DNA of 45,022 bases from an uncultured Verrucomicrobiales bacterium. Lineage in GTDB: Bacteria; Verrucomicrobiota; Verrucomicrobiia; Limisphaerales; JAYPXF01. The notes below the pieces were generated by a model, which was not told the origin of the DNA, searched no databases, and saw nothing but the letters and a program-made list of their open reading frames with translations. Both the position numbers and the translations under genes were made by a program. This document shows positions 1-45,022 of this stretch, in pieces (position 1 is the stretch's first letter; the number at the start of each line of letters is the position of its first letter). The stretch lies in NCBI GenBank assembly GCA_937893495.1, contig CALBIE010000514.1:1-45022 (forward strand), written 5' to 3'.

Positions 1-111
1 CCCATCAGACCTCATTTGCGCGAGTAGGCTGAGTAGTTCGCCTTGCCGGGTTTCAAACTCCAACACCTTGTGGGCAATTTCGGAATAGATGGGAATCCAG
101 GTGAAGCTCAT
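1..111 (-). CDS. McrB-like AAA ATPase, N-terminus only (runs off window)
   Basis: A minus-strand reading frame starts at an ATG (109-111) and runs off the left edge, giving 37 codons (begins MSFTWIPIYSEIAHKVLEFE). The beginning resembles, from memory, the N-terminus of McrB-related AAA proteins, which typically start with an aromatic TWIP(L/I)Y segment followed by a helix rich in Leu, Glu and Arg. McrB-type proteins are GTP- or ATP-driven motors that work with a nuclease to cut modified DNA. The ATG overlaps the TGA of the upstream methylase remnant in an ATGA, so translation is probably coupled. No clear Shine-Dalgarno sequence precedes it. Motor motifs would lie outside the window, so the family call is tentative. 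Confidence 0.5.
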   Translation of the reverse strand, partial: MSFTWIPIYSEIAHKVLEFETRQGELLSLLAQMRSDG

Positions 112-470
112 AAATTGCAAATTTGTTGTTCAGAATTCAGGCAGAGTTCGCCCTTCAAAGTTGGCGTTCGCTCGTAAGCGTTGACGTTGAACGGCGGGTT
201 GGCGAGGACGAAGTCGAAGCGGCCGGTGGCGTCGTGCAGATCTGGGCAATGTCGAATGTCGAATTGCGACTGTCGAACTGACTGAACTTCGGAATTCGCA
301 ACTCGAACTTCGCACTTCACTACGTTGCGCATGGCGGCGTTGACTTTTGCGCCGATGTTCTCGGCTTCGGGGCGATTGAGCAGCTTGATGGCGAAGTGCC
401 GGAAGCGGGCTTTATCGAAGATCTGCGGAAAGGTTTCGCGGACGAGGGCGTCGACCTGTTGAGTGTTCAT
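108..470 (-). pseudogene. N6-adenine DNA methylase (HsdM-type) remnant
   Basis: The 120-residue frame keeps two recognisable pieces of a type I or Eco57I-like adenine methylase. One is an N-terminal segment ending in an ENIGAKVNAAMR stretch. The other is the catalytic motif IV neighbourhood FDFVLANPPFNVN (NPPF). Intact HsdM proteins are about 500 residues. The SAM-binding motif I and the target-recognition parts are missing, and the two pieces are joined by a quasi-repetitive GAATTCG/GTTCGA-rich stretch (about 245-320). Activity as a methylase is very unlikely. Its start overlaps the antitoxin stop in an ATGA, and its stop overlaps the next start in another ATGA. The frame is therefore still open and coupled although the gene is decayed. 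Confidence 0.65.
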
Positions 471-814
471 GATTTCTTGCCAGTGCGGTAAGGGATTTTG
501 GCTTCCGACAGAATCACGGTTTCGGATTCTCCCTTGGACGCGAACGTGACGCGAACGGTGACGCCAAAAACTTCCGCCACGCGGCGCAACATGCTCAGGG
601 AGTGTCCTTCATAGGACGGCGATTCGAGCCGGCTGATCTGCTGCTGCGAGGTGTGAAGTTTGCGAGCAAGGTCTTTTTGGGAGAGGCCGGCCTGCTCACG
701 GAGATGCGTCAGCTGCAAGGCGACATCCCAGGCTTCGCCGGCCTGTTTGAACCGCTTTGCGAAAGCCGGGTCTTTCAACTGCTCGTTCAGATAGGTGTCA
801 AAATTTGTTTTCAT
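467..814 (-). CDS. XRE/HigA-family antitoxin
   Basis: This 115-residue protein carries a helix-turn-helix of the XRE/Cro class at about residues 38-90. The core (LREQAGLSQKDLARKLHTSQ, then QQISRLES) is the typical recognition helix region. An N-terminal helix rich in Lys and Phe (FDTYLNEQLKDPAFAKRFKQ) is commonly seen in HigA antitoxins encoded after a RelE-like toxin. It should bind and neutralise the toxin encoded just upstream and repress the operon. The start ATG overlaps the toxin TGA (ATGA), and its own TGA overlaps the methylase-remnant start. Toxin-first order is the HigBA arrangement. The specific subfamily is inferred. Confidence 0.88.
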   Translation of the reverse strand: MKTNFDTYLNEQLKDPAFAKRFKQAGEAWDVALQLTHLREQAGLSQKDLARKLHTSQQQISRLESPSYEGHSLSMLRRVAEVFGVTVRVTFASKGESETVILSEAKIPYRTGKKS

Positions 815-1164
815 GTTTCGTGTCTTGCCTGCCAGTCGTTCATGCGCGCCAAGGCGGTGTCGAGGTCGCGCGCCGGAATCGCCTGACCTTTGTTGCGGAC
901 GCCATGCACCGCGACGATGCGCCTGCCTTTCACGAAGAACCAGAAAACGCGCGAGTTCAACTTGCCGATGTGGCGGAGTTCAAACAGGCCGTCGTTGATC
1001 GCCTTCGTCAGCGGCTCGCGGTGATATTGCCGGTTGCGCAGCTTCGCCAAGCCAGCGAGCACCGCCGCGAAATCATCCGGGTCGCTTTGCTTGAGTTCGT
1101 CAAGGAACTCCTGCACGGGCGTGCGTCCGGCGGCATTGACATAGAACTCTACGGTGAACTCCAT
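811..1164 (-). CDS. RelE/HigB-family toxin
   Basis: This 117-residue protein belongs to the phage-derived Gp49/HigB branch of the RelE superfamily. Supporting segments are EFLDELKQSDPDDFAAVLAG near the N-terminus, the central LFELRHIGKLNSRVFWFFVKG strand region and a C-terminal helix ending ALARMNDWQARH. Family members are ribosome-dependent or free mRNA endonucleases that inhibit translation. The toxin is the first gene of a minus-strand operon and is followed by its antitoxin in an ATGA overlap. A perfect palindrome ends 9 bp upstream of its ATG and is the likely autoregulatory operator. No truncation is seen. The fold assignment is firm, but the exact target is unknown. Confidence 0.87.
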   Translation of the reverse strand: MEFTVEFYVNAAGRTPVQEFLDELKQSDPDDFAAVLAGLAKLRNRQYHREPLTKAINDGLFELRHIGKLNSRVFWFFVKGRRIVAVHGVRNKGQAIPARDLDTALARMNDWQARHET

Positions 1165-1173
1165 GAATTGGCG

Positions 1174-1189
1174 ACATCAAATTTGATGT
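1174..1189. promoter_or_regulatory. Palindromic operator upstream of toxin-antitoxin operon
   Basis: A perfect 16-bp palindrome, ACATCAAATTTGATGT, lies 9 bp upstream of the toxin start codon. HigA-type antitoxins bind palindromes in this position to autorepress their operon. The palindrome and its location are read directly; binding is inferred. Confidence 0.65.
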
Positions 1190-1352
1190 TCAAGGGTCAG
1201 CCGCGACGAAAGGATGACTTCACGCGGGGCGAGCGCCTGGCTGGCTTGCGCGGCGGGGCTGACTTGGAAGAACCGGTGCTTGAGGCCGCGGGGCAGAACG
1301 GCCAAGCCCTTGAGCGGTAGCAGGTTCTCGGGCTTCAAAAAGTGTGGAAAAC

Positions 1353-1441
1353 TGGTACCGGTGGAGGGACTCGAACCCACACGGCTGTTAAAGGCCCCGG
1401 GATTTTAAGTCCCGTGCGTCTACCAATTCCGCCACACCGGC
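1353..1441 (-). tRNA. tRNA-Leu (UAA)
   Basis: The minus strand folds as a class II tRNA of 89 nt including an encoded CCA. The acceptor stem is GCCGGTG with CACCGGT, followed by A and CCA. The anticodon stem is CGGGA/TCCCG around the loop CTTAAAA, giving anticodon TAA. The variable arm is long, as expected for leucine, and the T-arm carries GGGTTCGAGTCCC. The 3' end points toward the defence genes at 1-1164, a position commonly used by integrating elements. The identity is secure from anticodon and arm structure. Confidence 0.97.
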
Positions 1442-1525
1442 TTTGTGGAGGAGCCAGTCAAACCGAACACCCTGGCGACTGCAAGCAAACTTGATTAAAC
1501 CCGCGCGTTCGGTTTTGCTTGGCCG

Positions 1526-2713
1526 ATGAAATTCACCAGCAGGTTGTCCCTTCTTCTCGCGCTGGCGGTGTGTTCGCTGGTGTTCATCGGCTGCGAAACA
1601 CCGCTGCCATCCTCATCACGCGCGTCGGCTGGGAAGGCGAATGGTGAGTTGCTGGTCTATGTCGGCACCTACACCCGCAAGGACAGCAAGGGGATTTACG
1701 GTTTCAGGCTCGACCTGAAGTCTGGCGCATTAACGCCGCTTGGGCTGGTAGCGGAGTCCTCCAATCCGTCGTTTCTCGCACTCCATCCGAGCGGCGAAAC
1801 GTTATTCGCCGCCAACGAGATTTCGAAGTTCAAGGACGAAAAGGCCGGGGCGGTCAGCGCCTTCAGTATCGACCGGGACACCGGGAAATTGGAATTGATC
1901 AACCAGCAATCCTCCAAGGGGACGGGGCCGTGTCACCTGAGCGTGGATGCAACCGGGAAAAATGTGTTGGTGGCCAATTACGGCGGCGGCAACATCGCTT
2001 GTCTGCCGATCGGTAATGGAGGTAAACTTTCGGCGGCCAGTTCATTTATCCAGCATGAAGGTTCCAGCGTTAATAAGCGCCGTCAGGCTGGTCCACATGC
2101 GCATTCCATCAACCTGGCGCCGGGTAATCGATTTGCGGTTGCCGCGGATCTCGGGTTGGACAAGGTGTTGGTCTATGACTTCGATGCAGGCAAGGGGTTG
2201 TTGAAGGCAAAGAATTTTACTGCAGTTGCGCCTGGCGCGGGACCGCGACACTTCGCATTTCATCCACTGGGTCAATATGCCTATGTGATTAACGAACTCC
2301 ATTGCACGGTCACCGCGTTTCGCTTCGCCGCCGCGACAGGTGAGTTGACGGATTTCCAGACGATTTCCACCCTGGACGTCGCGATGCAAGCCGGCTACTC
2401 GACGGCCGAAGTGCAGGTGCATCCATCGGGTCGGTTTCTGTATGGTTCCAATCGCGGCCATGACAGTATCGCTGTATTCGAAATCAGCCCGACCTCGGGC
2501 CGGCTGAATCGGATTCAGGTTGAGCCCACGCAAGGCGCTACGCCGCGCAATTTCGGCATCGATCCGACCGGCAACTTCCTGCTCGCCGCCAATCAGAACA
2601 GCGACAACATTGTCGTATTCCGGATTAACCAGCAATCGGGTCGGTTGGAATCGACCGGTCAGATCGTGGTCGCGCCATCTCCTGTTTGCATTAAGTTTTT
2701 GAAAATTGATTGA
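1526..2713 (+). CDS. Lactonase-family beta-propeller lipoprotein
   Basis: The 395-residue protein belongs to the YbhE-type lactonase family, seven-bladed propellers related to 6-phosphogluconolactonase and muconate-cycloisomerase relatives. Repeating blade motifs are visible: VYVGTYTRKDSKGIYGF, NPSFLALHPSGETLFAANE, GPRHFAFHPLGQYAYVINE, TPRNFGIDPTGNFLLAANQN. The N-terminus is a lipoprotein signal (hydrophobic stretch, then lipobox FIGC with Cys at about residue 23), so the protein is probably anchored in the cell envelope. That argues against a cytosolic pentose-phosphate role. The ATG at 1526 is chosen because it gives the complete signal peptide. A DUF1080 lipoprotein follows 27 bp downstream and may be co-transcribed. 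The substrate is unknown. Confidence 0.88.
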   Translation: MKFTSRLSLLLALAVCSLVFIGCETPLPSSSRASAGKANGELLVYVGTYTRKDSKGIYGFRLDLKSGALTPLGLVAESSNPSFLALHPSGETLFAANEISKFKDEKAGAVSAFSIDRDTGKLELINQQSSKGTGPCHLSVDATGKNVLVANYGGGNIACLPIGNGGKLSAASSFIQHEGSSVNKRRQAGPHAHSINLAPGNRFAVAADLGLDKVLVYDFDAGKGLLKAKNFTAVAPGAGPRHFAFHPLGQYAYVINELHCTVTAFRFAAATGELTDFQTISTLDVAMQAGYSTAEVQVHPSGRFLYGSNRGHDSIAVFEISPTSGRLNRIQVEPTQGATPRNFGIDPTGNFLLAANQNSDNIVVFRINQQSGRLESTGQIVVAPSPVCIKFLKID

Positions 2714-2740
2714 ACCCGCCTTGTCAGCGTCTGAACTGCC

Positions 2741-3547
2741 ATGAATTATCTAAAACAAATATCGTATCTCATCGTCTCAACCATTCTCGTCGGCGGTGCA
2801 ATCGGATGCCAGACCGACCAGAATGGGGCTACAGCGACCGTGGGGTCCCTGCCGCCGCCGAGTGTAAAAGTGACGACGGAACAGCGCCAAGTCCCGCCGG
2901 AAATCGCGAAGGAGATGATTCATTCGCCGATCAAGGAAGACCCGCGCGCCAAGGCGCTCTACAAACCGGGGCAATGGGTCAGCCTTTTCAATGGCAAAGA
3001 TTTGACCGGATGGAAGGTGACCGACTTTGCGGGTCACGGTGAGATCGAAGTGGAAAAGGCGTTCAAAGGTCAACCGGCGTTGATGTTGCCGATGGGGGAA
3101 ACGTTGACTGGCGTTACCTTCACGAACCCGGTTCCGAAGACCAATTTCGAGGTCGAGATGGAAATACAGAAAGTCGATGGGAACGATTTTTTCTGTGGGC
3201 TGACGTTTCCCGTCGGTGAAACGCATGCCTCGCTCATCATGGGTGGATGGGGTGGCGCGGTGGTTGGAATTTCCAGCCTCGATGGCAGTGACGCATCTGA
3301 AAATGACACGACCGAATACATCAAGTTCGACAACGGCAAGTGGTTCAAGGTTCGGCAACGCGTGACGCCAACGAAACTTGAGACCTGGCTGGACGGGGAC
3401 AAGTTGATCGATCAGGAAATTGAAGGGCGTCGAGTCCACATGCGCTTTGGTGAAATCGAGCTCTCGGCGCCGTTGGGCCTGGCAACGTTTCAGACGACAT
3501 CGGCGTTTCGCTCCATCCGCATCCGGAGATTGCCGGAGTCAAAATAG
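2741..3547 (+). CDS. DUF1080 (3-keto-disaccharide hydrolase-like) lipoprotein
   Basis: This 268-residue lipoprotein has a signal segment ending in a GAIGC lipobox (Cys at about 23). The DUF1080 domain starts at about residue 80 with the family hallmark WVSLFNGKDLTGWK. The rest is a concanavalin-like beta-sandwich with the typical ending FQTTSAFRSIRIRRLP. DUF1080 proteins are abundant in Verrucomicrobiota and Planctomycetota, and some are linked to hydrolysis of 3-keto glycosides. It lies 27 bp after the lactonase-family lipoprotein in the same direction, so both may act on the same envelope carbohydrate. Enzyme activity cannot be deduced from sequence alone. Confidence 0.86.
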   Translation: MNYLKQISYLIVSTILVGGAIGCQTDQNGATATVGSLPPPSVKVTTEQRQVPPEIAKEMIHSPIKEDPRAKALYKPGQWVSLFNGKDLTGWKVTDFAGHGEIEVEKAFKGQPALMLPMGETLTGVTFTNPVPKTNFEVEMEIQKVDGNDFFCGLTFPVGETHASLIMGGWGGAVVGISSLDGSDASENDTTEYIKFDNGKWFKVRQRVTPTKLETWLDGDKLIDQEIEGRRVHMRFGEIELSAPLGLATFQTTSAFRSIRIRRLPESK

Positions 3548-3695
3548 CTGAAACTGCTTTCCGGGTTCGGACAATCCAATCACGCAGTCTGCAAGGGTGA
3601 ACCAGTGGGCTCTTCCAGCGCGGTTTCAGGCAGGCGCCCCTCCCGGACGGCTTGTTCGACGGCTTTGCGCGCGTAGTGATGATGCTCCCGCTTTG

Positions 3696-4535
3696 CTAGG
3701 CCGAGTCGGTCAATTCACGGACAAATTGCGCGCCGGCTTTGATGTCCGCGACGCGTTGGGCTCCAAACTCGCGCTCGAAGCAAAGATATCCCGCGTCGTT
3801 CCGCTCCTCAAGCACAGCGAAAAAGGCCTTCCAATCTACCTCACCCGTTCCGACCACGACTTCATCACCCCACGCACCCGATACCTCGGTGCCGCGGGCG
3901 TCCTTGAGGTGGCATTGCTTGAGGAATGGCGCCAGCGTTTTTAGGGAATCAATTGGATCGCCCTTCTGGTAAAGAATCATGTTTGCCGGATCGAAGTTTA
4001 CTCCGACCTTCGGGCGACCGAGCTGCTGCAGAAACGCCACAAGTGTTTCCGCGGTTTCCTGACCCGTCTCGAACGCGAGATCGATTCCCTTGTCGGAGAA
4101 CAGGTCGGCGATCTCCGTAACGCGATCCATCAACCTGGCGAAGTCTGGATCGCTCTCGTCTTCCGGCAGGAACCCGGCGTGAATGGTCACGAGTTTTAAG
4201 CCCATGCTCGCGGCCACATCGGAATTGATTTGAAAGTTCGCCCAATTGCCCTCCCAGGTCTGGTCGGGCACGACGCCGCCGGTGCGCCGGATGGATTCCA
4301 TCGAGGTGTAATCCTCGCCAATGGTCACCATCATGCCGGAGACGCAGGAAATGCCGGCGTCGGCAAACAATTGCGGCGCATCACCCCATCCATTTTCGCC
4401 TGCACGAATCGGATCGAGGGCAATCTGCGCGCGAGGAATGCCGATCGCGTTCAGGTCGGCAATCAACGCCTGCGGCGTGGCGGGTTGCAATGACCAGCTG
4501 CAAACAGCGAGACGATCCAGAATGTTCGAGGCCAT
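3696..4535 (-). CDS. TIM-barrel sugar phosphate isomerase/epimerase
   Basis: This 279-residue protein is of the xylose-isomerase-like AP endonuclease family 2 fold (IolE/hydroxypyruvate-isomerase relatives). Likely metal ligands fall in the usual strand ends: Glu in LAFETGQE, Asp in VGVNFDPANMILY, His in KQCHLKDA, and Glu near the C-terminus in CFEREFG. The protein has normal length and no signal peptide, so it is cytosolic. It is the last gene of a minus-strand group after an FMN reductase (8 bp gap) and a Dpm1-like glycosyltransferase. The substrate is not predictable. No regulatory element is evident in front of it. Confidence 0.85.
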   Translation of the reverse strand: MASNILDRLAVCSWSLQPATPQALIADLNAIGIPRAQIALDPIRAGENGWGDAPQLFADAGISCVSGMMVTIGEDYTSMESIRRTGGVVPDQTWEGNWANFQINSDVAASMGLKLVTIHAGFLPEDESDPDFARLMDRVTEIADLFSDKGIDLAFETGQETAETLVAFLQQLGRPKVGVNFDPANMILYQKGDPIDSLKTLAPFLKQCHLKDARGTEVSGAWGDEVVVGTGEVDWKAFFAVLEERNDAGYLCFEREFGAQRVADIKAGAQFVRELTDSA

Positions 4536-4543
4536 GAATTGAT

Positions 4544-5083
4544 CTATTTCTTCAGTCGAGAGACAAACTCGACGAACCCTTCGGCCTGCTTCGTCAGACG
4601 GGCAACGAGTTCCACGTCATTGAGCTTGCCGTCATCGGCAAATGTGTTGAACACGCCGGGGATAAATGTGCGCTGCGGAAAAATATGAGCATTGCGATAG
4701 CCGAACACCTGTTGCAATTGCTCGACTGGCCGCAACGCGCCCCACACGCCTGCGGCCAATCCGATGAAACAAACGGGCTTGCGGTCAAAACTTTCCGGAA
4801 ACTTGAGCATGTCGATGAAGTACTTCAACACACCCGGCATGCCGCCATTGTATTCGGACGTCACCACGACGAGCCCATCGGCTGCGAGAACGGTCTCGGC
4901 AAAGGGCGCGAAAGCAGCGGGTTTTTCGGCATAGGAAGAAGGATTGAAAATCTCAGCAGGCAGATCAGCCAGATCGAGCAGTTTCGCATCCGCGTTGAGC
5001 GCCGCGTAAATCGATTCGATCTGAGTGGCAACTTTTCGTGTGCTGCTATCCGGACGATTGGTTCCTGAAATGATGGCAATCAT
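4544..5083 (-). CDS. NAD(P)H-dependent FMN reductase
   Basis: The 179-residue flavodoxin-like protein shows the family features: IISGTNRPDSSTRKVA at residues 3-18 for FMN phosphate binding, LVVVTSEYNGGMPGVLKYFI at about 71-90, and a GLAAGVWGALRPVEQL segment contacting the flavin. Members reduce FMN, quinones or azo compounds with NAD(P)H. The start ATG overlaps the TGA of the upstream glycosyltransferase in an ATGA. A run of ten A residues just before that junction would allow a -1 shift that reads in frame into this protein (separate entry). The physiological substrate is unknown. Confidence 0.88.
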   Translation of the reverse strand: MIAIISGTNRPDSSTRKVATQIESIYAALNADAKLLDLADLPAEIFNPSSYAEKPAAFAPFAETVLAADGLVVVTSEYNGGMPGVLKYFIDMLKFPESFDRKPVCFIGLAAGVWGALRPVEQLQQVFGYRNAHIFPQRTFIPGVFNTFADDGKLNDVELVARLTKQAEGFVEFVSRLKK

Positions 5084-5868
5084 GCATTTTTTTTTTCGGC
5101 AGGCTTGGACGTTACGCTTTTGTCGGTCTTTTCAGCAGGCATTTTCTTTGGCCACCGTCGAAGGCCGTGCTGAAACCACAAACGCCAGACGACAAGCAGC
5201 GCCTCCCACACGATGCCACCTGACATCTTGGACGATCCGAGAAAACGGTCGGTGAAGATAATGGGCACCTCGCTGATGCGCATGCCCTGCCGCCAGACCT
5301 TGTGCGAGAGTTCAATTTGAAAACTGTAGCCGTTGGAGTGAACCGCATCGAGGTTCAAAGATTCGAGGGCCCGCCGGTGAAAACATTTGAACCCGCCGGT
5401 CGGATCGGAAAACGGCATCCCGGTGATGGTGCGGACATAGACACCTGCACCCATGCTCAGGACGAGCCGATTGAGCGGCCAATTGATCACGCGAATGCCG
5501 TTGCAGTAGCGCGAACCGAGCACGAGGTCGGCGTCTTTCGCCGCGTCAAGGAATCTGGAGATGTCATCTGGGTTGTGGCTGAAGTCGCCATCCATCTCGA
5601 GGATGTATTCGTAATCACGCTCAAGCGCCCATTGGAATCCCGCGAGATAAGCCCGTCCGAGCCCGTTCTTTTCCTTACGATGCAGAACATGGATGCGCGG
5701 GTGTTTGGCGACGAGTTCGTCGGCCAGCTTGCCTGTCCCGTCAGGTGAATTATCGTCCACGACGAGCAATTCAACCGACCCGGGCAGCGCCAGAATACGG
5801 TCGGCCAGCGGGTTGATATTCTCCCGCTCGTTGTAGGTGGGAACGATGACTAGTGCCTTTTCATTCAT
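5080..5868 (-). CDS. Polyprenol monophosphomannose synthase-like glycosyltransferase (GT2, Dpm1 type)
   Basis: The 262-residue GT-A enzyme begins with VIVPTYNERENI. It has the nucleotide-sugar motif VVDDNSPDGTG, the metal-binding region ILEMDGDFSHNPDDI and the Dpm1-typical segments GSRYCNG and SDPTGGFKCF, plus IIFTDRFLGSSKMS near the end. Family members transfer mannose or another hexose from a nucleotide sugar to a polyprenyl phosphate at the membrane. The C-terminal tail after about residue 235 is Lys-rich and contains the A10 run. It is the first gene of a minus-strand operon (FMN reductase, then isomerase). The divergent carB half gene starts 138 bp away. Confidence 0.9.
   Translation of the reverse strand: MNEKALVIVPTYNERENINPLADRILALPGSVELLVVDDNSPDGTGKLADELVAKHPRIHVLHRKEKNGLGRAYLAGFQWALERDYEYILEMDGDFSHNPDDISRFLDAAKDADLVLGSRYCNGIRVINWPLNRLVLSMGAGVYVRTITGMPFSDPTGGFKCFHRRALESLNLDAVHSNGYSFQIELSHKVWRQGMRISEVPIIFTDRFLGSSKMSGGIVWEALLVVWRLWFQHGLRRWPKKMPAEKTDKSVTSKPAEKKNA
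5087..5096 (-). other. A10 homopolymer slippery site at glycosyltransferase/reductase junction
   Basis: On the coding (minus) strand a run of ten A residues occurs four codons before the glycosyltransferase stop, read as GAA AAA AAA AAT GCA TGA. The zero frame provides the heptamer A AAA AAA. A -1 slip, or transcriptional addition of one A, bypasses the TGA and continues AAA TGC ATG ATT, in frame with the FMN reductase. The sequence is seen directly; use as a frameshift site is inferred. Confidence 0.4.
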
Positions 5869-5945
5869 GGCCGGCTCCGGTGCAAACCGAGATTTGGAGA
5901 AAATCAGGCCAATAACAAGCCGAAGCTGTGTGAAATCGACTAAAG

Positions 5946-5960
5946 TTTTTCCCGGAAAAA
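5946..5960. promoter_or_regulatory. Palindrome in divergent dpm1-like/carB intergenic region
   Basis: The 138-bp region between the divergent glycosyltransferase and carB genes contains TTTTTCCCGGAAAAA, two perfect 7-bp arms around one base. It ends 46 bp before the carB start, a position fitting an operator or a weak hairpin in the leader. No regulator binding site family is recognised. Confidence 0.3.
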
Positions 5961-6006
5961 GGCACTGACATCGCCAGCGAAATCCTTTTCACTCTCCCGG
6001 ATTTTT

Positions 6007-7515
6007 ATGCCGAAGCGGACCGACATTCATTCAGTGCTGATCATCGGAGCGGGGCCCATTGTGATTGGTCAGGCGTGCGAGTTTGATTACTCGGGCACCC
6101 AGGCGTGCAAGGCGTTGCGCGAGGAGGGCTACCGCGTCGTGCTGGTCAACTCCAATCCGGCCACTATCATGACCGATCCGGAATTCGCGGATCGCACCTA
6201 CATCGAGCCGGTGACACCCGAAGTCGTCGAGAAAATTATCGTGCGTGAACTCGCCGAAATGAAGCGCACCGGTGCCGAGGGCAAACTCGTCATCCTCCCC
6301 ACACTCGGTGGCCAGACCGCGCTCAATACGGCGATGAAGCTGCACGAAAATGGTGTACTCGAGAAATATTCCATTGAGCTGATCGGTGCCAGCCCGGATG
6401 CGATTGAGAAAGGGGAAGATCGTCAGATTTTCAAAGATCTGATGATTAGCATTGGGCTCGACATGCCCATCAGCGGCACGGCCCATACGATGTCTGAATC
6501 ATGGGATGTCGCGACGATGATCGGTCGATTTCCTGTAATTATCCGACCGGCCTACACACTGGGAGGCACCGGCGGCGGCATTGCGTACAACAAGGAGGAA
6601 TTCGAGGAAATGGCGAAGCGCGGCATCGACCTTTCGCCGGTCAACGAAATCCTCATCGAGGAATCACTGCTCGGTTGGAAGGAATTCGAAATGGAGGTCA
6701 TGCGTGATCGGATGGACAACTGCGTGATTATCTGCTCGATTGAAAACTTTGACCCGATGGGCGTGCATACGGGCGACTCCATCACCGTGGCACCGGCGCA
6801 GACGTTGACGGACAAGGAATACCAGATCATGCGCAACGCGAGCTTTGCCGTGATTCGCGCGGTTGGCGTCGAAACCGGTGGTTCCAACATCCAATTTGCG
6901 GTCAATCCCGACAATGGCCGACTGGTCGTCATCGAGATGAATCCGCGTGTCAGTCGCAGTTCGGCACTGGCATCGAAAGCAACCGGGTTCCCCATTGCGA
7001 AGATCGCCGCGAAGCTCGCAGTCGGTTACACGCTGGACGAAATTCCGAACGACATCACGCGCGAGACACCGGCAAGCTTTGAACCGACGATTGATTACGT
7101 CGTGACCAAGGTGCCGCGCTTTGCGTTTGAGAAATTTCCGCAGGCCGATCCGACATTGAACACGCAGATGAAGTCTGTCGGCGAAGCCATGGCGATTGGA
7201 CGGACTTTCAAGGAAAGCCTGCAAAAGGCGTTACGCTCGTTGGAGATTGGTCGTTCCGGATTGGGCGGCGACGGCAAGCCGTGGCGGATTGGTGAGAATG
7301 TGTATGGCGACCGCGACATCCTGCCGCGCGATGTCATTATCCGAAAACTGACGGTGCCCAATGACGAGCGCGTCTTCTTTGTTCGCCACGCATTGCGCGC
7401 CGGAATGTCCATCGATGAGATCCACGATCTGACCAGGATCGACATCTGGTTCCTCGCGCAGATCAAGGAAATCGTCGATTGCGAAGAGGAACTGGCCGCT
7501 GTTGCTTCGGCTTGA
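6007..7515 (+). CDS. carB: Carbamoyl-phosphate synthase large chain, N-terminal half
   Basis: The protein makes the carboxyphosphate half-reaction domain of carbamoyl-phosphate synthetase, used for pyrimidines and arginine. It opens with [20 protein letters not shown], followed by the ATP-grasp features [42 protein letters not shown] and [20 protein letters not shown]. It ends cleanly at 502 residues, within what is the oligomerisation domain of the usual protein of about 1,070 residues. The carbamoyl-phosphate synthetic half and the MGS-like allosteric domain are absent. The next gene starts within 13 bp and is unrelated. Split carB genes are known (for example in Aquifex and Methanocaldococcus), so a second gene elsewhere is expected. 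Confidence 0.9.
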
Positions 7516-7527
7516 GTGGTGTCCGCC

Positions 7528-8502
7528 ATGGACCGTACTCATCAGCTTCTCGTCGTCAGCGACATTCATCATGCCGGTGCCGGGGAGCGGAAACGTGTCG
7601 GTTACGAGGACGCCATAGCGAACAATTTCGTTCAGCGAATGGTGTTGCGGTTGTACCGGCGGCACGTGTGGATGAGAGACCCGCTCGGACACAGTCATTT
7701 TCTCGATCGATTCCTGGAACAGGCGGGCGAGCCGGATTTCGTTGTGGCAAATGGCGACTATTCCTGCGATTCCGCATTTGTTGGCGTGGCGGATGAACCG
7801 TCCTTTCTGAGCGCGCAGGAATGTCTGAGAAAGTTACGTGAGCGATTCGGTGATCGTCTGCGGGAAACCATCGGGGATCACGAACTGGGCAAGACGAGTC
7901 TGGTCGGCGGGCATGGTGGTTTGCGCCTCGAAAGTTTTCATCGTTGTGCGAACGAACTTGGATTGAAGCCATTCTGGACACGCGAAGTGGGGGATTATGT
8001 TCTCATGGGTGTTACCTCCACATTGAGCGCGCTCGATATTTATCTTGGCGAAGGGTTGTCTGACGAGGCGGATGAATGGCATGAGCTTCGCGATGAACAC
8101 ATCGGGGAAGTTTCGGCCACATTTGATCGATTGAAGAAAGGCCAGCAGGTCATTCTGTTCTGTCACGACCCGAGCGCGCTGCCGTTTCTCGCCCGAATCC
8201 CGGCCGTGCGAAAACGCTACGGGCGGATTGCCCGGACGGTCATTGGGCATCTGCATTCGCCATTCATTATGGGCACGGCGCAGCGCCTGGCCGGTATTCC
8301 TGAGATCGGCTTCCTGGGCGTCTCTATCCGGCGCATGAGTTCGGCCCTTCGCAAGGCGCGGTTGTGGGAACCGTTCAAGGTGGTGCTCTGTCCCTCCCTG
8401 ACGGGAATCCAGTTGTTCAAGGACGGCGGATATCTGACGGTTGAATTGCCGGAATCTTCCGGTGGCGAATTGGATTGGAAGTTTCACCCGATTCCTTGGT
8501 GA
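7528..8502 (+). CDS. Calcineurin-like metallophosphoesterase
   Basis: The protein of about 324 residues has a complete metallophosphoesterase signature in order: D-x-H in VVSDIHHAG near the N-terminus, NGDYS, GDHE in place of the usual GNHD/E, CHDPS, and GHLHSP (GHxH). These residues build a di-metal site that hydrolyses phosphomono- or diesters. There is no signal peptide or membrane segment. The ATG at 7528 is chosen; a GTG at 7516, immediately after the carB stop, is also possible and would add four residues. It is probably co-transcribed with the carB half gene. The substrate is unknown; a UDP-diacylglucosamine hydrolase-like role is only one possibility. Confidence 0.87.
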   Translation: MDRTHQLLVVSDIHHAGAGERKRVGYEDAIANNFVQRMVLRLYRRHVWMRDPLGHSHFLDRFLEQAGEPDFVVANGDYSCDSAFVGVADEPSFLSAQECLRKLRERFGDRLRETIGDHELGKTSLVGGHGGLRLESFHRCANELGLKPFWTREVGDYVLMGVTSTLSALDIYLGEGLSDEADEWHELRDEHIGEVSATFDRLKKGQQVILFCHDPSALPFLARIPAVRKRYGRIARTVIGHLHSPFIMGTAQRLAGIPEIGFLGVSIRRMSSALRKARLWEPFKVVLCPSLTGIQLFKDGGYLTVELPESSGGELDWKFHPIPW

Positions 8503-8678
8503 ATTTCCTGCCTGGCGATCACGCGAACTGCCCAGCCTGCGTTTGTTGTCGACCGCAAGCGGAGTTGTTCGGATTGACCAAAACGCGGCCGATGGAAACA
8601 GATTGGCGCGACGTCAATTCAAACGCGAAGCTTCGTGCTTGGCGTAGTATTCCGGCAGGCGAGACGCCCGCGCCACGA

Positions 8679-9740
8679 TTATCCGCCGATGAAACTCATC
8701 GTGCGGTCGGGTTGCACGAAGTCTGTTTCACCGATGTGATGACGCTCTTCTTTCTTTGAAACAATTCCTCTGAGCGTGGCTTGCAGATCGGGTTCCGAGA
8801 CTTCGCCACGAAGGATGGGTTTCAAATCGTGCTCGTGCAGGCTGAACAGGCAGGTGCGGATCTTGCCGTCACTGGTCAGGCGCAGGCGATCACAATTGCC
8901 ACAGAACGGCTCGCTGACCGGCGCGATGATACCAATCTCGCCGCTGCCGTTCCTGAAGCGCCAGCGCCTGGCGGTTTCCGACGCATGGGCTGGCGGAATG
9001 TCTTCCAGGTCAAACCGTTCCAGCAATCGTTCCAGAATCTCTTTCTTTGATACGACATGATCCTTCTGCCACGCACGACTGGAATCCAACGGCATGAACT
9101 CGATGAAGCGCATGATGACTTCCTGTTCCTGTGCGAAGTTGGCCAGGGCCACGATTTCATGATCGTTCAGGCCGCGCATCACGACGGCATTGATCTTGAT
9201 CGGACTGAATCCAAGCTCACGCGCCTGCTTGATGGCGTCGAGCACGAGTTTCAATCCGTCTCGGCCGGTAATGCGCTCAAAGTTGCCGGCGTCCAGTGAA
9301 TCGAGACTGAAGCTGATTCGTTTTAAACCAGCCGATCTCAACGCCTCGGCGTTTTGAGCGAACAGGAAGCCGTTGGTCGTAAGCGCGAGGTCTTCGATCT
9401 GCGGAATTGCGACAAGTTTGGCAACCAGTCTGTCCACATTGCGGCGCAGCAGGGGCTCGCCACCGGTCAGGCGAATCTTGCTGATACCACATTCCGCCCC
9501 GACCTGAACGACGCGTTCAATTTCCTCGTAGGTGAGGAACTGGCTTTTCGGCTTCCACGAGTAATTGATCTCTTTGGCCTTCGCGGGAACGAATCGGTCA
9601 CGATAAAAGTTGGCGGCCTCTTCGGTTTCCGGCAGGCAATAAAGGCAGCGAAAATTGCAACGGTCGGTGATGCTGATGCGCAGGTCACGCATGGTGCGAC
9701 CAAAGGAATCAACCAGAGACGGTGCCGATGTCATCGTCAC
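8679..9740 (-). CDS. moaA: GTP 3',8-cyclase MoaA (radical SAM)
   Basis: The 353-residue enzyme makes the first intermediate of molybdenum cofactor synthesis from GTP. The N-terminal radical SAM cluster is CNFRCLYC (CxxxCxxC) preceded by LRISITDR. GGEP-type SAM binding appears as LTGGEPLLRR. The second, C-terminal 4Fe-4S site is CGNCDRLRLTSDGKIRTC. It ends with the Gly-Gly tail (SFIGG) that is required in MoaA. An insertion of about 20 residues after the first cluster makes it slightly long. No other moa gene is in the window. A coiled-coil protein gene ends 33 bp upstream in the same direction. Two ATG codons are possible; the first is used. Confidence 0.95.
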   Translation of the reverse strand: MTMTSAPSLVDSFGRTMRDLRISITDRCNFRCLYCLPETEEAANFYRDRFVPAKAKEINYSWKPKSQFLTYEEIERVVQVGAECGISKIRLTGGEPLLRRNVDRLVAKLVAIPQIEDLALTTNGFLFAQNAEALRSAGLKRISFSLDSLDAGNFERITGRDGLKLVLDAIKQARELGFSPIKINAVVMRGLNDHEIVALANFAQEQEVIMRFIEFMPLDSSRAWQKDHVVSKKEILERLLERFDLEDIPPAHASETARRWRFRNGSGEIGIIAPVSEPFCGNCDRLRLTSDGKIRTCLFSLHEHDLKPILRGEVSEPDLQATLRGIVSKKEERHHIGETDFVQPDRTMSFIGG

Positions 9741-9773
9741 TCAACCTAATGCCAGATGGCCACAGGGGAAGGC

Positions 9774-10703
9774 CTATTTCTCCGGCGCCAGTTCCAGCGG
9801 CGCGGGTGCTGCCGGTCGGATGGTGACGGTGCCGTCCTTGTGAAGTTCAACATCCAGCTTGCTGCCGGGAACATCGGTCGGCGGTGCGCGCCGTTTGGTG
9901 GGCTGGCGGACGCTGTCCATCAGGATTTGTCCACCCTTGCGAGTGTCCATCAAGGTTCCGTTGCGGGCCCAATCCAGACGACGGGCGATTGCCTGCTCTG
10001 ACTTCAAACGGGAAAGCTGCTCCTTGACGAAATCAAGATCGTTCAATTGTTTTTCCATGCCTTCCTTGTCGCCCTGCATGCGTTTTAACTCAGTCAGCAG
10101 AAACTCTTTGTCTCCTTTGGTCGCGACGAGATCTTTCTGGGTGACGCCGATTTCGTCTTTCAACTTGTCGAGGTTGATCTGCAATCGACCCATCTGGTCG
10201 TTCAGGTCGGAGACCGTCCGTTTCAAGGTGTTCTTTTCGGCGCTGAGATCCTGAATCTGCGTGTCCCGTTGGGTAATGACCCCGTCTTTAGATTTTTCGA
10301 GGGCGGCCAGTTTCCGGGCGGCTTCGGCTTTCTCGGCGGCGATCAACTTGTCTGCGTCAGCGGCTGATTTTTGCGCCTTGGCCACTGCTTCCTGTGCCGC
10401 CCGCGCTTCGTCCTGCGCCTTCTGAAGCGCTGCTTGTAAATCCGTTGTAGCGGCGCCTGGAGTAGCAGCGGTTGGAGCGACTGGTGTTGGTTGCGCGGTT
10501 GCGGTTGCTTGCGCTTGAGCCAACTGGGCCCGCAGGGCCTCTACCTGGCTGGGATCGGAGTTTTTGACCTTGTCCTCAAGTTGGCGGATTTGGGCGTCCC
10601 TTTTCTCTCGTTCCGCCTGCGACTGGTTGTGGGTCATCAGGAGGCCAACACCCAGAAGCGCGCAAATGGCCACCAACAACACGACTGCAACTTTACTGTT
10701 CAT
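9774..10703 (-). CDS. Membrane-anchored coiled-coil protein
   Basis: The protein of about 309 residues has one N-terminal transmembrane segment (VAVVLLVAICALLGVGLLM, residues 4-22) followed by a long Ala/Lys/Glu/Gln-rich coiled coil from about 28 to 250. A Pro/Thr/Ala linker interrupts it near 65-85. The C-terminal part (about 255-309) is a small globular or extended tail that I do not recognise. The topology suggests a periplasmic coiled coil anchored in the inner membrane. The ATG at 10703 is preferred over a TTG three codons upstream. The gene diverges from the first OmcB-like gene, so both could be expressed from the shared intergenic region. No enzymatic motif is present. Confidence 0.75.
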   Translation of the reverse strand: MNSKVAVVLLVAICALLGVGLLMTHNQSQAEREKRDAQIRQLEDKVKNSDPSQVEALRAQLAQAQATATAQPTPVAPTAATPGAATTDLQAALQKAQDEARAAQEAVAKAQKSAADADKLIAAEKAEAARKLAALEKSKDGVITQRDTQIQDLSAEKNTLKRTVSDLNDQMGRLQINLDKLKDEIGVTQKDLVATKGDKEFLLTELKRMQGDKEGMEKQLNDLDFVKEQLSRLKSEQAIARRLDWARNGTLMDTRKGGQILMDSVRQPTKRRAPPTDVPGSKLDVELHKDGTVTIRPAAPAPLELAPEK

Positions 10704-10866
10704 AATGGGCAAGACTGCGACGGTCTTTCCGGATTTGCAAGTCTTGGAACTGATTGGTCTAAATCTGGCAAATCAGGCCTCTAAACCGGGAAAAACGCTT
10801 GACCCGGATGTTGAATTCCCCAAGGTTACCCGGCACGTTATTGGTGTCCTTTATCCGAATTTCAAT

Positions 10867-12327
10867 ATGAAAACAAAAACTATGTTCAAGAAACTGAAGT
10901 CATTCGTCCTGTTATTGCCGGCTGTGGCAATGGTCATGGCGGGCGGCTCTGCAACAGCTCAAGTAGGCTTTGTTGCGGCATCGACGACGGATTACAGCGG
11001 TGGTGTCGTTCGTATCTCAAAGACCGCGCCAACCTTGGTGGCGCTGGGCGAGGAATACGCCAATACCATTACCATCACGGCGGTGGACGACGCCGGCGAC
11101 GTCGCGGTTTCGGATGTCGTTCCCGGTGGTGCTACCTATGTGAGCAGCACACCACCCGCGAAAAAGGACGACGACAAGCTGACCTGGATGTTCGCTACGA
11201 TGAATCGCGGCGAAACGAAAACGATTACCATCAAGCTCAAAGCAGCGAAGGAAGGGAGCTACAAGAGTTGTGCGACCGTGCACGCGCTGCCTAAAGCGTG
11301 CGTGGTGACGGTGATTGGCAAGCCGGGGCTGAAGATCGTCAAGACGGGACCGACCACGGCCGTCATTCGAGAGAACATCAGTTACACGATTCAAGTGAGC
11401 AACCCGGGCAACATGGCGGCGCGCGGCGTGGTGGTAACCGACAACATCCCCGCCGGACTGTCCCACAGCACCGGGCAGAAAACGTTGACGTGGAACATTG
11501 GCGACCTGGCACCTAAAGAAAGCCGAACCATCCCGGTGGTGCTGCAAGGCGTCTCGATGGGCAAGCACTGCAACAAAGCGGTGGCCACTTCAAGCAATGC
11601 GGGCAAAGCGGAGGCCGAAGCCTGCACGACGATTCTCGTCCCTGGATTGGTCGTCACCAAGACCGGGCCGAAGCTGCAGTTCCTGGGCAAACTGGCCACC
11701 TACTCAATCGGGGTGACGAACAGCGGTGATACGACCTTGAACAACGTTGTGGTGACCGATCGCGCACCGGCAGCTACCACCATTCAATCCGCTCGCGGCG
11801 CGACGGTGACGGGCAACATTGCGGTCTGGCAAGTGGCCAGCCTCAAGCCGAAAGAAGGCAAAAGCTTCAACGTGGTGTTGACCACCATGATTCCGGGCAC
11901 GCACCCGAACAACGTGAGCGCAACGACTGCCGAGGGATTGACCGGCAGCGCGGTGGCGCCCACCAAGTGGGAAGGTATTTCAGCGCTGTTAATCACGATG
12001 GGAGATGATCCGGACCCGATCAAAGTCGGCGGCTCGACGACCTACACCATCAAGGTGACCAACCAGGGCACTGCGGATGACGCAGCCGTCAAGCTGATGG
12101 CCACCTTCGACGAGGAGATCACCCCGACGGGAGCAAGCAATGGCGGAGTCGTTTCGGGCAAGACCGTGACCTTCCCGGCGTATCCGACATTGGCACCCAA
12201 GCAGTCGTTCACCTACACAATCACGGCCAAGGGCGTGAAAGCGGGCGACCATCGCCTGAAGGTGACGCGGACCTCAAGAGACATTCCCAAGCCGACGACG
12301 GTGGAAGAATCGACCCGGGTTTACTAA
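10867..12327 (+). CDS. OmcB-like outer-membrane protein with DUF11 repeats (secreted copy)
   Basis: The 486-residue protein has a Sec signal peptide (about 1-32, ending SATAQ) and four successive DUF11/immunoglobulin-like repeats. It aligns over its whole length, from memory, with chlamydial OmcB, the large cysteine-rich outer-membrane complex protein. Matching landmarks are GATYVSSTPP, GLSHSTGQKTLTWNIGDL, KVTNQGTADDAAVKLM and the final (T/E)ESTRVY, which in OmcB is TENTHIY. OmcB has about two dozen cysteines; this mature protein has four. Its C-terminal 340 residues are identical in DNA to the next gene. Of three in-frame ATGs the one at 10867 is used, because upstream sequence is not signal-like. 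Confidence 0.88.
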   Translation: MKTKTMFKKLKSFVLLLPAVAMVMAGGSATAQVGFVAASTTDYSGGVVRISKTAPTLVALGEEYANTITITAVDDAGDVAVSDVVPGGATYVSSTPPAKKDDDKLTWMFATMNRGETKTITIKLKAAKEGSYKSCATVHALPKACVVTVIGKPGLKIVKTGPTTAVIRENISYTIQVSNPGNMAARGVVVTDNIPAGLSHSTGQKTLTWNIGDLAPKESRTIPVVLQGVSMGKHCNKAVATSSNAGKAEAEACTTILVPGLVVTKTGPKLQFLGKLATYSIGVTNSGDTTLNNVVVTDRAPAATTIQSARGATVTGNIAVWQVASLKPKEGKSFNVVLTTMIPGTHPNNVSATTAEGLTGSAVAPTKWEGISALLITMGDDPDPIKVGGSTTYTIKVTNQGTADDAAVKLMATFDEEITPTGASNGGVVSGKTVTFPAYPTLAPKQSFTYTITAKGVKAGDHRLKVTRTSRDIPKPTTVEESTRVY

Positions 12328-12365
12328 CCCGCGTCCAGGTTGAAATTACACGGCCGGCAGTCTTC
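11302..12365 (+). repeat. Direct repeat, copy 1 (1,064 bp identical)
   Basis: This tract is identical base for base, as far as I can read, to 13105-14168 (offset 1,803). It covers the last two thirds of the OmcB-like gene, its stop codon and the first stem of its terminator. After one mismatch in the terminator loop, identity resumes for 22 bases. Upstream of 11302 the two genes differ at many synonymous and replacement sites. Confidence 0.95.
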
Positions 12366-12382
12366 CGACTGCCGGCCTTTTT
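12352..12382 (+). terminator. Intrinsic terminator of first OmcB-like gene
   Basis: A perfect 11-bp stem (GGCCGGCAGTC and GACTGCCGGCC) closes a TTCC loop and is followed by five T residues. It begins 25 bp after the stop codon. The same element follows the second copy. Confidence 0.93.
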
Positions 12383-12510
12383 CTTGCCCGGAAGGCAGCC
12401 TATTCCAATCGTGACCCGGGCCGTGATCTAAAATAGTTGTTCACCATCGAGGTCGCACGCTTGACCGTATTCAGTCTGACAGACAGAATGGGGGAAATTA
12501 ACGCTTACTG

Positions 12511-14130
12511 ATGATAAACAAATACTTCAATCTGCTCGCGCTGGCGGCGACCGTAATTACCCTGACCAGCGGATGTGAGGTGGTGAAAAACCGCCAGGTA
12601 AAAGAGAGGACCGACGGCTATCAGCCGGGAATCGTCCTGACACCACAGGGGTACGATACTTGGGGTCGCCGCTGGGGAACTGCCCCGGTTGCCACGACGG
12701 TGGTTGCCAAGGCGGAGCCTAAAAAGCCGGAACCGGCGCCAGCCCCTCCCGTCAAGACTGTTACCCTTCCGACTCCGGCCACAGCCTCGGCTGATTCCAG
12801 TGGTGGAGTGGTTCGTATCTCCAAGGAGGCACCGGCACTGGTGGCCATTGATGAGGAATACACGACGACGATTACTCTCTACGCCGTTGATGCGGCATCC
12901 AGTATTGAAGTTGCGGATGTCATTCCCTCAGGGGCCACATATGTAAGCAGTAGTCCTCCGGCAACGCAGGATGGCAACAACCTCGCGTGGAAATTCCCTG
13001 CCATGGCAAAGGGCGAGACCAAGACGATTAAGGTGAAACTCAAGGCAGCAAAGGAAGGCAGCTACAAGAGCTGTGCGACCGTGCATGCTCTACCGCAAGC
13101 ATGTGTGGTGACGGTGATTGGCAAGCCGGGGCTGAAGATCGTCAAGACGGGACCGACCACGGCCGTCATTCGAGAGAACATCAGTTACACGATTCAAGTG
13201 AGCAACCCGGGCAACATGGCGGCGCGCGGCGTGGTGGTAACCGACAACATCCCCGCCGGACTGTCCCACAGCACCGGGCAGAAAACGTTGACGTGGAACA
13301 TTGGCGACCTGGCACCTAAAGAAAGCCGAACCATCCCGGTGGTGCTGCAAGGCGTCTCGATGGGCAAGCACTGCAACAAAGCGGTGGCCACTTCAAGCAA
13401 TGCGGGCAAAGCGGAGGCCGAAGCCTGCACGACGATTCTCGTCCCTGGATTGGTCGTCACCAAGACCGGGCCGAAGCTGCAGTTCCTGGGCAAACTGGCC
13501 ACCTACTCAATCGGGGTGACGAACAGCGGTGATACGACCTTGAACAACGTTGTGGTGACCGATCGCGCACCGGCAGCTACCACCATTCAATCCGCTCGCG
13601 GCGCGACGGTGACGGGCAACATTGCGGTCTGGCAAGTGGCCAGCCTCAAGCCGAAAGAAGGCAAAAGCTTCAACGTGGTGTTGACCACCATGATTCCGGG
13701 CACGCACCCGAACAACGTGAGCGCAACGACTGCCGAGGGATTGACCGGCAGCGCGGTGGCGCCCACCAAGTGGGAAGGTATTTCAGCGCTGTTAATCACG
13801 ATGGGAGATGATCCGGACCCGATCAAAGTCGGCGGCTCGACGACCTACACCATCAAGGTGACCAACCAGGGCACTGCGGATGACGCAGCCGTCAAGCTGA
13901 TGGCCACCTTCGACGAGGAGATCACCCCGACGGGAGCAAGCAATGGCGGAGTCGTTTCGGGCAAGACCGTGACCTTCCCGGCGTATCCGACATTGGCACC
14001 CAAGCAGTCGTTCACCTACACAATCACGGCCAAGGGCGTGAAAGCGGGCGACCATCGCCTGAAGGTGACGCGGACCTCAAGAGACATTCCCAAGCCGACG
14101 ACGGTGGAAGAATCGACCCGGGTTTACTAA
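12511..14130 (+). CDS. OmcB-like DUF11-repeat lipoprotein (second copy)
   Basis: The 539-residue paralogue begins with a lipoprotein signal (TVITLTSGC lipobox, Cys at about 22). A linker of about 70 residues rich in Lys, Pro and Ala then precedes the same four DUF11 repeats as the first copy. From about residue 198 to the end it is identical to the neighbour, while the first repeat is only about 70% identical by hand alignment. The mature form has the lipidated Cys plus the same four Cys. The Pro-rich spacer could let the repeats extend from the membrane, as in a lipid-tethered partner of the secreted copy. It has its own 183-bp upstream region and is followed by its own terminator, so it is probably a separate transcription unit. 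Confidence 0.88.
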   Translation: MINKYFNLLALAATVITLTSGCEVVKNRQVKERTDGYQPGIVLTPQGYDTWGRRWGTAPVATTVVAKAEPKKPEPAPAPPVKTVTLPTPATASADSSGGVVRISKEAPALVAIDEEYTTTITLYAVDAASSIEVADVIPSGATYVSSSPPATQDGNNLAWKFPAMAKGETKTIKVKLKAAKEGSYKSCATVHALPQACVVTVIGKPGLKIVKTGPTTAVIRENISYTIQVSNPGNMAARGVVVTDNIPAGLSHSTGQKTLTWNIGDLAPKESRTIPVVLQGVSMGKHCNKAVATSSNAGKAEAEACTTILVPGLVVTKTGPKLQFLGKLATYSIGVTNSGDTTLNNVVVTDRAPAATTIQSARGATVTGNIAVWQVASLKPKEGKSFNVVLTTMIPGTHPNNVSATTAEGLTGSAVAPTKWEGISALLITMGDDPDPIKVGGSTTYTIKVTNQGTADDAAVKLMATFDEEITPTGASNGGVVSGKTVTFPAYPTLAPKQSFTYTITAKGVKAGDHRLKVTRTSRDIPKPTTVEESTRVY

Positions 14131-14168
14131 CCCGCGTCCAGGTTGAAATTACACGGCCGGCAGTCTTC
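13105..14168 (+). repeat. Direct repeat, copy 2 (1,064 bp identical)
   Basis: This is the partner of 11302-12365. The left boundary is sharp: the preceding base differs, and the 60 bases before it carry several synonymous differences. The right boundary lies in the terminator loop (TTCC in copy 1, TTCT in copy 2), with similarity fading about 22 bases later. Confidence 0.95.
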
Positions 14169-14185
14169 TGACTGCCGGCCTTTTT
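14155..14185 (+). terminator. Intrinsic terminator of second OmcB-like gene
   Basis: The same 11-bp GC-rich stem as after the first copy, with loop TTCT and a five-T tail, lies 25 bp after the stop codon. The opposing dehydratase gene ends 34 bp further on. Confidence 0.93.
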
Positions 14186-14218
14186 CTTGCCTGGAAAACG
14201 TGCAAGTTCCGCGACCAA

Positions 14219-15397
14219 TCACCAGTCGCCAACACTGCCGTCGCGATGGAAGACGCGCTGCGCAATCTCCTGTTCGAACGGATGCTTCGCCACTTCGTCT
14301 TCATTAATCGATATTCCCAATCCCGGGCGCGAGTTCGGGCGGACAATGCGACCTTCCTTTTCGATGGTGAATCCTTCCTCCACGACATCCTGCCGCCAGG
14401 GCACATCCTCATGCACCGTCTCGCAGATGATGTATCCCGGTTGAGAGAATCCAAACTCCAAAGATGCCGCTGTGCTGACGGGTCCCTGCGGATTGTGCGG
14501 CGCAAGTGCTATTCGGTGGGCATCCGCCAACGCCGCAATGCGCCGGGCACCGGTGAACCCGCCGCTATGGGTCAAATCGAGCTGGCAGATTTCGCAGGCA
14601 CGCTTCGCAAAAAGATCACGAAACTGCTCAAGGCTGGTGACCCGTTCGCCCGTGGCGACCGGCGTCGTAATTGCCGCATTGATGGCGGCAAGACCATCGA
14701 CGCACTCCGGCCAGCAGGGTTCTTCGAAAAAATAAAGCCCATAGGGATCCAGCGCCTTGCCGAACTTCAGGCCCATCGCCGGTGACGGGCGGGCGTGACA
14801 ATCCACCATGATATCGATGTCGTCTCCCGTGGCTTCGCGCATCGCCGCCACGCAGGACTCCGCCGCTTTGACGGGTTGCAGTCCTTCGATTGGCATGGTA
14901 CTCGGGACCGCCATGCATTTGAAGGCGGTGAACCCGTCGGCAACCGCCTCCTGCGCGAGGTCGGCGAAGCGTTTGGCGTTATCCACCGGCGTCTCGTAAA
15001 AATCCTCCATGCGTCCGCCGCCGAGGTGGCAATACGTTCGAATCGTGTCGCGCACCGGTCCGCCGAACAGTTTCGAACACGGAAGATTCGCGACTTTGCC
15101 CACGATATCCCAAAGCGCCAGATCGATGCCCGAAATTGCCGTGACCCGCTCAATCCCGTGCCCGTGCCAGAAGTGTTGCCGATACATTACCTGCCACAAG
15201 TGCTCAGGTCGGGTCGGGTCTTCCCCAATCAGTAGTTGCGAAAGATCCTCAATCGCTCCTGTGACCCCGCGCGTGTGCCATTCCAACGTGGCCTCGCCCC
15301 AGCCGATGAGACCGGGTTGATCGGTAACGACTTTGACGAACACCCAGTTTCGCATTCGTGCGTGGCAGACCAGGGTTTTGATGTCAGTGATTTTCAT
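14219..15397 (-). CDS. Galactonate dehydratase-like enolase-superfamily enzyme
   Basis: The 392-residue protein is a mandelate racemase/muconate lactonising-type enzyme closest in motifs to D-galactonate dehydratase. Features in order are the N-terminal capping domain starting [10 protein letters not shown], the metal ligands Asp in IMVDCHARP, Glu in [10 protein letters not shown] and Glu in PVATGERV, the [10 protein letters not shown] strand, and the catalytic His in [10 protein letters not shown]. The enzyme would dehydrate an aldonic acid to a 2-keto-3-deoxy acid using Mg2+. Galactonate is a guess by similarity, since acid-sugar specificity is hard to read. It is convergent with the OmcB-like gene and stands alone, without sugar transport genes nearby. 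Confidence 0.85.
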
Positions 15398-15636
15398 TCA
15401 GTGGGACGAATCTGAAACGCATGCCGTCTTTTGGAAAGGATCATTGACTATTTCATTCGGTCAGGAAACGTAGTTGCTATCAGCGATCGGAACTCTCGCT
15501 ACAGCGCCATCATAGGGCGGAAGTTCGACTTCGCAATTGCCGCCAACACCATCGGAGCAGTGACAAAACGTCTTCGCAAAGGATTCTCGCTTTTATGTCC
15601 GCGACGAGCCCCGGAGTCCGTTCTCGTGTATGTGGA

Positions 15637-16014
15637 TTACGGTTCAAATTGATGAGGCCGCTCGATGGGCGCTCCGCACATAATGCAATTCGTTCGCTTC
15701 GAGTTTGTCTTGCGCCCGCAGTTGCCGCACTCAAGGATTGTGACACGGATCCTGCCGTTAATCTTTCCGTCACGGAGATCGATTTCCAAAATCTTTTCCT
15801 CCAAATCCTCGTCCTTGAAATCGGCTTGCTCGCGCAACAGTTCCCACATCGCCTGACAAACCAGCGACAGTCTTTCGACCTGTCGTTGGGTATTGCGCAA
15901 ATCTTCCTCAACCCGCCCGGTCTTGCGATCGACCTTCTCGGTCGCATTCGCCAGACCAGCGATATCGGTATGTTGATATGCCTGCCAAATCATGATTTGT
16001 GTTCCGATATCCAC
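15637..16014 (-). CDS. Zinc-ribbon hypothetical protein
   Basis: The 125-residue protein has a predicted helical or coiled N-terminal part (about 20-80, ending with an acidic EDLEEKILEIDLRDGKINGR segment). A C-terminal zinc ribbon follows at about 95-115 with four Cys in two CxxC knuckles (CGNCGRK and CIMCG). I do not recognise a characterised family. Such ribbons often bind nucleic acid or protein partners. It follows the small membrane protein gene with a 36-bp gap in the same direction and may share its operon. The region downstream to 15398 shows nothing convincing. Confidence 0.7.
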   Translation of the reverse strand: MDIGTQIMIWQAYQHTDIAGLANATEKVDRKTGRVEEDLRNTQRQVERLSLVCQAMWELLREQADFKDEDLEEKILEIDLRDGKINGRIRVTILECGNCGRKTNSKRTNCIMCGAPIERPHQFEP

Positions 16015-16050
16015 GACACGGACTTGACCGTAGGGACTAACCCGTTTCCA

Positions 16051-16245
16051 TCACCTGCGGTTAAAGCAAACATGCAACACGTAACCGAAGGCGAGCGTTG
16101 CCACTAAAAGACAAAGTGGCCCGGAGTAATTGAGCGCGGGTCCCATAAACGCCCGGACCAGGGCAGCGACACCCGTTACGAAGAGACCCAATATTGCGAA
16201 TCCGGGAATCTCGGTTGAGGGCTTTGGTTCAGGTGCGTCACTCAT
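16051..16245 (-). CDS. Small two-helix membrane protein
   Basis: The 64-residue protein has a soluble N-terminus with acidic and proline residues, then two hydrophobic segments (about 14-33 and 40-60) ending HVCFNRR. The positively charged end suggests a cytoplasmic C-terminus. No family is recognised. It sits 35 bp after the DNA-alkylation-repair gene and 36 bp before the zinc-ribbon gene, all on the minus strand, which supports it as a real gene despite its size. Confidence 0.6.
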   Translation of the reverse strand: MSDAPEPKPSTEIPGFAILGLFVTGVAALVRAFMGPALNYSGPLCLLVATLAFGYVLHVCFNRR

Positions 16246-16280
16246 TACTGTTCTGAATTAAAGCGTGGGAATGACCGTTG

Positions 16281-16991
16281 TCAGCACTTGATCGTCTTTC
16301 GCTTCTTGCCGATGGTGCCGCGCTTTTGCACCTTGCGGATGTAATCCGGCGACGAGAAGACCTCGCAACTGTTGCTGCCCAGGTCGGCGGAAACCGGACC
16401 GATTTTCTCGCCGGTCTTGAGGGCGAGATCCGTCAGCGGTTTGACGTAGCATCCCACCGCGATGATGAAAAAATTCATCTGGTAGCGAACCACGTCCGGA
16501 GACTTGTGAATTGTTTTCTGCACTCGTTGAATCAGGCTCTTCAACTCCACCAGATCGAGTTCCGTGTCGTCCTTGATTGCGACCAGGCCGCTCAACGTCG
16601 CCCAGCCCGCGCCGGCCACTATTGGTTTTGCTGACTCGATCCATTTAAGCGCCATCACGTGACCGTGTGGACCACCCGCGGCGACCCAGGGGACCGTCGC
16701 CCCGGATAACGAACCGGCTTGGGCATTATCCGCCCAGCGTTGCAGATCTTTCCTGGTCATACGCTCGTCATCGGCAATCAACCCGGCGAAGTACATCGCG
16801 TCGTAATTGCCGGTGTCGTAGAGATCGAGCGCGAGTTGGTAATCTTTCTTGATGCGCTTCTGCATCTTTTTCATGTCGCCGATGGACACACCGAAGCACG
16901 GCTCTTTCACGCCATAGTTCTTCATCAGCAACTTCTTGTAGCTCGCCTTGCCGAGCGCTTCCATTTCCTTGAGGACTTCTTTTGCAGTCAT
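16281..16991 (-). CDS. DNA alkylation repair (AlkD-like HEAT-repeat) protein
   Basis: The 236-residue protein matches the DNA alkylation repair family (AlkC/AlkD-like, HEAT repeats). It begins MTAKEVLKEMEALGKASYKK, contains SIGDMKKMQKRIKKDYQLAL and DAMYFAGLIADDERMT, and has a basic C-terminal tail. AlkD enzymes excise positively charged N3- and N7-alkyl purines without base flipping. Classic AlkD uses a W-x-x-x-D site; that exact arrangement is not obvious here, so the catalytic competence is open. An upstream in-frame ATG at 17069 would add 26 residues but lacks family similarity, so 16991 is chosen. It leads a group with two small genes downstream. Confidence 0.8.
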   Translation of the reverse strand: MTAKEVLKEMEALGKASYKKLLMKNYGVKEPCFGVSIGDMKKMQKRIKKDYQLALDLYDTGNYDAMYFAGLIADDERMTRKDLQRWADNAQAGSLSGATVPWVAAGGPHGHVMALKWIESAKPIVAGAGWATLSGLVAIKDDTELDLVELKSLIQRVQKTIHKSPDVVRYQMNFFIIAVGCYVKPLTDLALKTGEKIGPVSADLGSNSCEVFSSPDYIRKVQKRGTIGKKRKTIKC

Positions 16992-17300
16992 GAAAGAAAG
17001 TAGTTCAGTGGTTTGTAACGTTTCAAGTGCATTGACAATACATGCCCTCTGCGGAGGTAACAAGGCCATCCATGAGGTTGACAGTGTAACGTGTTCTTTG
17101 AATTGAGATCAGCGTGTTTGACGATTCGGATTCAGCGGCTCGCTCCCAAGTTCGTGCTAATAGCGAGTTTGAATATTTCGAGTTCTGTTCCGCGAAAAGT
17201 GAAGGATACTCAACACAAATCGATCTGCCGCCTGACGGAACGGGATAACACTTGTCGTTAACCGATGCCAAGGCGATGCTTCGCCTCTCAGAACTGTTAC
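16992..17300. other. Intergenic region between divergent units
   Basis: This 309-bp stretch separates the alkylation-repair gene (minus) from the first cluster gene (plus). It holds two TTGACA hexamers (17032-17037 and 17078-17083) but no convincing -10 partner at the expected spacing. No supported ORF or hairpin was found. It probably contains the promoters of both units. Confidence 0.4.
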
Positions 17301-18551
17301 ATGGCGGCGAAAGGGAAAATTCTCGTAATTGGTGGCGGACCCGCCGGTTCCACGGTTGCGACGTTGCTCGCCAAAGCCGGGCTGCCGGTAACATTGCTGG
17401 AGAAAGCGAGATTTCCGCGATTTCACATCGGGGAATCGCTCCTGCCGTATAACCGCCCCTTGTTTGAGGAACTCGGTGTGCTAAAGGCATTGGAGGCGGT
17501 CGGGTTTCCGGTAAAACACGGAGCGCAATTTCATCTGGGCAATGGTTCCAAACATCTCAAGTTCGCGTTTGGTGATGGCCGATTTACCCACGAACCGACG
17601 GCGTTTCAGGTGGAGCGTGCGATATTCGATGACGTGCTCCTGAAAAATGCTCGCGCGAATGGTGTCGAGGTTTGCGAGGGCATTACTGTTTCGGATTTCG
17701 CCGATGAAGATTCAGGCGTCTCGGTCGCCGCTCGGACTGACGATGGGGAAATCCGGAACTATTCGGGTAGATTTCTGGTGGATGCAACCGGGCAGATTAA
17801 TTTTACGGGCACTCGCGACGGTTTGCGGGAATTTCATCCCAAACTACAGATGGTTTCCGTTTTCGGCCATTACTCGAACGTGCATCTGGACGAGGGAACG
17901 AGGGCTGGCGATACGGTCATTATTCGAGACCGCGACAGATGGTTCTGGCTGATTCCCATCGGCAGCGAAAAGGTAAGTGTCGGAGTTGTCGCGGACAGGA
18001 AAGAGTTCAGCTCGGCGAGCGCGCCGGAAAAGTATTTTCAGCAGTCACTCGATCAGTGCCGCGAAATGCGCGAACGGATGGCGGTCGCGAAATTGCTGAC
18101 ACCGATTCGGACTGCGGCCGACTTTTCGTATTGCAACCGGCGCTTCGTTGGCAACCGGTTGCTGCGAGTAGGCGATGCGGCCGGTTTTCTCGATCCCATT
18201 TTTTCGTCGGGTGTTTATCTCGCCATGCTCTCGGGACAATTGGCGGCAGTGGCACTGAAACAGGCATCAAGCAACGATGACCGGCGCAAAAAGTATCTCA
18301 CGCAATATGAAAATAAGATGCGAAACGCGTTCAATTTCTACCGTGAAATGGTCGAGGGATTTTACTCTTTGCCGTTTCTTGATGTTTTTTTCGAACCCCG
18401 CGATTTTCTGAAAATCCCGGACGCGGTCAACGCCGCGCTGGCTGGCGAACTTTCCGGTCGCTGGGCGTTGTGGTGGCGCATGCGGATGTTTTTCTGGCTT
18501 GTGCGGCGTCAGACTCGGCGGCCGTTCCTGCCACATGTTTCGTTTGATTGA
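17301..18551 (+). CDS. Flavin-dependent halogenase-like oxidoreductase 1
   Basis: The 416-residue FAD enzyme starts with the dinucleotide-binding GGGPAGSTVATLLAKAG at about 11-27 and has FPRFHIGESLLP at about 38-49. It also has a Lys (K72) in PVKHGAQF at the position of the halogenase catalytic lysine, the WFWLIP (WxWxIP) motif at 214-219, and GDAAGFLDPIFSSGVYLA. These are hallmarks of flavin-dependent halogenases, although some relatives are plain oxygenases or reductases. Xanthomonadin-type aryl polyene clusters contain a halogenase, which fits this context. The ATG at 17301 is preferred to one 12 codons upstream because the fold starts there. It leads the exporter block. Confidence 0.82.
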   Translation: MAAKGKILVIGGGPAGSTVATLLAKAGLPVTLLEKARFPRFHIGESLLPYNRPLFEELGVLKALEAVGFPVKHGAQFHLGNGSKHLKFAFGDGRFTHEPTAFQVERAIFDDVLLKNARANGVEVCEGITVSDFADEDSGVSVAARTDDGEIRNYSGRFLVDATGQINFTGTRDGLREFHPKLQMVSVFGHYSNVHLDEGTRAGDTVIIRDRDRWFWLIPIGSEKVSVGVVADRKEFSSASAPEKYFQQSLDQCREMRERMAVAKLLTPIRTAADFSYCNRRFVGNRLLRVGDAAGFLDPIFSSGVYLAMLSGQLAAVALKQASSNDDRRKKYLTQYENKMRNAFNFYREMVEGFYSLPFLDVFFEPRDFLKIPDAVNAALAGELSGRWALWWRMRMFFWLVRRQTRRPFLPHVSFD

Positions 18552-18606
18552 CCCAAAGTATCGTCGAATGGAAAAGTCACTTCCGAAATTTCCGAAGACC
18601 TTCGCG

Positions 18607-19116
18607 ATGAAGACGGTCAGGGCAGTCCCCAAATACGGGATTGGATTCGCCCGGATTATTGTTCGGCTCTTTGCCTGCGTGTTGCTTTGGCTGATTGGAG
18701 TAGTCGGTTGCCGCACCATCCCACCGTCGCCCACCATCGATCTGCGCGAACCGGGCTGGACCACCCAATTGGGTGAGGCGACGTGGAAACGCGATGAGGC
18801 AGCTGAAATTCTGGCGGTGGAAATCCTGCTGGCGCGGCGCGGCACGAATCTAACCTTTCTGCAGGTATCAAAAGGGGGGCTGCCGCTTTTCGAAGTCACT
18901 CTTGCGAACGGACTGTGGAACATTCGCTCCAGCGATGGACAAAAATCCTACGGTGGACAGGGCAATCCGCCGGTCCAGGCCGGACCGGGCCAACTCGCTC
19001 AGGTGCTCGCGGGTCTGCCACTTACCAGAGGTTGGGAGGGTGTGCTGGCCGGTGAATCGATTCGCCTGAGTTGCCCGCGCACAGGTGAAGAATGGGAAGT
19101 GTTTATGACGCCATGA
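18607..19116 (+). CDS. Cluster lipoprotein of unknown function
   Basis: A protein of about 169 residues has a positively charged n-region, a hydrophobic segment (IIVRLFACVLLWLIGVVGC) and a lipobox Cys at about residue 35. The body is a small beta-rich domain (LPLFEVTLANGLWNIRSSDG) that I do not recognise. In proteobacterial aryl polyene clusters a DUF3261 lipoprotein occupies the slot next to the MMPL exporter. Position and size suggest an equivalent, but similarity is not evident by eye. Its TGA overlaps the exporter ATG (ATGA). An alternative ATG at 18568 would lengthen the n-region by 13 residues. Confidence 0.65.
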   Translation: MKTVRAVPKYGIGFARIIVRLFACVLLWLIGVVGCRTIPPSPTIDLREPGWTTQLGEATWKRDEAAEILAVEILLARRGTNLTFLQVSKGGLPLFEVTLANGLWNIRSSDGQKSYGGQGNPPVQAGPGQLAQVLAGLPLTRGWEGVLAGESIRLSCPRTGEEWEVFMTP

Positions 19117-22100
19117 TTCGTCGCGCTTTTCTCGCCATTGCCCTGTTGGCTTTATTGGTTTTCGGTTGGTCACGAGTTCGCTTCGATGCGGATCCCCTCA
19201 ATCTGCTGCCAGGCGACGTGCCGGCCGTGCGGGATCTGAAGTGGCAGCAACGCCATTTTGCCGACGCGGACGAAACACTCATCACCCTTCATTCGGCGAA
19301 CGCCAACATCGTTGCTTCCGCGGCAGAGTCATTGGCGGCAGAGTTCAATCAGAGAACCAATCTCGTCGCCGATGCCCAATGGCGGTCCGGTCTCGACGAA
19401 AATCCACGGGCCGTCGCTGAATTGCTCGCGTGGCTCTGGTTGAATGGATCGCCCTCCGCGTTCGCGGATTTGACCAACCGTCTGCAACCCGCGGCGTTGC
19501 GGGAACGACTGGTGTCCGTTCGTGAAGAGCTGGCCACCACCTTTTCTCCACTGGAGATTGCGCGCCTGAGCCGAGATCCGCTGGGACTGACGCGAATCCC
19601 GTTGCCGTCCGGAATCGACAAGCCCGATGCGCCGGACGCGTTTCACTCGCGCGATGGGAAGTTTCGGGTAATCCGGGTCAGGCCGCGCCGGCCGCTCGGA
19701 GATTACCGCGATTGTGCCCGCTGGATGGATGAAGTGAGAGGCGTGATGACCACCTGGAGTAATGCACAAACCAGCGGGAAACTGGTGGAGCTTGGGATTA
19801 CCGGCCGGCCGGCGTTCGTTGCCGAGATGGCGTTGGGTATGGAAAGGGATATGGCCCGTGCCACGCCCTGTACAGCGCTGCTGGTCGCGGTTTGCTTTTG
19901 GTTCGCGCACCGCCGCTGGCGACCAATGCTGTGGTTGGCCGTTTTGCTGGCGATCATCATTGCGGCAACGCTGGCTGTGGGTGGAATTATTTTCGGTACC
20001 CTGAACGCCATCAGCCTGGGCTTTGCCGCTATCTTGTTGGGTGTAACCGCCGACTACGGATTGGTGCTCTATCAGCAATATGTTTTCACTCGGGGCGATG
20101 CGAGTCTGGCTCGCGCCGCCGTGGCACCGGGAATTATCTGGTCGGCCATCACCACTGCGGGAGCGTTCGGGTCACTCGTTTTTGGCGGTTTGCCCGGTCT
20201 GGCGGAATTGGGCGTGCTGGTGAGTGCGGGCGTTCTTCTGGGTGCGATCGTTATACTGAAATTCTTTCTGCCACACCTCTCGGCAAGCCAGTTCAACGAG
20301 GCGAAGCGCGATGAACATTCCTTCGTGCACTCAGATAAGCGGCAATCCATCGTGGCTGTGATCGGGGTGGTTGCGTCCCTCTTGATACTCTTCACCAAAG
20401 GATTGCCGACGTTGCGGGTGGACGCCGATGCGTTTCAGCCCGTCGGCAGTGAGGCGCACGCGGCCATGCTCGACATCAATTCGCACTTGAGCAATGCGGA
20501 GAGCGGAATGCTGTTGAGCATCAGTGGGGCCGATGTAACATCGGTCGCCCGTTCGCTGGAAAAATTGCGTCCGGTGCTGGCGACGCTCGAACAGGAGCGA
20601 AAGGTGAAACATTTCCTGCTGCCTGATTCGATCTGGCCGAGTTCGGAAAACCAACTGCGCAATCGACCCATCGCCGGAGTCCTGGCCGATCGTCTCGACG
20701 ATATCAAGCAAGTCGCGCGTGAATATGGGTTCCGTCCGAATTCACTCGAATTGACGACGGACATCATGGAATCGTGGCGCGAGGCGGCAGCCGCGAATAC
20801 GAATGCGTTGTGGGAACCCAGGCATCCCGAAGTCCAAAAACTGCTTGCACAGGCCGGTACCACTTCTGATGGCGACGCGCGCGCCGTTGGATGGATTCAC
20901 CCCGCAATATCGGGAACTGCGTTTGCCGGAGAATTGGAAAAACGCGCGGTCGATGCCGGATTGAAAAACCAGGTTTCCGTCACGAGCTGGCAATTGGTGG
21001 GCGACACCGTTTGGTCCATCGTCGAGTCCAGTCAGGAACGAATTCTTGGCGTGATGGCAATGCTGGTTCTGGCATCGCTCTGGATGGCATTCCGCAACGT
21101 GCGTGAAGTCGCATTATGTATTGGTGGAATGGCGGCGGGCCTGCTCGGTTTGCTGGCGGTGATGAGACTGGCGGATTGGCACTGGAACCTTCTCAACCTT
21201 GCTGCTCTCCCGCTTCTTCTGGGCCTCAGTGTGGATTACGGAATCCATACATTGCATGCGCTGCGACGGCGAGAGGCCGGCGATCGACACGCTCCGCGGA
21301 ACACGGGAAAGGCGCTGCTGTTGTGCGCGGCCACTTCGGCGGGAGCGTTCGGTTCGCTGGCGATCACGAATAACCCCGGCCTCGCCAGTCTTGGTCGAGT
21401 CTGCGCGGTCGGAGTGGCTTGTGGTTGGCTGGGAACGGTGCTCGTGACTCCTGCCTTGTGGCGACTCTGGGCCGCGAAACCAATTTTTGTCCGTGATCCA
21501 AACCGCCCGTCTCGCGCCTACGGAGCAACCGGCTGGCGGGTTGGCCTGAGCATTGTGCGAATGATTCCACGCAAGCTCGCCCTCGCGATCGGTGGCACCC
21601 TGGGATGGTGCTATGGAGCGCTACATTCAACCCGCCGCCGGATCGTGTCTGCAAACCTGAAGCCAATTGATTCCATCTCCTCCAAAGCTTTGCCGCGAAA
21701 GTCGTCTCAGGTATTCCGCAATTTTGGGAGAAAGCTGGTGGACCTGATGCGCTTCGAAGCCGGTCGGCCGGTAATGGAGTTGTTCGATTTTCACAGCGAT
21801 TGGAGCAAAATCGAAGAGATCCGAACGTCAGGTGGCGGCATCCTGTTCGTGACGATTCACCTGGGCAACTGGGAACTTGGCGGCGCGGTACTGGCGGCCA
21901 AGGGCTTGCGACCGGCCGTGCTTTCCCATCCTGAACCAGACCCGCGATTGACGGAAATTCGAAAAGCGCATCGTGCGCAACTGGGTATTGATACGATTGT
22001 GATCGGTGATGACCCGTTTGCCTTCGTGGAAGTGGTGAAACGATTGAATGACGGCGGTGCGGTGGCTTTGCTTCTGGACCGGCCAGCGGTGGCGAAGGGC

Positions 22101-22400
22101 GTCGAATGTGAATTATTTGGCAAGCCGTTCATGGCTTCCATCGGCCCGGCGGAGCTCGCCCGAGCCACCGGGTGCGCCATCGTGCCAGTCGTGATTCCGG
22201 CGGAAGCCGATGGCTATCACGCGTTGGTGTTGGACCCGATTGCCTATAAAAGACCAAACCTTCGCGAGCGTGAGGCTCGGCAGCAACTGACCCGGCAAAT
22301 CCTGCGTGCCTTTGAACCTGTCCTCCGCCAGTATCCAGACCAATGGTATCACTTTGTTCCCATCTGGCTCACTCCCGAAGATGGCTCGTCCTCACGCTGA
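19113..22400 (+). CDS. MMPL exporter fused to LpxL-type acyltransferase
   Basis: The 1,095-residue protein joins two normally separate cluster proteins. Residues 1 to about 800 are an RND/MMPL transporter: an N-terminal membrane helix, a periplasmic loop, a block of helices with LGFAAILLGVTADYGLVLY, then a second loop and a second block with GLSVDYGIHTLHALRRRE. From about 810 an LpxL/HtrB-like acyltransferase follows, with its own membrane segment, the H-x4-E dyad in HLGNWE (His about 916), LLLDRP, and YPDQWYHFVPIWL near the end. The fusion suggests that acylation and export of the product are coupled at the inner membrane. Start 19113 is fixed by the ATGA overlap. It overlaps the LolA-like gene by 58 bp. 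Confidence 0.88.
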   Translation: MIRRAFLAIALLALLVFGWSRVRFDADPLNLLPGDVPAVRDLKWQQRHFADADETLITLHSANANIVASAAESLAAEFNQRTNLVADAQWRSGLDENPRAVAELLAWLWLNGSPSAFADLTNRLQPAALRERLVSVREELATTFSPLEIARLSRDPLGLTRIPLPSGIDKPDAPDAFHSRDGKFRVIRVRPRRPLGDYRDCARWMDEVRGVMTTWSNAQTSGKLVELGITGRPAFVAEMALGMERDMARATPCTALLVAVCFWFAHRRWRPMLWLAVLLAIIIAATLAVGGIIFGTLNAISLGFAAILLGVTADYGLVLYQQYVFTRGDASLARAAVAPGIIWSAITTAGAFGSLVFGGLPGLAELGVLVSAGVLLGAIVILKFFLPHLSASQFNEAKRDEHSFVHSDKRQSIVAVIGVVASLLILFTKGLPTLRVDADAFQPVGSEAHAAMLDINSHLSNAESGMLLSISGADVTSVARSLEKLRPVLATLEQERKVKHFLLPDSIWPSSENQLRNRPIAGVLADRLDDIKQVAREYGFRPNSLELTTDIMESWREAAAANTNALWEPRHPEVQKLLAQAGTTSDGDARAVGWIHPAISGTAFAGELEKRAVDAGLKNQVSVTSWQLVGDTVWSIVESSQERILGVMAMLVLASLWMAFRNVREVALCIGGMAAGLLGLLAVMRLADWHWNLLNLAALPLLLGLSVDYGIHTLHALRRREAGDRHAPRNTGKALLLCAATSAGAFGSLAITNNPGLASLGRVCAVGVACGWLGTVLVTPALWRLWAAKPIFVRDPNRPSRAYGATGWRVGLSIVRMIPRKLALAIGGTLGWCYGALHSTRRRIVSANLKPIDSISSKALPRKSSQVFRNFGRKLVDLMRFEAGRPVMELFDFHSDWSKIEEIRTSGGGILFVTIHLGNWELGGAVLAAKGLRPAVLSHPEPDPRLTEIRKAHRAQLGIDTIVIGDDPFAFVEVVKRLNDGGAVALLLDRPAVAKGVECELFGKPFMASIGPAELARATGCAIVPVVIPAEADGYHALVLDPIAYKRPNLREREARQQLTRQILRAFEPVLRQYPDQWYHFVPIWLTPEDGSSSR

Positions 22401-23038
22401 CCCTCATTGGGATGCCGGCAATCGCCGCGGACACCAATGGTATTATCACAGCGTGGCTGACGGCTCAGTCCAAAGTGACTACCTGGCACGCGGAGTTTCA
22501 GCAAACCCGCCGACTGCCGACGCTGACGCAGCCGCTCACCACGACCGGCCGCGTCTGGTTCCGCGCGCCCAACGAATTTCGTTGGGAACTTGGGATACCC
22601 GCTAGAAGCATCGCGGTTCGTCATGGCAATGTCGTCACGATGATTAGTCCGCGACTCAAGTTGGCTGAAATTTATCCCGTGGATAAAGGGCGGACCGGAC
22701 CGTGGAGTGACGGATTGGCAATGATGGAGGCGGGTTTTCCTAAAAGCCGGGCCGAACTTGAATCGCGCTTTGTCGTGAGCCAGGCCGAGCCCGCGGCCAA
22801 GGGGCACCGCGTCATTATGAAACCACGTTCGGAAACAGCCCGGAGACTCCTGCGCGAAGTACGCCTGGAATTCGTTCTGGAACCCGCGAGACTTCTGGCG
22901 ACGGAGTTCGAATTTGCCGACGGCACCGTAATGCGGAACGACTACCGAAACCAACAGTCCAACAAGGCGGTGAGCGATGAGTTGTTTCAACCGGTAATCA
23001 GCGCTGACTACCGGATTTCTCATCCACTGGGAAAATGA
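22343..23038 (+). CDS. LolA-like outer-membrane lipoprotein carrier
   Basis: The 231-residue protein has a signal peptide (about 12-29, ending PAIAA) and a LolA-like half-barrel starting AWLTAQSKVTTWHAEFQQTR, with GRVWFRAPNEFRWEL as the typical beta segment. LolA carries lipidated cargo through the periplasm. Dedicated LolA homologues occur in aryl polyene clusters and are thought to help deliver the lipid-linked pigment. The ATG at 22343 lies inside the 3' end of the exporter gene but is needed to give a signal sequence; a later ATG would remove it. Its TGA overlaps the dehydratase ATG. Confidence 0.82.
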   Translation: MVSLCSHLAHSRRWLVLTLTLIGMPAIAADTNGIITAWLTAQSKVTTWHAEFQQTRRLPTLTQPLTTTGRVWFRAPNEFRWELGIPARSIAVRHGNVVTMISPRLKLAEIYPVDKGRTGPWSDGLAMMEAGFPKSRAELESRFVVSQAEPAAKGHRVIMKPRSETARRLLREVRLEFVLEPARLLATEFEFADGTVMRNDYRNQQSNKAVSDELFQPVISADYRISHPLGK

Positions 23039-23469
23039 GTACGGAAGAAACCAGGCAAACCGCGTTGTCCCGGCTCCCCCATGGCCCGGAATTTCGTTTC
23101 GTGGATAGACTGCTCGATCTGGTTCCTGGAAAGTCAGGCATCGCGGAATACCGGGTTCGGGGTGATGAGCCTTTTCTCCGTGGACATTTTCCCGGCGAAC
23201 CCATGATGCCTGGCGTGTTAATGATTGAAGCGGCAGCTCAGTTGGCTGGTATCGTGGCGCAAAGCGATCCTGATATCCCACCGTTAACGGGATTGAAACT
23301 CACAGCCGTTCGCAATGCCAAAATCACCGGTACTGTCCGCCCCGGCGAGACCCTTCATATTAAGGCGCGGGTTGAAGGACGAATGGGAAAGCTTGTCCAG
23401 GTCAACGCACTCGTAATGGCCGGTGACGACACAGTGGTGAAGGCCGATGTGACCCTTAGCGGGGAATGA
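23035..23469 (+). CDS. FabZ-like 3-hydroxyacyl-ACP dehydratase
   Basis: The 144-residue hot-dog protein carries the FabZ active-site segment FLRGHFPGEPMMPGVLMIEAAAQ, with the catalytic His and Glu in place. It would remove water from beta-hydroxyacyl-ACP to give the trans double bond in each polyene extension cycle. It is the last gene of the plus-strand block starting at 17301 and is coupled by ATGA to the LolA-like gene. The usual FabZ gene for housekeeping would be elsewhere, and the cluster context points to polyene synthesis. Its 3' end overlaps a small minus-strand ORF by 14 bp. Confidence 0.88.
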   Translation: MSTEETRQTALSRLPHGPEFRFVDRLLDLVPGKSGIAEYRVRGDEPFLRGHFPGEPMMPGVLMIEAAAQLAGIVAQSDPDIPPLTGLKLTAVRNAKITGTVRPGETLHIKARVEGRMGKLVQVNALVMAGDDTVVKADVTLSGE

Positions 23470-23611
23470 CCCGTTTCATCACAACGTCATCATTCGAAAT
23501 GCCGGCGAGGTCAAATCCTTCCTTGGATAGCCCGTTCATCGCAATGTTTAGATAAAACGCACGCTCGTCAGTCCGACTGGGACGCCGATGTATCGGATAC
23601 AATGTTGCCAC
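23456..23611 (-). CDS. Possible 51-residue protein downstream of AMP ligase
   Basis: A minus-strand frame opens with GTG six bases after the AMP-ligase stop, in the same reading frame, and runs 51 codons to a TAA. The peptide begins VATLYPIHRRPSRTDERAFY and ends in a charged segment DDVVMKRVIPR. No family is recognised. Amino acid balance looks protein-like, and the opposite strand is closed. It could be a small coupled gene, an ACP-like remnant, or the lost C-terminus of the ligase, since only the TAA separates the two. Its 3' end overlaps the dehydratase gene by 14 bp. Confidence 0.4.
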   Translation of the reverse strand: MATLYPIHRRPSRTDERAFYLNIAMNGLSKEGFDLAGISNDDVVMKRVIPR

Positions 23612-23617
23612 AAGAAT

Positions 23618-24871
23618 TTAGTCGATTGACCAAAGACGCGCCCACTCCGCGCGAGACGCCTTGCCGCGGTCGTTCATCTTGATCGCATCTACGAAGCGCC
23701 ACTGACGGGGCACCTGCCATTCCGGCAATCGGGCACAAAGAAACTGGCGGAGCTGTTCGGCGGCGGTATCGCGTTGGAGTGCGACAACGGCCGCAATTTG
23801 TTCGCCCCTAATGGCGTCTCGACCCGGCAAACCCACCACGAGGCATTCGCGAACGGAGGCATGCTCCAATAGAGCTCGTTCAATCACTTCGGGCGACACT
23901 TTCCTTCCGGCAACATTGATTATATCCGAGGCTCGGCCGCGAAGAATTACGCAGCCATCCCGCAATTCGGCAAGGTCTGCGGTCACGAAACGACCCTCGC
24001 GCAGGGCGTTATCAGGCTCGGGCCAGTAGCTTGTTCCCACGGCCGGGCCGCACACGGTAAGGCATCCATCGGGCGAAAGGTCCACCGAGACGTTGTTCAG
24101 TGGTTCACCAGCAAGCGTCGCGTCAGTTCGCGGAGTGGACGTGCGGTCAAACGCAATTCCACCGCATTCCGATGAACCTAGAAAATTGTGAATCTTGAAG
24201 CCGCACTCTGCAAACACGCTGTGTTCAAGTTTAATTGGCAAAGGCGCACCCGCAGAGATGGCAAGGCGCAGATCTGTGGGAATTGCGTCCGCGTCCGACC
24301 ACGCGCGCCAGAGTGCGGGCACCGCCGGGAGAGTCCAATTCGAGCCGGTAGTCGCAGCCGTTCGGAGCATTTCCGGTAGCGCCGAGGGACAAAGTGTCAG
24401 TGGAATGCCGTGGAGTAAAAGGGGCAAAACCAGGTTCGAGTATCCGTAGGAATGAGCCAGCGAGATTACCCCCAGATTCGGCGAATCCTGGCGCAGCTCC
24501 ATCGTAGTGACGATATTATCAACATCGGCTGCCAACTGCGCCGCAGTAAAAACAGCGAAGCGGGCTGCGCCCGACGTTCCGGAGGTGGTCTTCAGGTGAC
24601 TGATATCCACGGGCAAAGTGGTGAGTTCCAAACGGGACTGCCCCGGCTCAAGGGGACAAACAGGGATTCCGTCTCGCCAGGCGCGCAAGACGGTGAAAAT
24701 AAATCCTGAATCGTTGCCTTGAGGAAAGGCGATCGGTTCCCCGAGGGTCGGCATCAAGGCGGCCTCCTCCGCCAGTTGGCAAAATGTCCAGGCGCGCCCC
24801 TTGCCAATCTCCTGGAGCGCGATCGCATCGCCGCATTCCTGAACGATTTTCAACCAGCGCTCGTAAAGCAT
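23618..24871 (-). CDS. AMP-dependent acyl/aryl ligase
   Basis: The 417-residue adenylating enzyme is short for the ANL family. Motifs include the phosphate loop TTSGTSGAARFAV, FLGSSECGGIAFD (A5-like, substrate pocket side), TADLAELRDG and RGRASDIINVAGRKVSPEVIE in the hinge. The C-terminal catalytic lysine is in MNDRGKASR. It should activate a carboxylic acid (likely an aryl acid starter) to an adenylate and load it on CoA or the cluster ACP. Ligases of this kind supply 4-hydroxybenzoate-type starters in aryl polyene pathways. It is transcribed divergently from the C39-like gene, with only 56 bp between starts. Confidence 0.87.
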   Translation of the reverse strand: MLYERWLKIVQECGDAIALQEIGKGRAWTFCQLAEEAALMPTLGEPIAFPQGNDSGFIFTVLRAWRDGIPVCPLEPGQSRLELTTLPVDISHLKTTSGTSGAARFAVFTAAQLAADVDNIVTTMELRQDSPNLGVISLAHSYGYSNLVLPLLLHGIPLTLCPSALPEMLRTAATTGSNWTLPAVPALWRAWSDADAIPTDLRLAISAGAPLPIKLEHSVFAECGFKIHNFLGSSECGGIAFDRTSTPRTDATLAGEPLNNVSVDLSPDGCLTVCGPAVGTSYWPEPDNALREGRFVTADLAELRDGCVILRGRASDIINVAGRKVSPEVIERALLEHASVRECLVVGLPGRDAIRGEQIAAVVALQRDTAAEQLRQFLCARLPEWQVPRQWRFVDAIKMNDRGKASRAEWARLWSID

Positions 24872-24927
24872 TGACTGGTTCCTATCGACCTATTAAATCC
24901 GGCGCAAGCCTGTACGGATGGCTCAAC

Positions 24928-25671
24928 ATGGAAACTGTCGCCACATCTCGAGTCAGCCGACTCCGATTGTTCGACTTTGAGCGGGATACGTTCGCCTTCG
25001 CCAACGAAACAAAGTGGCGTTACATCGTGGACGAAACCACTCAACGGCAAACAATGGAGTGGCGGGATCCGCTACCGGATTACACGCTTCGCTGCTTCGT
25101 TCTGGTGCGCGCTGCCAAGCAATTCTTTCTTCATGCGCAATTCGAAGCCTCCAAAGAAAGAGGCGATAAAACCCTTTTGAGCAGGCAGGTTGGCGAGGTG
25201 TTGAGGCGAAATCCGCGTGCCCCTGCCGCGATTTCAAATCCGATCATTCTGACCGGACCTTCGAGCCTTCGAGACCTTAGCGTGAAGCATGAAGAATTGC
25301 TGAAATCGATGTGTGGTGGAGTCTGGCGAAGTTACCTCCAGCGGGGCAATTGGCGAATGGTGCTGCCAGTCTGGCGTTCACAACAGGAGCGGGTCGCCCG
25401 ACAGGCCCTGGCGATCGTCCGATCAGGAATTCCAGCGGCGGTTCACGTCTTTCGGTTCCCCGAGGTGGCCATCAATCACGGCCTGCTTTTTTATGATGGG
25501 GTAGAGGACGAGCGTGAAATCCGGTTTACCGCCTATGATCCAAACACCCATGATCGTCCGCTGAAAGTGACTTTCGACAAGCTGGCAAGACGGTTCGTCA
25601 TGCCGCAAACGCACTACTTCAAGGGCGGCAAGGTCAACGCCTACTGCATCTATAGCGGTTTACTTTTTTGA
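24928..25671 (+). CDS. Papain/C39-like fold protein in polyene cluster
   Basis: The 247-residue soluble protein has three separated segments that fit a papain-like triad. These are Cys129 in SMCGGVW at the start of a helix, His184 in INHGLLFYD, and Asp204 in AYDPN followed by a beta hairpin (PLKVTFDKLARRFVMPQ). I recall similar CGG...NH...YDPN patterns in uncharacterised C39-like proteins. No signal peptide is present, so it would act in the cytosol. Possible roles are amide or thioester chemistry on the ACP-bound product, but none is demonstrated. The ATG at 24928 is chosen because the upstream sequence is inside the AMP-ligase gene. It overlaps the opposing membrane-protein gene by 22 bp. 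Confidence 0.6.
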   Translation: METVATSRVSRLRLFDFERDTFAFANETKWRYIVDETTQRQTMEWRDPLPDYTLRCFVLVRAAKQFFLHAQFEASKERGDKTLLSRQVGEVLRRNPRAPAAISNPIILTGPSSLRDLSVKHEELLKSMCGGVWRSYLQRGNWRMVLPVWRSQQERVARQALAIVRSGIPAAVHVFRFPEVAINHGLLFYDGVEDEREIRFTAYDPNTHDRPLKVTFDKLARRFVMPQTHYFKGGKVNAYCIYSGLLF

Positions 25672-26042
25672 TCAACTGATTCATCGCGACGTTTCGGCGT
25701 CCAGAAAAGGATGCCAAAAAACACCAGACCACAGCCGTTCACTCCCATGGTGTAGCCCAGTTTGTAGGTACGGCCCGAATTGTGCGGCGCGTAAATCGTC
25801 ACGTCCTTACCGAGAAACAATGCCGGCAGGGTCGTCGGCATGAGCGCACCATGGACAAATCCCCAGATAAAACCGGCTGGCCGACTGGGATCGTTCCGTC
25901 GCGCCGCAAAATCCGCCGCGTAACCCAGCAGCATCGCCATCACGACAAAGCTGATCGCCTTGGGAATATAGATGGCCGCCAATCGGCGGAATTTGCCGAG
26001 GGGAACCGGGTTGGCGTTCGGATCGTCGATAGGGATGAGAAT
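25650..26042 (-). CDS. Small membrane protein of unknown function
   Basis: The frame encodes a protein with two or three hydrophobic segments (IPKAISFVVMAMLLGYAADFA, GFIWGFVHGALMPTTLPALF, MGVNGCGLVFFGILFW) and a basic tail. I do not recognise the family. The start is uncertain because no ATG suits. An ATT at 26042 is preceded by AGGA at good spacing, a TTG at 25982 would give 110 residues, and a TTG at 26117 would overlap the glycosyltransferase by 26 bp. The segment IPIDDPNANPVPLGKF upstream of 25982 reads as protein, so the ATT is preferred. It follows the GT2 gene on the minus strand and converges on the C39-like gene. Confidence 0.6.
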   Translation of the reverse strand: MLIPIDDPNANPVPLGKFRRLAAIYIPKAISFVVMAMLLGYAADFAARRNDPSRPAGFIWGFVHGALMPTTLPALFLGKDVTIYAPHNSGRTYKLGYTMGVNGCGLVFFGILFWTPKRRDESVDQKSKPL

Positions 26043-26091
26043 GTTTTTCCTGTGGCGTTTTGGGGCAAGAGCAAAATGCTTTTCACCCGCC

Positions 26092-26820
26092 TCATTGAAT
26101 ACCGGGCACTGCCTCAAATGACGGTATTCTATCCGGAACAGTATTGGTGGATTGCCGTACGGATTCTTGACTCCGCCACAACCAGCGCAGCCAGTTGAGG
26201 GTGTCTGAAATCGGTCGGATATGCGTCGCACCCGCTTGGTAAACACAAGTGACCGGCACGAATTCAATCTGCCAGCCGACAGCACGGGCCGCGACCAGCA
26301 TCTCAGATTCGATCTCAAAACGCTGCGAACGAAGTAGTCCGTTCAGCGAATTCTCCAACCGCAACAATCGGAATCCACACTGCGTGTCCGGCCATGTTTG
26401 ATGATTCATCGCTGAAAGCACCGCACTCATCAATCGGTTCGTCTGCCTTCGCAGCCATGGCATTGCCGTAGGCCGTATCATGCGATTCCCGATGATGAGA
26501 TCGGATCCCGACTGCCCCCAACGACTCAGGAGACCGGGAATGTCCGCCGGTAAATGTTGGCCATCGCCATCCATGATTAGGGCATGTGAAAAGCCCTGTT
26601 TCCAACACCAATTCAGACCCGTGCGCAATGCCGCACCCTTTCCGGTTGGTTTCTGCATGCGCAAGACAGTAGCGCCCGCCGCCGCCGCCAAGGGGGCCGT
26701 CTGGTCGGTGGAACCGTCGTCCACCACGACCACCCGCGGAACCTGCGTCAGAACCTCTCTCACCAGCTTTTCAATGGTGACAGCTTCATTCCGGCAGGGA
26801 ATCAATGCACAGCAGTTCAT
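26092..26820 (-). CDS. Family 2 glycosyltransferase
   Basis: The 242-residue GT-A enzyme has ALIPCRNEAVTIEKLVREV, the VVVVDDGSTDQT nucleotide-sugar loop, LIMDGDGQH (D-x-D-like metal site), GNRMIRPTAMPW and WPDTQCGFRLLR. It is similar in design to polyprenol-phosphate glycosyltransferases but has no C-terminal membrane domain. GT2 enzymes are standard members of aryl polyene clusters, where they are thought to add a sugar that links the polyene to a lipid anchor. It is divergent from the radical SAM gene and leads a two-gene minus-strand unit. The donor sugar is unknown. Confidence 0.87.
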   Translation of the reverse strand: MNCCALIPCRNEAVTIEKLVREVLTQVPRVVVVDDGSTDQTAPLAAAAGATVLRMQKPTGKGAALRTGLNWCWKQGFSHALIMDGDGQHLPADIPGLLSRWGQSGSDLIIGNRMIRPTAMPWLRRQTNRLMSAVLSAMNHQTWPDTQCGFRLLRLENSLNGLLRSQRFEIESEMLVAARAVGWQIEFVPVTCVYQAGATHIRPISDTLNWLRWLWRSQESVRQSTNTVPDRIPSFEAVPGIQ

Positions 26821-26989
26821 AGCCTCAAATCGTCCTGAGCCTAGACGTAATCGCAGGCATACACCACAAGATTGACAGTCGGACCTGGTATGGCGATGGT
26901 AGCGGGGCGGATTTCCTCCCGACGCATGAAATCAAACCAGTTTTTCGAGATTGCTCGCCTTATACGAGAAGGGTTTTATCAGCACGGTC

Positions 26990-27997
26990 ATGGATAAATT
27001 CTTTCCGACTGTTGAAATGCTTTCTGCCACAGGTGCTGAGCAAAAACGCTGGCATGGGCAGGCGGAGGAGACGGCTCGGAGTTCGTTCGGCCGGGAGGTG
27101 TTTATTCGTGGCGTGGTTGAGGTTTCAAATTTCTGTCGAGAGAACTGTGCCTATTGTGGTATGCGACGCGACAATCGCGGTCTGCAACGCTACCGGGCAC
27201 GACTGGATGAACTCACCGAACTTCTACTCCATCACCGTCCGGAATGTATCACGGATATCAATTTTCAGGCGGGCGAGGATCCCGTGGTCGTTCGCGAGGT
27301 GGTAATTCCCTTGATTGAGACTTTGCGCGAACAAACAAATCTCGGGTTCAGCGTCTGCCTCGGCACATTAAACGAGAAATTATACAGCGAATTACGAGAT
27401 GCCGGGGCAGGCATGTACATTATAAAATTCGAGACCGGCGATTTGGATCTCTATCGCGAGATGCAATCGCCCGGCACTCTGCCCGAACGATTGCGGCACA
27501 TCCGCCTGCTTGCGTCCGAAGGATGGTTTGTCAGTTCTGGATTCATCGCCGGATTGCCCGGTCAGTCGCTGGAAAGTCTGCTGCTGAATTTTCAAGTGGC
27601 GAGTGAGTTGCCACTCAACGGTTGCAGTGTCAGTCCGTTCATACCCGGGGAAGCCACGCTTTTTTCTGACTCTCCAGCCGCCAATCTGGATTTGACGGTC
27701 AACTGCATGGCCGCCCTGCGCCTGATGAATCCGGACTGGGTGATTCCCGCCGTCAGCGCGTTGAATCTGACGGACGCGGTTGACGGTTATCGTCGAGGTT
27801 TGATGGCGGGCGCGAATCTCTGCACCATCAATCTCACTCCATCCGGTTTGCGCGACGACTATCTCCTCTACAAACGAAAACGCTATATCATGAACGAGGA
27901 ACGAATCCTGCGAGCGATCGCCGAGGCCGGATTGAAACCCTCGCGAGAAAGTCTTGCGGCGCGTTACTGGCGAGAACCGGCTGGTCAACCGACTTAA
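26990..27997 (+). CDS. HydE/biotin-synthase-like radical SAM enzyme
   Basis: The 335-residue protein carries the radical SAM cluster CRENCAYCG (CxxxCxxC) preceded by RGVVEVSN and followed by MRRDN, as in HydE, PylB and biotin synthase relatives. Other family marks are YIIKFETGDLDLYREM, GFIAGLPGQSLESLLLN and a final GANLCTINLTPSGLRDDY. Such enzymes cleave SAM to a 5'-deoxyadenosyl radical and rearrange or insert atoms. No hydrogenase or biotin genes are nearby, so a role in the cluster is inferred. An in-frame TTG at 26951 is possible, but the ATG at 26990 is used. A terminator follows the stop. Confidence 0.82.
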   Translation: MDKFFPTVEMLSATGAEQKRWHGQAEETARSSFGREVFIRGVVEVSNFCRENCAYCGMRRDNRGLQRYRARLDELTELLLHHRPECITDINFQAGEDPVVVREVVIPLIETLREQTNLGFSVCLGTLNEKLYSELRDAGAGMYIIKFETGDLDLYREMQSPGTLPERLRHIRLLASEGWFVSSGFIAGLPGQSLESLLLNFQVASELPLNGCSVSPFIPGEATLFSDSPAANLDLTVNCMAALRLMNPDWVIPAVSALNLTDAVDGYRRGLMAGANLCTINLTPSGLRDDYLLYKRKRYIMNEERILRAIAEAGLKPSRESLAARYWREPAGQPT

Positions 27998-28023
27998 TTT
28001 TTTGCCGAATTCCCTGTCTCATG

Positions 28024-29577
28024 TCACGAGAGGGTCGCGGCCCTCTTTTCGGTTTTCCCGCTCTCAAACCAGGTCCACCAACCCTCCTTCAACTCCAACC
28101 AGAGCCATCCCAGCGTAGCCCTTACAATCATCATAAGCATACGCGGACTCAGGGTGAACCCTTCCACCAGCAACCGGCGATGAGCGTTCGTCCTTCCCGT
28201 TCTGCCCAATCGTCGCCGGCGGCGCCCAATCGATGCGAAGCGGCGATTATAGAGTCTCATCCACCAGAAGAACGGCCCTGATGCAGGATGAGAAAAATAG
28301 GGGTCCATGAATGTTCGTTCCCCACGCAGGTAAGGCTGCGTCACAACGCCCAGATAGTAGAGAGCAACGTCGAACCGGAAGGCGAGTTGCATCAAATCGC
28401 ACTCACCAACGTATTCGTACTTGTCCCGATACAAGGCATCGAACCAGCGATCGTAGCTTCGACCAAAATCGACATTCATGCGACTCGCTTGTGTGTCCAC
28501 GTCGCCATTTTCCCGCCAGGTTTTGATCAGATCCGCAGCGCGGTAGGTTGTGAATGACAGCCAATCGAGCCCCGGACTGTAAAACGGATCAATGAATCCC
28601 GCCGCGTCGCCAACGATGGCGAATCCGTCACCGGCCAATTGATCGACGCGATAGCTGAGATCGCGCCGCCAATGCGAGTCGCCGTCACAAGGCTCGGCAT
28701 CGGCCAACAACTCTCTTGCAACCGGATGCTGATTTAGAAAGTTTTTCAGACGATCTGCCACCGAGCCGCTTTTCGGGAATTCGACAATGCGCTGATCGAA
28801 CACTAGGCCAATGCTCACGTCGCCCCCTCGCAACGGAATCCACCAGGCCCACCAGCCGGTTCCCATGAAATGATTCGTCGCTGAGCCCCGGATGGAATAC
28901 GTCGCCTTAGCCCACTTTGGATACTTCGCGGCGAGTCCGGGACTGTCAAAGTCACCGGTCTTCCGCCAACGGGCCCAGGCCGCGGCGGTCGGATGTTCCT
29001 CATTGCGATGCCACCATCCTTCGCGGCGAGCCAGGAACGCCGCTACGCCGGATGCATCAACGACCCAACGGCATTTGATTACGGATTCCACACCCTGTCT
29101 CGTCGTGGTGATGCCTTGCGTCCCGCCCGCCCGCAACGTGACGTCTTTCACCGTGGCAGGTCGCCAAATCTCAACGCCCTTGGCTGCGGCGACTCGCAAT
29201 GCCTCCTCGTCCAGCACCGCGCGATCGACCAGGTAAGCCGGAAGCCGGGAAAGGTAACGCCCACCAATTTCGGCACAGTCAGGAAGTTCCCTGGTCGTTT
29301 CGTTGCTGAACCAGAAGCGCAAGCCATTCTTGACCAGATGCTGATGATGCAAATGCGTCGTCAATCCTAGAAGGCGTTGCAAAAAATAGGTACTTACCTC
29401 CACCGTGGCTTCGCCGACGCGCCGACTGAACCGTTCCGATTTTTCAATCAGCAGAATGCGTGTTCCCGGACAGCGATCAGCGATCAAAATTGCCGTTGCA
29501 GCTCCCGCCAAAGACCCTCCCACCACCACGACATCGAAGTCGAGTTCATCAGGAGAGTTGGTAACCACGAAAGTCAT
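28024..29577 (-). CDS. Flavin-dependent halogenase-like oxidoreductase 2
   Basis: The 517-residue protein has an FAD-binding VVVVGGSLAGAATAILIA near the N-terminus, Lys83 in LVKNGLRFWF at the catalytic-lysine position of halogenases, and the WxWxIP motif at about 243-248 (WAWWIP). GDAAGFIDPFYSPGLDW is the second flavin motif. It is about 100 residues longer than the other copy, with an Arg-rich C-terminal part and a Trp-rich terminal helix that might touch the membrane. It could halogenate or oxidise the aryl head group. The start chosen (29577) removes 14 weakly conserved residues. It is divergent from the ketosynthase gene. Confidence 0.8.
   Translation of the reverse strand: MTFVVTNSPDELDFDVVVVGGSLAGAATAILIADRCPGTRILLIEKSERFSRRVGEATVEVSTYFLQRLLGLTTHLHHQHLVKNGLRFWFSNETTRELPDCAEIGGRYLSRLPAYLVDRAVLDEEALRVAAAKGVEIWRPATVKDVTLRAGGTQGITTTRQGVESVIKCRWVVDASGVAAFLARREGWWHRNEEHPTAAAWARWRKTGDFDSPGLAAKYPKWAKATYSIRGSATNHFMGTGWWAWWIPLRGGDVSIGLVFDQRIVEFPKSGSVADRLKNFLNQHPVARELLADAEPCDGDSHWRRDLSYRVDQLAGDGFAIVGDAAGFIDPFYSPGLDWLSFTTYRAADLIKTWRENGDVDTQASRMNVDFGRSYDRWFDALYRDKYEYVGECDLMQLAFRFDVALYYLGVVTQPYLRGERTFMDPYFSHPASGPFFWWMRLYNRRFASIGRRRRRLGRTGRTNAHRRLLVEGFTLSPRMLMMIVRATLGWLWLELKEGWWTWFESGKTEKRAATLS
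28029..28049 (+). terminator. Candidate terminator of radical SAM gene
   Basis: AGAGGG and CCCTCT form a 6-bp stem around TCGCGG, followed by TTTT, 32 bp after the radical SAM stop. It lies inside the last codons of the opposing oxidoreductase gene. Confidence 0.55.
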
Positions 29578-29733
29578 ACTGGTTGCTTCCAATCCGCCGG
29601 GCAACGGCAAATTGTTCAACTTTCACCCGCCAATAATCGGCCCTTCGCTGTGGTCAGAAAACCTGTAAACCTGTTTGCCCGGATGATTCTCCATCATTAA
29701 GCTGGGGACCAGCCGGCGCCTGCGATTGACTGA

Positions 29734-30978
29734 ATGCTGTTCCCATTTGCAAACCAACTGAGCCAACCACGCCGGGTCGTCGTGACCGGCTGCGGTATCG
29801 TCACCGCGTTGGGAAACGGTTGGCGGATAAATGCCGACGGTTTTCGCTCCGGCCGGCACGCTTTCCAGCCGGTCAATGGATTCGACGTGTCCCGGCAACG
29901 GGTCAAGAGCGCTGCGGAGGTGAGATTACCCGTTCAGATTCCAGTTGGAGATCTCTCGCCGAAGTCGCTGCGCCGGCTCGACCGGGCGGCACACATGTTG
30001 TTGGTGGCGGGAGATGAAGCCTCTCGGCAATGCGGCTGGAGCGGTGATATTGTGAACAGTCCAATCGTTCTCGGAACAACTTGCGCCGGAATGGCGTTGG
30101 GAGAAGCCTATTATCGCAACGCCGTTGAGTTCCCGGACACCGGGCGCGGACAGCCCGAGCGCGCCATCTTCTATCAGGCCCAAAGGCAGGGTCGATTACT
30201 GTCCGAAGCACTGGGATGGGACTCCGAAATAACAATCATCGCCAACGCCTGTGCTTCGGGTGCGAATGCAATCGGCCAGGCCTATGAACGCGTGCGTCAT
30301 GGCTTCGCCGAGCGCGCTCTGGCAGGTGGATTCGACGCTCTGTGCCAACTGGTGTTCGCAGGATTCGATTCCCTTCAGGCCCTCTCACCCACGTCCTGCC
30401 GTCCTTTCGCGCGGGATCGTGATGGTCTCGCGCTTGGGGAAGGCGCTGCTTTGGTCACGTTGGAACCGTTGGATGTCGCGCGTGACCGTGGCGCGGAAAT
30501 TCTTGGTGAAATTATTGGGTATGCCGCGGCGACGGACTGTCATCATTTGACGCAGCCGCATCCGAATGGTGATGCGGCTTATGCGACAATGACCGCTGCT
30601 TGCGACCAGGCAAAGGTGACTTCCGGGGATGTGGATTATATCAACGCCCACGGTACGGGAACCCCGTTGAACGATGTTTCCGAAGCAGCGGCGATCAATC
30701 GCTGGGCGGGCGTAAATGTCGCTGACCAGCGCGTCAGTTCCACCAAGGCGGGCATCGGTCACCTGTTGGGCGCGGCGGGCGCGGTGGAAACGGCCGTTTG
30801 CCTGATGACACTGCGCGGCCAATGGTTACCTCCTCAGCTGAACTCGGGATCGATCGATCCGGCGTGCGGCTTCGAACTGGTAACCCGGGCGACCGATGCC
30901 AAAGTGGAGATCGCACTCACCAATTCTTTCGGGTTTGGGGGAGCAAATGGCACCCTGGTGTTGAGGAGGTTCACGTGA
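29734..30978 (+). CDS. Beta-ketoacyl-ACP synthase (FabF-like, KS alpha)
   Basis: The 414-residue condensing enzyme has all three catalytic residues: Cys173 in NACASGANA, His306 in NAHGTGTPLND and His343 in KAGIGHLLGAAGAVE. It begins with PRRVVVTGCGIVTALG, as FabF-type enzymes do. It should perform the decarboxylative condensations that extend the polyene chain on ACP. It leads a tightly coupled block, with its TGA overlapping the GTG start of the chain-length-factor-like partner. The active/inactive pair arrangement is that of type II polyketide synthases and aryl polyene clusters rather than ordinary fatty acid synthesis. Confidence 0.93.
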   Translation: MLFPFANQLSQPRRVVVTGCGIVTALGNGWRINADGFRSGRHAFQPVNGFDVSRQRVKSAAEVRLPVQIPVGDLSPKSLRRLDRAAHMLLVAGDEASRQCGWSGDIVNSPIVLGTTCAGMALGEAYYRNAVEFPDTGRGQPERAIFYQAQRQGRLLSEALGWDSEITIIANACASGANAIGQAYERVRHGFAERALAGGFDALCQLVFAGFDSLQALSPTSCRPFARDRDGLALGEGAALVTLEPLDVARDRGAEILGEIIGYAAATDCHHLTQPHPNGDAAYATMTAACDQAKVTSGDVDYINAHGTGTPLNDVSEAAAINRWAGVNVADQRVSSTKAGIGHLLGAAGAVETAVCLMTLRGQWLPPQLNSGSIDPACGFELVTRATDAKVEIALTNSFGFGGANGTLVLRRFT

Positions 30979-32003
30979 GCGGCATCGCTATCGTCGGCAC
31001 CGGCGCAGTTTCGCCGGCGGGGTGGAATGTGACCGCATTGCGTGAAAGCATGAAATGCGGGGAGCCGGTCGCGGCGCGGGAACTGCAACGTCCGGGTTGG
31101 AGAAAACCCTTACAGGTCCGAACCGTTCCGCGACCCGTGCCGGCTCTGGTTGAACTGCGAAATCCCCGCATGCGGCGGGCCAGTGCGAATAGCCAATTCG
31201 TCGTGTCTGCGGCAGCAGAGGCGTTTCAGCAGGCGGCGCTCAATCCAGAAAAAATACGCCGTATCGGCATCATTTTCTGCACGACCTGCGGTTCGGTAAA
31301 CTATTCGCGACGATACTATTCCGAGGTGTTGGAGGAACCCGCTCTGGCAAGTCCGCTAGTGTTCCCTGAAACCGTCTTCAATGCGCCTGCCAGTCATCTC
31401 TCGGCGGTCTGGGGCAACGCAGCAGTAAACTACACGCTCGTGGGGGATGCCGGTGTATTTGTTCAGGGGCTGGCGCGGGCGGCAGAACTGCTGGCAAACA
31501 ATTCCGTTGACGCCTGCCTGGTTGCTGCCAGCGAGGAAACGGATTGGTTGACCTCCGATGTCCTGCGACATTTCTCCTCGTGTGCGGTGACGGGAGAGGG
31601 AGCCGGAGCCATGGTCCTGGTGCGAGCGGGTGAATCAAGGTCGCCGGTCAATCTTGCGGCAATAACGACGCCGGGGAATTACACCCGGCACTTTCCTCGC
31701 GAAGTGCGTGCCCGACAAATGGCGTCCGAACTCATGTCTCGAACCTCTCATGGATTGCTTGTGGATGGTTGCCAGTCGGTTTCCCGTATGGATGCAGCGG
31801 AGATTGCTGCCTGGTCGGATTGGCAGGGGGCAAGACTGAGTCCAAAGCGCTTTCTTGGTGAGGGCTTTTCCGCTGCCACGGCCTGGCAATGTATTGCGGC
31901 GGTGGAAGCGGTCCGCGCGGGCGCGGACTGCGCTCTCGTATCCGTCGCGGGTTTGTATCAGTATTCAATCGGCATGTCATTTATCGGCAACAGGATACCA
32001 TGA
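30975..32003 (+). CDS. Ketosynthase-like chain length factor (inactive KS)
   Basis: The 342-residue protein is a thiolase-fold ketosynthase homologue lacking the catalytic residues. The position of the active-site Cys reads GDAG (TLVGDAGVFVQGL) and the second His region reads KRFLGEGFSAAT. An N-terminal-domain hallmark, FNAPASHLSAVWG, resembles the aryl-polyene beta-ketoacyl synthase-like subunits. It probably pairs with the upstream ketosynthase and sets chain length. The GTG start at 30975 overlaps the KS stop in GTGA, and its own TGA overlaps the ketoreductase ATG. It is shorter than a standard KS (about 410 residues). Confidence 0.85.
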   Translation: MSGIAIVGTGAVSPAGWNVTALRESMKCGEPVAARELQRPGWRKPLQVRTVPRPVPALVELRNPRMRRASANSQFVVSAAAEAFQQAALNPEKIRRIGIIFCTTCGSVNYSRRYYSEVLEEPALASPLVFPETVFNAPASHLSAVWGNAAVNYTLVGDAGVFVQGLARAAELLANNSVDACLVAASEETDWLTSDVLRHFSSCAVTGEGAGAMVLVRAGESRSPVNLAAITTPGNYTRHFPREVRARQMASELMSRTSHGLLVDGCQSVSRMDAAEIAAWSDWQGARLSPKRFLGEGFSAATAWQCIAAVEAVRAGADCALVSVAGLYQYSIGMSFIGNRIP

Positions 32004-32734
32004 GCAACATAAGAACCATTATGGTGGCTGGCGCGAATGGTGGTCTCGGTCAGGCCATTGCCCGATCCTTTCTGTCGGAGTCGGATGAAAACTTCATTTG
32101 GCTCGGCGTACGCGAGCCAGCTGACTCGACACGGGAACTGCTTGCTGAGCATCCGGACCGTTGCGAATCCATTACGCTGGATGTCACGCGGGGCGAGCAA
32201 TGGCAGGCCGCGGTCAAGGTGATACTCGACCGACACGAGCGATTGGATGTTTTGGTCAACAATGCGGGCCGGCATCGGGATTCGCTTTTAGCCCAGATGC
32301 CGGACGACGATTGGCGCAACGTATTGTCAGTAAATCTCGACGGCGTATTTCTCGGTTGCCGCAGTGTGATGTCTGCAATGATCAGCCAACGATCCGGACG
32401 TATAATCAACATCGCCTCACTCAGTGCCTTGCTTGCACCTTCGGGTCAAACCAACTACTCAGCGGCAAAAGCAGGCGTGGTGGCTCTTACCCAATCGCTG
32501 GCCAAAGAGGTCGCGCGGCTGGGAATCACCGTGAACGCCGTGTGCCCGGGATACGTGGAAACCGAGGGGTTGACCTTCCCCGATGACAATGCCCGCAAGG
32601 CGGCCCTGAGCCGCGTGCCCATGCGTCGTTTTGGTCGGACGGAAGAAGTTGCGGCGGTCGTTCGGTTTTTGGCTTGTTCGGACGCTTCCTACATCACAGG
32701 CTCTGCGGTTAAAGTGGACGGGGGAATCCTATGA
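32000..32734 (+). CDS. 3-oxoacyl-ACP reductase (FabG-like SDR)
   Basis: The 244-residue short-chain dehydrogenase has the cofactor motif VAGANGGLGQAIA, the NNAG motif in LVNNAGRHRD, and the Ser-Tyr-Lys catalytic set (IASLSALLAP, then NYSAAKAG). It ends with the FabG-like SAVKVDGGIL. It should reduce beta-ketoacyl-ACP with NADPH after each condensation. Starts and stops overlap those of its neighbours in ATGA on both sides, so KS, chain length factor, KR and ACP are one coupled set. Confidence 0.92.
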   Translation: MSNIRTIMVAGANGGLGQAIARSFLSESDENFIWLGVREPADSTRELLAEHPDRCESITLDVTRGEQWQAAVKVILDRHERLDVLVNNAGRHRDSLLAQMPDDDWRNVLSVNLDGVFLGCRSVMSAMISQRSGRIINIASLSALLAPSGQTNYSAAKAGVVALTQSLAKEVARLGITVNAVCPGYVETEGLTFPDDNARKAALSRVPMRRFGRTEEVAAVVRFLACSDASYITGSAVKVDGGIL

Positions 32735-33000
32735 CCATTGAAAACGCGATTGAACTAAAGAAAAAACTCAAGGAACTGATAGTGGAAAACTTGATGTTAC
32801 AGGTGTCAGCGGAAGAAATCGCCGATGACCAGCCGTTGTTCGGACCAGAAAGTCTAGGTCTCGATTCAGTGGACGGTTTGCAATTGGTGGTCATGTTGGA
32901 AAAACATTTCGGAGTGAAGATTGCTGACCAGGAAGTAGCCCGTCAGGTCTTGCAGTCAGTAAACCGGATGGCCGAAGCTGTCCAGGGCTCTCAATCGTGA
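32731..33000 (+). CDS. Acyl carrier protein
   Basis: The 89-residue protein is an ACP with the phosphopantetheine attachment serine at about residue 46 in LGLDSVDG. The surrounding acidic helix II (DGLQLVVMLEKHFGVKI) is typical. It would carry the growing polyene. No phosphopantetheinyl transferase is encoded in the window, so activation must come from elsewhere. ATGA overlap with the ketoreductase supports the start. Confidence 0.93.
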   Translation: MTIENAIELKKKLKELIVENLMLQVSAEEIADDQPLFGPESLGLDSVDGLQLVVMLEKHFGVKIADQEVARQVLQSVNRMAEAVQGSQS

Positions 33001-33040
33001 AAACCGACTGAACGCAATTCTTTGTCCTGCGAATTTCGCC

Positions 33041-33820
33041 ATGCACCCCCACGAAGTCATCCCCGGACGTTACCCGGATAAAGCCGGCAAGCGAGCGTTC
33101 ATCAGTGAACTCTTTAATAACGGCGCCCGACACTACGACCGAATCGGACGGATAGGGTTTTTCGGGACCGGCCACTTCCATCGCAAACGGGCTCTTCAAA
33201 TGGCAGGACTGCAACCCGGGATGGACTCTCTGGATGTGGCATGTGGCACGGGCGCGGTGACGCGTGCCATCATGGAAATCGTGGGAGAAAAGGGTCGCGT
33301 CTGCGGCACGGATCCAAGCGAGGGGATGATAACGGAGGCGCGCAAGAATCTGTCCGCGGAGTTTGAAGTCGGCCATGCGGAAGATCTTCCGTTTCCCAAG
33401 AGCAGTTTTGACTTTCTCTCAATGGGTTACGCGCTCCGTCACGTCGAGGATCTGGACGCGACATTTCTGGAATACCGGCGCGTGCTTCGCCCGGGCGGGA
33501 GACTGCTCATTCTTGAAATCAGCAGACCAACGACCGCTCTTGGACTGATTGCGGCCCGCCTTTACTTTCGCGATATCCTGCCGGCTCTCACGTGGCTCAT
33601 CACCCGCAGCCGCGACGCGCGACTGATGATGTCCTATTATTGGGAAACCATCGATGCCTGCGTTCCACCCGACGCGATTCTAAAAGCGATCTCGGGCGCG
33701 GGGTTTGCGGAAGTTAATCGGCGTGTTGAGTTGGGGATCTTCAGTGCCTACACCGCTCGTTGTCCTGATGACTCTGCCTCGGTCAAGGATAAGTCAACCA
33801 CGGCTGACGCGTGTAACTGA
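33041..33820 (+). CDS. UbiE-type SAM-dependent methyltransferase
   Basis: The 259-residue class I methyltransferase has motif I LDVACGTGAVTRA, an acidic motif II (VCGTDPSEGM), FDFLSMGYALRHVED and VLRPGGRLLILE. It resembles UbiE/MenG C-methyltransferases. Aryl polyenes often carry methyl groups on the aryl ring, so a cluster role is likely. It starts 40 bp after the ACP stop and is the last gene of the block. A role in quinone synthesis cannot be excluded, but no quinone genes are nearby. Confidence 0.85.
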   Translation: MHPHEVIPGRYPDKAGKRAFISELFNNGARHYDRIGRIGFFGTGHFHRKRALQMAGLQPGMDSLDVACGTGAVTRAIMEIVGEKGRVCGTDPSEGMITEARKNLSAEFEVGHAEDLPFPKSSFDFLSMGYALRHVEDLDATFLEYRRVLRPGGRLLILEISRPTTALGLIAARLYFRDILPALTWLITRSRDARLMMSYYWETIDACVPPDAILKAISGAGFAEVNRRVELGIFSAYTARCPDDSASVKDKSTTADACN

Positions 33821-33900
33821 GTTCGTTTTACGTTTGGTCGAAGAGCGGCGAACGAAGACTTGTCGATCAAGATCGCTTTGGCATATTGGGGGCTATTCAA

Positions 33901-34911
33901 ATGGTCCCTATCCGACTACTGATTGTCGCGTTCTTCTTTTGGTTGCTCGCCGGTAAACCGGACGCCACCGCCGCGGACTCGAACCTGAAATACTCAGTGG
34001 TCATTCCCCTCGGACTCGAAGCGACCCTTCCCGTGCCTGACGACAACCCGCTCACCGCGAAGAAGGTGGAACTCGGGCGCAAGCTGTTCTCCGATCCGAT
34101 GCTCTCGAAAGACCGATCTCTTTCATGCGCTTCCTGTCATCTGCCAAATCATGGATTCGCGGCGAATCAGCCGGTGGGGAGCGGCATTCAACAACAGAAA
34201 GGTCATCGAAATGCACCGACGTTGATCAATCGCGCTTTCGGAAAGGTTCACTTCTGGGATGGACGTGCAGCTACCTTGGAAGAGCAGGCGCTTCAACCGA
34301 TTGATAATGCGCTGGAACTCGGAGCGACGGTTCCCGTGGTGTTGGAGCGACTGCGCGCTGACAAGGACTATTCAGCCGGCTTTGCGTCCGCGTTTGCCGA
34401 TGGCATCACGGCAACCAATCTGGCGCGAGCGATTGCAAGTTTCGAGCGGACGCTGCTTTCCGGGAACAGCCGGATTGATCAGTTCCACGCGGCGCAGACG
34501 GTTGATTTGAGCCGCGAAGAACGTCAGGGACTCTGGTTGTTCGAAAGTCGGGCAAGGTGCTGGCAATGCCACTCCGGAAATAATTTATCGGACGAGCAAT
34601 TTCATAATACGGGTGTGAGTTGGCGAAAGAAACCGCATGATTTTGGTCGGTCCGAAGTGACGAATAAAGCGTCGGATCGGGGCCGCTTCAAGACGCCGAC
34701 GCTTCGCGATGTCGATCTCACCGCGCCCTATATGCATGACGGCAGCATGGCGACGCTCAAAGAGGTGGTGGAGTTTTATAATCGGGGCGGAAACTCGAAC
34801 GAGCATCTGGATGCGCAGATGAAACCGCTGAATCTAGCCCCCGACGACATTGCCAATCTCGTCGCATTCCTCAAGGCGCTGACCGGGCAAGCGGCGAATT
34901 CCCCCGAATGA
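33901..34911 (+). CDS. Di-haem cytochrome c peroxidase (MauG/CCP family)
   Basis: The 336-residue protein has a signal peptide (about 1-25) and two CxxCH haem sites, CASCH near residue 78 and CWQCH near 221. The CCP pattern is complete: VELGRKLFSDPMLSKDRSLS, RNAPTLINRAFGKVHFWDGRA, RFKTPTLRDVDLTAPYMHDG. It would reduce peroxide in the periplasm or act as a MauG-like oxidase. The ATG at 33901 is preferred to a TTG five codons upstream. It is 80 bp after the methyltransferase and may or may not belong to the cluster. No regulator is adjacent. Confidence 0.92.
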   Translation: MVPIRLLIVAFFFWLLAGKPDATAADSNLKYSVVIPLGLEATLPVPDDNPLTAKKVELGRKLFSDPMLSKDRSLSCASCHLPNHGFAANQPVGSGIQQQKGHRNAPTLINRAFGKVHFWDGRAATLEEQALQPIDNALELGATVPVVLERLRADKDYSAGFASAFADGITATNLARAIASFERTLLSGNSRIDQFHAAQTVDLSREERQGLWLFESRARCWQCHSGNNLSDEQFHNTGVSWRKKPHDFGRSEVTNKASDRGRFKTPTLRDVDLTAPYMHDGSMATLKEVVEFYNRGGNSNEHLDAQMKPLNLAPDDIANLVAFLKALTGQAANSPE

Positions 34912-35112
34912 AGATACGCCAAAGTCTATCGCTTTCACAAACGGAAGCCCCTTGGTCGAAAAGCGCCATCTTGATCATCCATGGTCGCAGGAAGTTCGTT
35001 TTTTCTTGAGGCTGGCTCAATTGGCTAGAGAATGCCAACCGTCAACCGCATTCAATTGCCGGCGAATTCCGCCAGCCCTTGATTTGTCCTGCACCAGGCC
35101 AATAGAACTGAG

Positions 35113-35328
35113 ATGAGCGACAGTACCATCGGATTTTACGATCAGATTGAACGAATGCATTCGCAGCCCAATTACGCTGAGTATCTCGTTCGTCAACGCA
35201 CCGCCGCCGAAGCGAAGGCGCGAGAAGGGCGCGAACCGCCCCGACGAAAGCGGACGGATGAAAACGTGCAGGAAGTCCTCGCGTTGCTGAAGACTGCAAA
35301 TACCGAACTTAAAACGTTGGCCACTTAA
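35113..35328 (+). CDS. Small charged hypothetical protein
   Basis: The 71-residue protein has no signal or membrane segment. It is rich in Glu, Arg and Lys, with a predicted helix in the second half (REPPRRKRTDENVQEVLALL). No family is recognised. It begins 201 bp after the peroxidase and ends 26 bp before the large PEGA/RCC1 protein, so the two are likely co-transcribed and may interact. Confidence 0.55.
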   Translation: MSDSTIGFYDQIERMHSQPNYAEYLVRQRTAAEAKAREGREPPRRKRTDENVQEVLALLKTANTELKTLAT

Positions 35329-35354
35329 ATCTGGTATTGCCCAAGGCTGATTAA

Positions 35355-38300
35355 ATGGATTCACAAGTTTCATTCAAGGTCGCCTTGTTGCTCGCGCGGC
35401 GGGCGGAATTGACCGTGCGCGGCGGATGCCTGAGCGAGCCGGTTGACCTCAACACGTTGAAGAGCTTCGAGGTGGAGCTTGACGGTGCGTTGGAGCGACT
35501 GCGACAGGCCGGCACGATTCCTGACCATCCCCTGGCCGACTTCCTTTCCCAATGCGCGACGGTAATCGGTTGGGAGAGAAAATTGGCTGCCGAAGAAGCT
35601 TTTTTTGCCGAGGTCATCGCCAGTGGGTTCGCCGAATTCGATGAACTGATTGCCCAGGGTTTGCCGGAAGCGGAGTGGACCCGTTTCCGGGATGGGGTGG
35701 CAAATCTGGATTCGGACTTTGCCAATGCGCGAACCCTTTCGCAGAAATCGGTGCCCCGCGAATTGTGGCCCATTGTGTCCGGTTCAAGTCGCGAGGAAGC
35801 AACCGCGAATGTGATTGCCCTGATACGGCACGCCAGCGAGGGCGGCTTGTTGAACCCGGCAAGAGGTTGGGCGGGACCGCAGCTTGACATGGAGTCTGAA
35901 ACGTTTGGGATGTCTCCGGATTGGACGGACCACTTTGATCCGGGCGACGACGCGCGGAGTCGAATCGCCTCACGCCCCGCGTTTGACGCCACTGAGCTCG
36001 CCCGACTGCGTGAACAGATTCAGGTCGCTGAGGAGCGGAAAGACATCTGGCAGAAGTACTTTCCCCGCATTCAGGCCACGACGTTGCCAATCCGCACGAA
36101 ACAGGCCTACGAATTGATTGTCAAAGACCCGGGAGAAGTAGTTGGCCAATTGACCGAGTGCTGGCCGGAAGTGGATCGGCGTTTGTCGGCGCGGGTGATG
36201 ACGATGTTTGAGAGTGGCGATCTGGGACTGGCCGAAGGTGTGGCATTACTCGCGACGGACAAGGACGCGCTCAAGGCAGAGACAGCGGCCGAGATCCGCG
36301 CGCGAATCCTGGCGCTTCCCGGCAAGCCGCTGTTTTCCGCGGCCGACGTCGAATGGATTTGCGACACGCCCGGAAAAGTCAAAACGGTTTATACCGCCAG
36401 GATGGAAGAGAGTTGCACTGATTACAACTGGAAGCATGGCTTTTCCGTTTCCGCCGAAGTTGAAGCGGTCTTCGCGCAGGGCACGAATGTCGCGGAGGGT
36501 CTTGCCGCCATGCTTGAGGGCAAGTCGAAGAAGCATTTACTTGGTGAGGAGGAAGTTGAGAAAGTATTCAACCAGTTGCGGATGATTCCCGAGATATCGG
36601 AGGATTTTCACAGTATCGATTGTTCCCGACTGGAAAACTCCACCAACCTTCCCGATGGCTGGTCTGGCGAATACTGGCGCTCCGCGTCGTTCGAGGTGGG
36701 AGATTGGGTCGTTGGCAACCCGATGCAGGCGGTTCGTTTGTTGAGCAGTGAGTTGCCGCAAATCGTGGAGGAATATACAGGTCGCCGACAATTGTCCGAG
36801 TGGCGCGACACCGCGCAACCATTGCTGGATGATGAAAGTCTTACGATTTCAGGCAAGGCGATGCTGTTGCCGGTCATGCTGGGATTGTCCAATGACATTC
36901 CGTTTCTTCCGGAAAAACCAGTTGAAACGAAAGACGCAGACAAGGGTGAACAGAAACTTTCTTCGCTCAAGGAAGAGGTGGAACGACCATTCCGTAAGGC
37001 TGAGGTGAACGAATTGCTGGCGTCTGGTTTTGCGGAAAAGCTGGCCAGGTATGGCGGGCAGGATTGGCTACAGGATACGGTGAATTCCCGGGCGGAGACA
37101 CGAAACCGCGTGGCCCGCTTCAGTATGAAAGCCGTTGTGGCAATCGGCGCGGCGGTGGTGCTCCTTCTGGCCGTCGCTTATTTCGTCAGTAGCGCGCGAA
37201 ACCGGGCGGCGATGTCCGAACAGGAAAGGGAAGCCGCCCTGAAGCGAATGGTGCTGGACGTGGAGGTGGATTTTTCGGCTGCGGCCACAAGTCTTGAGAA
37301 AGGCAGTTATCGGATCGAACTCGATGGCAATCCTCTCGTGGTGGAAGTGGAAAACGGTTCAGACAACAATCTGATCTTCAAGTCGGATTTCTCGAAAACG
37401 GAACCGGGCCAACACGTTCTGATACTCGACCATCCACGTTTTAAAGTATTTCGAAAAGATGTCGAAATTGCTTTCGGAGAAGGAATAAAGCTGGGTCGCG
37501 TGAAGTTGGAGCCCGCTTCGGCGATGCTGGATTTGCAGTCCGATCCATCGGGCGCGTCCGTTTCAATAAACGGCTCCGCCATCGGTCAGACGCCGTTGAA
37601 AGTTGCCGCGTTGCCGGTGGGCACCAACACGATTGAATTGAGTTCGGTAGAATTCGGCGCGTTCACGACCAATGCCGCCGCCGTTCGCGATCAGCCGCTT
37701 TCTGTTTTGCATCGCTTCGCCAGCGGAATCGCGCGGGTTGAGACGACGCCGGCTGGATTCTACGGAGGCATTGAGCGAGTGACGGAATCGAATTCGGTCA
37801 TTCGCTTCCAGCCGGAGTGGAACAAGACACCGCTTGAGCAGAAGTTGAGTCCGGGCGAATACATGTTTGCGCTGGTTCATCCGACAATGGGCGGACTGGA
37901 GACCACACGATTCGAGATAACCGATCTGGCGACGAACCAGTTGGTCCATCAATTTCCGGTGGGCAAACCAGCGTTCAATGGGCTGCCAGCGACGCCCGGG
38001 TATTGGCGCGGCGTGCAATCATTGAACAAGTGGCTCGATTGGGATGCCAGTTGGCAGTTCTCGACGAAGAATCGCATGACTTTGTTCCGCTTGTGGAAAC
38101 CGGGATTTTTGCCGCAGGTGTATCCGTTGGAATATCGCGCAGACTCCGGATCCTTCAGTTCGCTAAAAAAATCCGCGATGCAGTCGGGCGGAACGATCGA
38201 ATGTTGGGGCGTGGACAGTAAGGGACAATGCACGGTTCCGGACGAGTTCAAGAACCGAAAGTTCATCGACATTGCCGCAGGGGCCAACCACACGGTCGGG

Positions 38301-39068
38301 TTGACTGAAGACCTGAAAGTCGTGGCATGGGGTGACAATTCACTGGGGCAGTGCAACGTTCCCGCCGATCTGGGTCCGTGCATGATGGTTGCGGCGGGCG
38401 ACAATCATACGGTCATCCTCCGGGCTGATGGCAAGGTCATGGCCTGGGGTGACAATCGAGCGGGGCAATCCGCCATCCCCGATGAGATTGGTTATTGCGT
38501 CGCCATTACCGCCTCCGGTAATCGCAGCGGCGCGCTGAATCAAGATGGCAGCATTGAGGGATGGGGCTATGGGAAATTCACGATTGCGCCGCGAACCCAG
38601 TGGCGGCCATTTATCGATTTGTCATTCGGCCCTTACTACATCAGCGCACTCGATGACCAGGGGCAGCCGGCCATTTACATTCAGACGAAGGAAGGCGCTG
38701 GATCACCACCCAGTGAAGTTGCCGAGGCCGCTGCGGGTGGGCCGCTGATCGCCACTGCTGCCGGCAAGACCTTTACGCTTTGGGTTAATGCCGAGGGCAA
38801 AATGAACGGCATCGGTCGCGATCCGCTGGCGAAACGACTACCGGACTCGGCCGCACCTTTCCTTTCGGTGGCCACGGGCGATTCACGTCATGCTGCGGTA
38901 TGCGTGAACGGAAACATTGTGATCTGGGGCACCAAGGCGGGCGTCAGTGAGCGCTACGGTTTTGAGCGGCAGATCGAGGAATCCAGCCGACTCGGTTTCT
39001 GGCGGATGAAGGGGAGTTTCTCCAAGGTCGTTTGCGGCCAATTCCACTACGTTGCGATTAAGAGGTAG
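35355..39068 (+). CDS. Large membrane protein with PEGA domain and RCC1-like repeats
   Basis: The 1,237-residue protein has three parts. Residues 1 to about 590 form a large, presumably cytoplasmic, mostly helical region that I cannot assign. A single membrane helix (AVVAIGAAVVLLLAVAYFV) lies at about 593-613. The outer part contains a PEGA domain near 722-760 (SDPSGASVSINGSAIGQTPL) and RCC1-like beta-propeller repeats from about 943 on (WGVDSKGQCTVP, WGDNSLGQCNVP, WGDNRAGQSAIP). PEGA domains are usually attached to bacterial serine/threonine kinases, but no kinase motifs are visible. It may be a scaffold or sensor with a surface propeller. Cellular role unknown. Confidence 0.8.
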   Translation: MDSQVSFKVALLLARRAELTVRGGCLSEPVDLNTLKSFEVELDGALERLRQAGTIPDHPLADFLSQCATVIGWERKLAAEEAFFAEVIASGFAEFDELIAQGLPEAEWTRFRDGVANLDSDFANARTLSQKSVPRELWPIVSGSSREEATANVIALIRHASEGGLLNPARGWAGPQLDMESETFGMSPDWTDHFDPGDDARSRIASRPAFDATELARLREQIQVAEERKDIWQKYFPRIQATTLPIRTKQAYELIVKDPGEVVGQLTECWPEVDRRLSARVMTMFESGDLGLAEGVALLATDKDALKAETAAEIRARILALPGKPLFSAADVEWICDTPGKVKTVYTARMEESCTDYNWKHGFSVSAEVEAVFAQGTNVAEGLAAMLEGKSKKHLLGEEEVEKVFNQLRMIPEISEDFHSIDCSRLENSTNLPDGWSGEYWRSASFEVGDWVVGNPMQAVRLLSSELPQIVEEYTGRRQLSEWRDTAQPLLDDESLTISGKAMLLPVMLGLSNDIPFLPEKPVETKDADKGEQKLSSLKEEVERPFRKAEVNELLASGFAEKLARYGGQDWLQDTVNSRAETRNRVARFSMKAVVAIGAAVVLLLAVAYFVSSARNRAAMSEQEREAALKRMVLDVEVDFSAAATSLEKGSYRIELDGNPLVVEVENGSDNNLIFKSDFSKTEPGQHVLILDHPRFKVFRKDVEIAFGEGIKLGRVKLEPASAMLDLQSDPSGASVSINGSAIGQTPLKVAALPVGTNTIELSSVEFGAFTTNAAAVRDQPLSVLHRFASGIARVETTPAGFYGGIERVTESNSVIRFQPEWNKTPLEQKLSPGEYMFALVHPTMGGLETTRFEITDLATNQLVHQFPVGKPAFNGLPATPGYWRGVQSLNKWLDWDASWQFSTKNRMTLFRLWKPGFLPQVYPLEYRADSGSFSSLKKSAMQSGGTIECWGVDSKGQCTVPDEFKNRKFIDIAAGANHTVGLTEDLKVVAWGDNSLGQCNVPADLGPCMMVAAGDNHTVILRADGKVMAWGDNRAGQSAIPDEIGYCVAITASGNRSGALNQDGSIEGWGYGKFTIAPRTQWRPFIDLSFGPYYISALDDQGQPAIYIQTKEGAGSPPSEVAEAAAGGPLIATAAGKTFTLWVNAEGKMNGIGRDPLAKRLPDSAAPFLSVATGDSRHAAVCVNGNIVIWGTKAGVSERYGFERQIEESSRLGFWRMKGSFSKVVCGQFHYVAIKR

Positions 39069-39096
39069 GCGGACCAGTTCAATCCATTGGACCGAA

Positions 39097-40128
39097 TCAG
39101 GTTGTCCGGGGATTAAAGCGTGATTCGTTTTTGAGCTTTTCCCAAAGTTCTTTCTCCGTTTCGGAAATTACTTCGGGAAACTGAATCCGGAGCTTAACAA
39201 ACTGGTCGCCGCGTTCCGTTTTTCCCTTCGGTAAACCACGATTTCGCAGCCGGAGGCTTTGCCCGTTCGTGGAACCCGCCGGAATGCGAATCTCCACTGG
39301 TCCAGTCAGCGTCGGAATTTTCAATTGGGTTCCGAGAACGGCTTCCCATGGCGCAAGAACCAGTTCATAGAGAAGGTCGATGCCGTCGGCTTTGAAATCA
39401 GGATGCTGAGCGAGGTGGACTCTAAGATACAGATCGCCGCGTTCACCGTTGCCCTGGCTCATTCCGCCGCGTCCGGTCAGTCGCAGTTTTTGTCCATCGC
39501 GGGCACCCGCCGGGACTTTGACGCTATAGGATTCAGTTTTGGCGGTTTGACCGCTGCCCGAGCAGGTGGTGCAGAGCTTACTCTCGAAATGGCCGCTTCC
39601 GTGACACTTGTCGCAGGCAGTCGGGTGGCGAAGCGAAATGGGCCGCGTCGCTCCGTGCAGTGACTCCTCCAGGGTAACCATGATGTCGGCCTCGACGTCG
39701 TTCCCTCGCTGCGGTCTATTCTGAAAACGGTTGGCGCGCGACCCATGTGAGGAACCGCCCGTGCCACCAAAGATTTGTTCAAAGAAATCACTGAATCCGG
39801 TGCCCCCAAAATGGAACTCGAATCCGTCCGCGTCCCCGAAGCCGCCCGTGCGAGATGAATGCCCGCCGTAACCCGGAGGCGGTTGAAACTCTGAACCATG
39901 CTTCCAGTTGGCACCCAGGCGATCATACTTCTTCCGCTTCTCTGGATCACTGAGCACCTCGTTGGCTTCGTTAATCTCTTTGAACTTGTTTTCCGCCGAC
40001 TTCTTGTCCTCCGCCGTGTCCGGATGATATTTGCGGGCGAGCTTCCGGAAAGCCCGGCGGATGTCATCCGCGCTTGCGTCGCGGCTGACTCCGAGCGTCT
40101 CGTAGTAGTCTTTGAACTCGATGGCCAT
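39097..40128 (-). CDS. DnaJ-like co-chaperone with half zinc finger
   Basis: The 343-residue protein has a J domain at 1-70 with the HPD motif (residues 35-37), a Gly/Phe-rich linker, and a zinc region with only two CxxCxGxG repeats ([16 protein letters not shown]) instead of the four of classic DnaJ. A complete C-terminal substrate-binding domain follows ([20 protein letters not shown], then [16 protein letters not shown]). It would stimulate DnaK and deliver clients. The structure lies between DnaJ and CbpA types. It is the third gene of a minus-strand quality-control group after Hsp20 and the DegP-like protease. Confidence 0.9.
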
Positions 40129-40222
40129 ACACTTGTCCGCCGGGCTTTCTTCTCTGCTTCATTGTCGCCTTGATTTGTTTAACTTGTTTTTGCTCGCTTG
40201 GCGAATGCTGTTCTTCTTTTGC

Positions 40223-41725
40223 TTATCGGCCGGCTGAGCGCGTCTTGATCGGAATGAACCGAATGCCGCCCCGGCTCCATACGCGGAGCAACATTTGGCC
40301 GCTCTCGCTTTTTTTGCTCAACTTGACGGCGGTCTCGGCATCGCGAACTTCTTCGCGGTTGATCTCAATGATGACGTCACCTTCGCGCAGACCGGCTTCG
40401 TACGCCGGTGAGTCCCGGTCAACTTTCATGACCAGCGCGCCTTCAATGCGATTGGGTAATTCAATTTGGCGGCGGGTGTTTCGATCCAGATCATCCAGGC
40501 GGACGCCGGTAAGTGCCTCGGTTGCGCGGCCAGCGACCGGCGATTCGCGGGTGCTGGCCAATGCGTCTGCCGGCAATTCACCCAGTTTGACCGCGACGGT
40601 TTTTTCCTTCCCTTTGCGAATGAGTTTGAGAGTGACGCGAGTGCCCGGCGCGGTTTGGGAGATTTTCAAACGCAAATCCGTGTTGTCCTTAATCGGCTTG
40701 CCATTGAGTTCGATGATGGCATCTCCTGCCTCGAGCCCTGCCTTGCTCCCGGGTCCATCCGGGTCCACGTCAGTCACGAGGGCACCCTTGTTGCTCTTCA
40801 GTTCGAACGCCTTGGCGAGATCCGGCGTAATGCCCTCGATAAAAACTCCGAGGAATCCGCGAGTGACTTTTCCGTCGGAAAGGATTCGCTCCATTACGCC
40901 GCGCACCATGTTGGACGGAATGGCAAATCCGAGTCCCTGATTGCCTCCCGTTCGGCTGATAATGACGGTGGGAATACCGACCAATCGGCCTTCCACATCG
41001 ATCAACGCCCCGCCCGAATTGCCGGGATTGATGGAGGCATCCGTCTGGATAAAGTTCTCATAGTCCACAATCCCAAATCCGCCACGCCCCTTGGCACTGA
41101 CAATCCCCATCGTCGTCGTCTGACCGACGCCAAGCGGATTGCCGATGGCAAACACCCGGTCGCCGATTTCGAGCAGATCACTGTCGGCCATCGTGACGGC
41201 CGGCAGGTTGCTGGCCTCAATCTTCAATATCGCGGTATCCGTGGGCGGGTCCGTACCGATGACCTTGGCCTGGTAATCCTCCTTGCCATCCGAGAGCCGC
41301 ACCTTGACCTCGTCAGCGCCTTCAACGACGTGATTGTTGGTGAGAATGTAGCCGTCCTTCGTGACGATGACGCCGCTGCCCAGTCCGCGCTGCTTGAATT
41401 CGCGCGGCTGTTGTTCCGAGCGTTCGCGTTCGCCGAAGAATCGGCGGAACATGGGCTCGTCGAAAAACGGGTTGGTCATCGGGCTGCTCTTGACCGTCTT
41501 GCTGGTAAAGATATAGACCACGCTCGGTGCCGCCTTTTTGATGACTGGGGCGAAGCTCGTGGCTAGCCGGGTTTCCTTACTCAGTGGCGCATTGTCCACC
41601 GTCAGTTTTGGCGGTGCCGCCTGCAGTTGACTGACGAACGGTCCAACACCGTTCCACACCAAACTCGACATGGATACGACAACCGCGGTTGCCACCAACA
41701 GAACCAATCTTGTTTTTGTTTTCAT
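40223..41725 (-). CDS. DegP/HtrA-family periplasmic serine protease
   Basis: The 500-residue protein has a signal or anchor segment (about 7-25) and a trypsin-like domain with catalytic His132 (TNNHVVEG), Asp163 (PTDTAIL) and Ser237 (NPGNSGGA). Two PDZ domains follow, at about 285-375 and 405-490. The order and sizes match Do-type proteases, which degrade or refold damaged envelope proteins. It is flanked by Hsp20 and a DnaJ-like gene on the same strand, making a stress-response group. No sigma-E-like promoter could be identified with confidence. Confidence 0.94.
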   Translation of the reverse strand: MKTKTRLVLLVATAVVVSMSSLVWNGVGPFVSQLQAAPPKLTVDNAPLSKETRLATSFAPVIKKAAPSVVYIFTSKTVKSSPMTNPFFDEPMFRRFFGERERSEQQPREFKQRGLGSGVIVTKDGYILTNNHVVEGADEVKVRLSDGKEDYQAKVIGTDPPTDTAILKIEASNLPAVTMADSDLLEIGDRVFAIGNPLGVGQTTTMGIVSAKGRGGFGIVDYENFIQTDASINPGNSGGALIDVEGRLVGIPTVIISRTGGNQGLGFAIPSNMVRGVMERILSDGKVTRGFLGVFIEGITPDLAKAFELKSNKGALVTDVDPDGPGSKAGLEAGDAIIELNGKPIKDNTDLRLKISQTAPGTRVTLKLIRKGKEKTVAVKLGELPADALASTRESPVAGRATEALTGVRLDDLDRNTRRQIELPNRIEGALVMKVDRDSPAYEAGLREGDVIIEINREEVRDAETAVKLSKKSESGQMLLRVWSRGGIRFIPIKTRSAGR

Positions 41726-41875
41726 AATGTCTGCCTTTTGATGGAGAAGACAGCTGGCGTTCGGGCGCGTTCATTATTTTCCTGTTTTTGAACAGAGTTG
41801 ATTGTCCTTTGTCTATTTTGGATCGCGTGCGTAGAAGCCCTCGAATCTGATTTCTCCCGGCCGCTGGACCGGAAA

Positions 41876-41899
41876 GGGAGCAGGCCGAAGCCCACTCCC
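41876..41899 (-). terminator. UUCG-tetraloop hairpin after hsp20
   Basis: On the minus strand GGGAG and CTCCC enclose an inner helix closed by a TTCG tetraloop (10 pairs including two G-U). It starts 19 bases after the hsp20 stop and is followed by only three T residues, so it may be a terminator or an RNA-end stabiliser. Confidence 0.5.
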
Positions 41900-41918
41900 C
41901 GCGTCCGAGTAGTATCCG

Positions 41919-42374
41919 TTACGCTACCTTGACCTCGACCGTCCTGGGCCGCGCTTCGGGTGCCTTGGCAAGATGCACGAGCAATATGCCGTTCTTGTAT
42001 TCCGCGGAGACCTTGTTCGGGTCGGCGTCTTCGGGCACGGTGAAGCTACGGTTGAAAGTCCCGTAAACGCGCTCCACTCGATGGTACTTCTTGCCGTTCT
42101 CTTCCTTCTCGAAGTGGCGCTCACCGGACACCGTCAACACGCCATTATCGACTGTGACCTTCACATCCTTTTTGTCCACTTCAGGGAGTTCGGCCTTGAT
42201 GACGTATTCCTTATCGTCCTCGGTGATGTCCACCAGCGGATGCCAATCGGCTACCGTCAAATTCTCGTCTTTGCCATTGCCGAGACGAGACGGGCTAAGA
42301 CCCCAGAGAGTGGACAGCCGCGTGCTCAAGTCATCCATTTCCTTGAACGGATTCCATTTCGTCATTGCATTCAT
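41919..42374 (-). CDS. Small heat-shock protein Hsp20
   Basis: The 151-residue protein has an N-terminal WNPFKEMDDLSTRLSTLWG and an alpha-crystallin domain (about 50-140) with ADIHPLVDI-like WHPLVDITEDDKEYV, AELPEVDKKDVKVTVDNGVL and RSFTVPEDADPNKVSAEYKNGIL. It ends with the short basic tail. Hsp20 proteins hold unfolding proteins in an ATP-independent way. The ATG at 42374 is chosen because AAGGA lies 10 bp upstream; an ATG 45 codons earlier has no family similarity. The leader may form an RNA thermometer (separate entry). Confidence 0.95.
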   Translation of the reverse strand: MNAMTKWNPFKEMDDLSTRLSTLWGLSPSRLGNGKDENLTVADWHPLVDITEDDKEYVIKAELPEVDKKDVKVTVDNGVLTVSGERHFEKEENGKKYHRVERVYGTFNRSFTVPEDADPNKVSAEYKNGILLVHLAKAPEARPRTVEVKVA

Positions 42375-42382
42375 TTTAGATC

Positions 42383-42445
42383 TGTCCTTTCGGGGCGGAA
42401 GGTTTCGTTTTTCAGAGGGACCGGCATCCGCCCGACGCCGGTCCC
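42383..42445 (-). promoter_or_regulatory. Structured hsp20 leader, possible RNA thermometer
   Basis: On the minus strand the Shine-Dalgarno AAAGGA is preceded by CCTTCC five bases earlier, giving a short hairpin with one mismatch (42386-42402) that would mask the ribosome site. Further 5', GGGACCGGC and GCCGGTCCC form a perfect 9-bp stem (42417-42445). A weak masking helix below a stable one is the architecture of small heat-shock gene thermometers. Function is inferred. Confidence 0.4.
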
Positions 42446-42635
42446 CCGTTTGCCCTATTTGTTTTTGCTCAACCACCATGGCCGAGCGGTTCACCTCTTC
42501 TACTATCATCCTTCATGCCAGAACGGTTGAACCGTAAAAAAGTAATAGAAATGGCCATTTTTGACCTGAATCGAAATTTACCGGGAAGTAAAGGAACCCA
42601 ATGGAGTGCCGTGGTGAGTAAGCCTTTCTCAAGCG
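42446..42635. other. Intergenic stretch upstream of hsp20 leader
   Basis: This 190-bp region between the hsp20 leader and the hairpin after the HAD gene is relatively AT-rich. It probably holds the hsp20 promoter, but I could not identify convincing -35/-10 or CIRCE elements. Short ORFs in it lack support. Confidence 0.35.
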
Positions 42636-42656
42636 ACTGCGCCAATATGGCGCAGT
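42636..42656 (-). terminator. Inverted repeat directly after HAD gene
   Basis: ACTGCGCCA and TGGCGCAGT are perfect 9-bp arms around ATA, touching the HAD stop codon. No T-tract follows on the minus strand, so it may be a Rho-dependent end or an RNA-stabilising hairpin. Confidence 0.5.
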
Positions 42657-43322
42657 TTAAGCAAGCATGCTTGAAACAGACTTCAGTGTGCCAATCTGTT
42701 CCTCTGAATCAACTGTGCGCCCGCGACGCAGGAGAAGACTTTGCATGCCGCAAGCCCTTGCTCCCAACAGATCCTCCTTTTCACTGTCACCGATGTGCAG
42801 GGCGTGGGCGGGTTCCGTTTTGAGCCACCGAAGGGCATGTTCGAAGATGACGGGGGAGGGCTTGGTGAAGCCGGTGTTGCACGACACAAACACGCCTTCG
42901 AAATACTTTCGCAATCCGAGTGCTTCCAGCAATGGAATCAAGCGTTCATCCCAGTTTGAAATGATACCCAACTTCAAATCCCGCGCGGCCAATTCGTCCA
43001 GCGTATGCAGCACGTCACCGAAAACGATCCACACTTCTGGATCGGCGAAGCGTTGATAGACTGCCGGGAAAAACTCATCGGGCAATTCTGCGCCCTGTTC
43101 GCGAAAGGATTGGCGGACGATTTCAAACCAGCGCTTTTGCGTGTAATCGAAATTGTGCAGTGACTTCCAGGCTTCCTTGAATCCGACATTGATGAACTCC
43201 GGTCGCGCATCGACACCGAACTCCGCGGCGACTTCCGAATAAATATCTCCCACGGACGGCCACGGATTGATCAGTGTTCCCCCGACGTCAAACGTGACTG
43301 CCTTGATTCCCTCCAGTTTCAT
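42657..43322 (-). CDS. HAD-family hydrolase (HDHD3-like)
   Basis: The 221-residue protein has a Rossmannoid HAD core: motif I FDVGGTLIN, motif II IISNWDER, motif III Lys in GFTKPSPVIF and motif IV HIGDSEKEDLLGA. A helical C1 cap sits between motifs I and II. Motif I has Gly in place of the second Asp (DxGGT instead of DxDGT), as in HDHD3/REG-2-like members, so phosphatase activity may be weak. It starts four bases after the recN stop and is co-transcribed with it. The substrate is unknown. Confidence 0.87.
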   Translation of the reverse strand: MKLEGIKAVTFDVGGTLINPWPSVGDIYSEVAAEFGVDARPEFINVGFKEAWKSLHNFDYTQKRWFEIVRQSFREQGAELPDEFFPAVYQRFADPEVWIVFGDVLHTLDELAARDLKLGIISNWDERLIPLLEALGLRKYFEGVFVSCNTGFTKPSPVIFEHALRWLKTEPAHALHIGDSEKEDLLGARACGMQSLLLRRGRTVDSEEQIGTLKSVSSMLA

Positions 43323-43326
43323 GGCG

Positions 43327-44988
43327 TCAGGATTTGATCAACTCTTCAGCGTGCCTTCGCACAGTTGCATTCGCACCGCCCAGCATGCGGCTGATTTCAT
43401 CCACGCGCGCCGTTCGATCAAGCTGTTCGATGTGTGAAATAGTGCGTCCGTCAGCAACCGTTTTAGAAACGACAAAATGAACATCTGCCGCCGCCGCGAC
43501 CTGGGGCAGATGAGTGATGCACAGTACCTGCCGGTTCCGGGCAATCTGTTTCATCTTGTCGCCGACGGCATGTGCGGTCTCGCCACCCACGTTGGCGTCG
43601 ATTTCATCAAACACGAGGACGGGAATCTCATCCTCGGCGGCGAGCACGGTTTTCAAGGCAAGCATGACGCGGGACATCTCGCCGGAACTGGCGATAGCCC
43701 GCAGCGGACGCGCCATTTCGCCGGGATTGGGGGCGAACTGAAACTCGATCTGGTCAAAGCCGGTCGCCGCTGGTTCGGTTGATCGTGTGGCAGCAATTTC
43801 AAAGAGACTTTGCCGGAAACCGAGCACGCTGAGTTCGGTGACGGTGGCTTTGGCTAGTTTCGGAATGACTTTGCGCCGCTTGTCGGTCAGAGATTTTCCG
43901 GACTGCTTGATTTGTACCGCAAGGCGGTCAAGCGCGGTATTGATGCGATCCAGTTCGGCATCTCTGGACTCCAGGCTCTGAAGCTTCTGCCCGGCGTCTG
44001 CTCCGAACGCGACAACGTCGGCAAGTGTGGAACCGTATTTTCGCTTGAGCGAATGAATCAATGCCAGTCGTTGTTCCAATTCGACCAGTCGCTCGGGATC
44101 GACATCCACTCCGTCCGCATAGCGAGATAGTTCGGTCTGCAATTCACGAACGAGTTCGACAATCTGTTCATGCGATGCCACCAACTCACCGGCAGACTCG
44201 TCCATCTTGCGCAAATCGTGCAGATGACGGCCAAGCGCGGCGAGCTGGCCGGAGAGTGAACTCTCTTCATCGTCGTCGAGCGCGGACAGAGCATTCTGAC
44301 TCGTCTGAACCAGGTCCGAAGCGTTGCTGGCGCGCTGATGTTCCGACTCGACTTCCACGTCCTCGTTCGGTTGCAGGCGGGCCTGCTGAATTTCGCTCAC
44401 CTGAAAACGCAGCAGATCGAGTTGTTGCGCGTAAGCCTGTTCATTAATGATTAAGTCGGACTTTTGCGACTTCAAAGCCGCGCGTTCGTGCATCAACTGC
44501 CCGAAGCCGGCAACGTCCTTTTCCAGGCCGGCAAACGCATCCAGTATGGCGAGTTGGCGCGCGGGATGCAGGAGCGATTGGTGATCGTGCGGACCATGCA
44601 TATCGACGAGCCATTCGCCAATGGCAGCCAGGATATTGAGCGTCGTCGGCGACCCGTTGACAAATTGTCGGTTGGAACCCGCCGCAGTGAACGTTCGTTT
44701 GAGCAACAGGAGATGGTCCTCACAAGGTTCCAATCCGTTGGTTTCAAGAAACTCCGCAAACGCTGGCTTGAGCTTCGAAGTCTCAAAGGCAGCTTCTACG
44801 GTGCAACTGTCTGCCCCGGTGCGAATCAGGCCTTTGCTTGCGCGTTCTCCGAGCACGAGGCTGAGGGCACCAATCAAAATCGACTTGCCGGCTCCCGTTT
44901 CACCCGTGATCGCAATGTAACCGGATTGAAGATTCAGCGTCAGGTCTTCAACCAGGGCGAGATTCTTGATGCGGAGTGTCTGCAACAT
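43327..44988 (-). CDS. recN: DNA repair protein RecN
   Basis: The 553-residue SMC-like ATPase has the Walker A motif GETGAGKS at about 29-36, a central coiled coil (about 150-360), and a C-terminal ATPase half with SSGEMSRVMLALKTVL (signature motif), VLVFDEIDANVGGETA (Walker B) and VLCITHLPQVAAAAD. RecN promotes double-strand break repair by tethering DNA ends. Length and motif order are normal. The ATG at 44988 is supported by the conserved MLQTLRIKNLALVED start. A HAD hydrolase follows in the same operon. Confidence 0.96.
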   Translation of the reverse strand: MLQTLRIKNLALVEDLTLNLQSGYIAITGETGAGKSILIGALSLVLGERASKGLIRTGADSCTVEAAFETSKLKPAFAEFLETNGLEPCEDHLLLLKRTFTAAGSNRQFVNGSPTTLNILAAIGEWLVDMHGPHDHQSLLHPARQLAILDAFAGLEKDVAGFGQLMHERAALKSQKSDLIINEQAYAQQLDLLRFQVSEIQQARLQPNEDVEVESEHQRASNASDLVQTSQNALSALDDDEESSLSGQLAALGRHLHDLRKMDESAGELVASHEQIVELVRELQTELSRYADGVDVDPERLVELEQRLALIHSLKRKYGSTLADVVAFGADAGQKLQSLESRDAELDRINTALDRLAVQIKQSGKSLTDKRRKVIPKLAKATVTELSVLGFRQSLFEIAATRSTEPAATGFDQIEFQFAPNPGEMARPLRAIASSGEMSRVMLALKTVLAAEDEIPVLVFDEIDANVGGETAHAVGDKMKQIARNRQVLCITHLPQVAAAADVHFVVSKTVADGRTISHIEQLDRTARVDEISRMLGGANATVRRHAEELIKS

Positions 44989-45022
44989 GCCGTTTTCGTT
45001 GGCGCTGAATTTGAGGTCTTTG

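Follow-up and report, generated by a model that had tools for sequence, protein, structure and literature searches.

Two tandem OmcB-family genes of a Verrucomicrobiales bacterium encode predicted self-locked Ig-like rods

A tandem of four-domain genes

The window analyzed here is a 45,022-nucleotide stretch of DNA from an uncultured Verrucomicrobiales bacterium. At 10867-14130 it carries two adjoining genes in tandem, A and B, each encoding a four-domain DUF11 (CLIPPER) protein, and both open reading frames lie exactly where the original prediction had located two OmcB-type proteins. The features of the region are the following:

10867..12327, + strand: gene A, secreted OmcB-family protein of 486 aa with 4 Cys (ORF; PF01345 x4; PF03504; A1 profile, 717 bits)
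10867..10962, + strand: Sec-type signal peptide of gene A by sequence and a hydropathy rule (residues 1-32; predicted cleavage site)
11002..11313, + strand: gene A D1 (PF03504-like), with Cys pair C135/C145
11314..11634, + strand: gene A D2, with predicted isopeptide triad K159-D192-N236 and Cys pair C235/C253
11635..11970, + strand: gene A D3, with predicted triad K265-D298-N348 and with P347/P365 in place of the third Cys pair
11971..12324, + strand: gene A D4, with conserved C-terminus EESTRVY
11302..12365, + strand: first copy of a 1064-bp tract (D2-D4 and the start of the terminator), identical to 13105-14168
12352..12377, + strand: terminator-like stem-loop downstream of gene A; 12366 is the one base unlike the gene B copy
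12511..14130, + strand: gene B, lipid-anchored OmcB-family protein of 539 aa with lipobox Cys22 and 4 further Cys (ORF; PF01345 x4; A1 profile, 746 bits)
12565..12576, + strand: gene B lipobox TSGC, with predicted lipidation of Cys22
12577..12804, + strand: gene B variable Pro/Ala-rich linker from the lipid anchor to D1
12805..13116, + strand: gene B D1, 69% protein identity to A D1, with Cys pair C188/C198
13117..14127, + strand: gene B D2-D4, identical in protein to those of gene A
13105..14168, + strand: second copy of the 1064-bp tract, identical to 11302-12365
14155..14180, + strand: terminator-like stem-loop downstream of gene B

Pfam recognizes four DUF11 stretches in each protein, and PF03504 scores 36.0 bits in A, above its cut-off of 34.1, and 24.1 bits in B, below it. 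Gene A has a Sec-type export signal, an alternative ATG at 10882 and an N-terminal extension of about 13 residues ahead of D1. The lipobox of gene B reads LTSGC, in which Thr at position -3 is unusual, and it fits a PROSITE-style rule. The pairing of a secreted with a lipid-anchored version, which had been proposed for this tandem, is real at this locus, whereas other tandem pairs of the family are secreted plus secreted or lipid plus lipid. The four cysteines described for the repeats are present in both proteins, at residues 135, 145, 235 and 253 of A and at the counterpart core residues 188, 198, 288 and 306 of B, which has the lipobox Cys22 as its fifth cysteine. A comparison of the 19 other window genes with nine related regions returned a lone CarB-like match, and a conserved neighborhood was accordingly dropped from consideration.

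The two copies of the 1064-bp tract differ at 0 of 1064 bases, and the part shared upstream of it (10990-11301) differs between the copies at 98 of 312 bases. This identity, which had escaped the original prediction, reflects either gene conversion or assembly collapse.

Membership in a PVC-wide OmcB family

As a yardstick for chlamydial OmcB, a single, provisional C. trachomatis sequence was used, and it was validated by its 24 cysteines and a PF03504 score of 201 bits; the published count is likewise 24 (PMC2615015), in line with the "about two dozen" assumed beforehand. With this sequence as phmmer query, A and B score 240.9 and 230.7 bits versus at most 59.8 bits for generic DUF11 proteins, and the yardstick OmcB itself matches the A1 profile end to end (428 bits). 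Moreover, A, B and the yardstick OmcB each score best on the cognate D1, D2, D3 and D4 profiles in the order D1-D2-D3-D4, the yardstick OmcB domains reaching 85, 95, 92 and 128 bits on these profiles and at most 59 on any other, whereas neither this order nor a D4 match occurs among 15 generic DUF11 ORFs with hits. PF03504 matches D1 in 53 of 55 A2 members (E<=1e-3), a domain that is not specific by itself, as long generic proteins reach 31.6 bits, and most family members end in E-(S/A)-T-x-VY. These sequence comparisons support the view that A and B are OmcB-family proteins in a wide PVC sense, as anticipated from the order of the repeats and the C-terminus, and not generic DUF11 proteins, from which the score gap and the cognate domain order set them apart; the grouping with generic DUF11 proteins that the original prediction had named as refuting was not seen. 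In the narrow sense of a chlamydial, cysteine-rich OmcB with two dozen cysteines, A and B fall outside, with 4 core cysteines each.

The family was found across Verrucomicrobiota, Lentisphaerota and Planctomycetota. An alignment scan of genome contigs gave 295 relatives, and the best 80 of these 295, which were kept, include no Chlamydiae titles. A single-protein scan of genome contigs returned no relative, a plasmid collection no match and a PDB sequence-profile search no match at E<=0.01; of the 3 loci from a scan of viral contigs, none had chlamydial content. From 132 non-redundant hits, 117 members including A and B were retained after leaving out window duplicates, rows short of either profile end and rows below 150 bits, and signal calls were obtained for all but 9 of the 117 rows. 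The tree set comprised 83 rows including OmcB, after thinning at 80% identity and removal of one truncated row by hand. In the resulting unrooted tree, built from family members and OmcB, the yardstick OmcB joins on a long branch (1.43) between a half of 20 rows, mostly Phycisphaerae (100/100), and a half of 62 Verrucomicrobia/Lentisphaera rows (59/73). The 20-row half plus OmcB already forms one side of a tree branch. An AU-test rejection was set aside, as OmcB had been constrained with 12 rows that form no clade.

Several known systems resemble A and B. Chlamydial OmcB (the 60-kDa cysteine-rich outer membrane protein, CT443) shares with them four DUF11-type domains in equal order, a PF03504 first domain, a variable N-terminus, a GDAR motif within D4 and an E-(S/N)-T-x-(V/I)-Y-type C-terminus; it is cross-linked with MOMP and OmcA (PMC1403754, PMC2615015). 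OmcB was formerly regarded as nearly Chlamydiales-specific (PMC1403754), and a cysteine-free homologue is already known: Rhodopirellula baltica CAD72259, a non-chlamydial protein like A and B, was described as cysteine-free in 2006 and left unexplained (PMC1403754). Compared by its description, CAD72259 differs from A and B in its 907 aa and in a similarity that is chiefly C-terminal, and it was reported with no mechanism.

Paired cysteines

Family cysteines occur in pairs that are kept or lost jointly, two of which are retained in A and B. Among 118 rows (117 members plus OmcB), both cysteines of pair 1 are present in 108, one in 1 and none in 7, with 2 rows gapped; pair 2 has both in 77, one in 0 and none in 41, and pair 3 both in 58, one in 0 and none in 60. 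Along the tree, independent differences at a cysteine of pairs 1-3 and at its partner go in the same direction in 12 of 12 paths, with one further pair-1 path differing without a partner difference; pair 0 co-varies poorly. The non-cross-linking role proposed in the original prediction is plausible because all core cysteines of A and B belong to conserved pairs. The four-cysteine state, however, is not an ancestral one that was kept unchanged: the nearest relatives, L009 and L016, carry the third pair where A and B have Pro347/Pro365, so that this pair was probably lost in the A and B lineage, and the low cysteine count is partly derived.

The cysteines of the yardstick OmcB tell against its being the same protein with more cysteines, since 0 of its 24 occupy a family pair column and the columns of all 24 show a cysteine in 2 of 117 members at most. 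Counting against disulfide-stapled proteins here, the genome that the window comes from (88% complete) gave no match to DSBA, VKOR or Thioredoxin_4, and DSBA was found in 2 of 12 and VKOR in 3 of 13 genomes tested.

Predicted isopeptide triads and fold

D2 and D3 of A and B have the residues of a CLIPPER isopeptide, with Lys on the first strand, Asp at about +33 and Asn on the penultimate strand. The Lys-to-Asp spacing is the +33 of PDB 9IFR, a CLIPPER (DUF11) domain of fibrillar adhesins that likewise combines an Ig-like CnaA fold, a Lys-Asn-Asp triad and disulfides beside isopeptides (PMC12617251, 2025). Such domains make up long stalks there, whereas A and B are fixed four-domain proteins with dissimilar, non-interchangeable repeats. 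N179 and N285, considered as the isopeptide Asn, were rejected, as the published residues place it at N236 and N348. TIGR04226 (Lys-Asn isopeptide domain) scores above its cut-off in both proteins, and the triad is kept in 109 of 117 members for D2, in 104 for D3 and in 102 for both. D1 and D4 have no triad, which counts against the locked-rod interpretation set out below. In the yardstick OmcB, Gln and Ile replace the triad Lys of D2 and D3. Triad loss is associated with extra cysteines by rows (p 1.6e-4) but not significantly in a phylogeny-corrected test.

An AlphaFold2 model of residues 33-486 of A, which supplies a predicted structure of the repeat stack, reaches a pLDDT of 94.5, with a pTM of 0.67 that leaves the domain-to-domain arrangement uncertain. 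The CLIPPER crystal structure 9IFR superposes on D4 with Z 14.5 and an rmsd of 2.3 A over 116 residues, and the fold matches listed are general Ig-like proteins only, in lists from which other families may be absent.

Probable self-locked rods and a possible origin of OmcB

OmcB is one of the main structural proteins of infectious chlamydial cells. We consider it probable that A and B are self-locked Ig rods of a PVC-wide family that includes OmcB as its chlamydial branch. They would cross the inner membrane as exported proteins and form short rods of four Ig-like beta-sandwich domains, A being soluble and B held by its N-terminal lipid via the Pro-rich linker. A Lys-Asn isopeptide bond would lock each of D2 and D3, and conserved disulfide staples would hold D1 and D2. 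As these locks would use all core cysteines within the molecule, no thiol would be left for a cross-linked coat. The rods probably support or cover the outer envelope, or serve as stalks, without covalent inter-rod links. The analysis establishes membership in the family, the order of the domains, the evolutionary pairing of the cysteines, the conserved triads and the predicted fold, and from these we infer the formation of the isopeptides and disulfides, as well as the proteins' location and binding partners.

The yardstick C. trachomatis OmcB, which has lost the staples as well as both isopeptide lysines and has 24 cysteines at new places, fits a switch from intradomain locks to intermolecular links. 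OmcB may thus have arisen from a self-locked envelope rod by loss of the D2/D3 isopeptides and intradomain staples and gain of about 24 new cysteines, a proposal that we rate at slightly below even. If true, irreversible internal locks gave way to reversible, redox-controlled intermolecular links, as the developmental switch between infectious and dividing forms needs. A PVC family of this breadth, in which internal locks are conserved, provides the comparison that has been missing for the origin of OmcB, and it predicts isopeptides in non-chlamydial homologues and none in chlamydial OmcB, which mass spectrometry could test.

Alternative readings

It is very improbable that A and B are generic DUF11 stalk proteins of the fibrillar-adhesin type, their likeness to OmcB being due to the repeats alone: DUF11 is common in the genome (20 matches), PF03504 touches long generic proteins and the fold matches are general, but the 231-241 versus <=60 bit gap, the OmcB domain order and D4 type lacking in all 15 generic ORFs, and the common C-terminus argue otherwise. 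A Chlamydia-like lattice with cysteines paired between molecules also seems improbable, if less so. Joint loss and gain of cysteines would fit two partner sites between chains as well, and a soluble and lipid-anchored tandem recalls OmcB with the lipoprotein OmcA (PMC1403754); yet in the model of A the two positions of pair 2, and likewise those of pair 3, face each other across the strands of a single hairpin, the cysteines of pair 1 are 10 residues apart in sequence, and A and B contain no CC or CxxC clusters. That the rods are short cell-surface stalks presenting a variable N-terminal part, like OmcB in Chlamydia adhesion, is doubtful but overlaps the self-locked-rod explanation, which leaves room for a binding role. 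OmcB adhesion resides in its variable N-terminal 100 residues (PMC2229832), CLIPPER domains make long stalks in proteins with adhesive and anchoring domains (PMC12617251), the gene B linker is long, and A and B differ in D1 and the N-terminus. However, Pfam finds no adhesive domain in A or B, and gene A is almost without an N-terminal extension.

One further, rather unlikely account concerns the tandem itself: the complete identity of D2-D4 could be an assembly artefact in which two diverged copies were merged, making the equality of the tandem biologically meaningless. The assembly is fragmented (900 contigs), assemblers are known to merge near-identical repeats in error, and the A-type gene of a sister genus ends at a contig edge within D2. 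Against this, the copies have different flanks, the boundary is sharp and one difference is kept within the copied terminator, which shows that both copies are real.

A Tandem Pair of OmcB-Type Proteins

Genes A and B each encode four DUF11 domains (D1-D4) and are followed by putative terminators:

10867-12327, + strand: gene A, ORF adjoining gene B
12352-12377: terminator-like stem-loop 3' of gene A
12511-14130, + strand: gene B, ORF adjoining gene A
14155-14180: terminator-like stem-loop 3' of gene B

Protein A carries a Sec-type signal, and protein B a lipobox (LTSGC, by a PROSITE-style rule) together with a Pro/Ala-rich linker. A has four cysteines and B the same four plus that of the lipobox, in agreement with the original prediction of a secreted and a lipid-anchored OmcB-type protein in tandem with few cysteines.

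Since no sequence titled chlamydial was found among the best 80 of 295 matches in the collection scans, the yardstick was a hand-entered Chlamydia trachomatis OmcB sequence rather than a database record (547 aa, 24 cysteines); OmcB is described as having 24 cysteines and a conserved part at 87-547 (PMC2615015). This hand-entered OmcB matched Pfam Chlam_OMP6 with 201 bits (model positions 1 to 91) and, end to end, a profile of the window proteins plus 12 relatives with 428 bits. As a query against all ORFs of the loci collected by then, it scored 240.9 bits with A and 230.7 bits with B, whereas generic DUF11 proteins reached at most 59.8. Moreover, when one profile per domain was made from 80 family rows, with the window and OmcB left out, all four selected their cognate domain in OmcB, A and B every time, giving the order D1-D2-D3-D4 in hand-entered OmcB; the 15 generic DUF11 ORFs with matches showed D3-like runs or single matches, and D4 in none. 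The grouping with generic DUF11 proteins that would contradict an OmcB relationship is not seen in these comparisons.

An OmcB homologue without cysteine was already reported from Rhodopirellula baltica in 2006, its meaning being called unclear (PMC1403754), so the bare finding of a low-cysteine homologue outside Chlamydiae is not new. What is added here is the pairing of the cysteines, the absence of chlamydial cysteines from the pair columns, and the isopeptide triads; for none of these was an earlier report found in the literature searched (subscription journals mostly outside); the same search found no paper joining OmcB, isopeptide and Chlamydia.

Paired Cysteines and Predicted Isopeptide Triads

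Across the alignment of 117 family members (A and B included) and hand-entered OmcB, most cysteines fall in four column pairs. Pair 1 (C135/C145 in A) has both cysteines in 108 rows, one in 1 and none in 7; the corresponding counts are 77, 0 and 41 for pair 2 (C235/C253), 58, 0 and 60 for pair 3 (P347/P365 in A), and 35, 11 and 65 for pair 0 (T40/D75 in A), remaining rows being gaps. Along independent tree paths differing at a cysteine and its partner, pairs 1-3 changed in the same direction in 12 of 12 cases (4, 3 and 5), with one further path in pair 1 differing at one cysteine but not at its partner. Pairs 1-3 are significant when pooled (two-sided sign test, ~5e-4) and in no case one by one; the partners of pair 0 mostly do not change together. 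The structure prediction that had been proposed as a check, an AlphaFold2 model of A residues 33-486 (pLDDT 94.5), places pairs 2 and 3 at mirrored sites on hairpin strands (200-210/214-225; 312-321/327-337). Intradomain disulfide staples would give this picture. Pairs 1 and 2 are present in A and B, and because their nearest relatives (L009, L016) also have pair 3, it was probably lost in the window lineage. The window's genome encodes two further lipoprotein-like paralogues of full length (L173, contig C656; L174, contig C101), whose sole cysteine pair is pair 1.

In contrast to the four core cysteines of A and B, all in pairs 1 and 2, none of the 24 cysteines of hand-entered OmcB lies in a pair column, and each sits in a column with cysteine in at most 2 of the 117 members. 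On the AlphaFold2 model, which is 63% strand, 13 of them fall in coil, 9 in strand and 2 in insertions. Outside Chlamydiae, a 724-aa member from Candidatus Uabimicrobium amorphum (L101, 2737-4989) also has 24 cysteines, with pairs 2 and 3 but without the D3 triad, a possible case of parallel cysteine enrichment.

DUF11 was lately renamed CLIPPER, and a Lys715-Asn806 isopeptide, presumably catalyzed by Asp748, has been shown in it (PMC12617251). The same residues recur at matching sites in D2 and D3 of both A and B, as the predicted isopeptide triads K159-D192-N236 and K265-D298-N348. The triad is intact in D2 of 109, D3 of 104 and both domains of 102 of the 117 members; in this alignment no triad was found in D1 and no candidate residues in D4. 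Hand-entered OmcB, by contrast, lacks both isopeptide lysines, with Gln and Ile at their sites. The Lys-Asn isopeptide model TIGR04226 (NCBIfam) scores above cut-off in A and B and matches 27 of the 55 members of set A2 (E<=1e-3).

From a fold and conserved residues that are predicted or shown, we infer bond formation, location and partners as follows. A and B are best read as self-locked rods, A soluble and B lipid-anchored, which probably brace or coat the envelope or serve as short stalks, without covalent links between one another. A difficulty for this reading is that DSBA, VKOR and Thioredoxin_4 had no match in the window's genome (88% complete), DSBA none in 10 of 12 relatives' genomes tested, and VKOR none in 10 of 13 genomes tested, the window's own included.

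Partial Identity of the Two Copies

In the shared upstream part, which makes up most of D1 (10990-11301), 98 of 312 bases differ between the copies (37 synonymous and 32 nonsynonymous of 102 codons). The following 1064 bases (11302-12365), from D2-D4 into the terminator, are identical, up to a single difference at base 12366 inside the terminator; protein identity steps from 69% in D1 to 100% in D2-D4. Such a step is absent from all 10 other tandem loci examined. Recent gene conversion is the likeliest source of this identity; that near-identical copies were instead merged in the 900-contig assembly is possible but less likely. In a same-family genome, a gene whose secreted N-terminus and D1 resemble those of A (L169, G002:C290, 1-723, - strand) is truncated within D2 by the end of its contig, as a near-identical D2-D4 repeat there, too, would predict.

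Distribution and Phylogeny

Within the order, a profile search at E<=1e-30 matched 50 of 146 genomes, in some cases partially; at E<=1e-20, 19 of 194 genomes sampled from the phylum were matched, or 15 once 4 matches inside other or fragmentary ORFs are set aside. Among the best 80 of 295 matches, named loci belong to Verrucomicrobiota, Lentisphaerota, Planctomycetota (Phycisphaerae for the most part) and Candidatus Uabimicrobium, with a single record from Achromatium. An unrooted 83-row tree joins hand-entered OmcB, by a long branch, between two halves, one of 20 mainly Phycisphaerae rows (100/100) and one of 62 Verrucomicrobia/Lentisphaera rows (59/73), a position close to that predicted by vertical descent within the PVC group. 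Counting the window, 15 loci have tandem copies (six are rumen bins that are nearly identical), and the mixed secreted/lipid arrangement is present at the window and L105 and, by cruder signal calls, in part at L107 and L135/L121.

The full-length member in the gammaproteobacterial Candidatus Achromatium palustre record (L088, 2773-4380) groups among Verrucomicrobiota rows, reflecting transfer or contamination. Contigs titled Klebsiella pneumoniae or Akkermansia muciniphila that carry close relatives (L031, L037, L035, L041, L044, L056, L061, L072, L073) are probably wrongly named bins.

Shorter relatives also exist. One class of about 400-450 aa has only the C-terminal D3-D4 (L175, G000:C654, 296-1543, and several order genomes), and in G321, G324, G288 and G325 it lies on the same contig as a full-length match, within ~650 bases. 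A viral contig (L178, IMGVR_UViG_3300045978_000397) encodes, from 1677, a short lipoprotein-like OmcB relative with D1 and D4 only, D2-D3 missing, and a C-terminal EATSVY. Elsewhere in the window, a CarB-like ORF of 502 aa (6007-7515) with CPSase_L D1-D3 only is followed by an unrelated phosphoesterase and represents a split or truncated carB.

Follow-up and report, generated by a model that had tools for sequence, protein, structure and literature searches.

Two tandem OmcB-like genes of an uncultured Verrucomicrobiales bacterium share an identical 3′ half behind a diverged first domain

Pairs of paralogous genes that are alike at the 3′ end and diverged at the 5′ end have been described in Helicobacter pylori. 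In homA and homB, the 3′ segment (segment 3) is homogenized within a strain and the 5′ segment diverges, a pattern ascribed to intragenomic gene conversion (PMC2795765). A like pattern is attributed to babA and babB by Pride and Blaser (2002), as cited in the same paper (PMC2795765). Copies of tuf and of other concertedly evolving prokaryotic paralogues are more alike within a genome than to other homologues, silent sites included, and short-term concerted evolution in bacteria is frequent in outer-membrane protein genes (PMC6053082).

The locus described here lies on contig CALBIE010000514.1 of an uncultured Verrucomicrobiales bacterium, within a stretch of 45,022 nt that begins with the first base of the contig (the window). 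Its two tandem genes resemble the H. pylori pairs in having a homogenized 3′ part and a diverged 5′ part. They differ in that the H. pylori pattern is seen across many strains and the present one in a single genome, in that silent sites before the boundary are much more diverged here, and in that the proteins are unrelated. With the tuf-type cases they share a within-genome similarity that extends to silent sites, but those cases are long-lasting and recur across species, whereas the present one involves part of a gene and is absent from tandem pairs elsewhere in the order. The locus is a new instance of an event type known from another gene family, not a new kind of event. Domain-limited conversion of envelope paralogues is familiar from Helicobacter and other pathogens; the present locus would be a clear example from an environmental verrucomicrobial lineage, with its boundary in the linker between two domains.

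Both genes encode OmcB-like proteins (Table 1). Chlamydial OmcB is a 60-kDa envelope protein that is rich in cysteine. The two proteins share with it, and with its relatives in other PVC bacteria, the DUF11 repeat architecture and a Chlam_OMP6 match, which covers domain 1. They do not share its high cysteine content, as each contains about five cysteines (five in the gene 2 frame). Each protein is composed of a secretion signal, recognized by inspection only, and four tandem Ig-like/DUF11 domains, with the DUF11 profile matching in four stretches. Gene 1, whose start codon is probably the ATG at 10867, begins with a type-I-like signal peptide (MKTKTMFKKLKSFVLLLPAVAMVMAGGSATAQ). In gene 2, a lipoprotein-like signal (LTSGC) precedes a Pro/Ala-rich linker. 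The predicted structure of the gene 2 product contains four β-domains with a mean pLDDT of 82.6, residues 1–93 being of low confidence. Domain 1 is predicted to span residues 92–195 and the further β-domains to extend from residue 209 to the end. In this model, residue 199, at which the identical tract starts, is in the linker between domains 1 and 2.

Table 1. Features of the tandem gene pair (positions in the window)
Feature	Position	Strand	Details
Gene 1, OmcB-like protein, 486 aa	10867–12327	+	DUF11 E = 5.7e-44 (Pfam); Chlam_OMP6 above cut-off
Gene 2, OmcB-like protein, 539 aa	12511–14130	+	DUF11 E = 1.8e-44 (Pfam); TIGR01451 (NCBIfam)
Diverged homologous domain 1, gene 1, 109 codons	10975–11301	+	69% aa identity to 12778–13104
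Diverged homologous domain 1, gene 2	12778–13104	+	Partner of 10975–11301
Identical tract, gene 1 copy	11302–12365	+	Ig-like domains 2–4, stop codon, first half of terminator
Identical tract, gene 2 copy	13105–14168	+	Exact comparison
Intrinsic terminator, gene 1	12351–12388	+	11-bp stem, loop UUCC, T run, end of homology
Intrinsic terminator, gene 2	14154–14191	+	Loop UUCU

The two genes form a mosaic of a differing part (anchor, linker, and domain 1) and a common part (domains 2–4, the stop codon, and the terminator). Exact alignment of the two copies reveals a tract of 1,064 bp without mismatch at an offset of 1,803, bounded by mismatches at 11301 and 12366. It bears out the sequence-only reading, which had described a sharp start of identity and an end in the terminator loop. 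The downstream mismatch (12366/14169) is the fourth base of that loop. Past it, identity continues for 22 nt (12367–12388) over the second arm of the stem and the T run, and homology then ends. From the tract start, the whole related stretch measures 1,087 bp and contains this one mismatch. The 3′ edge of the tract coincides with the end of homology and is therefore uninformative on conversion. The 5′ flanks and the intergenic DNA of the two genes are unrelated. When the 106 mismatches of the homologous region were shuffled 2,000 times, identical runs reached 192 bp at most. The tract is present in the whole assembly in these two copies only. No other internal exact repeat of at least 47 bp occurs in the roughly 360 kb of the genome that were examined, and 41 other contigs of the same MAG (315 kb) contain no internal exact repeat longer than 46 bp. 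The terminator was also considered as a dispersed repeat; this was rejected, its stem occurring in the assembly at these two sites only.

The 5′ edge of the tract is marked by a step in silent divergence. For domain 1, identity between the two genes is 69% at the protein level, close to the value of about 70% estimated beforehand, and 68% at the DNA level. The four-fold sites of this domain match at 14 of 40 positions, and its dS is about 1.2 (YN00) or 2.1 (NG86), so that silent sites are near saturation. From 11302 onward, all 206 of 206 four-fold sites match (Fisher p = 2.5e-25 against domain 1). Just 5′ of the boundary, the protein is nearly unchanged, yet third positions differ. Silent sites in the tract are thus far more alike than those in the flanking homologous domain, as in interlocus gene conversion. 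The step means that either the tract is younger than the gene pair or one front half was swapped in.

The former is preferred because it is simpler. The tract likely stems from a recent event in which the 3′ half passed between tandem paralogues that already existed, by gene conversion or an equivalent exchange, with gene 1 the likelier donor. In this history, an OmcB-like envelope gene would have been duplicated in tandem at an earlier time, and the copies would then have diverged in their 5′ halves, which comprise the signal peptide or lipoprotein anchor, the linker, and the first Ig-like domain. More recently, one copy would have overwritten the 3′ half of the other, with domains 2–4, the stop codon, and the terminator. 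The route would be intrachromosomal homologous recombination, either as conversion or as an exchange in two steps with an equivalent outcome, presumably through a RecA-type pathway. The sequence-only reading had favoured recombination or conversion over a recent tandem duplication. Its core, the homogenization of older paralogues, is well supported by the silent-site step, and the unrelated 5′ flanks and intergenic DNA argue against a fresh duplication of the whole unit. Base composition and branch length weakly favour gene 1 as donor: the GC3 of the tract (0.78) is nearer to that of domain 1 in gene 1 (0.69) than to that in gene 2 (0.56), and the domain-1 tree gives gene 1 the shorter branch. 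Two dispersed copies in the same genome (C656 and C101) were rejected as donors, being only 39–43% identical.

Relatives were collected by an order-wide search of 320 genomes and by a scan of public genome contigs with an alignment as query; the same scan with gene 2 alone gave no match. Seven other tandem pairs of the OmcB-like family were found in two separate lineages, and all are diverged in both halves. Three pairs in genus g28 (L119, L120, and L124) are 59–64% identical in protein over domains 2–4, and four pairs in rumen MAGs (L158, L159, L161, and L162) are 40–41% identical. No other long identical tract was found among the family loci searched. In the domain-1 tree, gene 1, gene 2, and a copy from the same family (G002:C290) form one clade (support 0.97) apart from the g28 pairs, so the duplication here is separate from the one in g28. 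Within the clade, a pairing of the two genes with each other is not supported (0.03), and the duplication could therefore predate the split from G002. In the 3′ tree, the distance between gene 1 and gene 2 is 0. The sole orthologue candidate from the same family, G002:C290 (L038, 1–441), is cut by a contig end 135 nt beyond the point that corresponds to the start of the tract. Its missing 3′ half was looked for and not found. In another genome of the family, G001, the pair is absent at the syntenic place, and the flanking genes occur on two separate contigs, with 88% and 79% identity. As a separate observation, the rumen pairs are conserved tandem OmcB-like genes about 230 bp apart that are diverged over their full length. 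Five public MAG records (L121, L125, L124, L128, and L133) are titled Klebsiella pneumoniae or Akkermansia muciniphila; their OmcB-like genes are closest to those of verrucomicrobial MAGs, and the species titles look wrong.

The same mosaic could arise in the reverse order, if the whole gene had recently been duplicated in tandem and the promoter, anchor, and domain 1 of one copy were then replaced, through recombination, from a diverged homologue of another strain. Such a swap would yield the same sharp step and would leave unrelated 5′ flanks like those observed. It adds one step with no donor in view, and the imported domain 1 would have to happen to be the nearest to its own partner (tree distance 0.41, compared with 0.75–0.96 for the next), which makes this history unlikely.

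Assembly is the chief reservation about the preferred reading, although an origin of the pattern in assembly alone is similarly improbable. The real 3′ halves might differ by a few per cent and have been collapsed to a consensus written twice, or the copy number might be wrong. The source is a MAG of 900 contigs and 8 Mb, 88% complete and 6.7% contaminated, in which no 16S rRNA gene was detected. It was probably assembled from short reads. The numbering and lengths of its contigs look like length-ranked nodes sorted as text. A short-read assembler can traverse an arrangement A–repeat–B–repeat–C when it forms a simple loop, and would then write one consensus twice. With no other repeat of at least 47 bp inside the sampled contigs, the tract was probably resolved in this way. 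The early end of the nearest family relative, G002:C290, just past the corresponding boundary is consistent with a k-mer break at identical repeat copies and might reflect the same repeat in that genome, although it proves nothing. A search with the contig end, aimed at the overlap size of the assembler, gave no match. Against such an artefact, the unique 739-bp segment has the repeat on either side, which implies at least two copies. Collapse also presupposes copies that are nearly identical and cannot make copies with saturated silent sites identical. The real copies could differ slightly, but silent divergence would still drop from saturation to near zero at the boundary, a step that collapse cannot create.

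A transfer between existing paralogues could also be one round of a continuing process. The sequence-only reading held that recombination keeps the repeat domains homogeneous, a claim that goes beyond one genome in one recent state; the other pairs of the family diverge over their full length. Selected, domain-limited concerted evolution, in which ongoing recombination keeps the three-domain stalk of both proteins identical, is doubtful. Under it, soluble and lipid-anchored OmcB-like proteins would perhaps co-assemble, with the anchors and the first domain free to diverge. Recurrent homogenization is seen neither in the g28 nor in the rumen-clade tandem pairs; among the tandem pairs compared, it is observed once, in this lineage. 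A 1,064-bp direct repeat is predicted to be unstable, as its two copies could recombine with each other, an event that would remove 1,803 bp and reduce the pair to one gene. Both copies persist despite this, which suggests that both anchored forms are needed.

Unequal recombination had been named alongside conversion as the mechanism. One unequal crossover on its own would give either a lone hybrid gene or a set of three, and a second event would be required, such as expansion to three genes followed by loss of one. The direct repeat is a good substrate for crossing-over, and the product would be the same as that of conversion. With two events required and no third copy or remnant found in the assembly, a change in copy number of this kind is distinctly unlikely. 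The weakest alternative, a young duplication whose front end alone diverged fast under positive selection, would account for a differing anchor and domain 1 beside an otherwise identical gene, but has virtually no chance of being correct, since selection on protein cannot bring silent sites near saturation in 327 bp beside 341 silent-identical codons.

Three other genes in the window were noted. The gene at 19092–22400 encodes a 1,102-aa protein that combines an MMPL exporter domain with a lipid A acyltransferase-like domain, and may belong to a lipid or aryl-polyene-type cluster. The 1,237-aa protein encoded at 35355–39068 contains a PEGA domain and RCC1-type repeats. The 502-aa protein encoded at 6007–7515 matches part only of the large chain of carbamoyl-phosphate synthase; a relative is present as short pieces on G000:C68, one of them with an internal TAA stop.
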